A DNA stretch of 64,000 nucleotides, from NCBI RefSeq assembly GCF_001638985.1, contig NW_017265158.1:310001-374000 (forward strand), written 5' to 3'. The translations under genes were made by a program, and so were the position numbers. Origin of the DNA: Phycomyces blakesleeanus NRRL 1555(-) (taxonomy: Eukaryota; Mucoromycota; Mucoromycetes; Mucorales; Phycomycetaceae). The notes under the pieces were generated by a model. That model was not told the DNA's origin, searched no databases, and worked only from the letters and a program-made list of their open reading frames with translations. Numbering within the stretch: the stretch's first letter is position 1; each line of letters starts with the position of its first letter. Positions 1 to 64,000 of the stretch are shown in pieces.

Positions 1-867
1 AATACCGCAGTGACGGCACCACATATCTGGGATCACGATCTCTTCTGCAATATCTACAGCTTTTGGCGGCGATTGTAGTTGTACTTCTGGCACTATTACC
101 AATGTTTCAGCTTTTACAGGTGTGTCTGGTTTATCTGGTTTATCTGGTTTATCTGATGTGTTTCGTGTATCCAATGTATTCAATGTATCCTGTTTGTCTA
201 ATGTATTCAATGCATTCATTGTATCTAGTGTATCCAGTGTATCCAGTGTATCCAGTGTATCCAATGTATCCAGTGTATTTAATGTATTCAGTGAGTCTGT
301 GACCTCTTCTTTTACTATTGGCGTTTCTGGTATTGGTGGAAATGCTTTTTCTACTGGTGGTGATCGATGCTTTTTTCTGCATGGACCATCACTCGGTTCT
401 TTGTTTAGGGGTATCTCCCGAGTGACTTGATCTGATTTACGTTTTCGCAATACTCTAGGCGGTCTTGCTGTCAAGATGGTGGGTTGAGGTGATTGCGGGT
501 CAAGTGATGAAGGTGGCGAGGGCAGTGAAGTTGTATAGTATTTATGAGAGTGGTTTTTTAGGGTTTTGGTAATTTTTTTCGTTGGTATGTCTTTAGACAC
601 TGTGTGGGTATCATCTCCTTCAATCAAGGCATCAGATTGAAGTGATTCTGGGGATAGAATTCCTTGTTCGGTGGTGTTATCTGTAGTTGTGTCAATGGTC
701 TCGAGAGTTTTAATATCCCCATGGGTCTCATTGGCGACTGTTTTTAAGACAGTAGTTGCCGCTACAATAGAGGCTGTGGCAATTGTCATCTGTTCCGATT
801 TAGTACTAAAGCTAGGGCCAACAAATGACTTGTTGGGTTCAGGAACCATTACAGCTGTTTCTTTCAT
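1..867 (-). CDS. 5' part of a proline/threonine-rich nuclear-type protein, runs off the left edge
   Basis: A minus-strand frame is open from an ATG at 867-865 to position 1 (289 codons, no stop), with an in-frame TGA just upstream. The product is low-complexity and rich in T, S, P and K. It has a basic stretch (RPPRVLRKRKSD) that could be a nuclear localisation signal, a run of TLD tripeptides, then three DKP repeats. The last visible residues, IPDMWCRHCGI, carry a C-x2-C pair that could open a GATA-like or other zinc finger; this is inference, because the second half lies outside the window. An upstream exon is possible, since an AG sits just before the ATG. The continuous frame through a repeat tract favours a real gene. 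Function not identified. Confidence 0.55.
   Translation of the reverse strand, partial: MKETAVMVPEPNKSFVGPSFSTKSEQMTIATASIVAATTVLKTVANETHGDIKTLETIDTTTDNTTEQGILSPESLQSDALIEGDDTHTVSKDIPTKKITKTLKNHSHKYYTTSLPSPPSSLDPQSPQPTILTARPPRVLRKRKSDQVTREIPLNKEPSDGPCRKKHRSPPVEKAFPPIPETPIVKEEVTDSLNTLNTLDTLDTLDTLDTLDTLDTMNALNTLDKQDTLNTLDTRNTSDKPDKPDKPDTPVKAETLVIVPEVQLQSPPKAVDIAEEIVIPDMWCRHCGI
122..300. repeat. 9-bp in-frame minisatellite coding TLD and DKP tripeptides
   Basis: Units of 9 bp (tgtatccag on the plus strand, with variants) are repeated through about 180-290, and a second 9-bp unit (tatctggtt) is repeated three times near 125-155. All copies keep the minus-strand frame of the gene at 1-867, coding repeated Thr-Leu-Asp and Asp-Lys-Pro. 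The unit length is a multiple of three, so copy-number change would not break the gene. Confidence 0.7.
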
Positions 868-1329
868 GACTGGATTTCAGAGTAAGTAACTGCGATGGAT
901 TTCGTTTCTTTTCTTCCTTTTTCTAGAATATATTACATTTTTTTAGAAACTGCTGGACACTCTAATGGTAACAAGAAGAATATTTCCTTTTTGTCTGGCT
1001 GTACAGAGACGCGTTATAAATTAGAGCAAGAAGGGCTTTAAAAGGCTCCAGAAAAGAAAGGGAAACAAAGAAATATATATATATAAAAAAATAGTCACGC
1101 TGTAGAATTTAACAAGGATTTGTACAGTGAAACACACTATACAAGACACACAAGTGGGTTATATAATGTTAGTTTTTTTTTTGGACGAATTAAAATAGTA
1201 GTTCAAAAGGTTTGCTTACTTATCTTAGATAAAATGAAAATAAAAATGGAATGAATATATTAAATAATTGCTAAATTTACCTGCAAGGGTGTATTAAAGA
1301 GTTATATCAATAACACAGAGTGATTATAA
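868..1329. other. AT-rich intergenic spacer
   Basis: No open frame of interest on either strand. The stretch holds poly-T/A runs and an (AT)n tract near 1074-1086. It probably contains the promoter of the minus-strand gene at 1-867. Confidence 0.5.
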
Positions 1330-4049
1330 TCATTCTGATGATGGAGGGCACTGGAACGGGGACAGGCAAGCGTCATTGTTTTTTGCGGCGTATAAGAAAA
1401 TATCAAAAATGTCTTTTGCGGCCATCGCATCGTGATTCCAAATAACATTGCAAGCGCTTTCATTACACTACAATACTGAATGTACCCTTCGCTTCAGACC
1501 CCTTGTTGCTTTATTATCAATGTTTCTCTTCTTAAAAGAATTGCAGACTTGGCTTGTAAGGAACTCGACCACCATACAAACTAAAATGACATTATCTGCC
1601 AAGCATTTCTGTAAAGTCTTCAAGGTTGATTTGGTTGGTCTGGCTTTTTTCCCTCTCATACTCGATGAAAAGCTACCTTCTCCATAGGCGATGATGGTTT
1701 TTGAAAGCTTTATGGGAGTATCAAGCGGTAGTGGGGGATAGTATTGGTCACACTTTTATTTCTGCCTTGAAATTGGCGGTCGCGTCTTTATGATACTTTT
1801 CACTATCATAAGAAAGTAATCTAACAATTTCACTGATTGTTTTCTGTTTACTTCTGTAACACCTAAATTTCAACATTGTGGACCTATTCTGGTCAGTTAG
1901 ATTTAGCAACACTTATACATACTACACACACAATAAGCTTTGATGATAATAGCTATAAATCGTGCCATACAAATGGATCCGCTGTCTGCATCCAGTAAGA
2001 AAATTTGGTATATTAGCAGTTTTTAGCGTTTCCAATCCGGTTATGGTCTTGTGAACGTCCTGGTGCTGATTTTGGTGCTGCTTACGGATATACGCAGCGT
2101 CATTGAATTCACATAAATGATAGTACCCGTCTTGGCTCAAAGTTTTCTAGCAGCCGGAAGGTTCTACAGATGTCAATACTGTTATTATCCCAGGGTCCAC
2201 GGCCCAGACTTGCCATCCATCTTCGATTTCATTCCGAAAATCCGACGGCTTTTTTGGGAGCCATTAGAATTGTTTTTTCTTTGAGACTCGTGAGAACAGA
2301 AACGATATTAAATAACCATCAGAATGTACAACGTTTCTAATATTAATCGTTTAATTTTGAAATACTATTAAAAGGCATTATTAATGGGGGTACTCAGCCA
2401 GGTTGTTCGAACAAAATCTTATGTGAATCTTAGCCAATGATATTATTTTTTTAGTTGAGGACACCAAAAGACAAAAGTACAAAATTCGTACAAAATTCTT
2501 AGATTTTATAGCATATATAGAATAACCTTTTGCACATTCTGATTTATTCTTTGAACATATATGCGTCTAGACTTTCGAAGAAGCCAAGCGTTCTTTCCTT
2601 TGACTCAAGATCTGGCAATACATTGTCAACCTTGTGTATGTATTTATTGGCTTTAAGTGTTTTTTTTTCAAGCTCCTTCACGGCAGCTATCTGCTCCAAC
2701 TTTATATTAACTTTCTTTTTAATTACTTCTAAAATATCTTTAATAAGCTTGTCTGTACTTGCTGATAAAGACTCTATCAGTGATTTTTTTGGTTTGCGAT
2801 AAATTGACTGATTTTATGCGATTTCTTTAAAGTATCAATTGTTTGTTGCTTTATACTGTATTTTGACATGTAAGATGAAGAGAAAGAAGTATTATATTAA
2901 TTTATTGATAATCTATTATATAATCTATTAAAGATAAAGATAAAAAAAATGTCGTGTTGCATATAAAAAAGTAACGATTCAGCCGGTCAGAGAGCCATAC
3001 GTTTCTTGGTCAAAATTTGATAGACATTTGTTCGTCACTATTACAATTTTAGCCCAATAATATTGTTTTCTTAATTTAACAATTGTTCGAACAACTTGAC
3101 TGAGTACCTCTAATGATTCACTCGAATGATTCACTCGAATGCTTTTCTGCCATTAGAAAGACTCTGTCTGGTTCTAAAGCTAATCCTGGAGAAATCGAAA
3201 AGTTTTTAATAAAAATTAGACAGCATTTCCTCACTCTTAGAGCCTTTAGGATGGTTTTCAATTTCAGCCTCTTTCTCTAGTCTCCAAAATGCTTGAACGT
3301 CAAGTTAAACCGATTTTCTTTTAAACGAATAAATAGGTAGAAGAGAAAAAAAGCGATGTCCACGTTTATCGGTATACTTGACAGGGCAAATAGTACCATT
3401 TTTTATCCTTGCCTTTACGGTGTTAACAAAGTTTGAAACTGTCGTCTTAAACGATTGAATCTTTTGGAGCTTCTTTCCGAATATCAGAGGTTGATTTCTG
3501 TTGATAGATATAAGGACTTGTTCTCGAAAAGAATTGAATTGATTTCTGTTTAACGACGCGGCAAAAAGGAAATTCTTTGAGTTTGCGATATACGTATGTT
3601 TTAGAAGCGACAGTTTCCGGTAGTTCTTCCGTGATAAGAGCCTTTTTTTTAAAAAAAAAAAACTTTTCTTTGAAGAAATTGAAGCCATTTGAAATACATA
3701 AGAGGCTGGGCATACAAGGTATTGGATTCAAAGTCTATTGGCTGATAGCGCGGACATAACCTATTTATGTTGCTGGTGATTTTCTTGAGAGCATACGTCT
3801 TTTCAATAGATGACGGTCATAGCGATTTTTTCTTTAGTTTTTAGCTGTAAATATAAGAAGCAAGAGACTTTTTTTTTGGTTCACCGTTAACCCAGCACAA
3901 TAAAATTCAAATGACTTGCAGGCGAGGATTTCCAGAAAATAATGTATGCTTCTTTTCATCAGCAATATATACGTTCGATAATTACTCTTTAAAGTCTTCT
4001 TTTCTCTTGCTGAATTCTCAGATGAGTCATCTTCATGTTTGCGTTTCAT
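1330..4049 (-). pseudogene. Fanzor (eukaryotic TnpB-like RNA-guided nuclease) pseudogene, split by a TIR element
   Basis: Read on the minus strand with frameshifts, the pieces fall in the order expected for a Fanzor/TnpB-like protein. The N-terminus starts at ATG 4049 (MKRKHEDDSSENS) and continues through basic segments to about 3120. After the inserted element (2386-3110) come SDGYLISFLFSRV and VWAVDPG (RuvC-I aspartate, codon 2195-2197), then YYHLCEFNDAAYIRKQHQ, YGEGSF (RuvC-II glutamate, codon 1678-1680), VVEFLTSQVC (RuvC-III plus first zinc ligand) and WNHDAMAAKDIF (TnpB-like WNRD block), ending at TGA 1332-1330. In-frame stops, frameshifts, loss of the RuvC-III aspartate (VVE where VDE is expected) and a damaged zinc finger make it dead. 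The family call rests on motif order recognised from memory, not on a search. Expected function of an intact homologue: RNA-guided DNA endonuclease carried by transposons. Confidence 0.6.
2386..3110. mobile_element. TIR DNA element (copy 1), about 725 bp, inserted in the Fanzor pseudogene
   Basis: The left end GGGGGTACTCAGCCAGGTTG and the right end (about 3080-3110, ...TGAGTACCTC) are inverted relative to each other. Flanking TAAT at 2382-2385 and 3111-3114 is a likely target duplication. The inside is homologous to copy 2 at 10863-11604. On the minus strand both copies carry remnants of the same small charged protein (starts MSKYSIKQQ, continues LIESLSASTDKLIKDILEV, ends SLDAYMFKE), frameshifted here. 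No transposase is visible, so the element is probably non-autonomous. Confidence 0.7.
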
Positions 4050-4729
4050 ATTTTTGTTATGAACTTTGAAAAGAAAGGATGAAGGACAACATTCCGCATT
4101 CTGATGAATTATGGTGATGCTCTCTTCAATTAAAATTCTGAGCTACTGATACATTTCTCTCTGGGTGGCAATGAGAGATTTGTAAGGCGTATTTGTAAGA
4201 GTTACTCGTTATGAACGGATTATTTTTCTCAAATAAACAGTACAGAAAAGTATTCTTAAGATATTAACTTATTAAAAATCTTGGTGCTTTTTTTTTATAT
4301 ATAACTTATGCTCAACTCTTTTAAAAAAAATGCGCCTTATTTTCTCGAATTGTGCGCCTTACAAATGTGTTTTACTGTATTTCACTGTAACTAAGAGCAT
4401 ACTGTAAAGATGTGTGAGGGACTTCAAAATACTTGCTATCTTTTGACCGGAATACTCACAGAAGTCAGCATAATAAATATGACAAATTATTGTAATATTA
4501 TCACAAGCTTATTAAGTTAAGGATGAGCTTAGCCAGCTCTGGTTTCTTGCTTTTAATCGATACTGTGATTTTTTTCTTTATTGGTTCTTTACTCATTGTT
4601 CGATTATTAAAAAAAAACAAAGTAAAGATAAGTTTAGGTTATGAATTCCACATGTATTAAACCTAGTTTTTGTGCTGGGATTTATTAGTACGTGGCATAA
4701 AAATAATATTTATACGACCAATGCTGTTA

Positions 4730-5850
4730 TATGATACTTTGATAGCTTACAATGAATTGTATAATGGTTTCGTATGCGACTTACAGTACATTGTAGCCTC
4801 GAATATTCTTTCCGAACTTTAAACTCTTCATTTGACAATTATCACAAGTTTTTGAGGTATTTTATTCATCTATTGTAACAGCAACAAGACCTCCATTTCT
4901 CTCCCATTTTTTCAAAGCCTTCCACATAATTCCTGCCACTCCACATCGGTTATTCTTTAGTCTCACAAGTCCTTCCCGGACATACCGTCCCAGAGATATT
5001 TAATTGGCTCTTTGGTTCTTCTTCTTCATACCATGTAAGGTTTCCACTTATTTAACCTTTTTTTTCACTTTGCTGGCTTGTTGACTTTAGAGTTTGTGGC
5101 TTTCTTCATCTCTTCTTGTTATACTTGGAGACTCCGCCTATCAAAATATCAACTTTTTTTTTCTAGTGTTCTCTGGGACCTTGGTATATAAAAAGCGGGT
5201 ATTTAGCAGCTTTACTGCAATAAGAAGCATACAACATGTCCAAGTGAGTTGAATTATTTGTACGTAATCAATAAGTGTTGTGTGAGAGACCGTTTTGTCG
5301 GATGATATATAATTTTCAATAGTTTCAATTCCATTTTGCTTTTTCTGCCAAAGTCGATCTGCTTGATATCTTGTCAATCCAGTCATGTAGTAGTATTCAT
5401 GATTTTTGTACCGTAGCAAACCATATGTTTTGTTATACACCTTCTCTGCAGCAATGATAGCAGCATTTCCTCCAGGGTCGATAAAGACGGGTTTATAGTT
5501 GTTGGACTTCATTGAACTCAGAATCCGACAGTTCAAGTTGCATAATATTGCTTCTTACTGCGATTGGGTTTGGTTTCATCTTATAGGATATCCAATCGAT
5601 GGATAATCCGTCTGATCTTATTAAATTTCCAAACATGATTCGATTGTTGCCATTTGGCTCAAGGCTACAACTAATGCCATTCACCAGCGTACGAGGGAAT
5701 TGAATCGAGGGAATTGACAAACTTTCTAAAATAAGGACTCTAACTACAAAAAAGGATGTACTAAACAGCCATACTTTATAAATCTCATTTTCTATAGCCA
5801 AAATGAAGCAAATCATTAACAAAAAAAATAAAAATGGGCAAGGTATTTTA
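4730..5850 (-). pseudogene. Second Fanzor-like pseudogene
   Basis: Minus-strand fragments in three or more frames line up with the pseudogene at 1330-4049. LVNGISCSLEPNGNN and NLIRSDGLSIDWISYKM correspond to the block before RuvC-I. Then come YKPVFIDPGGN (RuvC-I), EYYYMTGLTRYQADRLW, IETIENYISS, FIYQG and NKKR. At about 4970-4800 VAGIMWKALKKWERNGG, VTIDE, a stop, then NTSKTCDNCQMKSLKFG give RuvC-III with a C-x2-C zinc pair. The RuvC-III aspartate survives here, but the frame is broken by frameshifts near 5510, 5260 and 5150 and by stops. RuvC-II was not found and may be deleted. Family assignment is by motif recognition. Confidence 0.6.
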
Positions 5851-5931
5851 GTAAACAAATAAAGAAACAGATGCTGAGTAACAGGGATATTATATGACTT
5901 TATTCAATTCCCTCGTACGCTGGTGAATGAC
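5681..5931. repeat. 28-bp inverted repeat at the 5' part of the second Fanzor-like pseudogene
   Basis: The sequence beginning CATTCACCAGCGTACGAGGG at about 5681 recurs as its reverse complement at about 5904-5931, with roughly 195 bp between. On the minus strand the first copy codes QFPRTLVN of the pseudogene, so the second copy looks like an inverted duplicate of a gene fragment, not a transposon terminus. Confidence 0.6.
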
Positions 5932-6573
5932 ATAAAACAAAAGGTGCATGGCTATAAACAATACAGGATTATTTGAATGTATTACTACCTTTTAGCTTTA
6001 AAAGAACCATCTACGTTTTCTTCAAACTTCCTTTTGTTAAAAGTTGATATTCGCTTTTCGATAATCGAACTTTTAACCGTGTCAGAATAAAAGCCAAATG
6101 GAAAGAAGTGTCCATTAATATCAAAATGTGGCTATTAATTTATACTCTATTGTGATAGATTCATGCTTAATGGATTTGAATATTTGTGCAGAAGTAATAA
6201 TACATAACTCATAGGCCAAGCCACTTTCCAAAGGCCTGATAAAATCCAACAAGTAGCAAAAACTACAACTCAATAACTATATCTTAAGCAGTTTGTTTCT
6301 TGAAATATTAAGCTTTCAGACACCTTTACCTATGATTATTTAATTTATCTTCGTCTAAATTTTATTCTTGTTTTTTTTTTTGAAAAAAAAACTTTGCAGA
6401 TTGAGTTTTATTCAATTTTTGCTGTAGTAGTTAATAAAGTAGCGTAAGATATTCTATATGGATTTTGGATTTTGGCCTTAAAAGCAACAGTGAGCTTTGA
6501 AAGACTATTTTCTTGGCAGGCTACTCCCTTTCACAATCATAGTATATTTATTTACTTGATTATTATTATAATA
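5932..6573. other. Intergenic spacer downstream of the SPX-SerB gene
   Basis: AT-rich, with homopolymer runs near 6369-6390. No supported gene on either strand. The 3' end of the SPX-SerB transcript should lie at the right side of this stretch. Confidence 0.5.
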
Positions 6574-8942
6574 TTAGTTTTCACGACTCAATTGCTCCAT
6601 ATCCTTCTCAGAGTACCCAAGCAAGGTGAGAACATATTTGAGACTTTTCTGGTTAATTCTTGCACGAGCCTATAATATAACATAAATTAAATTAAATTAA
6701 GTAAAGTCAAATTTTGAATTTTGAATTTTGAATTTGTTGTTTCAATTTCATAATCTTACTTGTTCTTGAACACGAGGTTTGGCATTAAAGGCAATTCCAA
6801 GACCAGCAGTGTTTAACATTGGAAGATCATTGGCACCATCACCGACAGCGACAACCTGGTTTAATGTGATACCTTCTGCCTGAGCAATGACATCGAGTAG
6901 CTCTGCTTTACGGATACCATCCACAATTGGACCAGTTGTTTCACCGGTCAAAGTGAGACCATCAGAAGAAACCATCAACTTTCAAAACAAAAAGAATAAA
7001 AATAAAATAAGTATATATGTACACACATTGTGGGTCTTTCTTTTTGTGTGTGTGTGTATATATATATAATATTAATACCTGGTTGGCAAACGCATAGTCT
7101 AATCCAAGCTCGGCCTTGACATAGAGTGCTAAAGGCATAAAACCACCTAAATAAACCGTCAATTTAGTTTTTTTTGTTTATAATGATATCTTAGATATAT
7201 AATTATATAAAAGAAGATTATAATAATAATCATTTTACCGCTAATAACGGCTAATTTGAATCCAAGTCGCTTCAAAGCACGGCACAAGAAACGTGCTCCC
7301 TCGGTAAACGTGAGGTTTTGTTTAACAGTCTCGAGCACACTGACACTTGTCCCGTTCAATAATGTCACGCGTCGACGCAAAGACTCCTTGAAGTCAATTT
7401 CGCCATTCATGGCAGCTTCAGTAATTGCCTATTGATCAACGAATTGAAATATATAATATTAAAGTACAAATATGGTCAGAATATCGGTATGATTATGATT
7501 ATTGTTTTTAATAACAATAAACGTGTAATTGGCCTTATTTGTCATGTCATTATCACAAAATTAGGTTTACTTACGGCCACCTGATCTACAACACCAGCAT
7601 ATTTTGCAATTTCATCAATAACTTCTTGGCAAATCAAGGTCGAGTCCATATCGAACACAACCAGACGCTTGTTCTTGCGGAATACATCATCTGGCTGGAG
7701 GGCCACATCTGTACCGTGACTGGCCGAGAGCTCGATGAGTTCAGTACGGAGGATATCCATGTCTACAGACTTTGGAACACTGAGACGTACATCAGCACAT
7801 GACAATTTATTGTCATCGAGATTCAAACGGGCCAATTTCTCGACTGATATACGATGCTTTAACAGCAGCTTTGTCCAGTCCTTTAGGAAAGTAGATTCTA
7901 ATCCGTGTTGGTTGAGGATACTGGCCGAATACTTGATACGATCTGAATAAGGGGCTTCTTCAAGTGAAGGGGGTAAGAAGGCGACAGCAGTGGTGGTAGT
8001 AGCAGTTGTGGTGGTCGTAGTCGTAGTGGTGGGATTGTTTGAGATCGACTGATGTTTAGTTGCAGGTTCTGTGGCCTGAGTATCTGGGATATCGAACGTG
8101 AGGGTGGCATCCCACTTGTGGGCAGCTTCGGCAAGATCCCTGAATACGGTGACATTGTCCGACTTGAGGGTTATCAGTACACCGAATGTAACGTTGTGAT
8201 AGAGACGCGAGAGCATAAAATCATCAATGGTGCACGGGTGGCGTGCCAGACACTCAAGCACGGCGGCTATAATGTCAGTTCCGTGAGGGCCGGAGAGAGA
8301 CACAAGCACCTTTTGATTAGGGCCTAGTAAGGCAGGAGGGAGAGCATTTGAGGGTGTGAGTTTGTATGGCGATCTGCTACGGGCCATGATTGGAGAGGTG
8401 ATGCTAGATGGTGCTAGGACAGCAGCGTGTGCGTCATGGTTAATTGAGCTGAGGATTGTTTGCTTGAGATTAGTCAATTGCTCGGCTTTTACGAATGAGA
8501 GCTGGGAAACGCGATGGAGATAGGGCTCAGAAAGAGAGAGACCTGAGTGACGATCGTTTTTCTTGAGGATCTTTGTGATTCCGGTATAGTTTAGAAAGAC
8601 GAATCGTTCGAGTGTGAGGATCTTTTGGAGAAGAGTCATGTCATGGGGAGTTGGGCTTGTTGTGAGTCGCTTGGACTCTGATTCAAAGAATGAGTTGACC
8701 TTTGCAACCTGTACATCGAGTTGTTCGATAAATGCTGCCTCGACCTTTTGGAGTTGGCCTAGACGGTTAAAGACGACTTTTGAAAACGGTTGCTGGGTTT
8801 GTTCGTAAGAGTCAATTTTGATAGAGTGTGCATAGACTGTTGCCTTTAACAGTGTCTTGAGAGAATTGTAATCAAGGCAATTTGTGGCATAGTTTTCGGG
8901 CAAGTGTTCCTTGCGTTCCTGAAGGTATTTTCCAAACTTCAT
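6574..8942 (-). CDS. SPX-ACT-phosphoserine phosphatase fusion (SerB/SER2-type)
   Basis: Five exons: 8942-7575, 7428-7239, 7146-7079, 6978-6760, 6669-6574; all phases match, giving 646 aa. Residues 1-165 form an SPX domain: MKFGKYLQE start, Y25/K29, and LNYTGITKILKK with K124, K127 and K128, the lysine surface that binds inositol pyrophosphates in known SPX domains. About 208-290 is an ACT-like domain (VLVSLSGPHGTDIIAAVLEC). A Thr-rich linker (300-320) follows. About 340-646 is a SerB-type HAD phosphatase: DMDST (D431, D433), VISGGF (S519), IRKAEL (K566) and GDGAND (D589, D593). Bacterial SerB has the ACT-HAD part; the SPX addition is the odd feature. Expected reaction: phosphoserine to serine plus phosphate. 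SPX control by phosphate status is inference. The intact motifs indicate an active enzyme. Confidence 0.9.
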
Positions 8943-9789
8943 TTTCTTTTCTTTCTTGTTCTTTTCGTTTGACTTTTTATTTATATATATATATATATAT
9001 TATTTGTTTATTTAATTTACTTTAAGAAAAAAAGAAAAAGAGAGAAATGTCAACAGTGAACAGTGAACAGTAACACTGGCGACAAAGAGTAATAAAGATG
9101 TATATATATATATAAAATATTTTATTATACGTTGTATTATATATTATATTGTATTATATTGTATTGTATATATAAGGTTGATTTTTGACAGGGATTATCA
9201 TTTATGACTCAGACCATCCATCTCTAAATAAAAAAAAAATTATGGCAGAAAGTTGTGCTATTCCTATGTTTTTTTTTTTTTGTTTCTTGTGTTTTTTTGG
9301 CAGGTTGATTTGGTATCCAAGTGTTTTAATATGACCATTCAGAGAACTTTAATAAATATATCGATTCCACCAAGCTAGTGTTCATATCTCTTTCTTTCCT
9401 CTCTTGTAACTCTATCTTTCTCAATTTTCAGTTTCAAATGCCGCGCACTGTGTGCGTAGGCAGTATCAATAAATACAAAAAAAAAAAAAAAACTTTAATA
9501 AATCTGAGCCTGTCACAGCTCCATACAAAAAAACAAAAAAATCAAGATGACCATATTAACGATGTGATTTCACCAGTTGGTATCGAAGCCTGCTTCGTCA
9601 ATATACACTCAGACACGATAAAACAGCGTCACTTCCCCTGACACCATCCTTCTGACCACACCTTATTTACTTTCCTTTTTCATAACATTTTTCTTATAAC
9701 CAAATCACTCATATTAAGAATCTCTTAAGAAGTCCTTCAACTAACCGTGAGCTATAGGATTTGGAGCCTAATAGTATTATTTTTGGCTC
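8943..9789. other. Intergenic spacer, promoter side of SPX-SerB
   Basis: Contains (AT)n tracts at about 8981-9001 and 9100-9120, imperfect TATATTGTATT repeats at 9120-9175, and long T and A runs. No supported gene. The promoter of the minus-strand SPX-SerB gene should be at the left end. Confidence 0.5.
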
Positions 9790-10090
9790 TATAATACAAG
9801 TATTGCCCTACAACTCTGACTAAGAACTACCCGGAAATTTCTGGAACGGCAATCAAGAACACCATTGAATGTTGGGAAGAAATTGGTATCGCGGATACCA
9901 AAAGACCAGATCCTTAGAGACCAAAAACAAAATGTTTAAAGATATCAGACTTTGATGATAGGCATAACTCTTGAAAGTTACGTCTTGTACTTTAGGAGTT
10001 TTGCGGCTAATGGTCATAATCTGTAGACCATGGTGCATATGTCAGCTGGTCGACCAAGTACCTCAATCCATTGTATCCATAATTAAATAA
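9790..10090 (+). pseudogene. Possible Tc1/mariner transposase remnant (helix-turn-helix part)
   Basis: One plus-strand frame reads KNYPEISGTAIKNTIECWEE and then IGIADTKRPDP before a stop. The spacing of a short helix, a recognition-like helix and a G/P/R-rich tail recalls the N-terminal helix-turn-helix of Tc1-type transposases. No catalytic DDE block was found. Weak call. Confidence 0.25.
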
Positions 10091-10452
10091 GAAACATGAA
10101 TATGTTTATTTCTCAAAAAGATACTGTTGTAAATCTTAGTTCATTCGGATATGATAACGTAAGGTTTGGTACAGAGGAATGAACACCATTACCAATAAAT
10201 TGTTCATGATGTGCATCTACGGATGGATATCGAGAGTTCAATTCGATCCCATTAACCAACAGCGTTTCGTTTTGATTTACAAGGATTGATCCAACCAATA
10301 ATTGCGACAATGCCAAGGATAGGTAAGGCTTCGAGCGCCAAGCCGTATTTAGCAATATTAAGGAGGTTTGTGCAATTTTGTTTTACCAATATCTTTTCCA
10401 ATGTACTAATATGGACAGAAATGTCTTACCAATTTTCTAAAGTTTCATTTTG

Positions 10453-11875
10453 GGGAACCTTACGGACAGCCTGGCAGGACAGCCTGGACAGCGTGTACCC
10501 TTAGTTTAGGAGGACAGTATTTCTTGGTGATGGCGACATTTTTATTTTACCGGAACACAAATTGTGACTTTTTTTCCGGCATGAAATAACTCTATCTGGC
10601 TCCTAAGGATACAGAATATTTAAATAAAGACATTCTTTTGTACTTTTCAGAAAAAGAGCGGATGGGGATTACTTACCAGCTGGTGCTGTCGAGCTCTGGA
10701 AATATTTAGGGGAAAGAAAGACAAAGATATGATATGCGTAAGCAGGTCAATAAATAGTAAGATATCAAACAAGATTGTGTCACAATCTAATGACAACAGC
10801 TCCTTATAATCCTTTGCATAACTGCCTTTTGGTATAGTGTATTTGCGATTAATGAATATATTGGGGGTACTCAGCCAGATTGATCGATCAAATTCTTGTG
10901 TGAATCTTGGCCAATGGTATCAATTTGTAGTTGAGGACACCAAAAGACAAAAGTACAAAATTCGTACAAAATTCATAGATTTTTATAGCATTTATAGAAT
11001 AATCTTTGCACATTCTGATTTCTTCTTTGAACCTGTAGGCATCTAGACTCTCGAAGAAATCAAGTGCTCTTTCCCTTTACTCAACATCTGGCAATACATT
11101 GTCAACCTTGTGTATGTATTTATTGGCTTTAAGTGTTTGTTTAAGCTCCTTCGCGGCAGTCATCTGCTCCAACTTTATATTAACTTCCTTTTTGATTACT
11201 TCTAAAATATCTTAAATAAGTTCGTCTGCACTTGCTGATAAAGACTCTACCAGTGTTTTTTTTCACGATAAATTCCCTGCTTTTATGCGATTTCTTCAAG
11301 GCATCAATTGCTTGTTGCTTTGTACTATATTTTGGCATGTAAGATGGAGAGAAAGAAGTATTATATGACTGTTGGCAATAAATTCTATAATTTATTAAGG
11401 AGAAAGATAAAAACAGTATCGTATTGCATATAAAAAGTAAGGATTAGGTTAATCAGAGAGCCGTACGTTTTTCGATCAAAATTTGATCGAAATTTGATCT
11501 TTCAAAAAGACGATCAAATTTTTATCGTCGCTATTACAATTTTAGTCCAATAATATCGCGTTCTGAATTCAAAATTTGATCGATCAATCTGGCTGAGTAC
11601 CCCCATTGTATTTCTTTGAGGGCACACCATTTTGCCCTGAAGGATTAGAGAAAGACGCCGGTCTCCGGACAAGTAGTCAGAATTGATTAGTCCGGTCAGA
11701 TAAAAATACCGTACCCCACCAGGAAACGTGGTTACCGTAAGATTGCTGCAAAGTCTGACCCTGACCCAAAAAAAATATGTGTAGCCATTAAACTCCTTAT
11801 TGTGAGTGATATCGCATACTTTCAGGCCATCCTGGCCGTCCAGGCTGTCCTGCCAGGCTGTCTGTAAGGTTTCCC
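10453..11875. mobile_element. Older inverted-repeat element containing TIR copy 2
   Basis: About 45-bp arms at 10453-10497 and 11831-11875 are near-perfect inverted copies, with outer ends GGGAACCTTACGGACAGCC and its complement. The inside lacks a transposase and is interrupted by the TIR element at 10863-11604. The pentamer TTCAT abuts the right end but lies a few bases off the left end, so a target duplication is not established. Confidence 0.5.
10863..11604. mobile_element. TIR DNA element (copy 2), 742 bp
   Basis: The terminal inverted repeats match over about 32 bp, starting GGGGGTACTCAGCCAGATTG on the left with the exact complement on the right. ATT flanks both sides (10860-10862, 11605-11607). 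The interior is homologous to copy 1 at 2386-3110, including a degenerate minus-strand small frame beginning MPKYSTKQQAIDALKKSHK near 11340 that is broken by stops and frameshifts. Non-autonomous; no transposase seen. Confidence 0.8.
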
Positions 11876-12363
11876 TTCATATTCATATTGGGATTGACGT
11901 CACGGTCGGGAAATGTAATGGAGTTAAACTAACGAACATTGATTCGTATTAATGGTTAAGTTATCAGAGAATAATGCTTGGTCAAACAATTGACATAAAC
12001 TATATTATTAATAGCAGAATCTGTAATAAAGTGCGTAATATATATATATAATTCAAATAATTAATTAGATTTTAAAGAATGACATAGAAGAAGTCATGTT
12101 AATATAAGATTTACATCCTTAAAAGTATATTTTTAACATATTTTAGTTCTACATCTTCCTTTGAATATCTCGTTAGCTTAACAGCTTAAAATAATGGAAG
12201 ATTATTGGCTAAAAGTGCTTTGGAAAAGGTGTCCTTTTTACAAAATCTTTTTTGGAAGTATGAAACAAACTATTCTTTTTTAGGCAAAACATTTCCTTTT
12301 TAGTTTTGTTATAAATTTTTCACAAACCTCCCTATTCAAAGTAGAAATACAGAGTGGACATCA

Positions 12364-12719
12364 ATGCTTTGGAACCGTGTTCTAGGGGCATGCTGCTTGA
12401 TGCACATCATGAGTGGAGGATATTCGGTTCTACAATCAAATTTCCTCCAAGATCCAAGTAATACGGCTTTCTTTTAATATTGCAACTGTCAACTCCTGAT
12501 GGTCTCACATTGATTATCGGTTCAGGCACCTGTAATTCCCTTATCACCTCCACCTTTATCTTGACGCAATCCCAAAATACCGGGTTATTTCTTGGTGTTG
12601 GCTCAATCGCAGCTGGGATTATGCGGTGTTTGACAATCTGGAGACTTTCAGATCAAGAGTTGGTGGCATCTACATCTACATCATTATTACCCTTATCCAA
12701 TCAGCCACCAAAAGAATAA
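12364..12719 (+). CDS. Putative small membrane protein (95 aa), function unknown
   Basis: Two exons, 12364-12457 and 12526-12719, joined by a GT-AG intron (GTAATA...TTCAG) that restores phase. Without the intron the two frames do not connect. The predicted protein begins MLWNRVLGACCLMHIMSG and has a hydrophobic stretch near each end of its first 65 residues (VLGACCLMHI; LFLGVGSIAAGIM), then a polar tail ending in PPKE. This would suit a two-pass membrane protein. I do not recognise a family. The alternative is a decayed gene fragment. Confidence 0.4.
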
Positions 12720-13941
12720 AATCAGCCGATTGATTTATTCCCTTTAATATATTGTTCTTGCTACTAGCATTTATTTTTGTTGCATTTCGCTTCTCGTTGA
12801 ACGTGACGGCATAAGGATAGATTTTTGCAATGCTGACACTGTCTTGAGACAATGTTTCTTTTTAAAAGCTTGAAGATATGCTTCATGATGATTTTTGACT
12901 GAGACAATGGATGTTCTCAACCAAGCCAAGTCAGATAATTATGCATTTAATGGCTAGATAGAATGTGGATTACTTACGAACATAAAAAAGGGGGTGGGGG
13001 GGTTATGGTACATAGTTTCAGACAAGTATCGTTTGCAGTCCAAGATGTCTTGTGGTATGAAATCAGCAAGGAAGTAGAGAATACCGGTTCTTTGATATGT
13101 GTGTGTGCGTGTGTGTGTGCGTGTGTGTGTGCTCATGCTTGAAATTTATTTGACAGCTTGACTGTCCAAACTATCAATTGAACATTAAAATCTACACCCA
13201 AAAGGGATTTCTTTAGGCGAAAACAATTTGTACTCCTCTTATTGTGCAAGCATCTCAGACAGTTTACTGTTGGTGATTGCTAGGGCTGGAGTCATTATTA
13301 TTATTATTATTATTATAATTGAGTCACTTTTTTAAGAGAGAAGAAAAAGGTATTGTGCCTTATTTATCTCCACTGAAAAATGAGTTTATTCAATAAAAAA
13401 TAATTTAGATCAAAAAATTTGTATGGCCTTGTGTTGAGGCACATTCGCTTTCAGTTTCCATGACAGCTGTTTTATAGGTACAGAGTAGTTTGGTATTTTG
13501 ATCGACCATCATACTATACGCCTTATTCATTTCTTCAACACAAACTTTACTTAAAGGTACAAAGCCTTGAGAGTATTTAGTTATATACTTTATTAAAATT
13601 ATTGTTATTATTAAATGAACGAAAAATAGGTGAAAGTTTCAACATCTTTTTACGATCCACAAATGTTTTTTTTTCTTTTCAAAGTCCATGAATATATATA
13701 GCTAGACCATGAATTGAGTAATAGAACGATTGTTTTGGTTGGTTGGAAAAGAATATATAAAAAGTTGTATATGTATATAGATAAAATAGATGTATGAAAT
13801 GTGTAAAGTGTAAAGTGTAGTGTGTGGTGTGTAAAAATATATGGAGTATATGTACAATGATTTACAGTATAAATAAATAAATAAATAAAAAGAGTATTAC
13901 AAAGATGTGTGGTGTGTGTGTGCGATGATGATTGTAAAAAT
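12720..13941. other. Intergenic spacer with microsatellites
   Basis: Holds a (GT)n/(GTGC) tract at about 13098-13131, an (ATT)n tract at about 13294-13316 and GT-rich simple sequence at about 13800-13920, plus scattered poly-A/T. No supported gene. The right end carries the 3' flank of the gene at 13942-14289. Confidence 0.5.
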
Positions 13942-14289
13942 TTAGGCAAAGAGTGACACGGTGGGAGGATTGACTTTTCGTGAGAATCCGAGTTTCCTAA
14001 AGAGTAGGCTGACATTTGAGGGACTGTTTGTACAAGGCACATCTTTCCATGGCTTGTTAAAAGGCTTTTTGCGTTCGAGGTCAGGATGGTCCTTTTCTTC
14101 GTCGTGGTGCACAAGGGGATCAAAGATGCATTCGAAGGAGTCCTCTAATGTGTCTCGGACAAAGTACTGTACTACTGGTGGGTCTTTACTGATGGTGACC
14201 TGGAGTGATCTTTTGCGTTCACGATGGTTTTGTGGTTTGTAGTGCTTTTCAGGTACAAGGCTACCAAAGCGACGTAGGAATACTGACAT
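13942..14289 (-). CDS. Conserved-looking small protein, 115 aa, unknown function
   Basis: Single-exon frame from ATG 14289 to TAA 13942. The protein is basic and polar (MSVFLRRFGSLVPEKHYKP... KPFNKPWKDVPC... LFRKLGFSRKVNPP) with no signal peptide or membrane segment visible. A TATA-like (AT)n tract lies at about 14390-14410, some 100 bp upstream. Codon use and the lack of low-complexity sequence favour a real gene over chance, but no family is recognised. Confidence 0.55.
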   Translation of the reverse strand: MSVFLRRFGSLVPEKHYKPQNHRERKRSLQVTISKDPPVVQYFVRDTLEDSFECIFDPLVHHDEEKDHPDLERKKPFNKPWKDVPCTNSPSNVSLLFRKLGFSRKVNPPTVSLFA

Positions 14290-16548
14290 TATAATTATTG
14301 TTTTTGTATAAAGAAGTAGAAGTAATTGATCAGGTTAAAGAAGTTTATATAAAGAAAGAAAGAAGCAAGAAGATGAACCAAAAATCTTTTTTATATATAT
14401 ATATATAAATATTTTCTTTCTTGATCTGTGATTATTTATTTATTTATTCTATTTTACACACACTAAGAGAAAATGAAAAGAAAAAAAAAGTTGTATCCAA
14501 TAAGAATCCATGAAATAAAAATAAAAATGTCACCTGTGTCGAAACTTAAAGTCGCCTGTTTAGATACCCAATGTCCGTAAAAAAAAAATTTTTTTATCAA
14601 AAATTAAAATGTCGCATTTTTTCCCACAAAACGAATATTTTTCATATTTATCTATAGATTTAACAGATCTTGAGTGTCAAGACGTTAATTTTTGTTTGAT
14701 TCTTTTATTCTTAAAAAAACAATAGTAACATTTATGCTTCTTGTCTTTCATATATAAGTAATTCACTATCCAAAACTCACTTGGTTTGGTTTGAAAAGCT
14801 ACAAAAATCAACAAAATAATAAACAAGAAATACTAGTAAGTTGGACTAAATGAAATCAGTAATTATTATTATTTTAATATTACAATTCTATAAGAATATT
14901 CTTCGTGGTTATTTACCTATATTTGGGTGGGGTATACATGTGTATTCAAGCTATTTTTTGCTGGTATTGATCAATCACATATATACATATATAATTTTCA
15001 ATCTTCAGTTCAAAAAGTAGCTTTGTTATGAACATTGTGATGAATTGAATATAATCTGTTATTTTTATTTTTATCTATCTATCCAATTGTATGAATATAC
15101 ATTAGAATACAATATTAACTTGTGTAGCGTTGGTGGAAATAACCTACGAGTTTTGTAGCCAGCTCTGTTGAAAGACAAGTTCTCTGTCCATCTTTGTAAC
15201 AACAATAGAATCAAATGAAATGAAATGAAATGAAATGAAATTGAAAGGAAAGTGCACGGACCTGTCAGATATATCGCCACTTCTGTAGAGCAAATGGTAG
15301 TATGGTATGTTGTTTTTCTTTTTGCAAGTAAGGAAAAAGTAAAAATGGTTACCATGGTTATTTTATTTTATATGACCAAAAGATAAAACAATGGAAATAT
15401 AGAATTCTGTAATCTGCCATCACCTCTTCTTTTGGTCATTTCTAAAGATTGTTGCTTAATAGCCAATATTTAGGTCACTGTAATGACTAGAAAAATATAA
15501 TCCCCAGATATCTTCTCATATCCTCTTCTCTTCTCTCCTCTCAACTGACTTCATCTTCTTTAGAACCAAAGAGTCATAATACCATTGGTTTGATCTAAAA
15601 ATGTATAGGACTACATAACAATCTATCCCATATACTCTCGTCATTCAATTCACTACTTTAAGCACAATAACACAATAACACACACACACATATATATATA
15701 TTTACTCTATCTAGAGTCAAGTAACTACCAACTACTCATCAACCAAAATTTTATTAAAGCAATAATCTGTCACTCTCGCCGCATATCATCCTTTTGTATC
15801 ATCCACATTGAATCTAGCTAGTAACCAGCTTTTTGTGGTCTTATGGCCAGCTTAAAAAGAGCTTGAATAAGAAGTTTCTGTAATATATATTTAAACATGT
15901 GTATGTAGTCGAGAATCATGGGATACAAATTTAGATCCAAAGTGTTTACTTGCCGAACATCGTTTTAGATTGACATCTAGATTTGTTCATAAAAGGCCAA
16001 TGTGTAAAAGACTAAGGGGAGTAGACGGAAGCCTTGTTGTATCAACTATCCAAAATATGTGTGTATGTTTTTTTTCTATTCTTTCGTCAATCGATTCTTT
16101 TAAAGGAAACCTCGTCTTTTCAATTGAGAAGAACTAGACCTTAAATGTATGGATACACAGCATGCTTGGATTTGGCATATTTTGGTGCAACAGGTTAGTA
16201 CGACCAGTTTTAGCATGAGTCCTGCCCACAGGGAATCCACAGGGAGTCCACAGGGCACCCACAGGCGACTTTTGATTAAAACTAGTAAAAGAAGAAGGCG
16301 ACAAAGCCAAAGGACATATAGATATATTATTTGTTTGAGAAAAAAAAAGAGAAACTTTGTCAAGTCTAGGTCGAAACATTTATTGGTACGTATATGTTTA
16401 CGAATATGCATATACATATATACGCGCCCGCGTGTGTGCTTATATGTGTACAAGTGTTTGTGTGTATCTAGTTTTATAAAACAAAGGTATATCCATATCC
16501 AATAGCTCGCTTGGGTTGATGGCACCCCACAATTCATAATTTTCCTCT
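14290..16548. other. Long intergenic spacer between two minus-strand genes
   Basis: AT-rich throughout. Notable are a GAAAT repeat at about 15213-15242, (CA)n/(TA)n at about 15675-15700, and a 12-bp CCACAGGGA-type repeat at 16225-16268. Short frames here lack ATG context or compositional support. It should hold the promoter of the 115-aa gene at its left and the 3' end of CHS7 at its right. Confidence 0.5.
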
Positions 16549-17838
16549 TTAGTCATATGGTCTTTTTTCGTCTTCTTTCAGGTGCATATCCCACTGTGGA
16601 TGTTTGGAACCAATTGAGAACTCAAGATCCTCTTTTGTGATGGAATCCCAATACTTGTATACCATCATGACTGCCAACAGATTACACATGCTGCCAAAGA
16701 ACATCCCATCAAGGTAGTGCTTTACTTCCTCACACAGGGCAACGGAAAAGATGTGCATAACTACCTGTCCGAGTAGGAAAAAGAGCGTTCCAAATACAAT
16801 ATCTCCGAGTGGCCATTGGTCGCTAAGGGTGTATACAACCAAGACAAGTTGAGAAATGATGTAGATCAATAGGGTAGCTCCATTGACAAGGTAATATATA
16901 ATCCAGAGAATAGTCGGCGTTGTGTAATTGAACGGTCCAACATTGTTAAAGGTGGCCAAGGCTACCAGGGCCACAGTCATGAACATGGCTCCTGAGCTGA
17001 TACGGATAGACTTGTACAATGTATATTAAAGTAAAATGTAAGGATTCATGCAAAATCAATTTTAATTATCGAATACATAAAAACATCTCAACATCTCTCA
17101 TTGCTATGTACTGTTTACCCATAGACTAATCGGTGTTCCATCTTCCGCAAATTGGAAACCGACGAACCCGTTTAATAAAAGGCACCATGAGGTGGTGCTA
17201 ACAAGCCCCAAATGGGCTGCCGTAAAAAACTATAAAAAATAATAATCGAGTGAGAATTATTGTTATCATTGGCCGGCTTTGTACCCCTTGAGGCTTACTG
17301 GGTAAAGAATGGAAGCTGTCGGAATGATATTGGTAACCAATAGCATCTCCAAGAAGACTGTCGCTAAATACAATTGAAAGAACATGGCTATTTCCTTTCG
17401 GCCTGTGAACCAAAAGTAAAAATAATAAATATAAAAATTGTACAAAAGTATATCGCATGATGAGTCTCGTACAACACCAAAGAACAAGTGATGTTTTATT
17501 TTTATCTTTGGTTGTGGTTGTGGTCTTACCTACAGCGGTGTATTTGGTTTTTACACTGTAGATCATGATACTAGTCATCACAAGTGCCACCACATCCATA
17601 ATCAAAGTCGCTTAAGACCTGTGTTAGATCAAATTTACTCAGAAAAATCAGTCTTGCTTCAAGAGAAACTAAATTTACCTGGTTGAAACACAAGAACGCC
17701 AGCAAAATCTACGTTTCGTGAATAACAAAATGGTTCTATCCCATCAAATTTGCCAATAAGTGGACACAGTGTCAGAGCCACAGTTTGGCAAACTCCATCA
17801 AACTTGAACATTTGAAACTTGAACGGAATTTTCACCAT
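16549..17838 (-). CDS. CHS7: Chitin synthase export chaperone
   Basis: Five exons: 17838-17679, 17610-17530, 17402-17299, 17229-17119, 17010-16549; phases agree, giving 305 aa. The protein has several hydrophobic segments. It carries family blocks I recognise from Chs7: [59 protein letters not shown] and [14 protein letters not shown]. Chs7 is an ER membrane chaperone needed for export of class IV chitin synthase (Chs3 in yeast) from the ER. Length and the conserved C-terminal half fit the family. The exon-2 acceptor was chosen because the nearer AG would introduce a stop. The gene is confined to fungi, which supports the organism call. Confidence 0.92.
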
Positions 17839-18314
17839 GCTTGAAATTGAAACAAAACCTATAATATATATTTATAAAAGAAAACAGAAGAGAAAGATTG
17901 AAAGAAATAACTTTTGGAATTTGTTCATACTTTCCCCCCCTCCCTCTTTCTTATTTGTTTGCTGATTTGCTTGCTTGTTCACTGGTAGATAATATTTCAT
18001 AGTGGTAGAAATCCATTCAATTCATTCCAAACAGAACCACCATCAACACCCACATTGCTAGGCAGCTCCAAGTCACGCTATACTAAGGTATCAAAGTAAT
18101 TAGGCAATCAGGCCATTTTCAAAGTGTCAGGTTAAGCGGGTCTTGAAACGGACGAAAGATTGACCGAGACGAAGTTTGCATAAAACAATCCTCAGATTCA
18201 CTTCTTTGCTTTTATCATTCTTCTTTCTTATCATTCTGGTTATTATCCTTTTTCTTTAAAAAAAAAAAGATTATTTATTAAAATAACATTAAACAAAACA
18301 AAGCAAACAACAAC
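17839..18314. promoter_or_regulatory. Divergent promoter region between CHS7 and the universal stress protein gene
   Basis: The two genes point away from each other across 476 bp. It contains a C/T-rich tract near 17930-17950 and an A run at about 18256-18270 just before the plus-strand start. No specific transcription-factor site could be assigned. Confidence 0.45.
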
Positions 18315-18836
18315 ATGTCTTTATCTATTACTGAAAAACGCCGAGTGGCACTAGCTTATGATGGTAGTGAAGATGCCCACAAACTGCTGGACTGGACCAT
18401 CAAGAACATCATTGTCCCCGAAAAAGATCATATCATCGTTCTCTCTGCCGTACCTCATGGCGAAAAAACTATTCCTGAAAACAACCACCACGGCGATGAC
18501 AAGAAACCTCTGCCAATGCTGTCCACAACTCCCACAAAATTCAACGAAGATGTCAAGGAGGTAGAAAGCCATCCCGGTTGTATGACAGCCAGAGAACGCT
18601 TGGAAGACATGTCAGCACGTCTGCGTACACTCCACATATCCTGTGAAGAGCACATCTTGTGGGGTGAGGCAAAGGTTTTAATCCCTCGATACACCCAGCA
18701 GAACAAGGTTGATTTACTTATCGTGGGTTCGCGTGGTCTTGGTGCTGTCAAGAGTGTATTTTTGGGTTCTGTTTCAGATCGGTGTATTCACGAATGTCCT
18801 TGTCCAGTACTAGTGGTTCGGAATACTACCATTTAA
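18315..18836 (+). CDS. Universal stress protein (UspA family)
   Basis: Single exon, 173 aa, ATG at 18315 in an A-rich context. The N-terminal strand RRVALAYDGSEDAHKLLDWT carries the family D/G positions near a nucleotide. The C-terminal GSRGLGAVKSVFLGSVS is the G-x2-G-x9-G-S ATP-binding signature of ATP-binding Usp proteins. An insert of about 45 residues with HHGDDKKPLPM separates the halves. Expected role: small cytosolic ATP-binding stress protein; the actual stress is unknown. It ends in VLVVRNTTI, a usual family ending. No targeting signal is seen. Confidence 0.88.
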   Translation: MSLSITEKRRVALAYDGSEDAHKLLDWTIKNIIVPEKDHIIVLSAVPHGEKTIPENNHHGDDKKPLPMLSTTPTKFNEDVKEVESHPGCMTARERLEDMSARLRTLHISCEEHILWGEAKVLIPRYTQQNKVDLLIVGSRGLGAVKSVFLGSVSDRCIHECPCPVLVVRNTTI

Positions 18837-19121
18837 AACACACCACTGTTCTCTATTTTATTCTTCCTTTATTGTTTACCTCTACCTTTATAATATCGTG
18901 AAATGTAATATAACATTGTAATAATTAATTAACAAACAAACAATAAATAAATAAATAATACTATTATTGAATCAATCAAAGAAAAGAAGAAGAAGAATAA
19001 GAAGAAGAAGAAGGAAAGGGTTATATTAAGAAAGAAAGAAAATGTCATACACAAAGAAGGAATGGAGAAGAGGGCTGTCTATTGTTTAAACACTTAAGAG
19101 TACATGTATTATTATTATTTT

Positions 19122-20518
19122 CTATCCTTTCATCTTCGCAAGTGTCTTTAGTTTACGAACAGAAACAGCAAACACGCCACAACCTGACAATAGTGCAAGG
19201 CCTGAAACAAGCCCGAACGCAAAGGGGTCGCCTTCAAAGTAGTTCCGCAAATTCATGCCAAATAGGGCCCCGTAACCACTGACGACGGTGGCCGATAGGG
19301 TTAGAATGGTTAGACGAATATCGTACCACATCAGAGAATTGCGTGAGACATCCAGAATAATCTGAACAATTTCCTCGGTCGAGCGCATGTGAGACCGAAG
19401 TGTGGATGCTTTGGAAGCAATTTCTTCAGTCTGTTTGAGATAAGCTTCTAATAGCAGTTCAGCTTCTTCGTGGTCAACAGACGCTCTAGGCTGTTTCTCC
19501 TTCTTTGCTGTTAGGTACATAGCAGCCAAGTCATCATCTACACCAACAACAACGAATCATAGTAAGTAATCAAACACATACACACACACATAAACCATAT
19601 ATATATATTTTTTATCCACCCTACCGTGATCCAAAAGTTCTTCAAGAACATCACGAATCGAGAGTGCATCTTGCTCAAATTTTGACAGTTTTTTGGAATA
19701 TTGTAAAAGATCTCGCAAACGGTACCCACTCACAGACTCTTCAATATCAGCCAAATCTTCCAAATCGCTGAGAAGTTTGTTGACAGGCCCTTCCAGGACT
19801 TCTATTTCTGACTGAAGGGATGAAGTGACAGCAATCAGGATAGCTTCCAGTGCTCTGTAATATTTATGAGCCTTACCCTCCACAGAAAAAACAATAGCAG
19901 CAAAAGCAGCAATAACAACAACAAAAGAAAGTGTACGATCAAGTTCTTTTTTTTTTTTGGTTTACCTAAATTCAAAAGGTAGGCCCTCTTTGTGTGATTT
20001 CAGCCGCTCTTGAAGATCATCAATAAAAACGCTTTGGTTGTAACTATCTGATGATCCATATGTATCCAATAGAATCACAGAGTCGCTCTTTAGTAGTGCT
20101 TTTATGTGACCCATATTAACCAGTATAGCCTTGGAACGCACAAGGATTGAAGGTTTCTGGTAAAACGTATTGGTATCAATCGTGCGCAGATCTCGAGGCA
20201 ACAAGGAATGCTGCTGACAGAATTCAGATTTTCTGAATTCTCCGGCAATAATTTTGAGATTGCCCTCTTCATCAAACTCGGAACCTACAAATGAGGAATG
20301 AGGGTGACATTGCATAACTTTATATTTCCAAAATAAGACATACAACGCAGCTTGAGCTCGCCTACTTTGGCAGGCAGCGATGGAATGCGACGAGGTGTTA
20401 AATTAGACTCCCACCTTGCAAAAGTCCATTGTCGGGGAGAGATCCATCTGTTAGACAATCTCTTTGTGAACAATGGAGTCGTTAATGATACAATCGATGC
20501 CTGAATCGATTTCTGCAT
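19122..20518 (-). CDS. MRS2: Mitochondrial Mg2+ channel of the CorA/Mrs2 type
   Basis: Four exons: 20518-20344, 20284-19966, 19854-19625, 19537-19122; phases agree, giving 379 aa. The first 45 residues are basic and hydroxylated with almost no acidic residues (MQKSIQASIVSLTTPLFTKR), a plausible mitochondrial presequence. SEFDEEGNLKII and LLPRDLRTID are Mrs2-type blocks. Near the C-terminus YGALFGMNL holds the GMN motif of the CorA pore, between two hydrophobic segments (LTILTLSATVVSGYGA; FGLVSGLALLSGCGVFAVSV), and a basic tail follows. Expected role: pentameric Mg2+ channel of the inner mitochondrial membrane. The paralogue Lpe10 cannot be excluded, so the symbol names the family. Confidence 0.9.
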
Positions 20519-20711
20519 TCAGTCACTCGAAATATAGAAGAAAAAGAACCACACAATAGCTATGACCTGTCTTTTTTTTTTGGCGCCTTAAACCCAGACT
20601 GAGAGGAAGCGAGAAAATGCCCGCATTTCTCTCTCCTCAAAGGCTCCTGGAAGCATTCAATTACATTGTGAGCTTGTTGCTTCAATAGAAGATTATCTAG
20701 ACTAGCAATTG

Positions 20712-23700
20712 ATGAGTGGATTCTTTGGATCAAGCGAAGGCACTCGCTGGGGTGGTCTCTTGAAACAAGCCATCTCTAATGTTGAAACTACATTCGATTC
20801 CTTACTTGAACAAAATGAAGCAGCACATCAACAGGATGGGCGTCGGCCAGTGGATGGTGAGTTAGTTAAAAAAAAGATACCTGATCAGTGGCTGTTAAAA
20901 AAAAGAAAAGAAAAGGTCGACAAGGACTGAAAGGTAGCATTTAGGTGCAGATGGAATGGAAACAGAGACATTTGTAGATCCCATTAGTGGTGCAGTTACC
21001 ACCATTCAACGAGCAAAAAAATCAACCGTAGAACCGAAATCCCCTACATATACCTCACGAACTATGCCCTCGCCAGGAAGACAAAGTAGCGATCTTTCAT
21101 CTCGACTAGCGGCAGTCTTATCAGAAAAAGGAAGAAAAACATCTTCTTTAGTAAATTCCCCTGAATCCCCACGGACACCACGAACCCCACAGACCCTACA
21201 GACAGAATCATCGGTAGCTAGCTCTGTTCAGCCGAAACTTGTAGAAGCAAAAGAGCAATCGTCTGATAAACCTCCTGGAGACTCTTCTGAGAAAACAAAT
21301 GAAATATCCACAGAAATATCCATTGATCCAATAATCGAACAATCCAAAGAAGATAGTCCAGAAGCTGTTTCTGTAGCAAAAGAGCCGATAACTCTAAAAG
21401 AGAATGAAATGGACGACAAAGATAGTGAGCTTGTGGAGCTAGACGATAAAAAGGCCCCGGAAAGTTCAGAAGAAATCAAAGATACGCCTATTGTAACAGC
21501 ATTAGAAGTTAACGAATCGCAATTATTATCATCACCACCGATAAAAACTGTGGATGAACCCAATCGCATCCTTGAGCAGCGAGAACTCCAGTTGCTACAA
21601 GCTATGGAAACTATTGCAAAGCTGCATGATCAGATCCATCAATCTCAGTTAGATACAGAAAAGACAAATCAAAATTACCAGAAAGCGAAGGAAGAGATTA
21701 AGGGATTGAAAAGCCAGTTAGAAACTTCCCAAGCTGGCAAGCCTGCTGGTCAGCAAAAGAGTGTGAAAAAATTGGAGAATACTATCGAAGAACTCAAACA
21801 ACAAATATCGTCAAAAGAAGAGCAAATACAAGGGTTGATGCATGAAGGTATGAAAAAAAAAGAGTAAAATACAAAAGATCCAATATAAATATATCTTGAT
21901 GTAGGCGAAAAGCTTTCCAAAAACGAACTTAAACACTCGACAACGATAAAAAAGCTAAGAAGTGAAAAGGCTGAAAATGACAAACTGGTGGCTGAAATGC
22001 AGAAGAGACAAGATAAAGTAGTCTTGGATCTTATGGATGCTAATACCAAAATTACCAAAGCCGCAGAAACAGAAAAGCGATTACAAGGTATGTCTTTGTG
22101 AGTATGAATTTGGCACACTTTTATTCACATCAGAACATTGAAAGAATCCGTAAAAATGCTTTCGGACATGACAGAAAGGCAAACAAAGCATATAAACAGG
22201 CTGGAGTCTGAGGCGATTGTTTCCAAAGAACAACATGCAAAAACACAGGTAAGGGTAGTATCTGACAATAATCTATGCTAAATCTGTGGCTTTTCAAGGC
22301 TATCCTAGACGCTAATCTGGCAAGTCTAGAAGAAGAACGGGAAAAGCTCAAGACAGAGTCTGAAGAGGTGCATGCAGCTGCGCTTGAAAAAGAAGTAATA
22401 CATAATTATGTTCACTACATCACACGATTACTAAAAAAAGTGGCTAGGTTAAAGCAAATGATCGTCTTTACAAAGAACTGAGTAAAGCTAAAGAAGATGC
22501 CGAAGCCATGGAAACAAAGTTGCGTAAAGAGGAAAGTCTCTGTAGCCTTAAAATAACGGTTTAAAGGGAAATATCTCTTATACCCCTGATCAGATCCGAG
22601 ACCTTCATATTGCATTGCAAACACAAGAAGAGCATGCTGGGACATGCGAAGATAATCTGCGTTGTGAAATTTATGTAAGTTTTCATTAGAAGAAAGTAAC
22701 AAAACCTTTTTTTTAATAAGTTGTGGGCGCAATAGGAATTACGACAACGATTACAAGCATCCGAAGCTAGAATGGAAGATATGGGAGATGGCGAAGAAGA
22801 AGCAACAGCATCTTTACTACATCAAATTGAAGATCTTCAAGCCCAACATGCATTGGCGATAAAGAGTCGTGACCAAACAGAGAAAAAGTAATCAATTGTT
22901 ATACTCATTGATTGTTTACTAACTTGCACCATGTTCAGTATGTTGCAGAGACTCCAGGCAGCTGAAAAAGAGCACAAACACAGTCTTGAGAAGATGGAAA
23001 GATCTAACGAGCTTTTACAAGTAGCAGTAAGTTAAATAAACAGGGACACATATGTCAATTTCTGTTGGCTGATGCTCACTAATGTTTTTCTTCTATAGAA
23101 TGAACAATTGCAAAAGTTAGAGTCAGAGCTTTTAAAGGAACGCGCTTCAAAGACAGCACTTTTTTCGAGATTGGAAGTGGAGCAAGCTTCTAAGGCTGAA
23201 TACGAACAACGTATACATCAACTAGAGCAGAAAGAGCAGGATTCTGAAACCCAGGCGAAGAATGCAGCTGAAAAAATAAAGGTTCAATATCAGAAACTGT
23301 TAAAGGATAGAATACAGGACGAAAGAAGACAATGGGAAGAAAAGATAAAGATGGAACGTTCCAGCCGCTTAAAATCGCCAGAAAGCTATTCGCCTAGTAG
23401 CAACAGCATACCTGAAGAAGACAATTCTACGCAGGCACATCAGTTTCAAAAGTTGCAAGAGGTAACTGGGGCCATGCGCAAGAAAAATGACAATAACCCT
23501 GTAAACATAGATGAATAACAGTGCGGTTATCAGTACGAGATCAAGCTTCGATAGCGGCTACACTGGTGGGAATACCCATCCAATAGGGACCTCCACGATT
23601 ATAGTTGAGCGTCTTCAAGCCAATATTCGACAGTTGGAAAATCAAATCAGCTTTTATCAAACCCAACTTCAAAGCTCTTTACAATCCCGTGGTAAGTATC

Positions 23701-24101
23701 TCACCTAAGGCAGACTATAGATATGCTAAATAATATGAGCTAGATGAACTTTCTGAAGAGATGCTTGGTATGACTCTAGAGATGGACAAACTGTAAGTAA
23801 AACACGCTGTAATACACATTGTTGGCTAATGATTTGACAGTCGGAAAGAATGTAAAAGAATGCAGGATACTGAAACTCAACTTCAGAAACTACATGAGAG
23901 GTAAGAAAAAAAAGTTCGGGAGTCTTATTAATCATGGCATCTAACCTTTTGCTTTGCAGATACCAAGCGTCATTGGAAATGCTTGGTGAACGTACGGAGC
24001 AGGTGCAAGAGCTCAAGGCTGACATTGCAGATGTAAAGGAAATGTATCGCAGCCAAATAATTGAGATGGTCCAAAAAATTGACCAACTTAGCAAGAAATA
24101 A
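20712..24101 (+). CDS. TMF1/Sgm1-type Golgi coiled-coil protein
   Basis: Fourteen exons: 20712-20856, 20951-21847, 21905-22097, 22134-22248, 22299-22394, 22448-22558, 22594-22674, 22736-22887, 22939-23026, 23099-23461, 23511-23691, 23744-23792, 23841-23900, 23960-24101 (890 aa, all phases consistent). An N-terminal amphipathic start (WGGLLKQAISNVETTFDSLL) is followed by a Ser/Pro-rich, acidic linker, then long coiled coil. The C-terminus YQASLEMLGERTEQVQELKA with DVKEMYRSQI matches the TMF 'TATA-binding' family block, which in TMF1 and Sgm1 binds Rab6/Ypt6 on the Golgi. Exon 3 end and the 35-bp intron before exon 7 (GTTTAA donor) are the least certain choices. It converges with ATP10: only about 166 bp separates their ends. 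Confidence 0.8.
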
Positions 24102-24267
24102 TCATCATACTTGGTGAACAAGTTCCAAAAGGAAGAATCTCCTCCTTGAATTGTTTTTTTAAAAAAAAAAAGAAAATAAATAAATAATTATACATATATC
24201 TTTTATTTATTTAATTGGTAAAATTAATATCTTTTATTGTTTTTGTTTTTTTGTTTTTTGTCTATGA

Positions 24268-25565
24268 TTATTTCTGCTTGTCCTCTGCCTTTACTCCTTT
24301 AGTACGCTTTTCGTTTAAGTACTCTGTCATGCCTAACATATTTCCAATCTCTTCAGAAGTGGCATTACCATGAGCAACCCATCTAATTTTGCAGTTTTCA
24401 TCAACCAAGAAAACGTAACCAATGTATTGATTTGTCATATCAAGCATTTTACGCACTCTGGTAATATCCTTCATTAATAATACATAGTTTGCCTATTTAT
24501 TTTGTTAATTTATTTTTGAAAAAAAAGCAGATTAGTGATATTCTTGTCCCAAATTCCTTTCTTGGTTGTGTCTGTTTATACCTTGCGCTCTTCAGCTAGA
24601 TTCTTACGGATTGTAGGCACAAATGCTTTCAGGAGCAATTGCTTGAGAAAGTTTTCTTGGACATTTACCTAGGAGTATTATTCTAGATTAATTTTAACCC
24701 CCCAAAAAAAACTGTGGTTTTTGAGTCACCTCTACAAGCTGGATGTCCTTTTTATCTCCAAATCTCTTCAAGAAAGGTTCTATAAACGAGTTGGCATGAG
24801 GCTGTGTATATACAATATCAATTAATCGATGAGTCATTAAAAATATAATATATTTCTTATTTAATACCTCGCCATATTTTGCATATACAAAAGACATAAG
24901 AGAGATCTTGTCCTTTAGAATATCGGTGGTGTGGATAGGTTTTCTTTCTAGGTTTGTGCCCTCAAAATCCGGCATGTAACCTGCTTTCTAATGACATATT
25001 TTGTTTATATTTTCATATTATATATATATATGTAAGCTTGGTTGATTTTTACCTCTGCCTTGATAAGCTTTGGGGAAGCATGGTACATCTTGCCACCGTG
25101 CTTTCTCATTTCTATTAATTGTGTTTAGCTCTTTCTCTGGAAGCCCAAAATTTATGTAGCTTACCATGAACATCGGCAAAGTATGATTTTGTGGCTTCTT
25201 CGACCCTGTTCAATTAGGGTAGATTAGGTAAACATGTCAACAAACTTTCAAAAGTAAGACTGTACTTACAAATGACGACGCTCAGCAGCATGAGCAGCAA
25301 AGGCTTTGTCGTAATTGGTAATATCTCGAAGCTTCTGCTTCTTTCTGTCCAGCCACCCGTTTCTGTCAACTGTGGGTGCATCAAGGGCACCTACAACACT
25401 GGGTGGTTGACGAAAGAATTTTGGTTGTTCTGCTTTCTGGTCAGCCGTGGGATCTGTTTTCACAGACAAGAGCCTTTGAGTGATCAGTGCAGTTGTGCGG
25501 ATTCCATTGATATTTTGAGCGAGTCGAGCGGTGGGCTGACGAAAAAGTGCGATGAATGGTGCCAT
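24268..25565 (-). CDS. ATP10: Mitochondrial ATP synthase assembly factor Atp10
   Basis: Seven exons: 25565-25270, 25205-25165, 25111-25053, 24987-24868, 24801-24730, 24668-24582, 24492-24268 (299 aa). The basic, Arg-rich N-terminus (MAPFIALFRQPTARLAQNIN) suits a mitochondrial presequence. The Atp10 thioredoxin-like fold is recognisable in MPDFEGTNLERK, ISLMSFVYAKYGE, IQLVEVNVQENFLKQLL, YIGYVFLVDENCKIRWVAHG. Atp10 is an inner-membrane chaperone for subunit 6 during assembly of the Fo part of ATP synthase. Length fits the family. Seven short exons in 1.3 kb show how intron-dense this genome is. Confidence 0.88.
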
Positions 25566-25856
25566 TATAAAAGAGAATGAGACAAAATAGCCAGGGTGCG
25601 GCTGAGCGAGGGCTGCCCTTTCTCCGGCAGATTAAGAAAACGATCTCAGCAAGCGGAGGAGTTGTGGATTCAACCTTGTCTCTTTCTTTTTTTCGCTCAC
25701 TTCCTTACTGGGCAAGCTTACAGTATTTTAATCTTCCCCTGCTTTGACATTCAATATTCGGTTCTTATCAGGGTTGATTGCGTCTGCTCTTGGGAGCGCA
25801 TCCAACCATGCGGATGACTGTAAAGAGCAGGGTAAGTCGATCATCCATGGTCAACT
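25566..25856. promoter_or_regulatory. Divergent promoter between ATP10 and the YANK-type kinase
   Basis: Only about 290 bp separates the two divergent starts. It contains a T/C-rich tract at about 25676-25700. The kinase frame has an in-frame TAA just upstream of the chosen ATG. Confidence 0.45.
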
Positions 25857-27857
25857 ATGCACCTTGGTCTTATGCAATCAATAGTTCATCTATCCCAATT
25901 CAAACTTATGAGGATTGTGGGCCGTGGTGCATTTGGCAAGGTGTGTCGATAAATACACCAACAGAACATGTCTCTCCTAATCAAAATTCATTTATTTGAA
26001 TAGGTGCGCATCGTAGAACATCGTGAGATGCGCAAACTTTACGCATTAAAGTACATTAATAAGGAAGAGTGTATACAAATGGATGCCGTTTTGAACATTG
26101 TACGAGAAAGAACGATTTTAGAGCAGCTCGATCATCCATTCCTGTGTAGATTACGGTTTGCTTTTCAAGACGATGATTTTATGTATATGGTGACAGATCT
26201 GATGTGAGAGTTCTCCTATCCTTTTAGAGATATTACTGCTATGCATAAAATTTTGACTTTATTTTATTTTTGCTTTCTTTCTTTTCATATTTTTGTTTTA
26301 GGCTAGGTGGTGATCTACATTATCACATATCCCGTCAGACGTTTACTGAAGATGTCCTAAGACTATGGTTTGCTGAACTTGCTTCTGCTATAAAATATCT
26401 TCATTTCAATCGAGTAGTTCACAGGTAAATTAGAACATACCACTTTATACTCTTGGCCAAAATTTCTCAGTTCACTTATGTCTGTGTTTAGAGATGTGAA
26501 ACCTCAGAATATTCTTATGGATGATAAGGGCCATGTTCATTTAGCTGATTTTAATATTGCAACTCATATGCACGTTCACAAGCAATTAACTTCTAACTCT
26601 GGAACGGCTTATTACATGGGTAAAAATATACAACGGCGTACATATCCAACCTACTAATATACGAAGAATGACAGCACCTGAGATATACAAAGGAAATGGT
26701 TATAATGAGGCCGTGGATTGGTGGAGTCTTGGAGTAACTCTCTACGAGTGTGTTTATGGAAGGGTAAGCGCACAAGTCTATCACAAAACAACCCAACTCA
26801 CGCCAAAACTTAGAGACCATTTGAATACGAAACAAGCGATGAACTCAGGGCGGCAATTCGACGGGGATACATCCATTACCCAACCAATGATCGCAGAGTA
26901 TCTGGAGAATGTCTAGCAGCTATTCAAGGGGTACTTAAAATGACAGGAGTGATTGAGTTCAATTTTTTCTACCAATATTTTTATTTAATTATTTTATTTT
27001 AGTTCCTGGAGATCGACCCTTTAAAAAGACTTGGACAAGGAGACACAGGCTGGGCAGCTCTCGTCCGCCATCCTTTTTTTCGTTCGGTGGATTGGCGGCG
27101 TCTAGAATCGAAAACTATTATTCCATCCTATCAACCAGCTTCTGATCAAAACAACTTTGATATCACATATGACCTCGAGGAACTATTGCTCGAACCAAAT
27201 ACCATATCCGTTCAAAACAGACGCCAGAATAGAGTAAAACCCCAGAAAAGTCCAACGCAAACAGGAGATCTGACCAAACGAGAAAGAGACTTGATATTTA
27301 TTGAAGAAAACTTCAAAGGATTTGATTTCACAATTTTTGAAAAATATGAAGGTTTCAAAGATCCTATAAACATGACAGTGGGCGATCCTCCTGACTGGGT
27401 AAAGCCTGCGTTTGAAGGAGCTGATCAAGGAGACATACTTCCAATAAAACGAATTACGACTACTGTTGAACCATGGGAACAAGAAGAGACTTCTGTAGCC
27501 TCTCAGTGTCACACAGTAATGTCCCATCAAGAAGCTATTTCGAGTAGCTGGCGTGGTCTTAATCGGGCTGCGTCTACTAGCAATTTAAATGGGAATGTAC
27601 TTGAAGGAAGCAGTTTATCTTGGAAACGTCGTAGTCTCGGGACACTACATGTTAAACATCATCAGGCTCAACCTGTCCCAGGAAGTCCATTGAATCCAAA
27701 CTCGGCAAGCTTAAGTGAAGAGTATGCTATGTCACTCCATGGGATACGTAAAAAACAGAGTACGCGCAGCTTTCGAGAACGCAGAGAACGGGACCGTAAA
27801 ATTATTAATCATGATACCAACCATCACAGAGAAAGAGGTCAACCGGAGATAGCATGA
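25857..27857 (+). CDS. AGC-type serine/threonine kinase, STK32/YANK family
   Basis: Seven exons: 25857-25940, 26004-26203, 26302-26424, 26492-26619, 26675-26763, 26814-26930, 27003-27857 (531 aa). Kinase motifs in order: IVGRGAFGKV (glycine loop), YALKYI (Lys), HRDVKPQN (catalytic loop), DFNIA in place of DFG, and GTAYYMAPE. The Asn in DFN is a hallmark of the YANK/STK32 kinases. The tail after the kinase, HPFFRSVDWRRLESKTIIPS and FDITYDLEELLLEP, matches the C-terminal extension of STK32. The rest of the tail (about 300-531) is polar and low-complexity. Start chosen at the first ATG after an in-frame TAA; a 5' non-coding or small coding exon cannot be excluded. Physiological substrate unknown. 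Confidence 0.85.
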
Positions 27858-28305
27858 CAAATGTCAATTTATACTCCTTCTCATAAGCTGTGATACCCTT
27901 TGTGATAAGGTCTTTCTCCCCTTATATATATATATCATTGGAGCTTAGCTTGGCTCCGCGTGTATTTCTATATTTTTCTCTTTTTATTTATTTTCATATT
28001 AAGTTCAATTTACGCTGAATTTATGATAAAGAAAAATGCTATAGTTTAAGAGATTAAGACTTTTTTTCTAATACAATATATTTATCTAAATTAATATTAA
28101 TGTTAATTAAAAGTCTTCTAGATCTTAAGCTAACAAGCATCTCACTGTTGGGTAAATGTCACAGGATGATAACAGATCAACATTTTGATATTGTGTAACT
28201 TGGACTATAAGATGAAGAAAACTATAAAATAGTAAAATACAACGCATTTCCTACTGATGTCTTTCAATCCTACAATATTTGCTAGTCCCAACTCTAAAAA
28301 AAACT
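27858..28305. other. Intergenic spacer between kinase and nicotianamine synthase genes
   Basis: 448 bp, AT-rich, with (TA)n at 27924-27936. It holds the 3' flank of the kinase and the promoter of the next plus-strand gene. A frame upstream of 28306 is open but lacks an ATG. Confidence 0.45.
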
Positions 28306-29262
28306 ATGGTGAAATATCTTTTGGACGATGAAGATACCTATTACTGGTCCCAGCCTACCAAAGCGATGTCTAGTAACACTGAGACGGCTATTATAGATAC
28401 TGACTCGGCTCAATCATTAGTTCAAGAGATTGAGGAAATATACTACAAGCTCTCGAAGATGACATCTCTCCATCCTGTGGCACCTGTAAATGATCTCTTT
28501 ACGCGGCTTGTTCATATAGCTACATTTACATACAATCCCTCGATCGTAAATTTAATCCTTTTATGCCCAATAATCGAACGTCTCTTAAATCCTTTGAGAA
28601 TACTATGCTCCACGGCCGAGTATCACTTGGAGATGCAATGGTCTAAAGAGCTTGGGCTGTACCAGGCAAATGAGACAGTGACTCCTGAAATGATCTTGTC
28701 TCGTTTCATTTATTATGATAACTATGATGCCTTGACTTGTCTGGAACTCGGTGCTCTTCATGGCGTGGGCGGAATTATGGCTCATATTGTATTTGTTGGT
28801 AGTGGACCTCTTCCACTTTCGTCTATTCTTATGGCTCGCAAATCTCATAATATCCGACGCATTGATAATATTGACATGAGTCATTCTGCGACTACGGCCG
28901 CTACGGAACTCACGAATAAACTTGGGATGCAAGATCGTCTGAAACATTACACAATTGAGGCAAAGGACTACGACGGCTATGAGAAGGCAGACGTGATTAT
29001 ACTGGCTGCATTGGTTGGAGAATCCCACGAAGACAAAATGGAGTTCCTAAAGTTTATCTCAAAACAAATGAAACCTGGTGCCTTGATATTAACGCGAAGT
29101 GCCCATTCCTTGCGTAAGCTCCTTTATGTTCCAATTGAGCCATTCCATGTAAACTCTTGTGGCCTTCAGACATTGGTTGTGTCGCATCCTCAAAATGAAA
29201 TAGTCAACTCGATCTTGATTGCAAGACGGCTTGAAAATGTCGATAGTATGAATAATTCTTGA
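28306..29262 (+). CDS. Nicotianamine synthase-like enzyme
   Basis: Single exon, 318 aa, ATG at 28306. The family blocks are IVFVGSGPLPLSSILMA (about residues 161-176, the S-adenosylmethionine-binding Rossmann motif), YEKADVIILAALVG, and PGALILTRSAHSLRKLLYP-type sequence (here RKLLYVPIEPF). Nicotianamine synthases join three aminocarboxypropyl groups from SAM to make nicotianamine, a chelator of Fe, Ni, Zn and Cu. They are known in plants, some archaea and some filamentous fungi. The gene is intronless while its neighbours have many introns, which could reflect transfer or simple intron loss. No transporter or metal-responsive neighbour is visible. Confidence 0.85.
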   Translation: MVKYLLDDEDTYYWSQPTKAMSSNTETAIIDTDSAQSLVQEIEEIYYKLSKMTSLHPVAPVNDLFTRLVHIATFTYNPSIVNLILLCPIIERLLNPLRILCSTAEYHLEMQWSKELGLYQANETVTPEMILSRFIYYDNYDALTCLELGALHGVGGIMAHIVFVGSGPLPLSSILMARKSHNIRRIDNIDMSHSATTAATELTNKLGMQDRLKHYTIEAKDYDGYEKADVIILAALVGESHEDKMEFLKFISKQMKPGALILTRSAHSLRKLLYVPIEPFHVNSCGLQTLVVSHPQNEIVNSILIARRLENVDSMNNS

Positions 29263-29948
29263 TCTCTTTGCATTAAATCTATCTATCTTAGGCAGCTTAA
29301 TACATAAAGTATACATTTATATCATTTTAAATAATTAGTATATAATGATATTTACCTTTGAGGGGTTAATCTACGAGACTTTATCTCTCTACTCTTTATC
29401 AAGTGAACTTATTATACCCTGTTTGACAGTAATATATCTAACCCGTACCTATTTTGGCATATACTATATATATATATAGTATCAAATGTAAAAGCAAAAA
29501 CCACTTTCACGAGCTACAGAATACTTTATAATGTTCTTTACATCACAAAATTAAAATAAAACAAAAAAAACTAAATATTTTATTGTATTTCTATTTACTT
29601 ATGGCTATATTTTATTTTGACCAACAATGCGTTTGTTTGGACAGCATCAATATATATGTATATGCTGCGCAAGCCATCCCGACCCTAATGTGAAAGGATT
29701 GGCAGTTTGTAAACTTTACAATTCATAAATACACATTATAGCGTTGAGGATGACTTTTATATTCCTCTTATACTTTACTATGTACTCTATATATAATAGT
29801 GTGCTAGAATCATATAAAATAAACTTCAATGCAAACAAGTATATTTAGTTTGTTCCTTTTCTCGAAAAGTACATAAAAGTCTAAAGTTTCAATATTTGAT
29901 TATTTTTATGAATGTAAATGCGCTCTATATTGTCAACGATTCTGCTTA
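29263..29948. other. AT-rich intergenic spacer at the border of the transposon-rich region
   Basis: No supported gene. A perfect short palindrome (ACTATATATATATATAGT) lies at about 29463-29480. Beyond it begin the transposable elements. Confidence 0.5.
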
Positions 29949-31221
29949 GAGCATCTCCAGCACTTTCTACACACGAATTCTACACAACCAAATTAGGAAG
30001 TAAATGTATAGAGTTTCGAAAAAACCGCCTCCAGCAGTTTCTACATAAGATTCTACACAGCCAAAAACGGACTTGCGATTTTAATTTTTCAAGTCAAATT
30101 CTACACATCTATAGAATTCCTCAAATTTTGTGTAGAATCCATCCATTGTGAACGTGCTGGTTAGCCTTTTTCGTTACACTAGTGGAGATTCAATTAGGAC
30201 TAACCAGGTGTTCAATGAGGGTGTGATTATAAGGGTTTTTAAAATAGAAACAATTATATAGAATTTGAGAATCAAGATGTAAGATGGTCTTTATTTCATG
30301 TTATTTGCCTTTGCTATTGTCTCTATTCTATTTTTTACATCATTGTTTTATCATTTTTTAAGGTTCACTAAGTCTTTTAGTTCTCTACTAATGTCTTTAG
30401 CTCTACACTAATTGTCTTTAGTTTTGTTGCTATGATTTTATTCTTTTCTAATTTCAAAATGCATTGCAACAACATCATATTGTTAATTTTCTTTCTTAGA
30501 CTAAGACTTTGAACTTTCTTTCAGTTCCTTGTATAAACTATTAAAAATGACTAATAACATCAAGAACTGTCAAAATAGTGATTCTGATGGAATCGATCTA
30601 ATTATCTTTGATGTGATTAAAGATGTATCCAATAAAAAAACTTTTACTAAGATAGCTTCTCTTATAAATGACACTTATTTACATGTAGAAGGCTCTCTTT
30701 CTGGAAGAGAAAAACTTTACTATATAGAAAGATATTCAGCTTTGCCACTTATATATCTTTATTTTTACTGATGGAGCTCATAAAGTTGAGCAGAAGAGTA
30801 ATACACTCTAGTCAAAGATAGCTAATTATTACTATTGCTTTATCTCTGAGCACGTTGGAGAATATAACATTTCTGCTTTGACTAAATGGAGACACAATAT
30901 CAAAAAAGCAGCTACAAAGTATATTAGTATTTTGTTTTGGCTTTAGCTCACAATTATCATTTAAAACTTTGTATTAGAAGTCTTATAACAATGCAAGAAG
31001 TGGTCCAAGTTCCTTTTTTGTGATTTTATAAGAGAAGAAGGTCTAAATAAATAGTGAAGAAGTGATAAAAGTTGAGACAGCAAGTATTATATAGAATATG
31101 TGTGTAGAAACTGCTGGAGTTGCTCTGATATTTTCTTTGCTACATATTCTTATTTAAACTAGCATCAGAAATCCATTTTAAGATATATTGATTTTTTAGG
31201 TAGAATCTGCTGGAGATGCTC
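29949..31221. mobile_element. TIR DNA element with subterminal TTCTACACA repeats, about 1.27 kb
   Basis: Terminal inverted repeats GAGCATCTCCAGCACTTTCT (left) and the matching ...GAATCTGCTGGAGATGCTC (right) are flanked by TA on both sides (TTA left, TAA right). The left end carries several copies of TTCTACAC(A) at 29965-30135, and an inner copy of the right-end sequence lies at about 31099-31125. Such subterminal repeats are typical transposase-binding sites. A 75-codon frame from ATG 30535-30538 to about 30771 has no recognised domain. The element is probably non-autonomous. Confidence 0.6.
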
Positions 31222-32003
31222 TAACTCTCCTATAAATTCTCCCATAAATTCTTCTGATATTATTGATCTCATACATATATAACTTATCTATCTTTCTATT
31301 TTTTAATATATTGTACTCTTATTTTTTATTTAATTATTTAATAAATACAATTGTATCTAGTCTGTCTTTAATTTTAATGCTATATGTAAAACCCAGATAC
31401 GAATATTATTGGCACCCAACTAATTGAAAGACTATATAATTGGTCTTTATTTTTTGGAGTACAAGGTCTGTACATTTATAAGCAGTCTGATTAAAATCTT
31501 CATCTAAATACGGACGTGAATTTTGCTGTAAAAGATGTAAAACAAAAATGACACATAGCTTTTGATAGATTTCTCTCTTAATTCAAATGCTAAAGCTTAG
31601 ATATTTTGCTGTATTGCTGAAAAACATATTTACATTTCTAAACCCAAAATTTGAAGTTAATTTATTATGTTCTGGTTGAATAAACAAGCAAAATATACAC
31701 TTTTTTTCACATTTTTAACTATTAGAGATAGATTGTTTTTGCTAATAAATATCTTTTCTATATAATAATATGGTTTAAAACCTTTACTGAAACGTTTTTG
31801 TATTGTTTTCTATTGATACAAAGCATTTGCAAGTGATTTTTACTAATATTTTCAAATTGTTGTTTTTTGTTCAATCTTTCTTAAATAAAATGTACAGAAC
31901 TTTTGTAATTCACTCTTTAAACGTGATTCAAAAAGTATTACAAAACAAACAAATACTCACTTTATGCAGAACAAATCAACAAAATCAATCATTCTACTCT
32001 CAT
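31222..32003. other. AT-rich stretch without a supported gene
   Basis: Only low-complexity AT sequence and chance frames are visible. It is interrupted on the right by the solo LTR at 32004. Confidence 0.4.
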
Positions 32004-32397
32004 TGTGATATTTTTAGAAAAAGAAAGAAAAAAATAAAGTGCAGACGAGAAGTACGGTGAGACTTTGTTTATTGATCAAAAGAGAGATCCCCTTCTATTA
32101 CTATTTGCTATGTGAGTTTATATAGACATTGCGTGTGTATTTAGGATAATGATATGAGTATATCATGTGATGTCTGCTTTCTTATATCATAGATAATATA
32201 TTGTTAAGTTATTAACCACGCTCTTGTTTGAGTGATTAGTGATGTTGACTAAGGTGTGTGGCCTTGTTATCATTATATTCTTTATTTAATGATAGTGTGA
32301 AAAATAATGTATAATTGATACTGGTCACTTATTTAATATGTCTTTATCTTATTGTCTGTGCACTCTATTTGAATCCACAATTATGTTGGATACAACA
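32004..32397 (-). mobile_element. Solo LTR (family F) with CTCAT target duplication
   Basis: 394 bp, read on the minus strand starting TGTTGTATCCAACATAATTG and ending in CA. The 5-bp duplication CTCAT lies at 31999-32003 and 32398-32402. The reverse complement is homologous to the solo LTR at 44743-45133. No internal region remains, so it formed by LTR-LTR recombination. Confidence 0.85.
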
Positions 32398-33469
32398 CTC
32401 ATATTTCTATCTATTTTTTTTGAACGAGTTATGAATTTTTTAAAAATAAATAAAAATAAAAATAAAAGGTTACGGACAAATGTTCTTCTACTTTTGCATG
32501 ATTTTTTTTAGTGAATAAAGACAAGTGATTTTACTGGATGGGGACAGGGAGTGACTGTTTTTAGGGAACAGAGTGCTACACACAGAAACGATGGATGTTT
32601 GCCGAACAAGTTAAAAGTAGTCATGTCTCTGATTATCTGCCAGACTACTCAATATAAGCTTATACAACCCCCTGTCCCCATCATCCAAAACTCTCCTATC
32701 CCCTAAGATTTACAATTGAGTATTATGAAAGGAAGCATGTCATCTTGGATTTTTGATGCAACAAAAGAATTTGTTGACAACTCATTTTCAGTGAGTCCCA
32801 TTTTACTATTATTGAAATAGATGTGCTCAACTTTCTGTCTATAAAAGAACTCAACATCATTTGTCAAGATGAAGATGAGACAATCCAATCTTCTTATGTG
32901 TGTGCAACCAAAGTAAATGATCTTAAGTTGATTGTGATATGATTCAATATAATTGTTTGTTACATATCTTTGGTGTTGCCGGCTAATGTAAGAGTGCCCC
33001 CATCTCCTTAACAGTTCTTTGTTTTTGGTCCATTTCTTTTCAAAGTATTGCAGAAATTGAGATTGATCTTAGATCAACTGTGGTGATCCAGATACTTGGA
33101 TGTTGGATTTATCACATATAAGAACATATTCATATTGGGATAGTATAGTAGCTATCATCTTGTCAGTATAAAATATATATAAACGATTAAGTAATCAGGC
33201 CAATAATTATTACAGTTAGTACTGTAAATAATATCTTAAAGATTGTTAAGATAATTATATCATACTGCTGGATAAACTGTGACAGAGCGATATGAAGCTA
33301 ATTTAGTAAGAAGTCCTAAAGCTCTAGTATAAAAGAGAAAAGAATAGTTAAGAGCTAAAGAAGTACAATTTATGACTTGATGTCATAATTGCAACACCAA
33401 TACTAGTTAAGCAGTAAATACACTTTAATAATCAAATTTATTATTTTCTATTGTTTCATATCTGAAATA
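32398..33469. other. AT-rich DNA with a small inverted repeat
   Basis: GGATGGGGACAGGG at about 32535-32549 and CCCTGTCCCCATCATCC at about 32670-32687 are inverted copies about 120 bp apart; they could be ends of a roughly 150-bp MITE, but no target duplication was established. The rest shows nothing I can support. Confidence 0.4.
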
Positions 33470-33770
33470 CCACAATAAGCAACCAATAAGAGTTGACTTT
33501 TTAGGATAAAAAATATTAATATTGCTAATTGGTCTTTTATATACATTTTAAATAGTGAATATACTTATAGAAGATATTACTGGGCAACAAGCATCTAAGA
33601 CATATTATCTTAGCTATTCTTTTAGCCAGAAATCAATTATTATTTTGTATAAATAGCCAAGAAATATATTTAATAAAAAGCATTTTCAATCTTATCTAAA
33701 AACTATTCTTAAAAACTTAATGATCCCCAGTGGTATTGATTTTGCGACTTAGTTACAAGTGCCAGAAAAG
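33470..33770 (+). mobile_element. LTR fragment of the D/E family, truncated on both sides
   Basis: From AATAAGCAACC to AAGTGCCAGAAAAG it matches the D-family LTR at 34381-34742, including the TTTGTATAAATAG promoter-like block and AATAAAAAGCAT. The first about 40 bp and the last about 25 bp of the LTR are missing; the right side is abutted by LTR C3 at 33771. Confidence 0.65.
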
Positions 33771-34062
33771 TGTTGGACATTATTTTAATGAATCTGTAAA
33801 ATCTGAAGATGATTAACTGCAGTATCTCTTTATGCGCAGTAACATCTTCCTGAGCATTAACCGCAATATAATGACTCTCCTTTTATTTAAATATAATATA
33901 ATAGCTACTGCAGATAATGTGCAATATTAGTCTAGAAAACTATATAAGACAATTCAATTCATATCAATAAAAAGTATCTTTTATCCTCTCTTTGATTTTA
34001 CGTATACTCTTTGATCCCCAGTGGGTTTGACCTTTTGACTTTGTTATAGTAAAAGGAAGACC

Positions 34063-34783
34063 TGTCAAGTCTCGACTGGGTGTATCTTTCTATTATTTTA
34101 ACTTGTATAAGTTTTGATAATAGATCACCACCAACTAGGACGTTGTGAATAAATAGAAACAGATAGGAATATAGAGAATTGAATGCTTTTTATTGATATA
34201 AATCTTAGAGTATTTATACAGATTTCTTAAAAGTGAAACTATCTAATCTAATTATTTTACTCAAGACATATTGGTTTTACATTTATGGAAGGCGATATAA
34301 TATGTCTTGGTTAACAAAAAGGGGAACCAATTAGTATAACATTGAGGCATATGTTAAAAGGAATAACCGATTGGATACCTTGTCAGAGTTGACATCGGTG
34401 AACAAAAGCGGTAGTTATAAGCAACCAGTAAGAGTTGACTTTTTAGGATAAAAGATCTTGACTTTGCCGATTGGTTTTTCATATATGTTTTAGATGTTTA
34501 AGATGGTGAATATACTTGTAGAAGATATTACTGGACAACAGGCATCTAAGACATATTATCGTAGCTATTCTTTTAGCCAGAAATCAATTATCATTTTGTA
34601 TAAATAGTCAAGAAATATATTTAATAAAAAGCATCTTTATTCTTATCTAAAAACTATTCATAAACTTGACGATCCCCAGTGGTATTGATTCTGCAACTTA
34701 GTTACAAGTGCCAGAAAAAAAATACCAGATCGAGACTTGACAACCTGACTTAAGGATTTCTATCTACAATGTCAACTCTGACA
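34063..34783 (-). mobile_element. D/E-family solo LTR (copy E), with copy D nested inside
   Basis: On the minus strand it starts TGTCAGAGTTGACATTG and ends GTCGAGACTTGACA; GACC is duplicated at 34059-34062 and 34784-34787 (4-bp target duplication). A TGTATAAATACTC block and AATAAA in minus orientation fit an LTR promoter and poly(A) signal. It is split by copy D. Confidence 0.75.
34381..34742 (+). mobile_element. D/E-family solo LTR (copy D), inserted in copy E
   Basis: 362 bp, starts TGTCAGAGTTGACATCGG and ends GATCGAGACTTGACA, with ACCT duplicated at 34377-34380 and 34743-34746. It has the same ends as copy E but lies in the opposite orientation, so a member of the family jumped into an older member. 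Confidence 0.8.
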
Positions 34784-34803
34784 GACCAACCCAGATCGGG
34801 AAT

Positions 34804-35454
34804 TGTTGTTCCCGATCTGGGTTGGGCTTCCTTTTACTATAACAAAGTCAAAAGGTCAAACCCACTGGGGATCAAGGAGTATACGTAAAATCAAAGAGAG
34901 GATAAAAGATACTTTTTATTGATATGAATTGAATTGTCTTATATAGTTTTCTAAACTAATACTGCGCATTATCCACAGTAGTTATTATTTATATTTAATT
35001 AAAGAAATAGTCATTATACTGCGGTTAATGCTCAGGAAGATATTACTGCACATAAAAAAGTACTGTGGTTAACTATCTTCAGATTTTACAGATTCATCAA
35101 AATGTCGTTCCTGATCTGGGATGGTCTTCCTTTTACTATAGCAAAGTCAAAAGGTCAAACCCACTGGGGATCGGAGAGTATATGTAAAATCGAAAAGAGG
35201 ATAAAAGGTCCTTTTTATTGATAGGAATTGAATTGTCTTATATAGTTTTCTAAACTAATACTGCGCATTATCCGCAGTAAACTATTATACTATATTTAAT
35301 TATAAGAGAAGTCCTTTTACTGCGGTTGATGCTCAGAAGATGTTACTGTGGTTCGTTATCTATGAGGTATCTTTGACATACAGAACTGCTGCGGTCAATT
35401 ATCCCGATTTCTCGGATTCATCAAAATAATGTCCGACAAAAATAATGTCTGACA
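34804..35454 (-). mobile_element. C-family solo LTR (copy C1), containing copy C2
   Basis: On the minus strand it starts TGTCAGACATTATTTT and ends GGGAACAACA. The 4-bp duplication GAAT lies at 34800-34803 and 35455-35458. It is interrupted near its minus-strand start by copy C2. Confidence 0.85.
35103..35438 (-). mobile_element. C-family solo LTR (copy C2), inserted in C1
   Basis: 336 bp, minus orientation, starts TGTCGGACATTATTTTGATG and ends AGGAACGACA, flanked by AAAA at 35099-35102 and 35439-35442. It is the youngest layer of this stack. Confidence 0.85.
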
Positions 35455-35487
35455 GAATGACAAACAACACAAATCAGCCGTACTCAC

Positions 35488-35494
35488 AAAAAAA
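35488..35494 (-). terminator. Pol III terminator of tRNA-Ile copy 1
   Basis: Seven A on the plus strand (T7 in the transcript) begin two bases past the tRNA 3' end, the usual Pol III stop. Confidence 0.7.
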
Positions 35495-35496
35495 GA

Positions 35497-35570
35497 TGCC
35501 CATTACAGGGGTCGAACCTGTGGCCTTGGCGTTATTAGCACCACGCTCTAACCAACTGAGCTAAACGGGC
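35497..35570 (-). tRNA. tRNA-Ile(AAU), copy 1
   Basis: 74 nt. The acceptor stem GCCCGTT pairs with AATGGGC (one G-T), the anticodon stem TGGTG/CGCCA closes a CTAATAA loop with anticodon AAT, and the T arm ACAGG/CCTGT closes TTCGACC. Box A (TAGCTCAGTTGG) and box B (GGTTCGACC) promoters are present; no intron, no encoded CCA. The plus-strand sequence CTGAGCTAAACGGGC at its 5' end (35556-35570) recurs at the 3' end of the adjacent LINE. Confidence 0.95.
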
Positions 35571-36840
35571 ATTTGTATTTGTTATGTGTGTTGTAGGCTA
35601 CTACACCTTTGTCTAGTTTCTGGTGAGGGATACCGGATGGTGGATTCCTTCGGTGATTTGGTCCAGCAGTAAGCCGTGACGGGTGGTACCAGACTCGTGG
35701 GCGTTGACGTCGACGGTGAGTCAACCGAGTGACGTGTCTCGAGGGACAAGAGTGGTCCCCCCAGGTTTCTTGGGAAATCTTGCTCCCAATACCCCTATAC
35801 CCAAACCCCTCAATATAATCCTGTTCCTTAAAATTAAAATACCCATCTACATCGTCACCTCAGAAACACCTGTCATCCACTAAAAACATTATACCTCTTT
35901 CCCCTAATTTTATACACTTCTTTATTACCAACATTTATTCTACACTATTTTGTATTATATTTTATTAGATTCCATTATAATATTATTATTATATTTTTTT
36001 ACTTTACTTGACTACATTGTTATTATATTATTACTTTACTTCTATTCTACCTTACTATATTTTTATTTTATCTTTATTCAATTATTATATTTTTATTATA
36101 CTTTTATTTTACTCTTTCTATAATTGTCTATTCTACTTCTACTATCAACACCAGTTACATATAGTAAAAATTTTCACTTGACTTTCTTTTTTTTTTCTCA
36201 AAAAATTATTTTAACCAAACATTTTTGTTTATAAAAGAAACAATCTTTTCAATCAATAAAATCATCATTCCATCCTTGATCTTATTTATTTTTGTCCGTT
36301 ATTATCATTATTTTTCATTCATATACAGTATCCTTGTTCTTTGGAGTGTTGTCTGTCAATTTTGATATATTTTATTTCTCTGTTTTCCCTTTTCTGTCTT
36401 TCTCAGACTTTGTTATTGTCACAATTTCCATTTTAATCTTCTTTCTATTTTTTTACCTGTCTGTCACCAATTCTTATATGTTAAATTACCCATTCTTTTC
36501 TATTCTTATTGTATTCTTCTTCTTGTATTTCGTAATTCACATTACATTTATTTGCCAAGTGATACTGTTATAATCCACAACAAACAAACATATTACGCGT
36601 CATATTTGTCTGGTTCCAAAATTTTATTTTTGACAAATCTACATATAAAGTGTATCCATCCACCAACATCTTTACGCAAAATAATCCATCCGTTACGAAA
36701 AACGTACCTCCCATTGCCAAAAGTAGTGCAGTCCTTGTTCTTGATATCCCAGCTATCAGCAAAAAAAAATTTCAGCTCTATCAGACAACATTTTGACATT
36801 CACATTCTTGATCTCAATAGCCAATTTGCAAATTGGCAAT

Positions 36841-37370
36841 ATGCAGGGATTACCAACCGAGCTTACCTCATTCCTGACGACATTGCAGATACAAATCATG
36901 AATGTGCAAAACAGAACCGACCAGTTGGAGCGACTTGCAGCAGAGAATGCAAGACTAACCACTGAATTAGACCATGCTAGAACAACAATTGCTAATCTGC
37001 AGAAGCAATTAGAATCCCAGAGTGCACCTGAAAATTTTTTTTCAGAAATTTCACTTTCGAACTCAGCTGGCGCAGTAGGTCCTCATATCAACAACAAAGA
37101 ACCAGGTCTGAAAGCCTCTACTTGGGCTAGTAAAGCCAGTGTTTCTCTTCCTGCAATTGTACCAAAAGTGTCTACTGTTCCCTCTGCTCGCTGAATTGCA
37201 GCTTCTGTCTGTATGTTCGCTCTTCCCTCTGGTCTTTCGGGTTATGAATATGTTTATATTCTAAGATCAAGACGCCTTAAGCACAAAGAAGTCCGTTCCT
37301 CTCTCTGCACTCTTGGGGTAGATTCTTTTTGACTTTTGGACATTAACTTCCCAGCCAGAGGTATCATTGG
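36841..37370 (+). pseudogene. LINE A ORF1, N-terminal part
   Basis: ATG at 36841; the product starts MQGLPTELTSFLTT and has a heptad-like, leucine-rich stretch (LERLAAENARLTTELDHART), as in coiled-coil ORF1 proteins. A TGA near 37192 replaces a Trp codon that is present in LINE B (CWVAAS). The frame then continues in relics (YEYVYI) until the Gypsy LTR. The remainder of ORF1 lies at 43532-43890. Confidence 0.7.
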
Positions 37371-37902
37371 TGTTGTGGTGGTTGAAGTTGAAGAAGTTTT
37401 TAAGAGGAAGAATTCAAGATTTGAAATTAGGAACGAAGATTCGTGAGAACTTGTGTAGGTTTTGTTTATTGAGAAAGATTTTGTATCAAAGTTTGACCAG
37501 GTTCCTACACTGAACTACTACTGCTATTTATATTGTTTTGGATTGGGAAAATTATATGACTGGGGTCAGGTAATCGATCCTATCTGAGCCTTAATCAGAG
37601 CAACGTGATCTTGGGATAATTAATGTATGATTAATTATATAAATGTGTGTAGTCCCAATGAAGTATTAACATCGAAAGTAAATGTGTTTATGAGTTATAA
37701 TTATGCTTATAATAATTCACTGATGTATCCCATATTATGGTGATATCATCATATGAAATATAATCACTATCATGCATGCTAAACCTGTGTGTTAAATAAT
37801 AAAGTAATCGGTAGACACCTTTGACTGGAATAGCTGAGGCCTTATATTATTTCCTTCAGACTTATTCTCAATTACAGCAGTAGTCAATACTCATTTACAA
37901 CA
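37371..37902 (-). mobile_element. 3' LTR of the intact Gypsy chromovirus (family A)
   Basis: 532 bp, with TGTTG...CAACA ends. I see no difference from the other LTR at 43000-43531 on reading them side by side. On the minus strand a purine-rich stretch GGTGGAGGATAA lies directly before it and suits a polypurine tract. The outer flank ATTGG (37366-37370) is the target duplication. Confidence 0.9.
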
Positions 37903-38078
37903 TTATCCTCCACCAGATTCAACAATACCTTTTGTTGATTCGGCAAAACATCTCATCTTAACTATTTATTAATTTGTCGAATTGCTCAATTTCATTTGGG
38001 TCAATTACGCTCATAATTTTTTTTTTTTTTATACTTCAAGAGATCTGCACTGTAAACTCAGCTCCGTGGATTACGTGT

Positions 38079-41000
38079 TTATTTTATCAAATTTTTTGTT
38101 GCTCTTCTTTTGGACATTCTTTCTTCTCTACTCAGTGCGGTAGGAAGCTTACTTCCATTGTACTCTTCAATGCGATTCCTTTTTATTTTACCATCATGTC
38201 TTGGAATTTGAACTGTTTTCTTTAATGAGGCTGCACTCTTATTCACTAATTCCGTGGCTCTCTCATTCTCTAAACGTTCGATTTCTCTGACCTTCTTCCA
38301 ATACTTTTGTATTATTGTGGGATTGGTAAAATCGTTAGCCATTTGCCATGTGTTTGCCCGTTCACCATAACCAACCCATTTTACCAGATATTCTCTTTCA
38401 CCAGCAGCACCACGATGATCGCGAATGTCTTCAACTTCATAGAGCTCATTCTCAATTGTAGATTCATCGATGGTAACCATCTTGAGTTCTGAGGGTGTGT
38501 AATTTCGGTGCAACAATTCTCCTTGCTCATCCTTTAGTTCATACGATCCTCCTTTATTTCTTCGAACCACTGTATAAGGACCTTCATAGATTGGTGCCAA
38601 TTTATTTGGACGATGTGGTAATCTGACCATTACGTGTGTTCCTTTGGGGATGTCTATTAAGATGTTCTTGTGATCGTATTTCTTTTTTAACTCTTCGTTG
38701 ATCCGCAAGACTCTTTCGTTTATGGCAGGGAATATTATTTTATCCATATATTCAATCTGCTTCTCCAATTCATCAATTGTTACCGTGTTTTTGGGAAGAG
38801 AGAATTTTGCTTTATCACCATACTCATCAGGTACATTAACTCTGCGAGCATACATTAGTGAAAAGGGTGCACTCAGTGTCTTTTGAGGAATATGTCTGTT
38901 TATGCATAGCTGAACAATTGGTAAATAGTGACACCAGTCATTGCTGTTCGCTCTCATCATTTTCCGTACAGTATTCTCTGCAACTTTCACACTGGCTTCA
39001 GCAATACCATTTCCTTGTGGATGATATGCCGTTGAATATCTTCGATCAATACCAAGCTCTTTCGATAGGCTTGCCATTAAAGAATTTCTAAATTCCAACC
39101 CATTGTCACTTTGCATTACTTTGGGAAAACCATAATCTCCAAATATTTTTATCAATGCCTTAGCTATTGTTGTCGGGTTTTTGTTTGGTAATGGTCTCAA
39201 GATGATATACTTGGAACAAACATCAACTAACACTAGCATATACGTGTGACCATCCTCTGATACTGGGAATTCACCGCATAAGTCAATTGCAACATGATCA
39301 AATGGTCGGAAAGCTACAACATTGGTCAATGGGTGATATCCTCTTTTGCTGATGTTGTGCTTCTGACATTCAGAGCAAGAACGAATAATCTCCTTTGCTT
39401 CTTCATATATATTAGTCCAATGTAATCCTTGAGAGTGAAGATCATTCACCATAGCTTGACTACCAAAGTGACCAAACGAATGTGCTTCTTTTAACAAGCC
39501 ATTTCGCTTTTCTTCAGGAGGCGACATATAGTCGGAAGTCTCTGATACATTTTCGATGAGTTGTGTAGCAAGTACATTTAGCACTTTGTCCTTACTGTAC
39601 TTTTTCTTACGAATAATAACTTTATCTTTAGATTGCAAGTGTTTTGTTCTGATTTTTCTCAATCCATCATCCTCCACCAGCTTGTAACTATCCTCTGGAG
39701 GATACAAGCGACTCAACAAGTCTGGTAGTTTATTCAACAAACCAGGAATATGGACCACCTTAAAATCAAAGTCAAGAAGTGTCTCAATCCAGCCAATTAT
39801 CATGGGATTAGCAATTTTTTGTGTGTGAAGATAAGTGAGTGCTTTATGATCAGTAAAAATGGTGAACTGTCGGCCCCATAGAAATGGACGGAATTTATCA
39901 AGCGCCAAAACGACTGCATACAATTCTCTTTTGGTGGTGCTCCATCGCCGTTGGGATGGGCTCAGGGAAGTTGACACAAAACTAATATACTTATCACGCC
40001 CTTGATTGTTGCGCTGAAAAAGCAGGCAGGCTACTCCATAAAGGGAAGCATCTGTGGCCACATACATTTCACGTGACATATCTGCGTAATGAAGAATTAA
40101 ATCCTGATGCAGTATGTCCTTTAATGCTTTAAAGCTTCTTGTCTGCTCATCTGTCCATAGCTCAGCTACATTGTTGGCATGACTTAATCGTGAAATAGGT
40201 TCAGCCACCTTCGAGATCATGGGAATATAGTCTCTGAAGTAATTAATCAAACCCATAAATTGCTGAATTTGTTTCGCAGTTTTAGGAATAGGCCATTTAT
40301 CAACGTTTGTCAACTTTCGCTTATCAACCTTGGTGCCTGTCTCATTGACGACAAAACCAAGCAATCGCACTGAATGTTGAAACCAGACACATTTATCAGA
40401 GTTTAGAATCAACTTCGCCGATGTCAATCTATCAATCACTATTTTTACATCCTTAACATGCTGCTCAAATGTTTCGCTAGCCACAATACAATCATCAACA
40501 AAATTCTGCACACAGTCAATTTTATCAAACAAAGTTGCCATGACATGTTGAAATTGTGATGTAAGCATCTTCAAGCCAAAGCAGCCTTTAATGAAGCTAT
40601 ATTGTTGCCCATCTAAATGAGTGAATGTTAATTTATGAACATCTTCAGGTGCAACTTTGAAACGATGGTAGGCATTCGATAAATCCAATGTGGTGAAAAA
40701 TTTCTTTCCACTCAAATTCTGGAATATCGTTTGGATTTTAGGAATTGGATAGTTGAATGTGGGAGGTAGGATCTGATTCAATAATCGCACATCTAGACAA
40801 ACTCGGTGACTCACAATCTCTCCAGCTTTGTTTCTTTTAGGCACAAGCAACATAGGACTGTTGAAGGAAGTATTGGTCTTGGACTTGACAATCGTGCCTG
40901 TCTCAAGCCATTCTTTTACTTGTTTATCAAGTGTTGGTCGTAGAGCATGGGGAATAGGATATTGACGTCTATAAGCTGTGGCGCCTTCTTTTGTGGGTAA

Positions 41001-42980
41001 TCTAATTAGAGATTCTGATAAAGGACAAGAGGACTCGACTGGGATTTTCTTATTTTCATCCAGTGAGGCCTGAATTGACTGAATAAATTCTGCTCGCTGT
41101 ATTTCCGTACCAGCTGGCGAATTATCCGGTTCAAACTTTTTCTCTTTATCGATATTTAGATTCTCATACACAGCGGCATAGTCTTTAGCGTTATCTGAAT
41201 GAATATATTCTCCTTCGATATCGTATGCAACATTAATCAATCCGATGTTCATTTTTGTTAAGATATCTCTTCCAAGAAGAATATCAAAATTAAATCCTGT
41301 ATTAAACTCTAACACCTCGGGTGCATGCTTAAACGTAATTCCATTCACATATTTAAAATTTAAAGGATCAGTTTTTCCCAATCGCTTAGTACCACTATTC
41401 TTTGACAAGAAAGTGAAGGAACCATTTGATGAATTTATTTTATTTATATTTAAATTTTCATTCAAACATTGTAAACTAATGAAAGTGCGTGCACTGCCAG
41501 TGTCAATCATTCCAAGTAGTTTGTGGTTCTCTACAATAATAGGAGTGGTTAGATTAAATGCATCATTGGCTTTAACCCTTCTCTCAATTTTGTCAAGTAG
41601 GTACTTACAGTCGAAAGACATGTCTTCGAGTTCCAAGTCGACACTATTTTGGATCGCCTTGAGCACTTGCTCAGACTTCTCCTTGGCAGGGACCTGCGAG
41701 ACCATCAGGACTGGCTCACTGTCCTTACAGACGTGGCCACGGAAGTAGTTTTCTCCACACCGCCTGCAGGGGTTGCGCTTGGTGGGGGCAGCTACTTTGG
41801 CCTTGTTGTTGGCCAGGGTGAAGCATTTGCTCGACTCATGTGTAGTATTCTTACCATGGTGCGAGCAGAAGAAGGAACGCTCCGGCTTACTGCTTCGGTG
41901 CTGCTGGTTGTTGCTGGAGTGCACCTTCTTGCGAGGGTACGCCTCCATTCTCTTCTTCTCCATTCTCTTCTCAGTGTGCATGTTGGCACCAGGAATGAGC
42001 TGAGTAGCTTCGGCATACATGCGATTGTCGTCGCCAAGGATGTCTCTGCCAATCTGCGTCAACTGCTCCACAGTCCAATCTCTTTTGGTCTCGCCATTGA
42101 AGTCCAATCTGGTCATGGTGAGCCGCAAGAGTGTCTGTACTTGCCTAGTCAAGGAAGCGAGGAAGCGGTCGGCAACACGAGCATCGTTTTTGGGGAGGCC
42201 GGCATCATACACAGCCTGAAGGAACTTCTTGGAGTAATCTCCAATCGACTCAGAAGGAAGCATTACCATGGTAAATACCTCTTTTACCGAACGGGATGTC
42301 ACCAAGCGCGATCCATGTCTTGCTGTAAAGCAGATCTTGGCCGCATTCCAATCTACACACTTCTTCAAATCCATCTCTACCCATCCATCGTCACTATGAG
42401 GCAAGCAGAGCGGTAAAAATCTCTTCCAAACTAGTTCAATGTCCTGAAGGGACGACTCAATAACCTTTTGGAAGGTGCGAAGGAAGTGGTCTACTGAGTG
42501 AAAGACCTCTTCATTCGGGAAGGATCTAATCACATCGTCTGCCAACTGGAACTTAGGAAGATCTCTTCTATTAAGAGTCAACCCTCCAGTGCGACTACTC
42601 TTCTCTACAACTTTCACAGAAGGCGAAAGGTACTGACTGCATGCTATTTCTATATCTATCATTTCTTTGACGCGTCTGACCTTATTAAGGGCTAATTCAG
42701 CTGCTTGCTCATCGTTCATAGCGTGAGCAGTGCTGACAGCCTCTACATGCTGTTGAAGTTCTAGTCTAAGTTTCTCTGACAAAGACAAGACTGTTGTAGC
42801 AGCATTCGCTACCAAGGGACGAAGGGGAGAGGGAGCAACAAATTGTCCAGGGGTGGAGCTGGCAAAGGAGATGTTGTCACTCAGACTGGCGATGAGGTCC
42901 TCCTCAGTCATGACGGACATGGCATCCTCATCATGAGCAGGGATGATGGCGGCGGGATAGTTCTCAGCAGAGGGGTTCAT
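38079..42980 (-). CDS. Gag-Pol polyprotein with C-terminal chromodomain
   Basis: 1633 aa in one frame; the ATG lies only 19 bp inside the 5' LTR end. Gag occupies about residues 1-450 with a Cys/His segment (CSHHGKNTTHESSKC, then CRRCGENYFRGHVC). Protease: IDTGSARTF. Reverse transcriptase: LDLSNAYHRF and FVDD in place of the usual YxDD. RNase H: ATDASLYGVACLLF and FTDHKAL. Integrase: an H-H-C-C zinc part ending CSECQKH, then the DDE core with AIDLCG, SDNGLEF and NGIAEASVK. The chromodomain is at about 1510-1570 (YLVKWVGYGERANTWQ), the mark of chromoviruses, which uses chromatin marks for target choice. No frameshift separates gag and pol. After the LTR no obvious tRNA-complementary primer site (TGG...) is seen. 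Confidence 0.93.
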   Translation of the reverse strand: MNPSAENYPAAIIPAHDEDAMSVMTEEDLIASLSDNISFASSTPGQFVAPSPLRPLVANAATTVLSLSEKLRLELQQHVEAVSTAHAMNDEQAAELALNKVRRVKEMIDIEIACSQYLSPSVKVVEKSSRTGGLTLNRRDLPKFQLADDVIRSFPNEEVFHSVDHFLRTFQKVIESSLQDIELVWKRFLPLCLPHSDDGWVEMDLKKCVDWNAAKICFTARHGSRLVTSRSVKEVFTMVMLPSESIGDYSKKFLQAVYDAGLPKNDARVADRFLASLTRQVQTLLRLTMTRLDFNGETKRDWTVEQLTQIGRDILGDDNRMYAEATQLIPGANMHTEKRMEKKRMEAYPRKKVHSSNNQQHRSSKPERSFFCSHHGKNTTHESSKCFTLANNKAKVAAPTKRNPCRRCGENYFRGHVCKDSEPVLMVSQVPAKEKSEQVLKAIQNSVDLELEDMSFDCKYLLDKIERRVKANDAFNLTTPIIVENHKLLGMIDTGSARTFISLQCLNENLNINKINSSNGSFTFLSKNSGTKRLGKTDPLNFKYVNGITFKHAPEVLEFNTGFNFDILLGRDILTKMNIGLINVAYDIEGEYIHSDNAKDYAAVYENLNIDKEKKFEPDNSPAGTEIQRAEFIQSIQASLDENKKIPVESSCPLSESLIRLPTKEGATAYRRQYPIPHALRPTLDKQVKEWLETGTIVKSKTNTSFNSPMLLVPKRNKAGEIVSHRVCLDVRLLNQILPPTFNYPIPKIQTIFQNLSGKKFFTTLDLSNAYHRFKVAPEDVHKLTFTHLDGQQYSFIKGCFGLKMLTSQFQHVMATLFDKIDCVQNFVDDCIVASETFEQHVKDVKIVIDRLTSAKLILNSDKCVWFQHSVRLLGFVVNETGTKVDKRKLTNVDKWPIPKTAKQIQQFMGLINYFRDYIPMISKVAEPISRLSHANNVAELWTDEQTRSFKALKDILHQDLILHYADMSREMYVATDASLYGVACLLFQRNNQGRDKYISFVSTSLSPSQRRWSTTKRELYAVVLALDKFRPFLWGRQFTIFTDHKALTYLHTQKIANPMIIGWIETLLDFDFKVVHIPGLLNKLPDLLSRLYPPEDSYKLVEDDGLRKIRTKHLQSKDKVIIRKKKYSKDKVLNVLATQLIENVSETSDYMSPPEEKRNGLLKEAHSFGHFGSQAMVNDLHSQGLHWTNIYEEAKEIIRSCSECQKHNISKRGYHPLTNVVAFRPFDHVAIDLCGEFPVSEDGHTYMLVLVDVCSKYIILRPLPNKNPTTIAKALIKIFGDYGFPKVMQSDNGLEFRNSLMASLSKELGIDRRYSTAYHPQGNGIAEASVKVAENTVRKMMRANSNDWCHYLPIVQLCINRHIPQKTLSAPFSLMYARRVNVPDEYGDKAKFSLPKNTVTIDELEKQIEYMDKIIFPAINERVLRINEELKKKYDHKNILIDIPKGTHVMVRLPHRPNKLAPIYEGPYTVVRRNKGGSYELKDEQGELLHRNYTPSELKMVTIDESTIENELYEVEDIRDHRGAAGEREYLVKWVGYGERANTWQMANDFTNPTIIQKYWKKVREIERLENERATELVNKSAASLKKTVQIPRHDGKIKRNRIEEYNGSKLPTALSREERMSKRRATKNLIK

Positions 42981-42999
42981 GGTAGTTCACGAAAAAAAA

Positions 43000-43531
43000 T
43001 GTTGTGGTGGTTGAAGTTGAAGAAGTTTTTAAGAGGAAGAATTCAAGATTTGAAATTAGGAACGAAGATTCGTGAGAACTTGTGTAGGTTTTGTTTATTG
43101 AGAAAGATTTTGTATCAAAGTTTGACCAGGTTCCTACACTGAACTACTACTGCTATTTATATTGTTTTGGATTGGGAAAATTATATGACTGGGGTCAGGT
43201 AATCGATCCTATCTGAGCCTTAATCAGAGCAACGTGATCTTGGGATAATTAATGTATGATTAATTATATAAATGTGTGTAGTCCCAATGAAGTATTAACA
43301 TCGAAAGTAAATGTGTTTATGAGTTATAATTATGCTTATAATAATTCACTGATGTATCCCATATTATGGTGATATCATCATATGAAATATAATCACTATC
43401 ATGCATGCTAAACCTGTGTGTTAAATAATAAAGTAATCGGTAGACACCTTTGACTGGAATAGCTGAGGCCTTATATTATTTCCTTCAGACTTATTCTCAA
43501 TTACAGCAGTAGTCAATACTCATTTACAACA
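43000..43531 (-). mobile_element. 5' LTR of the intact Gypsy chromovirus (family A)
   Basis: 532 bp, reads as a copy of 37371-37902. On the minus strand, transcription would start within it and enter Gag-Pol. The ATTGG target duplication follows at 43532-43536. Confidence 0.9.
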
Positions 43532-43890
43532 ATTGGCATCCTTGTTCATATCCAGTATGCTGATACACTTAAGGCTAAACTGACAACTGCTTCTGTTGAG
43601 ATTTTGGATGCATTTGATCCACTTGACCCTGATAATGTTGCTGATCCCAAGTATGCATCTCTGCCCACTCATGAACTTGCCAACACTGCTGCCATGCTTC
43701 ACCATGATAGATGTCTCCAAGCTCTTCAGTTCTTGCATCCACATGTTGCTATCTCAGTTGGTCACTTCTTTTGTGAGGAAGGGTGAATCAGTGAAGATAA
43801 AATCCCAACACGTACTACTCTTAACAATGCCACTGGTGAATCTTTGTTCAAACGTCAGCGCAGCTCATCAGTCACTATATCTGAATGAGT
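43532..43890 (+). pseudogene. LINE A ORF1, C-terminal part
   Basis: Aligns with 48660-49025 of LINE B: FDPLDPDNVADPKYASLP here against FDPLDPKNVVDPKFANLS there, then CLQALQFLHPHV. Broken by a TGA near 43785 and by a frame change. Confidence 0.7.
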
Positions 43891-43911
43891 AATCTCAATA
43901 TTGGATTATAG

Positions 43912-46900
43912 AATGCTAATGGCCTACAACCCAGAGCCATTCAAGATACCCTTCAACACTGTCAATTCTTACATATGCTCTTCATTACTAAAACATGGCT
44001 CCTCTCTCCCTCACGTCTTCCCACATTATAGTCACAAATTCACTTGTATGGTTCTCCTGTAGCTGGCACCTATAGGGGCTCTATGGTTGTTTCCATTCTA
44101 ATCTCACCTCACTGTCCTTATGCTGTCACTCAAATATCTATGCCCTCAAAATATGCTCTGGCTGTCAAAATTGGCTCACTCAGAATTGTATGCTTATATC
44201 TTCCACCAACTATGCCTACTCATGATGTTCTATATGTACTTTCTTCCATTCCTTTAACACATGATACCATTCTTTGTGGTGACTTTAATGTAAGACTTGG
44301 CTCTGTTACTGGGGACTATGCATCAAATTCTCATGGACTGGCACTATGTTCTTGGATAGAAGAGAGATCTTTATCAGTTGTAAATGCAGATTTTACACCT
44401 TGCATACCAACATATATTTCTTTCCGCAACAACTATGAAATCAGCAGTATTATTGACCTCTTTATAACTAATATGTCACTCATCAATCCTTCTCTTCATG
44501 TTGCTACTGACTTGTCACTTGGATCAGATCATCGTCTTTTATCACTTTCCTTCACTTATGATCTACAGCACTCTACAAATATGTCACCACCATTACACAA
44601 GACATAGAACCTCTCTCACCTCAAAGAACCTGATATCCATGCTCTTTATACTCATATCTTCACCTAAAACTCGATCTCTCTCCTTTCCATCTTGCAAGAA
44701 ATTGTACTGAATCCACCACTCACCAAACCTGACATTGATGCTTGTTGTATCCAACATAATTGTAGATTCAAATAGAGCGCACAGACAATAAGACAAAGAC
44801 ATATTGAATAAGCGACCAGTATCAATTATACATTATTTCTCACACTATCATTAAATAAAGAATATACTGATAACAAGGTTACACACCTTAGTCAACATCA
44901 CTAATCACTCAAACAAGAGCGTGGTTAATAACTTAACAATATATTATCTATGATATAAGAAAACAGACATCACATGATATACTCATATCATTATCCTAAA
45001 TACACATGCAATGTCTATATAAACTCACATAGCAAATAGCAATAGAAGATCATCTCTCTTTTCATCAATAAACAAAGTCTCACCATACTTCTCGTCTGCA
45101 CTTTGTTTTTCTTTCTTTCCTAAAAATATAACAATGCTATCACTGATGAGTTCAATTCACTCATTTACAACTCACTAAATAGCTCAATTGAATATCGACC
45201 CTCTCGCCCAAACCATTGGAAATCCTTCTGGAATGTGGCATTACAAACAGCAGAAGATCATTATAACAAATGTTACAAAAAATGACGCCTAGCAATAGGT
45301 ATTGACAAAGTTGTTTGGTGGACTAAACACAAGCATGCACAGGCCGAATTCTGATCCCAAGTTCAGCAAGCCAAACGTCAGTCATGACATATGTTCTGTC
45401 AGTCCATAGAGCATAATTTCAGCAAAGCAACGTCAAAAATAAAGCAGTTAAAACGCCGTAGACAGCCACAACATACTTTCCAGCATGACAATGGACCAGC
45501 CGTAGCAGCAGCAACAATATGTGACCATTTGGCAACAGTATATAGTGGACATATACTTCCAGCAACCCGACCATCAGCATCAACAACGACTTGTAACAGT
45601 GTGCCTTTTGCCTCTGATGACTCTCCATTTAACTCACCAATTGTGAAGGAATTCATGCAATTTATGCCTAACTGCATGGCACCAGGGCCTGATCATATCA
45701 GAGCTGAAATGCTAAAACCTATCAAATCACTTATCTTACCTGTTCTTGCTTTGTTTTTTACAGTTTGCTGACAATGGTCGTATGTTCCAAGTCTTTGGTG
45801 CCAAGCACAAGTTTTTCTCATGTTCAAGAAAGGTAGTCCAACAGACCCGGCTAACTACTGGCCAATCTCCTTGACTTCTGTACTGCGTAAGCTTTTTGAA
45901 ATGTGTATAGCCCCCCAGTTGCACAAGTACTCTCCTCCTTTGGATGTGGCTCAAAATGGTTTTCGTCCTCGCCGTGGTGCTTTGGATCAAGCTCTCTGTC
46001 TCCATGATCTGATGAAAGCCTATTATCACCGTCATAAGCACTACCCTGTTGTTGCATTTCTGAATATCAAGGCTGCCTATGATACAGTAAATCGACGAAT
46101 CATCTGGCACACTTTACAACAACGTGACACTCTGCCGGCCCTTTTGGGCCTCTTAGTTAACATGTTTGACAATGTCTCTATCTCTGTCCTTCTGGATAAC
46201 TTTTCTTCACACTCGTTCTCATCTGCCACTGGGGTTCTCCAAGGTTCTGTCCTCAGTTCACATCTGTATTCAATATATATCAACTCCCTGCCCCCATTGC
46301 TCCGCACAGTTGCTCACTCACAAACTACTACCCATGTTCCATCACCCTCTCCTACCTCATTGGATGCGTATAATGTTCTTCTTGCTCCTTCAGGTGTGGA
46401 TGGCTTTGGACATATTCATTTCTCAACCCCTATCAATTCTCTGCTCTTTGCCAACGATGTAGCTACTTTTGATTCTCCTTCAGACGTTCAGGCCATGCTA
46501 GACCTTGCTGCAGACCACTCTCTTACCCTTGGATATCGATGGAGCCCCACTAAATGTGAAGTTATATATCTCAAAACACGTGCAAGCTCGCCAGTTCCAC
46601 TTCTTTTATATGGTCACGTTCTCCCTGCCACTGACCTGTTTATTTATCTGGGTGTTCCTTTTGCCAATAAGGGTATTTCTTCCAAGTCCATTGCCACTCA
46701 TAGATGTTCTGGTACACTTGCTACAATGGCAACACTAAACTCTGTTGGAGCTTGTCGTTCTGGTTTTTCTCTGCTGCTCAGTTCACGACTGTATAAGACT
46801 TTTGTTTGCCCAAAGTTAGAATATGTTTTGGCTATTTCCACTCTGCTGAAGCAAGATATTAAAGTTCTGGAGTCTATTCAAGATAAGTGTCTTCGCATGA

Positions 46901-47538
46901 TTGTTGGGGGGCATGCCACGTCCTTTACAATTGTGTTGAAGCACATCTGCAATCTACCAAGTATGAAGTTTCGTGCAGATGTTCTCAAAGCTAAATTTTG
47001 TATCAGATCACGCTTTCTGCCTGCCCAGTTCCTTCTGTCTCTTTTACACCGCCATCATACCATCTATTCTTCACTTGTCTCCTTGGGAAAAAACAACCTT
47101 CTGTCACATCTCCCTCCAACACTCAAACTTCGAAGCCCTAGTGCTGTAAAAAATCATTTTGAAAGCATTAGAGAAGCTGGATTTGCAACCTTTCTCCAGT
47201 CCAATACACAAGTTCTCATTCAAGCATGCTGCCCAGTTCTTGGAGTTGATCCAATCTTGTTTTTGCCAGCCTCATGTGTGGAACGTGGCTGTTTGATTCG
47301 TTGGAGAATGAGATAGTTGCCAGGCAAACCAAAGGAATGTCCTTGTGGATCTGATCACATCTCACGGCGCCACTTGTTGAATTGTCCACTTGTTCCTGCA
47401 ACACTATTTGAACAGTTGCCTCAACCTGACCATGACCAGATACACAGAATTGATTTTGCCATCACATCCTTAAGAACCGCAACCTGCATACTGGATACCA
47501 CTGATTTCTATTCTCTGGCACATAGATGTTATATATAA
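43912..47538 (+). pseudogene. LINE A ORF2 (endonuclease-reverse transcriptase), broken
   Basis: The endonuclease part (to 44607) contains GDFNVRLGSVTGD, SSIIDLFITN and GSDHRLLSLS, motifs of APE-type LINE endonucleases. After the solo LTR (44743-45133), relics run to 45771 (MAPGPDHIRAEMLKP). The reverse transcriptase part at 45820-47316 has YWPISLTS, VVAFLNIKAAYD, GVLQGSVLS and LLFANDVATF, in which the catalytic FADD has become FAND. The C-terminus (47317-47538) has CPCGSDHISRRHLLNC, a Cys/His knuckle usual at the LINE ORF2 end. A TAG near 44030, stops near 44605 and 45769, and the active-site change show it is dead. Confidence 0.8.
44743..45133 (+). mobile_element. Solo LTR (family F) with ATGCT target duplication, inside LINE A
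   Basis: 391 bp, starts TGTTGTATCCAACATAATTG and ends ATATAACA, with ATGCT at 44738-44742 and 45134-45138. It is homologous in inverse orientation to 32004-32397. Its insertion post-dates LINE A. Confidence 0.9.
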
Positions 47539-48173
47539 TCCTGATGGTGACTATTCACATGAGACTGAACATGGTGCTCTTTGGATATAATTTAGACTTT
47601 TTCTTTTCTTTCATAGCTCTCCACTTTTTATTGTTCTTTACTCCCTTTATCTCTCTTCTTTCTCTTTTGTTCTTTGCTGTCTGAAAAGTTCTTTGTTCTG
47701 CAATTCTGTCTCCTCCCTTTCACTGTTACAACTATTTTTACAGCTGCAAAGTGGAGAGCAGGTTCAGCCATTGAAGCTAGTATGATTTGATCTTCTCTTT
47801 CCCCTCTCTTTTTTTTGTCTTTTGTGATCCCTTGGGACTTTTTTATATCTTATTTTTGTACTTTAAAGACTATATGATCTATAGATCGCCAGCAATATCT
47901 CCTTTAATAAAATATAATCTTTAATCTGAGCTAAATGGGCACCTCTCTTTCACGTAAGCTTCATGTTTTTAAATTTTGAGTTTTTTATAGTTTGTATTCA
48001 TACAATTCTATCATCAATTCATCCAAAATATTGCTTCAACCATTGCATCCATTGTCAAAAACAAATTTCCTATTGTTCCTGCCATTTTATCACCAATTTT
48101 CACATTTTCTCTGCCGATTGCTGCCATCTTGAGATCATCACCAAACATGTCACAATTGTTGCCTGCTAATTGC

Positions 48174-49025
48174 ATACAAAGTCTTCCAGCCGAACTTGTG
48201 ACGTTTTTAACCAGTATGCAGTCACAGTTCAACGCACTTAACGAACGTACATCACCTTTGGAATCACTTGCTGCTGAAAATGTCTAATTGCATGCTCAAT
48301 TAGCTAATGTCTGGCAGGAGAATGCTGATCTCCAATCTCAATTGTTGCAAAACAATGGGACTGGTTCTGTTTCCAGCTCTGCTTCTCTTCCTGCACCTCA
48401 GTCAACTGCAGACCTTGGAACTGCTGCCTCCACTTGGGTCACCAAAACAAGCTTGATTCTGTCAGCCAAGACACCTCGAGTTTCTTCTGCCTGCTGGGTT
48501 GCTGCCTCTCAAAGACTGTTCTCTGACAAAACTGGTTCTGATGGTTTTGAATATGTTTATATTCCTCGCTCACATTGTATTACGCACAGTGAAATGCACT
48601 GCTCTCTCCACACTCTTGGTGTTGACACTGGTCGCCTGTTAGATATTAACTTTCCTACTTGTGGGGTGATTGGCGTTCTTTTCCATGTGCAATATCTTGA
48701 GGAATTTAAGTTCCAATTAGCTAGTGCTAAGGTCTCTCTTGTCAACAACTTTGATCCACTTGATCCCAAAAATGTTGTTGATCCCAAGTTTGCCAACTTG
48801 TCTGTCTCTGGTCTTGAAACCCAGGCTTTGGTTCTCCAAAATGCCTGCTGTCTCCAAGCTCTCAAGTTTTTGCGTTCTCACTTGGTTCTGCCAGTTGCTC
48901 ACTTCTTTGTCCAGTCAGAATGGATTGGACTTGAGGAAATTCTTGCCCGTCCAGTAGCTGAGCACTTTGGTGATGATCCAAACAAAAAACGTGCTCTTGA
49001 TTCTCTCACTGCTATGATTGAATGA
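48174..49025 (+). pseudogene. LINE B ORF1
   Basis: Aligns with LINE A ORF1 from its start, but the ATG codon of A is ATA here (48174), and a TAA at about 48285 breaks the frame. From 48288 the frame is open to TGA 49023-49025: HAQLANVWQENADLQSQLLQ coiled-coil part, a Ser/Ala linker, YEYVYI-type block (FEYVYIPRSHC) and a conserved C-terminal domain. Likely RNA-binding coat protein of the element in intact form. Confidence 0.7.
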
Positions 49026-49048
49026 GTGACTTTTCAATAGGATTATAG

Positions 49049-52000
49049 AATGCTAATGGACTTCAACCTCGTGCAATTAAAGACATGCTCAACCACTGTC
49101 AATCTCTTCATATGCTTTTTATAACCAAAACATGGCTCTTATCCCCAGCCCGTCTTCCAACCTCATGGTCTCAATTTCATCTGTATGGATCTCCTGTTTC
49201 TGGCAACTACCGTGGATCAATGGGGGTGTCATTGTTAGTCTCTCCTTCATGTTCTTATGCCATCACTCAAATACCTATGCCCAACAACTATGCTCTTGCT
49301 GTCAAGATTGGTACCCTTCGACTTATATGCCTTTACTTACCACCCTCTATGCCTACTCATGAAGCTCTTGATATTCTTTCAGCCATTCCTTTAACTGATG
49401 ATACTATTATATATGGAGATTTTAATGCACGACTTGGTTCAGTAACTGGTGACTATGCATCTAACCCTCATGGTGTAGCTTTAGAGCAATGGCTTGAAGA
49501 ACAATCTTTAACTGTCCTCAATAGAGTTCTCTCACCATGCACACCCACATACATTTCCTTTTGTAACGGCATTGAAATCAGCAGCATCATTGACCTTTTC
49601 ATCACCAACACCAACTTTGCCAACCCTTCTCTACACATTGCAACCAAATTGTCTCTGGGCTCTGATCACCAACTTCTCTCCCTTTCCTTTAATTATGATC
49701 TGCAACACTCACCACCAGCACCTCCTCCTATGTGCCAAACTTGGAATCTCTTACGGCTTTATGAAGATGATGTTAGATCACTTTATGTTATCACCATTGT
49801 CACCAAATCCGCCTCCCTCTTCACCACACTGCAAGACCTTGTTCAGAATCCGCCAACTATATGTCACCCCATTGATGCTCTTACTAACTCTTTTAATACA
49901 CTCATTTATAACTCTCTTAGTAGCTAAATTGGTTCTCGCTCATCTCGCCCCTCACATTTGAAATTGTATTGGACCTCTGCATTGCAAACTGCAGCTGACC
50001 ATAGGGATGGTTGTTACAAGCAATGGCATCAAGCTTGTGGCATTGACAAAATCAATTGGTGGAGCCGGCACCAACATGCACACAAGGAGTTCCAACAGCA
50101 AGTTCAGTCTGCAAAGCATTTATCTTGGCATGCTTTCTGTCATTCTATGGAATCTGATTTCAGTAAGGCAACGTCCAAGATTAAGTAGTTGAAACGGCGC
50201 AGGCAGCCTCAGCATATGTTCCAGCATGATGATGGCCCAGCAGTAGCAGCATCAGTCATGTGTGACCATCTCGCATCAGTCTATAGTGGACATATTCTTC
50301 CTGATATTCGACCTTCACCACCACCACTCAACACTTCTCTCATGCCTTTTGCCTCTGTTGACTCCCCATTCACCTCATCAGTGGTAGAGGCCTTCATGCA
50401 ATTTATGCCTAACCGCAAGGCGCCGGGTCCTGACCACATCTGTGCAGAAATGCTAAAGCCCATTTGACCTCACATCTCATCTCTTCTTGCCTGTCTTTTT
50501 ACTATTCGCTGGCAATGGTCATACACCCCTCCTCTCTGGCGCCACGCCCAAGTGTTTCCAATCTTTAAGAAGGGAGACCCTTTGGATGCAGCAAACTACC
50601 GCCCCATCTCTCTTACATCTGTTGTCCGTAAGTTGTTTGAGATGTGCATAGCCCCTGAATTGCACAGATATTCTCCTCCTTTAGATGTTGCCCAAGATGG
50701 ATTTCGTCCTTGTTGTGGTGCTCTTGACCAAGCTCTCTGCCTGCATGACTTGATGAAAGCCCATTTTAATCGTCATCACCACTACCCAGTCGTTGCTTTC
50801 CTCAATATTAAAGCAGCATATGACACTGTAGATCGGCACATCATTTGGCATGCTCTTTCCCAACGATGTGCTCCATCTGCTCTGCTTGAACTTTTGGTCA
50901 ATATGTTTGACAATGTATCAATTTCTGTCCTTCTTGGAAATTTTTCCTCACAATCATTTTTGCCTGCCACTGGAGTCCTCCAAGGTTCAGTCCTCAGCCC
51001 TCATCTGTATTCTATATATATCAACTCCCTGCCACCTCTCCTTCGCACAGTTGCTTCACCACTCACCTCCACACATGTTCCCTCAACTTCGCCATCTTCT
51101 TTGGACACCTATAATTCTCTTCTTTCTCCTTCTGGTGTCAATAGCTTTGGATATGTCCTATCTTCTACACCCATCAATTCGCTCCTTTTTGCTGACGATG
51201 TGGCTATATTTAGATCACCTGCAGATGTCCAATGTATGCTAAATCTTGCAGCTCAGCATTCCTTTTTGCTTGGATATCGTTGGAGCCCATCTAAATGTGC
51301 AATTGTATACCCTCCTTCTCGATCTCCTCACCAGCAACAGCTATCTATTTATGGTGAACTTCTTTCTGCAGTTCAGGAATTTATTTACTTGGGTGTCCCA
51401 TTCCGCAACAAGGGTATTTGTGGGCCTTCTGTAGTTTCTCATCGTCGTTATGGCACACTTGCTACAATGTCCACTCTGAATTCTGTTGGTGCTTGTTGCT
51501 CTGGATTCTCTTTGCTTCTGAGCTCCAGACTTTACAAGACATTTGTTCGCCCCATATTTGAGTATAGTTTAGCCATCACTATTCTATGCAAAAAAGATTA
51601 TACTGAGATAGAATGTATTCAAGACAAATGTTTGTGTACAATTGTTGATAGTCATGCTACTTCTTCTACTGCAGTACTGAAACATATTTGTAATTTGCCA
51701 AGCATGCAGTTTCGCTCTGATATTTTGATATCCAAGTTCTGTATTTGTGCTCAATCCCTTCCGTCTGGTTACCTGCTATCACTTTTACATTTACATCATC
51801 CTCAGTCGTCCTCTTTACCTGCTTTATCAAAAAATTCTCTTTTTGTCAGCATCCCCATCACACTGAATGTTCATAGCAATACCAAGCTCGAGCGTTTTTT
51901 TGAGACATTTCGTCAGTACAAGTTTGATCAGATGTGACTTACCAATACCAAAGTGTTACTTCAAGCATGCCGTCCTTTTTTGGAAGTTGATCCAATTTTG

Positions 52001-52198
52001 TTCTTACCGGCAACTAGAGTGGAACGTGGTTGCCTTGTGCGTTGGAGAATGGGCTGGTTGCCTGGCACTCCCAAAGATCGTCTTTGTGGTAATGGTCGTA
52101 TAACTCATGATCATCTTCAATTCTGTTCCAACATTCCTCTCTGTCTTATGACTCAGCTACCACCGCCTCTAACATCTGGCAGATATAGCATTGAATGA
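49049..52198 (+). pseudogene. LINE B ORF2 (endonuclease-reverse transcriptase), several stops
   Basis: The endonuclease has GDFNARLGSVTGD, SSIIDLFITNT and GSDHQLLSLS. Stops at about 49925 (TAA), 50186 (TAG, CAG in A), 50465 (TGA) and 51935 (TGA) divide it. The reverse transcriptase segment 50552-51937 has YRPISLTS, VVAFLNIKAAYD, GVLQGSVLSPHLYSIY and LLFADDVAIF with both catalytic aspartates. The C-terminal Cys/His knuckle (DRLCGNGRITHDHLQFC) lies at about 52075-52125. Confidence 0.78.
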
Positions 52199-52677
52199 TG
52201 CTATATCTGCTCTGCCTTCATCAGCTACTTTTCCCCGTCCAATGTATTGGAAGGCGCTTCACACTATTCTCTGGCATATTGATATCATTTGTAATCCGGA
52301 TGGAAACTATGCCCATGAATTTGAACATGGCTCACTGTGGTGTTCTCAGTAGTTATTTTTTCTTTATTTTCTCCTCTTCTTTTTTGTTTATTTTTATCTT
52401 AGTTTATTGTACCTCATGAAATGTTTTCTGTTCTGCAACTCTGTCTCCTCCCTTTCACTGTTACACCTTTTTACACAGCTGCAAAGTGGAGAGCAGGTTC
52501 AGACTTTTAGCTTATTAGTGTTAGTTCTCTTCTTCTCTTTCTATTTTTTGTCTTTTTGTGATCTTTTTAGACTTTTTTTTATCTTTTTCTTTTTGTACTT
52601 GGGAGGCTATATGATCTATAGATCGCCAGCAATATCTTCTTTAATAAAACATAATCTTTAACCTGAGCTAAATGGGC

Positions 52678-53570
52678 TTCGGATACTGTCATGTGCGTTG
52701 TGGGCAGGTCCGGCTTTTGGCTATATTGTGGTGTCCGGTACTAGAAGATCAGTCTGCTTGGTGAGTTTGTCTGGTAGTTTGTCATGACTTGTCGTCCTGG
52801 TTATAAGAGGCTGACATCAACGCTTTGTTGATGTGGTGCTGTGCCCTTGATGGTGAGCGGAGAATTTTTCTGTGCACAGAAAAAATCTCATTTCTGCTCC
52901 CTGTTCCTTCTACATACAATACTTTTTCCTTTTCCCTTGTTAACATATTTGTCTACATTGTACTCATTCAAAATCATGGTCCCCCATGCTAGTAACATTT
53001 CTCTTCTACAATGCACATAATTCATCCTGCTGACATCTCTGTACAACATCAGTACCTTTATTATTATATTTTTTACCATATTTTTATTCATATATTTTAT
53101 CTTTGCTGTATTGATTATTCATCATTCTATTTTTACTAACTTTATTTTTCCAAACTTCTATTATCAACTTAAAATCTTGCCAACTATAAAAAGAGAAGCA
53201 AACTCAACTCAATAAAGAATTCATTCAGTTTTCAGTATCTTTTTCTTGTTTTCTTCTCTTTGTGGTCTATACCATCTTGTGACATAACATATCGGTTCCT
53301 TGGTTTTAGGAAGATTGTTTGTTGGTTTTGGTCTCTTCGTTGGTTATTACTTTTCTGTTTCGTCATTTTCTTTTCATACACCTTTCTTTCTCTTTCAATT
53401 TTAACAACGATTCTATCGGTTGTTCTCTCTTTTCTTACCTGTCAACTATTGCTGCTTGCCGCCTTTTGCTGTATCCGTCTTCTGTTCTATTCTATTATCT
53501 TTGTATTTTATTTGCCAAGTGATCTGTTACAATCTACAACAAACCTAACATATGACGCGTCAATACTTAT
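52678..53570 (+). mobile_element. 5' leader of a third LINE copy (C)
   Basis: It follows the 15-mer that ends LINE B, as the LINE A leader follows tRNA copy 1. 52740-52917 matches 57060-57258 closely, and 52918-53570 is matched in inverted orientation by 54579-55243. Its distal part (TTTGCCAAGTGAT...ACGCGTCA at 53511-53562) is shared with the LINE A leader at about 36550-36605. No ORF1 follows, so the copy is truncated. Confidence 0.6.
52814..52899 (+). ncRNA. Two conserved hairpins in the LINE leader (putative RNA structure)
   Basis: ACATCAAC-GCTTT-GTTGATGT (52814-52834) is an 8-bp perfect stem. A longer imperfect stem runs from GAGC (52855) to GCTC (52899) around TTTTTCTGTGCACAGAAAAA. Both recur at about 57154-57174 and 57200-57244. 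Conservation in otherwise diverged leaders suggests a functional RNA element; this is inference. Confidence 0.4.
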
Positions 53571-54578
53571 GACACACGATGTAGTAATATTTTTGTCTTT
53601 AGTTCAAAAACCAAATTCTACCAAGTTCAGATTTCTTTTGAAAACCCTTTTTAATTTTTTCTTTAAAATTTTAATTTTAATTTCTTTCTTCCATTTTCAC
53701 AAAATCGCCTTTTTCCAAAAACCAATTTTCTGAAATTTAAAATCTTTCTCCTTTATTTTTCTCGAATTTGTTTTCTTCCTTTTTTTTTTTATTCCTGCAC
53801 ACTAAATGTGACACTTTCTCTTAAATACTACTTTACCAAAATTGTTAACTGAATAGTTTTTCCCTTTATTTATAATATACTTCTTTCTGACATTTTTCTT
53901 TTCTTGTAGTTATATATTATACCTTCATCTATTTCTTCTTTCATAATGAAATATTTATATAGTCATTTTTTTTTATATTTCTATTTACGATTATTTCATT
54001 AAGTTTTATCTAGCCTATTTTTGTCATATATTTTATCCATAAAATAGTATAAATATCTCTCTAAAATCAATCAATAAATAACTGTTGAATTTTTCTGATA
54101 CAAAGTTTTCTTCAAGACACTGTTTATTATCTCTGATCTCTCTTGTGAAATTTCCTTCATTTTATTTATTTTTCTGTCAAATCTGCATAAAAGATTGACT
54201 ATTCCCTTTTATTTTATTATTTTGTTCCGATTTTTTCTTTTTATTTATCTCTTAGTAAATTTACTATAGTAAATTTCTCTTTAGTTAGATCTTTTACTCT
54301 AGTAAACATTTTCCTTCCTATACTTAACTCTTTAGAATTAGAATTAATTACTTCACTTCTTTTAGTTTAACTATTTCTCTAATTATTTATATTATTTACA
54401 CTCTTACCTTAGTGTTAGTTTCCCTTTTAATGTCTTTAACTGGTCTATGTTGTAACAAAGAGACTATTTTATTACCTCAATTTATCTGATATCAAATCTA
54501 ATTCTTCAATTCCTCTTTTCAATTACTCTTCTTATATACATTTATTTTTGTTTATATATCTTCTGCACACAGCCAAAT
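53571..54578. other. AT-rich DNA between two inverted LINE leaders
   Basis: Strongly T-rich, with no supported gene. Hydrophobic-looking frames here are a result of base composition. Confidence 0.5.
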
Positions 54579-55243
54579 ACCACATGTGACAAGTATGATG
54601 TGTGATGTGTTAAATTTGTTGTAGATTCTAACAGATTACTTAGTAAATAAAATACAAAGATAATAGAATAGAATAGAAGAGAGATGCAGTAAAAGATGAT
54701 AAACAGCAATAGTTGACAGGTAAAAAAAAGAGAGAACAACTAATAGAAGTATTATTAAAAGTGAGAGAGAGAAATGTATGAAAAGAGAATGAGGAGACAG
54801 AAAAGTAATAAACAATGAGGAGACCAAAACCAACAAACAACCTTCCTAAAACCAAGGAACTGATATGTTATGTCACAAGATGGTATAGACCACAAAGAGA
54901 AGAAAACAAGAAAAAGATACTGAAAACTGAATGAATTCTTTATTGAGTTGAGTTTGCTTCTCTTTTTATAGTTGGCAAGATTTTAAGTTGATAATAGAAG
55001 TTTGGAAAAATAAAGTTAGTAAAAATAGAATGATGAATAATCAATACAGCAAAGATAAAATATATGAATAAAAATATGGTAAAAAATATAATAATAAAGG
55101 TACTGATGTTGTACAGAGATGTCAGCAGGATGAATTATGTGCATTGTAGAAGAGAAATGTTACTAGCATGGGGGACCATGATTTTGAATGAGTACAATGT
55201 AGACAAATATGTTAACAAGGGAAAAGGAAAAAGTATTGTGTGT
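54579..55243 (-). mobile_element. Distal part of a fourth LINE leader (copy D), inverted
   Basis: Reverse-complement homologue of 52918-53570. Its proximal part now lies at 57022-57261; the two were parted by the inversion described in the findings. Joined through the TGTGT duplication they give the same order as copy C. Confidence 0.65.
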
Positions 55244-55776
55244 TGTTGTAAATGAGTATTGACTACTGCTGTAATTGAGAATAAGTCTGAAGGAAATAAT
55301 ATAAGGCCTCAGCTATTCCAGTCAAAGGTGTCTACCAATTACTTTATTATTTAACACACAGGTTTAGCATGCGTGATAGTGATTATATTTCATATGATGA
55401 TATCACCATAATATGGGATACATCAGTGGATTATTATAAGCATAATTATAACTCATAAACACATTTACTTTCGATGTTAATACTTCATTGGGACTACACA
55501 CATTTATATAATTAATCATACATTAATTATCCCAAGATCATGTTGCTCTGATTAAGGCTCAGATAGGATCGATTACCTGACCCCAGTCATATAATTTTCC
55601 CAATCCAAAACAATATAAATAGCAGTAGTAGTTCAGTGTAGGAACCTGGTCAAACTTTGATATAAAATCCTTTCTCAATAAACAAAACCTACACAAGTTC
55701 TCACAAATCTTCGTTCCTAATTTCAAATCTTGAATTCTTCCTCTTAAAAACTTCTTCAACTTCAACCACCACAACA
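55244..55776 (-). mobile_element. Solo LTR of the Gypsy family A (left partner of an inversion)
   Basis: About 533 bp, minus orientation, complete ends (TGTTGTAAATG...CCACAACA in plus reading). Its own flanks do not match (TGTGT left at 55239-55243, TAAAT right at 55777-55781), but they match, as reverse complements, the flanks of the LTR at 57262-57793. Confidence 0.9.
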
Positions 55777-56126
55777 TAAATCCTTTCCACAAAGCCATAG
55801 TCAAAAGATATGGCCTAAGCAATAACTCAATCATGTATTAATTACTAAGATATATATTTTGTACTTGAATTGACATTGATAATATTGACATTGAATATTT
55901 TATTTTTGTAGTTTTTTTTTATATATTTTATCTCTATTTATCTTTCTATTAATTTTTATCTCAATTGTCAACTTTTTTTACAATCAATATTTTTTTGAAA
56001 CTTTTATGAAATACTCAGATTTGACCCCCCAAAAAAATGGGATTATTACAGTAATCATCTCTGACATCAGAGATGAAAATATTGTTCTCAAAATCTTGTC
56101 CTATTGTCTTGTCCATAAGGATAGCC
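55777..56126 (+). pseudogene. Displaced 3' end of the MULE gene with its TIR
   Basis: The plus frame from 55777 (TSD TAAAT, then PFHKAIVKRYGLSNNSIMY and TAA at about 55836-55838) continues the minus-strand MULE frame that stops at 57794 (FTWPKIN). 56020-56126 is an about 100-bp inverted counterpart of 60920-61021, the other terminal repeat, ending AAGGATAGCC. Confidence 0.75.
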
Positions 56127-56319
56127 TAATAATACACTGATGTATCCCATATTATGGTGATAACATCATATGAAATATAATCACTGTCATGCATGATAAA
56201 CCTGTGTGTTAAATAATAAAGTAATTGGTAGACACTCTTGACTGGAATAGCTGTGGCCGTATATTATTTCCTTCAGACTTATTCTTAATTACAGCAGTAG
56301 TCAATACTCATTTACAATA
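56127..56319 (+). mobile_element. Fragment of an older family-A LTR cut by the MULE
   Basis: Matches the 3' 190 bp of the family-A LTR with several substitutions. TAATAATA at 56127-56134 is the complement of TATTATTA at 61022-61029, an 8-bp MULE target duplication. The outer flank TGGTC (56320-56324) is the complement of GACCA at 61371-61375, the LTR's own 5-bp duplication. Confidence 0.8.
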
Positions 56320-56493
56320 TGGTCAAACCCACTGGGAATCGTAAACAAAAATAAAAGAATAAAAAGAGGATAGAAAGATAGATAACTTTTATTGAATAAA
56401 ATAATATTCTCTTTCATTCAATAAAAGTTATCTATCTTTCTATCCTCTTTTTATTCTTTTATTTTTGTTTACGATTCCCAGTGGGTTTGACCA
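56320..56493. repeat. Perfect palindrome: 78-bp arms, 18-bp spacer
   Basis: Arms 56320-56397 and 56416-56493 are exact reverse complements (start TGGTCAAACCCACTGGGAAT). Both arms resemble the 3' end of a C-type LTR placed head to head. Confidence 0.92.
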
Positions 56494-56549
56494 ATTTTGG
56501 CTGTGTTATAGTATTAGAAGAATAACCCAGATCGACAACAACAAACAAC

Positions 56550-56911
56550 TGTTGGACATTATTTTGATGAATCCAAGAAATTGGGATAATTGACCGCAGC
56601 AGTTCTGTATATCAAAGATACCTCATAGATAACGAACTGCAGTAATGTCTTGTAAAGATTAACCACAGTAACATCTTCTGAGCATCAACCGCAGTAAAAA
56701 GACTTCTCTTGTAATTAAATAGAGTATAATAGTTTACTGCGGATAATGTGCAGTATTAGTTTAGAAAACTATATAAGACAATTCAATTCCTATCAATAAA
56801 AAGCACCTTTTATCCTCTCTTCGATTTTACATATACTCTCCGATCCCCAGTGGGTTTGACCTTTTGACTTTGCTATAGTAAAAGGAAGACCATCCCAGAT
56901 CAGGAACGACA
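56550..56911 (+). mobile_element. C-family solo LTR (copy C4) next to tRNA-Ile copy 2
   Basis: 362 bp, starts TGTTGGACATTATTTTGATG and ends CAGGAACGACA; CAAC lies at 56546-56549 and 56912-56915. It ends 36 bp from the tRNA, the same position and orientation as C3 next to copy 1. Confidence 0.8.
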
Positions 56912-56947
56912 CAACCAACTAAATCAGCCATGCTAAAAATGGTAAAA

Positions 56948-57021
56948 TGCCCATTACAGGGGTCGAACCTGTGGCCTTGGCGTTATTAGCACCACGCTCT
57001 AACCAACTGAGCTAAACGGGC
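56948..57021 (-). tRNA. tRNA-Ile(AAU), copy 2
   Basis: 74 nt identical to the copy at 35497-35570, with the same stems, AAT anticodon and box A/B. T-rich runs follow its 3' end (TTTT, then TTTTT) and can serve as Pol III stops. It lies inside the inverted segment 55777-57261. Confidence 0.95.
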
Positions 57022-57261
57022 TTTAGATGTTTGTCACGTGTGTTGTAAGTAACTCATGCATTTAGCTATGTCGTGGTGTCTGGTACTGGAAGGTCAGTCT
57101 GCTTGGTGGGTTTGTCTGGCGGTTTGTTGTGACTTGTCGTCCTGGTTATAAGAGGCTGACGTCAACGCTTTGTTGATGTGGTGCTGTGCCCTTGATGGTG
57201 AGCGGAGAATTTTTCTGTGCACAGAAAAAATCTCATTTCTGCTCCCTGTTCCTTCTACACA
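57022..57261 (+). mobile_element. Proximal part of LINE leader copy D
   Basis: Directly follows tRNA copy 2; from about 57060 it matches 52740-52917 closely, including both hairpins. It is cut by the LTR at 57262. Its continuation is the reverse complement of 54579-55243. Confidence 0.65.
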
Positions 57262-57793
57262 TGTTGTGGTGGTTGAAGTTGAAGAAGTTTTTAAGAGGAA
57301 GAATTGAAGATTTGAAATTAGGAACGAAGATTCGTGAGGACTTGTGTAGGTTCTGTTTATTGAGAAAGATTTTGTATCAAAGTTTGACCAGGTTCCTACA
57401 CTGAACTACTCCTGCTATTTATATTGTTTTGGATTGGGAAAATTATATGACTGGGGCCAGGTAATCGATCCTATCTGAGCCTTAATCAGAGCAACGTGAT
57501 CTTGGGATAATTAATGTATGATTAATTATATAAATGTGTGTAGTCCCAATGAAGTATTAACATCAAAAGTAAATATGTTTATGAGTTATAATTATGCTTA
57601 TAATAATTCACTGATGTATCCCATATTATGGTGATATCATCATATGAAATATAATCACTATCATGCATGCTAAACCTGTGTGTTAAATAATAAAGTAATC
57701 GGTAGACACCTTTGACTGGAATAGCTGAGGTCTTATATTATTTCCTTCAGACTTATTCTCAATTACAGCAGTAGTCAATACTCATTTACAACA
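57262..57793 (+). mobile_element. Solo LTR of the Gypsy family A (right partner of the inversion)
   Basis: 532 bp, close to the LTRs of the intact element. Flanks ACACA (57257-57261) and ATTTA (57794-57798) do not match each other but are complements of the flanks of the LTR at 55244-55776. Confidence 0.9.
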
Positions 57794-60700
57794 ATTTATT
57801 TTTGGCCAAGTGAAGTTTCTGATAGGTTTACGCTTCACAAGGAGAAAGTGGTTGATGTCCAAGATGATGATTATTAGTTTAAATTTTTCTGGTGTAGTAG
57901 TTAATGGAACAAAGAGACAGTCGCCTGTTTCTCTTAGAGTGTTCCAATATACAGCTATTGATCTATTGAACACATCTGCTACAAGTTGTGGATGGTTAAT
58001 CGTTCCAAACCAATGTTGCTGTGGGAGGGGTGATCTTTTATCTTTGAGGCTGATTATGAGCGGGTTTGTGGATGCAGATATGTTGTCATTCTCTATTCTT
58101 CTCTAGTAATATGTATGCTGATATTTTAGGTATGCTTCTAGCATATTTTCTTTAACTTCAGACCATTTCTTCTGGTCTTGATATATCTCCATTGCTATTG
58201 CTTGTTATCTACAGTTGCCATCTGCTTTGGGAGAAAAGACTTTGGTTATATGTTTAGGAGCAATAATAAGATTTTTTAATATTGTGTGATCGATTGGCAA
58301 GCCAAGATTGGTAATATTTTGCAAGGCTTTTTGCTCTTGAGTTGAGGATATTTGTTTTCTAGAAAATAGAGCAAAACTTGAGTGAAATAGATTTATGTAA
58401 TGTATTATAAATGAATACTCACTTTTTTTGTTCTTTTGTTATTTTAATTTTTTTGTATCTTTTTCTTTTTTAGTTTCAATGCAGTGCTCTAATGCAATCA
58501 TTTTACGCTTTGTATTTTTGGGTTGGCCTTTGATGGCTTTTACTATTGTTGGACTATTAAGATCCTCAAGTTCCTGCTTGGTTATTTTTTCTAGTATGTT
58601 TTTTATTAAGTTATGTATATCTATTTGTTTTTGTTTGCTGTGTGTAATGTGAAAGCCTTCATGAACAAGCTTAAGATCATAATCAAATTGAGGCAATATA
58701 GTTGTTATTTTAGTAATGTTTGCTGGTACTGGTTCTGCGTTGTTAATTGTCAAGTGGTCTATATACAATTATATATTATATAAGAAAATAATGTTATAAC
58801 TATTATATGTATTATCTTCTCCTTCTAGATAATCTTTTCTCCAGCATCTTGGAATTAGGGAAATTGGAATTGTATTAAAAGTAGCGAGTGTATAATAGTA
58901 TGGTAGGAGATAGTTGTAATATAAGAGGCATTTGCACTCTTTGATAAATTTTTCAGATATGATTGATTTTGATAGTTCTAGTTTGATTTTGTACATTGCA
59001 AAGCAGCTAATTTTTTGACGAATGTTATTTAGTCTCGCTCCATTGACTTTGTCAAACACAACTTCTGTACTCTCTCCAAGACACTCTGTCATTAATCTGC
59101 ATTTACGATCATCAACCTATTTAATATACAAATATATTATAGCAAATAATTATAATTAGAGAACTTATTCAACTAACATATAAAATAAAATAAGATAATG
59201 CAAACTTACCAGTTCCTGATACCACTTTTTCACTTTTAGTGTCACTGTCATCAATTTACCAGAAGAGGTACCAAGAGAATGCTTGAGGGAAGCATGTGCA
59301 CTTTCTGCGTAATTGGAGATATGATTTCCAAAGTGAGAGTATTTATAAACGTACATGTTTATCTAGTTTTCCTTGTCTTTCATTTTTCTAATAAATTATA
59401 TAAAAATTACCAATTTTTTATAATTAATAAGCCATTTTTGTCAAGTTCAATGGCTCTATATATATCTTTCAAGAAAATTACTGGTGGTTTTCCCCTGATC
59501 CTTGCAATTCTCCTTTGCAAACTCGAGGTACACATCTGCCTCTTTCTTTACTTCTTCGGGTATCTCGCACTTCAAAGCAATCTTGTCAAGAAACCCTGCC
59601 AAAGTCTCCAAAAGCTCTCTCTTCTCACTGCTCTCTTCTCCCTTCATCATCGGTAGCAAGTCTTTTTTGAAATTATTTTTTATATGCTTATAGCATAAGA
59701 CTTGCTTCGACTCAGAGAAAACACAGGTAATTACATTTTGCAATGCTTTCTCATTGTCAGTTATAAACACATTAGGAAGAAGAGATATGTATGTGTTTGT
59801 TTGTGTTGTTGTTGCTGTATTGTTGTTACTATTGCTGCTGTTATTGTCTTCAACATCTGGCCAAACTGCATCATGGAGACAACGAAGTACCCAGAGATAA
59901 TTCTCAACCATCTCGTGCTCTATCCAAGTACCAGCAATAGAAAATGTCTTCAATGTTCTGCAAGATTTACCAGTTACATTACTGGTACCAACAATATTGA
60001 CAAATGTCATTCTATGGCTATTTGTCTTATATGTAGCATCAATGGTTATTGTCTCAGACATTCTTTGCGCTTTCTCAATTGCATCCTTGTGAACAAAGAA
60101 AACTATGTTGATTCTTTTATCATCTGTATTATCAACAGTATAGTGGATATAGAAGTCCAGGTCTTGTAAAGTGGTAATAAAACCAAACATCTCCTTTCCT
60201 TTGTAATCTTTTCCAAAGTGCTGCTTGATGTTCTCAATGTCTTGACATACAACATTGGTGTACCCACATATCTTCAAACTATTGAAGATGGTTGATACAT
60301 CATCGTTATTCTCCAGATGTCTTGTTACAAGAGCCATGGCCTCAAGCAAAAATTTTTGGTGCATAGCATATGCCCTATGATCTTCCTCAATTGGATGGTT
60401 ATGTTGTGCCTCGCACAAGTGTACAGCAACTCTTCCATCTTTTTTCTTAGAGGCATACACGAAGCATTGGCAGCCATGCTTTTGTGTATCCTTGACACGT
60501 TTTCTTTCCCATTCAGGAAGGGGACTCTCTTTGCTGGCAGAGGTTTTTAAAGCAATCTTTGCAGCCTTATGAGTGTCTCTATATTCGCCTGCATGCTTAC
60601 AGATTATCTTTATGTGAGTTTCTGATGAAAACATGGTGGAAAATGCAATATTATGCATGACACCATATGCCTTGACAGCTTCACGAACAGCTACAGTTGA

Positions 60701-60836
60701 AGAAAATTGTCTTCTAACAAGAAAGATAGAATTAAACTCAGTCAAAGCAGTATTGTACTTCTTGGAAAAATTCTCACTGACAATGACAAGATCATTGGTG
60801 TTGTTAGTGTTGTTGATGTTGCTCATGTTAAATGTC
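57794..60836 (-). pseudogene. MULE transposase with FAR1-like N-terminus, damaged SWIM finger and OTU-like domain
   Basis: The longest exon runs from ATG 60836 to about 59470: a FAR1-like DNA-binding part (VREAVKAYGVMHNIAFS ... CQCFVYASKKKDGR ... HNHPIEED), then the MULE catalytic part with ITIDATYKTNSHRMTFVN and VFITDNEKALQNVI. The next exon (about 59350-59215) has SNYAESAHASLKHSLGTSSG. About 59092-58790 has a SWIM-like segment CKCLLYYNYLLPYYYTLATF, in which the expected LPC and H ligands are both Tyr. About 58350-57800 is an OTU-like cysteine protease: ADGNCR (DGNC motif), a stop, QAIAMEIYQDQKKW, another stop, HWFGTINHPQLVADVF and LDINHFLLVKRK (catalytic His). In-frame stops and lost zinc ligands indicate a dead copy. 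Its last codons are displaced to 55777. Confidence 0.75.
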
Positions 60837-60919
60837 AAAAAAATTATGCACTGATGTTGTTGTAAAAAAAAAGGCAGTGATTTTATTGACAATCCAAAGA
60901 ACTATTTATCTAGTCACTC

Positions 60920-61021
60920 CCACAAAAAAAAATGGGATTGTTACACTAATCATCTCTGACGTCAAAGATGGATATCTTTTCCTCAAAATCTTGTCCTGTC
61001 GTCTTATCTGTAAGAATAGTC
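60920..61021. repeat. 5' terminal inverted repeat of the MULE
   Basis: About 100 bp ending AAGAATAGTC at 61021, inverted relative to 56020-56126; shared core GGACAAGATTTTGAG (complement). The flanking TATTATTA at 61022-61029 is the target duplication. Confidence 0.75.
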
Positions 61022-61370
61022 TATTATTATAAGCATAATTATAACTCATAAACACATTTACTTTTGATGTTAATACTTTATTGGGACTACATGCATTTAT
61101 ATAATTAATCATATATTAATTATCTCAAGATCACATTGCTCTGATTAAGGCTCAGATAGGATTGATTACCTAACTCAAGTCATATAATTTTCTCAATCCA
61201 AAATAATATAAATAGCAGTAGTAGTTCAATGTAGGAATCTGGTCAAACTTGATATCAAATCTTTTCTCAATAAACAAAACCTATACAAGTTCTCACAAAT
61301 CTTTGTTTCTCAATCTCAAATCTTCAATTCTTTCTCTTAAAAACTTCTTCAAGCTTCAACCACCACAACA
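61022..61370 (-). mobile_element. Fragment of the older family-A LTR, other side of the MULE
   Basis: Matches the 5' about 345 bp of the family-A LTR with scattered substitutions; outer flank GACCA at 61371-61375. Together with 56127-56319 it forms one LTR interrupted by the MULE. Confidence 0.8.
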
Positions 61371-61395
61371 GACCAATTTTTGCTATGTTATAGCA

Positions 61396-61728
61396 TGCCA
61401 GAGTTGACATTGGTAATCAAAATTGGGACTTACAAGCAATCAGTAATGGTTGACTCTTTAGGATAAAAGATCTTGACTTTGCTAATTCATCTTTCATATA
61501 TGTTTTAGATGTTTAAGATGATAAATATACTTGTAGAAGATATTACTGGACAACAAGCATCTAAGACATATTATTGTAGCTATTCTTTTAGTCAGATATC
61601 AATTATCATTTTATATAAATAGTCAAGAAATATATTTAATAAAAATTGTCTTTATTTTCCTTATCTAAAAAGTATTCATAAACTTGACAATTCCCAGTGG
61701 TATTGATTCTGCAACTTAGTTACAAGTG
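61396..61728 (+). mobile_element. D/E-family LTR, 3'-truncated
   Basis: Starts TGCCAGAGTTGACATTGG and follows copy D (34381-34742) to TTAGTTACAAGTG, where similarity ends. It contains TTTATATAAATAG and AATAAAAA blocks like the other copies. Confidence 0.65.
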
Positions 61729-62080
61729 GAAATCCTTTATTTTCTATACCTTTTGCACATTAAAGTCTGCCCGGACAAGATAATATGACCAGCTTTCCTT
61801 CTTTTTTTTGGCTCTAAAAATAATAATAATTACCCCTTTTTCTCTATTTTAATACACTACTGAAACACTACTAAAGTCTGAAGTAACACTTACAAGAAGA
61901 GAACAACAAGCCTTGAGAAAGGCAGCACTTGAAGCAGCACCTGTCAGAACTTTGAGAGATATTAGATATGTATTAGAACCTTTGACAATTCCTAACGTTA
62001 TGAAGTTGAAGTCTAACATTGTTTCTGTTTTTGCTTCTGAATGAAAACTTTACAAACAAAAAATTGAAGAACAATGCTGA

Positions 62081-64000
62081 GTCAAGTGGATTATTGGTTG
62101 TCCTAATAGACATAGTTCTGCTGTTAATATCACCAAGAAGAAGCATATACTCTTCTCTCAGATATACTCCTGTCATAAAGATAGAAGCTATGAACCTGAA
62201 AACAGAGAAAAGCATCCAATTCAATGTAAATTGAAGAAAGTTAGCTGTGAGGCAACTCTCACTATTATTTGTTATGCTGACAAGTCTCATGTTTACGTGT
62301 TTGATTTTATTGCCAACCACATCAACCATATTCCTGAGGATATTAAAACCGATCTTGGACTTTTTCCTTTAACTCGAGGTTGTGTTGATGATATTGTTAC
62401 CCATTTGACAGCCAGTCCAGGCTCATCAGCTAGAAAAATCAGACTTGAGATTCTTCGCAACATTGACCAGCAAGATTATTCTCTCAATGGACGTAAAATC
62501 AACTACTTTGATATTTACAACAAAATACTTGCAGTAAGTTTTACATTGCAATTATTCTTTAACTTCTGAATATTAACAGTTGTTTTGATGTATCTGAACT
62601 TTAGATCAACCAAACAATCTTTCGTTTGCACGAGGACGACTTTAAGTCTATGAAGATGTGGTTTACCAAAAAACTTTCTCCCAAAGGTTTTATTATCTTT
62701 GAAGATAACCTGCAGACATATTCGAACAATGAGAGCCTGTATGCATGTGAATTTACCTCGCCTTTCCAGCAAAGCAAGATAAAAGCTGCAGCAACATTCT
62801 GTATGGATGCCACCTACAGTATCACTCAAAGATCAGATGACATTCTTTATACTATTGTCATTCGTAATGAAGAACTTGATCGTGGTTTCCCCTGTGCATA
62901 CATGCTGACCAATGACCATTCCTTGGGTCCAATTGTTCAATGGTTGAAGCACTTGAAAGACAATCAGTTGGTTGTAAACCCCTGGCAGTTTACTATTGAC
63001 TGTAGTGATGCTGAGACAAATGCACTCATGACAATCTTCCCTGGATGCCAGATCCAATACTGTCTTTTTCACGTCAGTCAAGCATGGTATAGACGATTAA
63101 ACCTGAAAGTCAAGACAGGAAATACTGCTGCCCAAAACCGTTTGGTTCGAGGAGAAATGATGGCTTTTCTTAAGCATATTATATATGAAGAGCATATAGT
63201 TGTATTTCTTGACAAGATTGCCAACTTCATTGGAAGATATCAGCAAAGTCAACCTGATTTTGTCCAATACTTTGAGACCAACTGGTGTACCATGACTAAG
63301 TATTGTGTTTGGAGTAGAGCTTTTCATCAGCTTGAATTCTCTCACATGCTAACAAACAACTACATCAACTCTTGGCACAACCAGCTAAAAACTCATTTTT
63401 TAGGTCACAGTCGCAACAAAAGATTTGATCGACTGATTTTCATACTGACAAATGAAGTAGAGTTCTACTTCAAAGAGGAGAGTATCAGAATCAATATGCA
63501 CAGTGGCCCAATGACAACTGCCCAAAGACAACAAAGGAAGATAGAGATGTCTGCTGACGCTGTTCCAGCATACATGCATGCTAATATAATTGTTAGCCCA
63601 TCAAAAGCAATGTCTCTGAACACCACTCTTGATGACACTGATGATATTCTTGAAGACGGGTTTTGGTTCATCGACTTGTTTACTGAAGATGGTATTACCT
63701 ATCAAGTTGAAGTTAACAACAATGTTATTCTTTCTTGTACGTGTTATGCTTGGGCTAGGTACATAAAGCCTTGTAAGCATATGTATTTGCTCTGTATCCA
63801 TATGTCAGACTTTGCTTTCTTGTCTATGCTTTCTGCAAATAATGTGCAGTCAATCACAATTTCTGGTAAGCAGTTCATTAATGACAGCACTATGTCAATT
63901 GATGGCACAATGGAGAGCACTGAGTATAGGTATACCATAAAGATATTTAATTATGCAAATAATTGTTTGTTAACAACTAGACATAATGAGCAAGACTTGT
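62081..64000 (+). CDS. MULE-type transposase with intact SWIM finger, runs off the right edge
   Basis: The frame is open from about 62081 (after a TGA) to 62533; a 71-bp GT-AG intron (62534-62604) follows, then an open frame to the end of the window (465 codons, no stop). The N-terminal part (KWIIGCPNRHSS, IYSCHKDRSYEPENREKH, VSCEATLTIICYADKSH) resembles a FAR1-like zinc module. The catalytic part has TFCMDATYSITQRSDDILYT, FTIDCSDAETNALM and CLFHVSQAW. The SWIM finger is SCTCYAWARYIKPCKHM (C-x-C...C-x-H intact). The start codon was not fixed; an upstream exon is likely. It differs in sequence from the MULE at 57794-60836. Terminal repeats were not seen in the window. Confidence 0.75.

Follow-up and report, generated by a model that had tools for sequence, protein, structure and literature searches.

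Exchanged target duplications mark an inversion between two opposed retrotransposon LTRs in Phycomyces blakesleeanus

Two long terminal repeats (LTRs) of one family lie about 1.5 kb apart in a 64,000-nucleotide stretch of the Phycomyces blakesleeanus NRRL 1555(-) genome (contig C25, 310001-374000; hereafter the window), and neither is bounded by a matching target duplication of its own. This raises the question of whether the DNA between them has been turned round since they inserted and, if so, by what process. LTR1 and LTR2 are 97.2% identical in alignment, differ in 15 alignment columns and have TG...CA ends; they are homologous copies in opposite orientation, one at each putative breakpoint. 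Their flanks, read directly, are TGTGT[55244-55776]TAAAT and ACACA[57262-57793]ATTTA. When reverse-complemented, the inner 5-mers TAAAT and ACACA become ATTTA and TGTGT, which amounts to an exact reciprocal exchange of both duplications. Turning round 55777-57261 accordingly gives 5-base flanks of TGTGT/TGTGT and ATTTA/ATTTA. The features at the two breakpoints, with the evidence for each, are:

55239-55243, no strand: TGTGT, outer half of target duplication A, in the LINE leader (single 5-bp target in 14/14 LINE copies)
55244-55776, plus strand: LTR1, 533 bp, sense orientation of a chromodomain Ty3/gypsy element (open frame of the full-length copy)
55777-55781, no strand: TAAAT, inner half of target duplication B (flanks read)
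55777-57261, no strand: inverted segment, 1,485 bp (flanks, restoration of terminal repeats and duplications, paralogs)
57257-57261, no strand: ACACA, inner half of target duplication A (flanks read)
57262-57793, minus strand: LTR2, 532 bp, antisense orientation of the element (LTR alignment)
57794-57798, no strand: ATTTA, outer half of target duplication B, in the MULE (single 5-bp target in 10/10 followable MULE paralogs, 14 tested)

The family is represented in the window by a full-length copy at 37371-43531, in which an open frame of 1,635 codons lies on the minus strand (38079-42986) between LTR copies at 37371-37902 and 43000-43531. This frame contains, in order, the domains RVT_1, RT_RNaseH, rve and Chromo (reverse transcriptase, RNase H, integrase and chromodomain). 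Judged by sequence, LTR1 and LTR2 are the LTRs of a Ty3/gypsy chromodomain retrotransposon. Because the polyprotein frame of 37371-43531 lies on the minus strand, LTR1 is the sense copy; an earlier note on this DNA had given LTR1 as minus and LTR2 as plus, the reverse of what the coding strand indicates. In the genome, a 20-base stretch from the LTR 3' end has 275 exact matches (87 + 54 + 71 + 63), and 17 direct LTR pairs are found at full-length spacing.

Pieces of other elements lie in and beside the inverted segment. They are distributed as follows:

54585-55243, minus strand: LINE copy D, portion left in place (flanks, paralogs)
55777-56126, no strand: inverted end of the MULE, including its second terminal inverted repeat (TIR) (flanks, TIR, paralogs)
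56127-56319, no strand: older LTR of the same family, inverted piece, followed by TGGTC at 56320-56324; TAATAATA at 56127-56134 is the MULE duplication
56948-57021, minus strand: tRNA-Ile (AAT) gene inside the inverted segment
57030-57261, plus strand: LINE leader (copy D), inverted start (flanks, paralogs)
57794-61021, minus strand: main part of the MULE, not inverted, with a transposase piece at 59456-60901 (PF10551 MULE, E 4.9e-11; TIR)
61022-61370, no strand: older LTR, other piece, followed by GACCA at 61371-61375

MULE DNA transposons are defined by a MULE transposase domain, long TIRs and a duplication of 8-9 bp. The element in the window has the PF10551 transposase domain, long terminal repeats at 56031-56134 and 60926-61029 (83% over 104 bp) and the 8-bp duplication TATTATTA. 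In the assembled sequence these repeats are in direct orientation; a flip of 55777-57261 makes them inverted and sets the TATTATTA duplication beside them, which appears only after the flip. The same operation joins the two pieces of the older LTR, bordered by GACCA on the right and, once the inverted segment is turned, by GACCA on the left as well; it also restores an unbroken LINE leader. That turning the segment would restore the MULE, its second TIR, the older LTR with its GACCA duplication and the LINE leader had been proposed from the letters of the window, and is borne out by the TIR orientation, by TATTATTA and by the paralogs described below. The inverted segment consists of mobile-element pieces and one tRNA gene, and the list of open reading frames has no frame of at least 250 codons in 55777-57261. 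Elsewhere, the window also has a host gene, for nicotianamine synthase, whose best named relative among the 92 proteins listed (E up to 1e-20) is from Phycomyces nitens (68% identity).

For each junction we made separate alignments of the outer and of the inner side to paralogs from this genome (53.5 Mb, 60 contigs), using the best 14 + 14 of 40 + 40 listed places for the MULE and the LINE leader and leaving out the window's query copies. At the MULE junction, 14 paralogs were tested: in 4 the search did not recover the inner side, and in all 10 that were followable on both sides outer and inner flank overlap by exactly 5 bp. At the LINE-leader junction the overlap is exactly 5 bp in 14/14 copies. 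As one of these copies (L025) lies in the window itself, at 52663-53574, and equal match values suggest near-duplicates among the paralogs (L012/L013 and L026/L028/L029), they are not all independent. From these alignments, the 5-bp overlap is read as the single, pre-insertion copy of the target, and no base has been lost or gained at either junction. The gene itself can be followed across the MULE site: the peptide predicted in the earlier note to continue through it, FTWPKINPFHKAIVK, is read uninterrupted in two of the four MULE paralogs searched (L012 and L018), while the other two (L010 and L014) are without the searched string.

These empty sites are the strongest evidence, and they are independent of the sequence of either LTR. 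Because the 5-bp duplications are reciprocally exchanged and the paralogs overlap by exactly 5 bp at both junctions, 55777-57261 is confirmed as inverted relative to the order in which the elements inserted. The earlier note's interpretation is thereby supported overall: the flanks of the 1,485-bp inversion that it proposed between inverted LTRs with swapped duplications are exact, and both junctions have empty sites in paralogs. Two of its wordings need adjusting. It had spoken of at least five independent junctions; all lines of evidence do agree, but every one of them concerns the same two junctions, so that they are several kinds of evidence on two physical sites. Likewise, the term solo LTRs describes the present state, but overstates what can be said of the state at recombination, when the copies were not necessarily solo.

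The inversion is very probably the product of ectopic homologous recombination, the partners being two opposed copies from a single Ty3/gypsy chromodomain family. The MULE itself would have inserted into the older LTR at an early stage. Two copies of one retrotransposon would then have inserted ~1.5 kb apart in opposite orientation, one entering the LINE leader (target TGTGT) and the other the MULE (target ATTTA). A crossover inside the sequence shared by both copies would have reversed the DNA between them, leaving each LTR with one 5-bp footprint per site, cutting the MULE gene and turning the tRNA-Ile gene. How the insertions are nested, how their footprints were exchanged, what each empty site looked like and that the junctions are clean can be read from the letters themselves; the event in the living fungus would have been the crossover, and the copies taking part may have been solo LTRs or full-length elements. 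Such a crossover predicts that both LTRs are chimaeric. Mapping on the 15 differing columns, by a haplotype table, pairwise association and a half-exchange scan, yielded at most a faint signal and did not converge on one breakpoint. In the scan, exchanging halves of LTR1 and LTR2 improved the nearest-neighbour fit by 2 mismatches, a gain reached by 34/549 control pairs, with two separate stretches of equally good breakpoints. An un-inverted allele was not encountered in the one genome of the species covered.

A census of LTR flanks across the genome places the exchange among its relatives. We located 298 LTR 3' ends, 275 of them exact and 23 from the first 100 places of a list, a range that ends at contig C12. 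The 137 LTRs read on both sides (85 + 43 + 9) are a non-random sample in which near inverted pairs are favoured; 8 LTRs with no recognisable 5' end (7/50 + 1/10) and 13 incomplete copies were dropped. Since the 5'-end finder tolerates 3 mismatches, a few entries scored as mismatched (for example, C4:487801) are probably false ends. With the LTRs of full-length copies included, the 5-bp flanks are identical in 79 LTRs, differ by one mismatch in 12 and by two or more in 46; TG...CA ends with an exact 5-bp target duplication, a feature of the family, are thus found in 79/137. Among the first 128 LTRs, 14 adjoin element interior, and a further 23 lie away from it and have at least three flank mismatches, a count that includes LTR1, LTR2, an inverted duplication on contig C1 and some nested or doubtful ends.

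Exact reciprocal exchanges were found twice among the 137 LTRs, in the window pair and in a pair on contig C7, each made up of immediate neighbours in opposite orientation. As a chance control, the 3' flanks of the 44 LTRs with at least two flank mismatches were shuffled, and any exact reciprocal pair arose in 280/20,000 shuffles, neighbourhood not being part of the shuffle. Two of the 40 inverted pairs within 10 kb that had both flanks read are swapped; these 40 pairs share LTRs and were counted on the first 128 LTRs, before the last 9 were added. One further candidate, C1:2743986-2744518 and 2780156-2780688 (CACTC/TGGTC and its complement), was rejected as a swap, as its outer flank equals the outer and its inner flank the inner. 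By its flanks, this pair is an inverted duplication of one LTR site together with its surroundings. Five near-swaps with 3/10 mismatches, two of them involving twin LTRs that share flanks, were not counted.

The second exact swap consists of C7:1272809 (minus) and C7:1274270 (plus), with flanks, in LTR orientation, of CTTTG/TTCTG and TTCTG/CTTTG. According to the LTR ends read, its inner segment is 398 bp long (1273341-1273738). A genome search found the right outer flank of this site at 8 other places, and at 8/8 of them the C7 inner end adjoins that flank in the opposite relative orientation, the two sharing 5 bp; the right junction of the C7 pair thus has an empty site as well. The paralog comparison covered this right junction, and the left one has TTCTG as its sole basis. 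The place C6:1276381 also carries the C7 inner end, without the right outer flank in the match list.

The two swaps are also where the possibility of an assembly error, a short stretch misoriented between two near-identical inverted repeats, has to be weighed. Both swaps enclose little DNA (1,485 and 398 bp), flanked by repeats with hundreds of copies (275 exact 3' ends), and both belong to the closest pairs (2/15 inverted pairs under 3 kb and 0/25 at 3-10 kb are swapped), as a flip in assembly would give. Moreover, of the other 13 inverted pairs under 3 kb, just 3 retain an exact duplication around each LTR, and in 10 the flanks of one LTR or of both disagree. Set against this, the window contains zero N, LTR1 and LTR2 are distinguishable at 15 columns, a read well below 1 kb spans a 533-bp LTR, and 91/137 LTRs still have their own footprint, intact or with a single mismatch, so that we regard a misassembly as unlikely. 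Replication template switching between the inverted LTRs, with no crossover, can lead to an identical end product, and short spacing of inverted repeats favours it. The product alone does not discriminate between switching and crossover; nevertheless, the junctions have no extra duplication or inserted bases, with an overlap of exactly 5 bp in every followable paralog, and we judge this route to be very unlikely.

A variant of the recombination model concerns the state of the copies. Full-length copies of ~6 kb, both or one, may have recombined, with the chimaeras later shrinking to solo LTRs and the same footprints remaining. This would have offered roughly ten times more homology, and the genome does hold the 17 direct LTR pairs at full-length spacing, but further deletions at the breakpoints are then required, none of which the sequence demands; we see this variant as a serious possibility, though not the leading one. 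A further reading, in which the inversion arose in some other way and each LTR arrived at its breakpoint by a separate insertion, is hardly credible. We found no point in its support, it needs exact insertion at both breakpoints as well as a reciprocal 10-base coincidence (compare the 280/20,000 shuffles), and the empty sites are intact in paralogs.

Ectopic recombination between LTR copies, the explanation we favour, has counterparts elsewhere. Rearrangements between LTRs have been recognized by mismatched target duplications in yeast Ty/delta elements and human endogenous retroviruses, where the cases are mostly deletions or single chimaeric LTRs. The kind of repeat and the diagnostic are the same in Phycomyces, but this locus has the two reciprocal products next to each other. 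For inversion 2z3 of Drosophila buzzatii, which was generated by Galileo, the three hallmarks given are element copies in opposite orientation, an exchange of their duplications and chimaerism of the copies (PMC2775673). As described there, 2z3 resembles the Phycomyces locus in having opposed copies of one element at the breakpoints, complementary exchanged target duplications, breakpoints free of deletion or duplication, and known single target copies. Galileo is a DNA transposon, whereas the element here is an LTR retrotransposon. Furthermore, 2z3 is polymorphic, its un-inverted chromosomes have been sequenced and both of its copies are chimaeric (PMC2775673), while the Phycomyces segment measures 1.5 kb, paralogs within the genome provide its empty sites, and two of the three hallmarks are found. 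On the testable features, the Phycomyces flip is an inversion by ectopic recombination between transposable elements, a known process, and it provides an unusually clean, base-exact record of retrotransposon copies rearranging a genome, with both products and both empty sites in one assembly.

Finally, we examined the orientation of neighbouring LTRs, treating every 3' end as a 533-bp LTR. Once pairs at full-length spacing are removed, adjacent LTRs within 15 kb are inverted in 56 cases and direct in 22 (uncorrected p 1.5e-4, with several distance bins tried and clusters that are not independent). Farther apart, the inverted:direct counts are 17:12 (15-30 kb), 9:9 (30-60 kb) and 15:17 (60-120 kb), or 41 inverted and 38 direct when pooled over 15-120 kb. 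Recombination between direct neighbours would delete the DNA between them and leave one LTR, while inverted neighbours would survive; the 56:22 excess fits such deletion of direct pairs by recombination of near copies. LTRs with unrelated flanks, the leftovers expected of such deletions, are present in the genome, as the 23 noted above show. Given the dependence among clusters and a possible share of insertion preference, the bias is only supportive of LTR-LTR recombination. Together with the C7 case, the shortage of direct neighbours offers a rough, testable measure of this recombination in an early-diverging fungus. Rather doubtfully, one might go on to suppose that LTRs up to ~15 kb apart recombine often, which would have removed many direct neighbours, and that close inverted pairs are standing inversion switches that flip repeatedly, so that strains, or even the nuclei within a single coenocytic mycelium, would differ in the orientation of a segment.

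The 5' ends of tRNA genes of differing kinds lie near the start of the LINE leader, both in the window (57022-57030 and 52663-52700) and among 14 genomic leader copies (L025-L038, the best 14 of 40 listed, with L025 being the window's own copy at 52663-53574). ARAGORN placed a tRNA gene beside 7 of these 14 copies and beside the leader at 57022-57030, at distances of 7 to 29 bp; in the count of 7, three tRNA-Asp loci (L026, L028 and L029) may represent one duplicated site. The ARAGORN predictions were as follows:

Window, 57022-57030: tRNA-Ile, 8 bp from the LINE leader
L026, L028, L029 and L038: tRNA-Asp beside the leader
L034: tRNA-Arg beside the leader
L036: tRNA-Met beside the leader
L037: tRNA-Glu beside the leader

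By eye, remnants resembling tRNA ends were also recognized in L025, L030 and L033. This element looks like a fungal LINE with insertion beside tRNA genes. Excerpts of a review (PMC5911963) name tRNA-targeting LINEs whose hosts are Dictyostelium and its relatives.

A LINE 3' region at 52264-52677 matches 47508-47940, and the next leader match begins at 52663, where this 3' region stops. The coincidence of the two ends suggests that LINEs inserted head-to-tail at one spot (52264-52700).

LTRs of this Ty3/gypsy family are clustered in the host genome: 27 pairs of neighbours are separated by less than 3 kb, versus ~4.4 expected under even spacing. On one contig, C1, opposed LTRs ~36 kb apart (L087, 2743986-2744518; L088, 2780156-2780688) carry the same mismatched flanks; the pair is a single LTR site duplicated in inverted orientation.

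Within the window, a near-perfect palindrome (56320-56493; 82-bp arms, 99% complementary, 10-bp spacer) abuts the TGGTC duplication of the older LTR. The window also holds a nicotianamine synthase gene at 28258-29262 (PF03059, E 5e-61).
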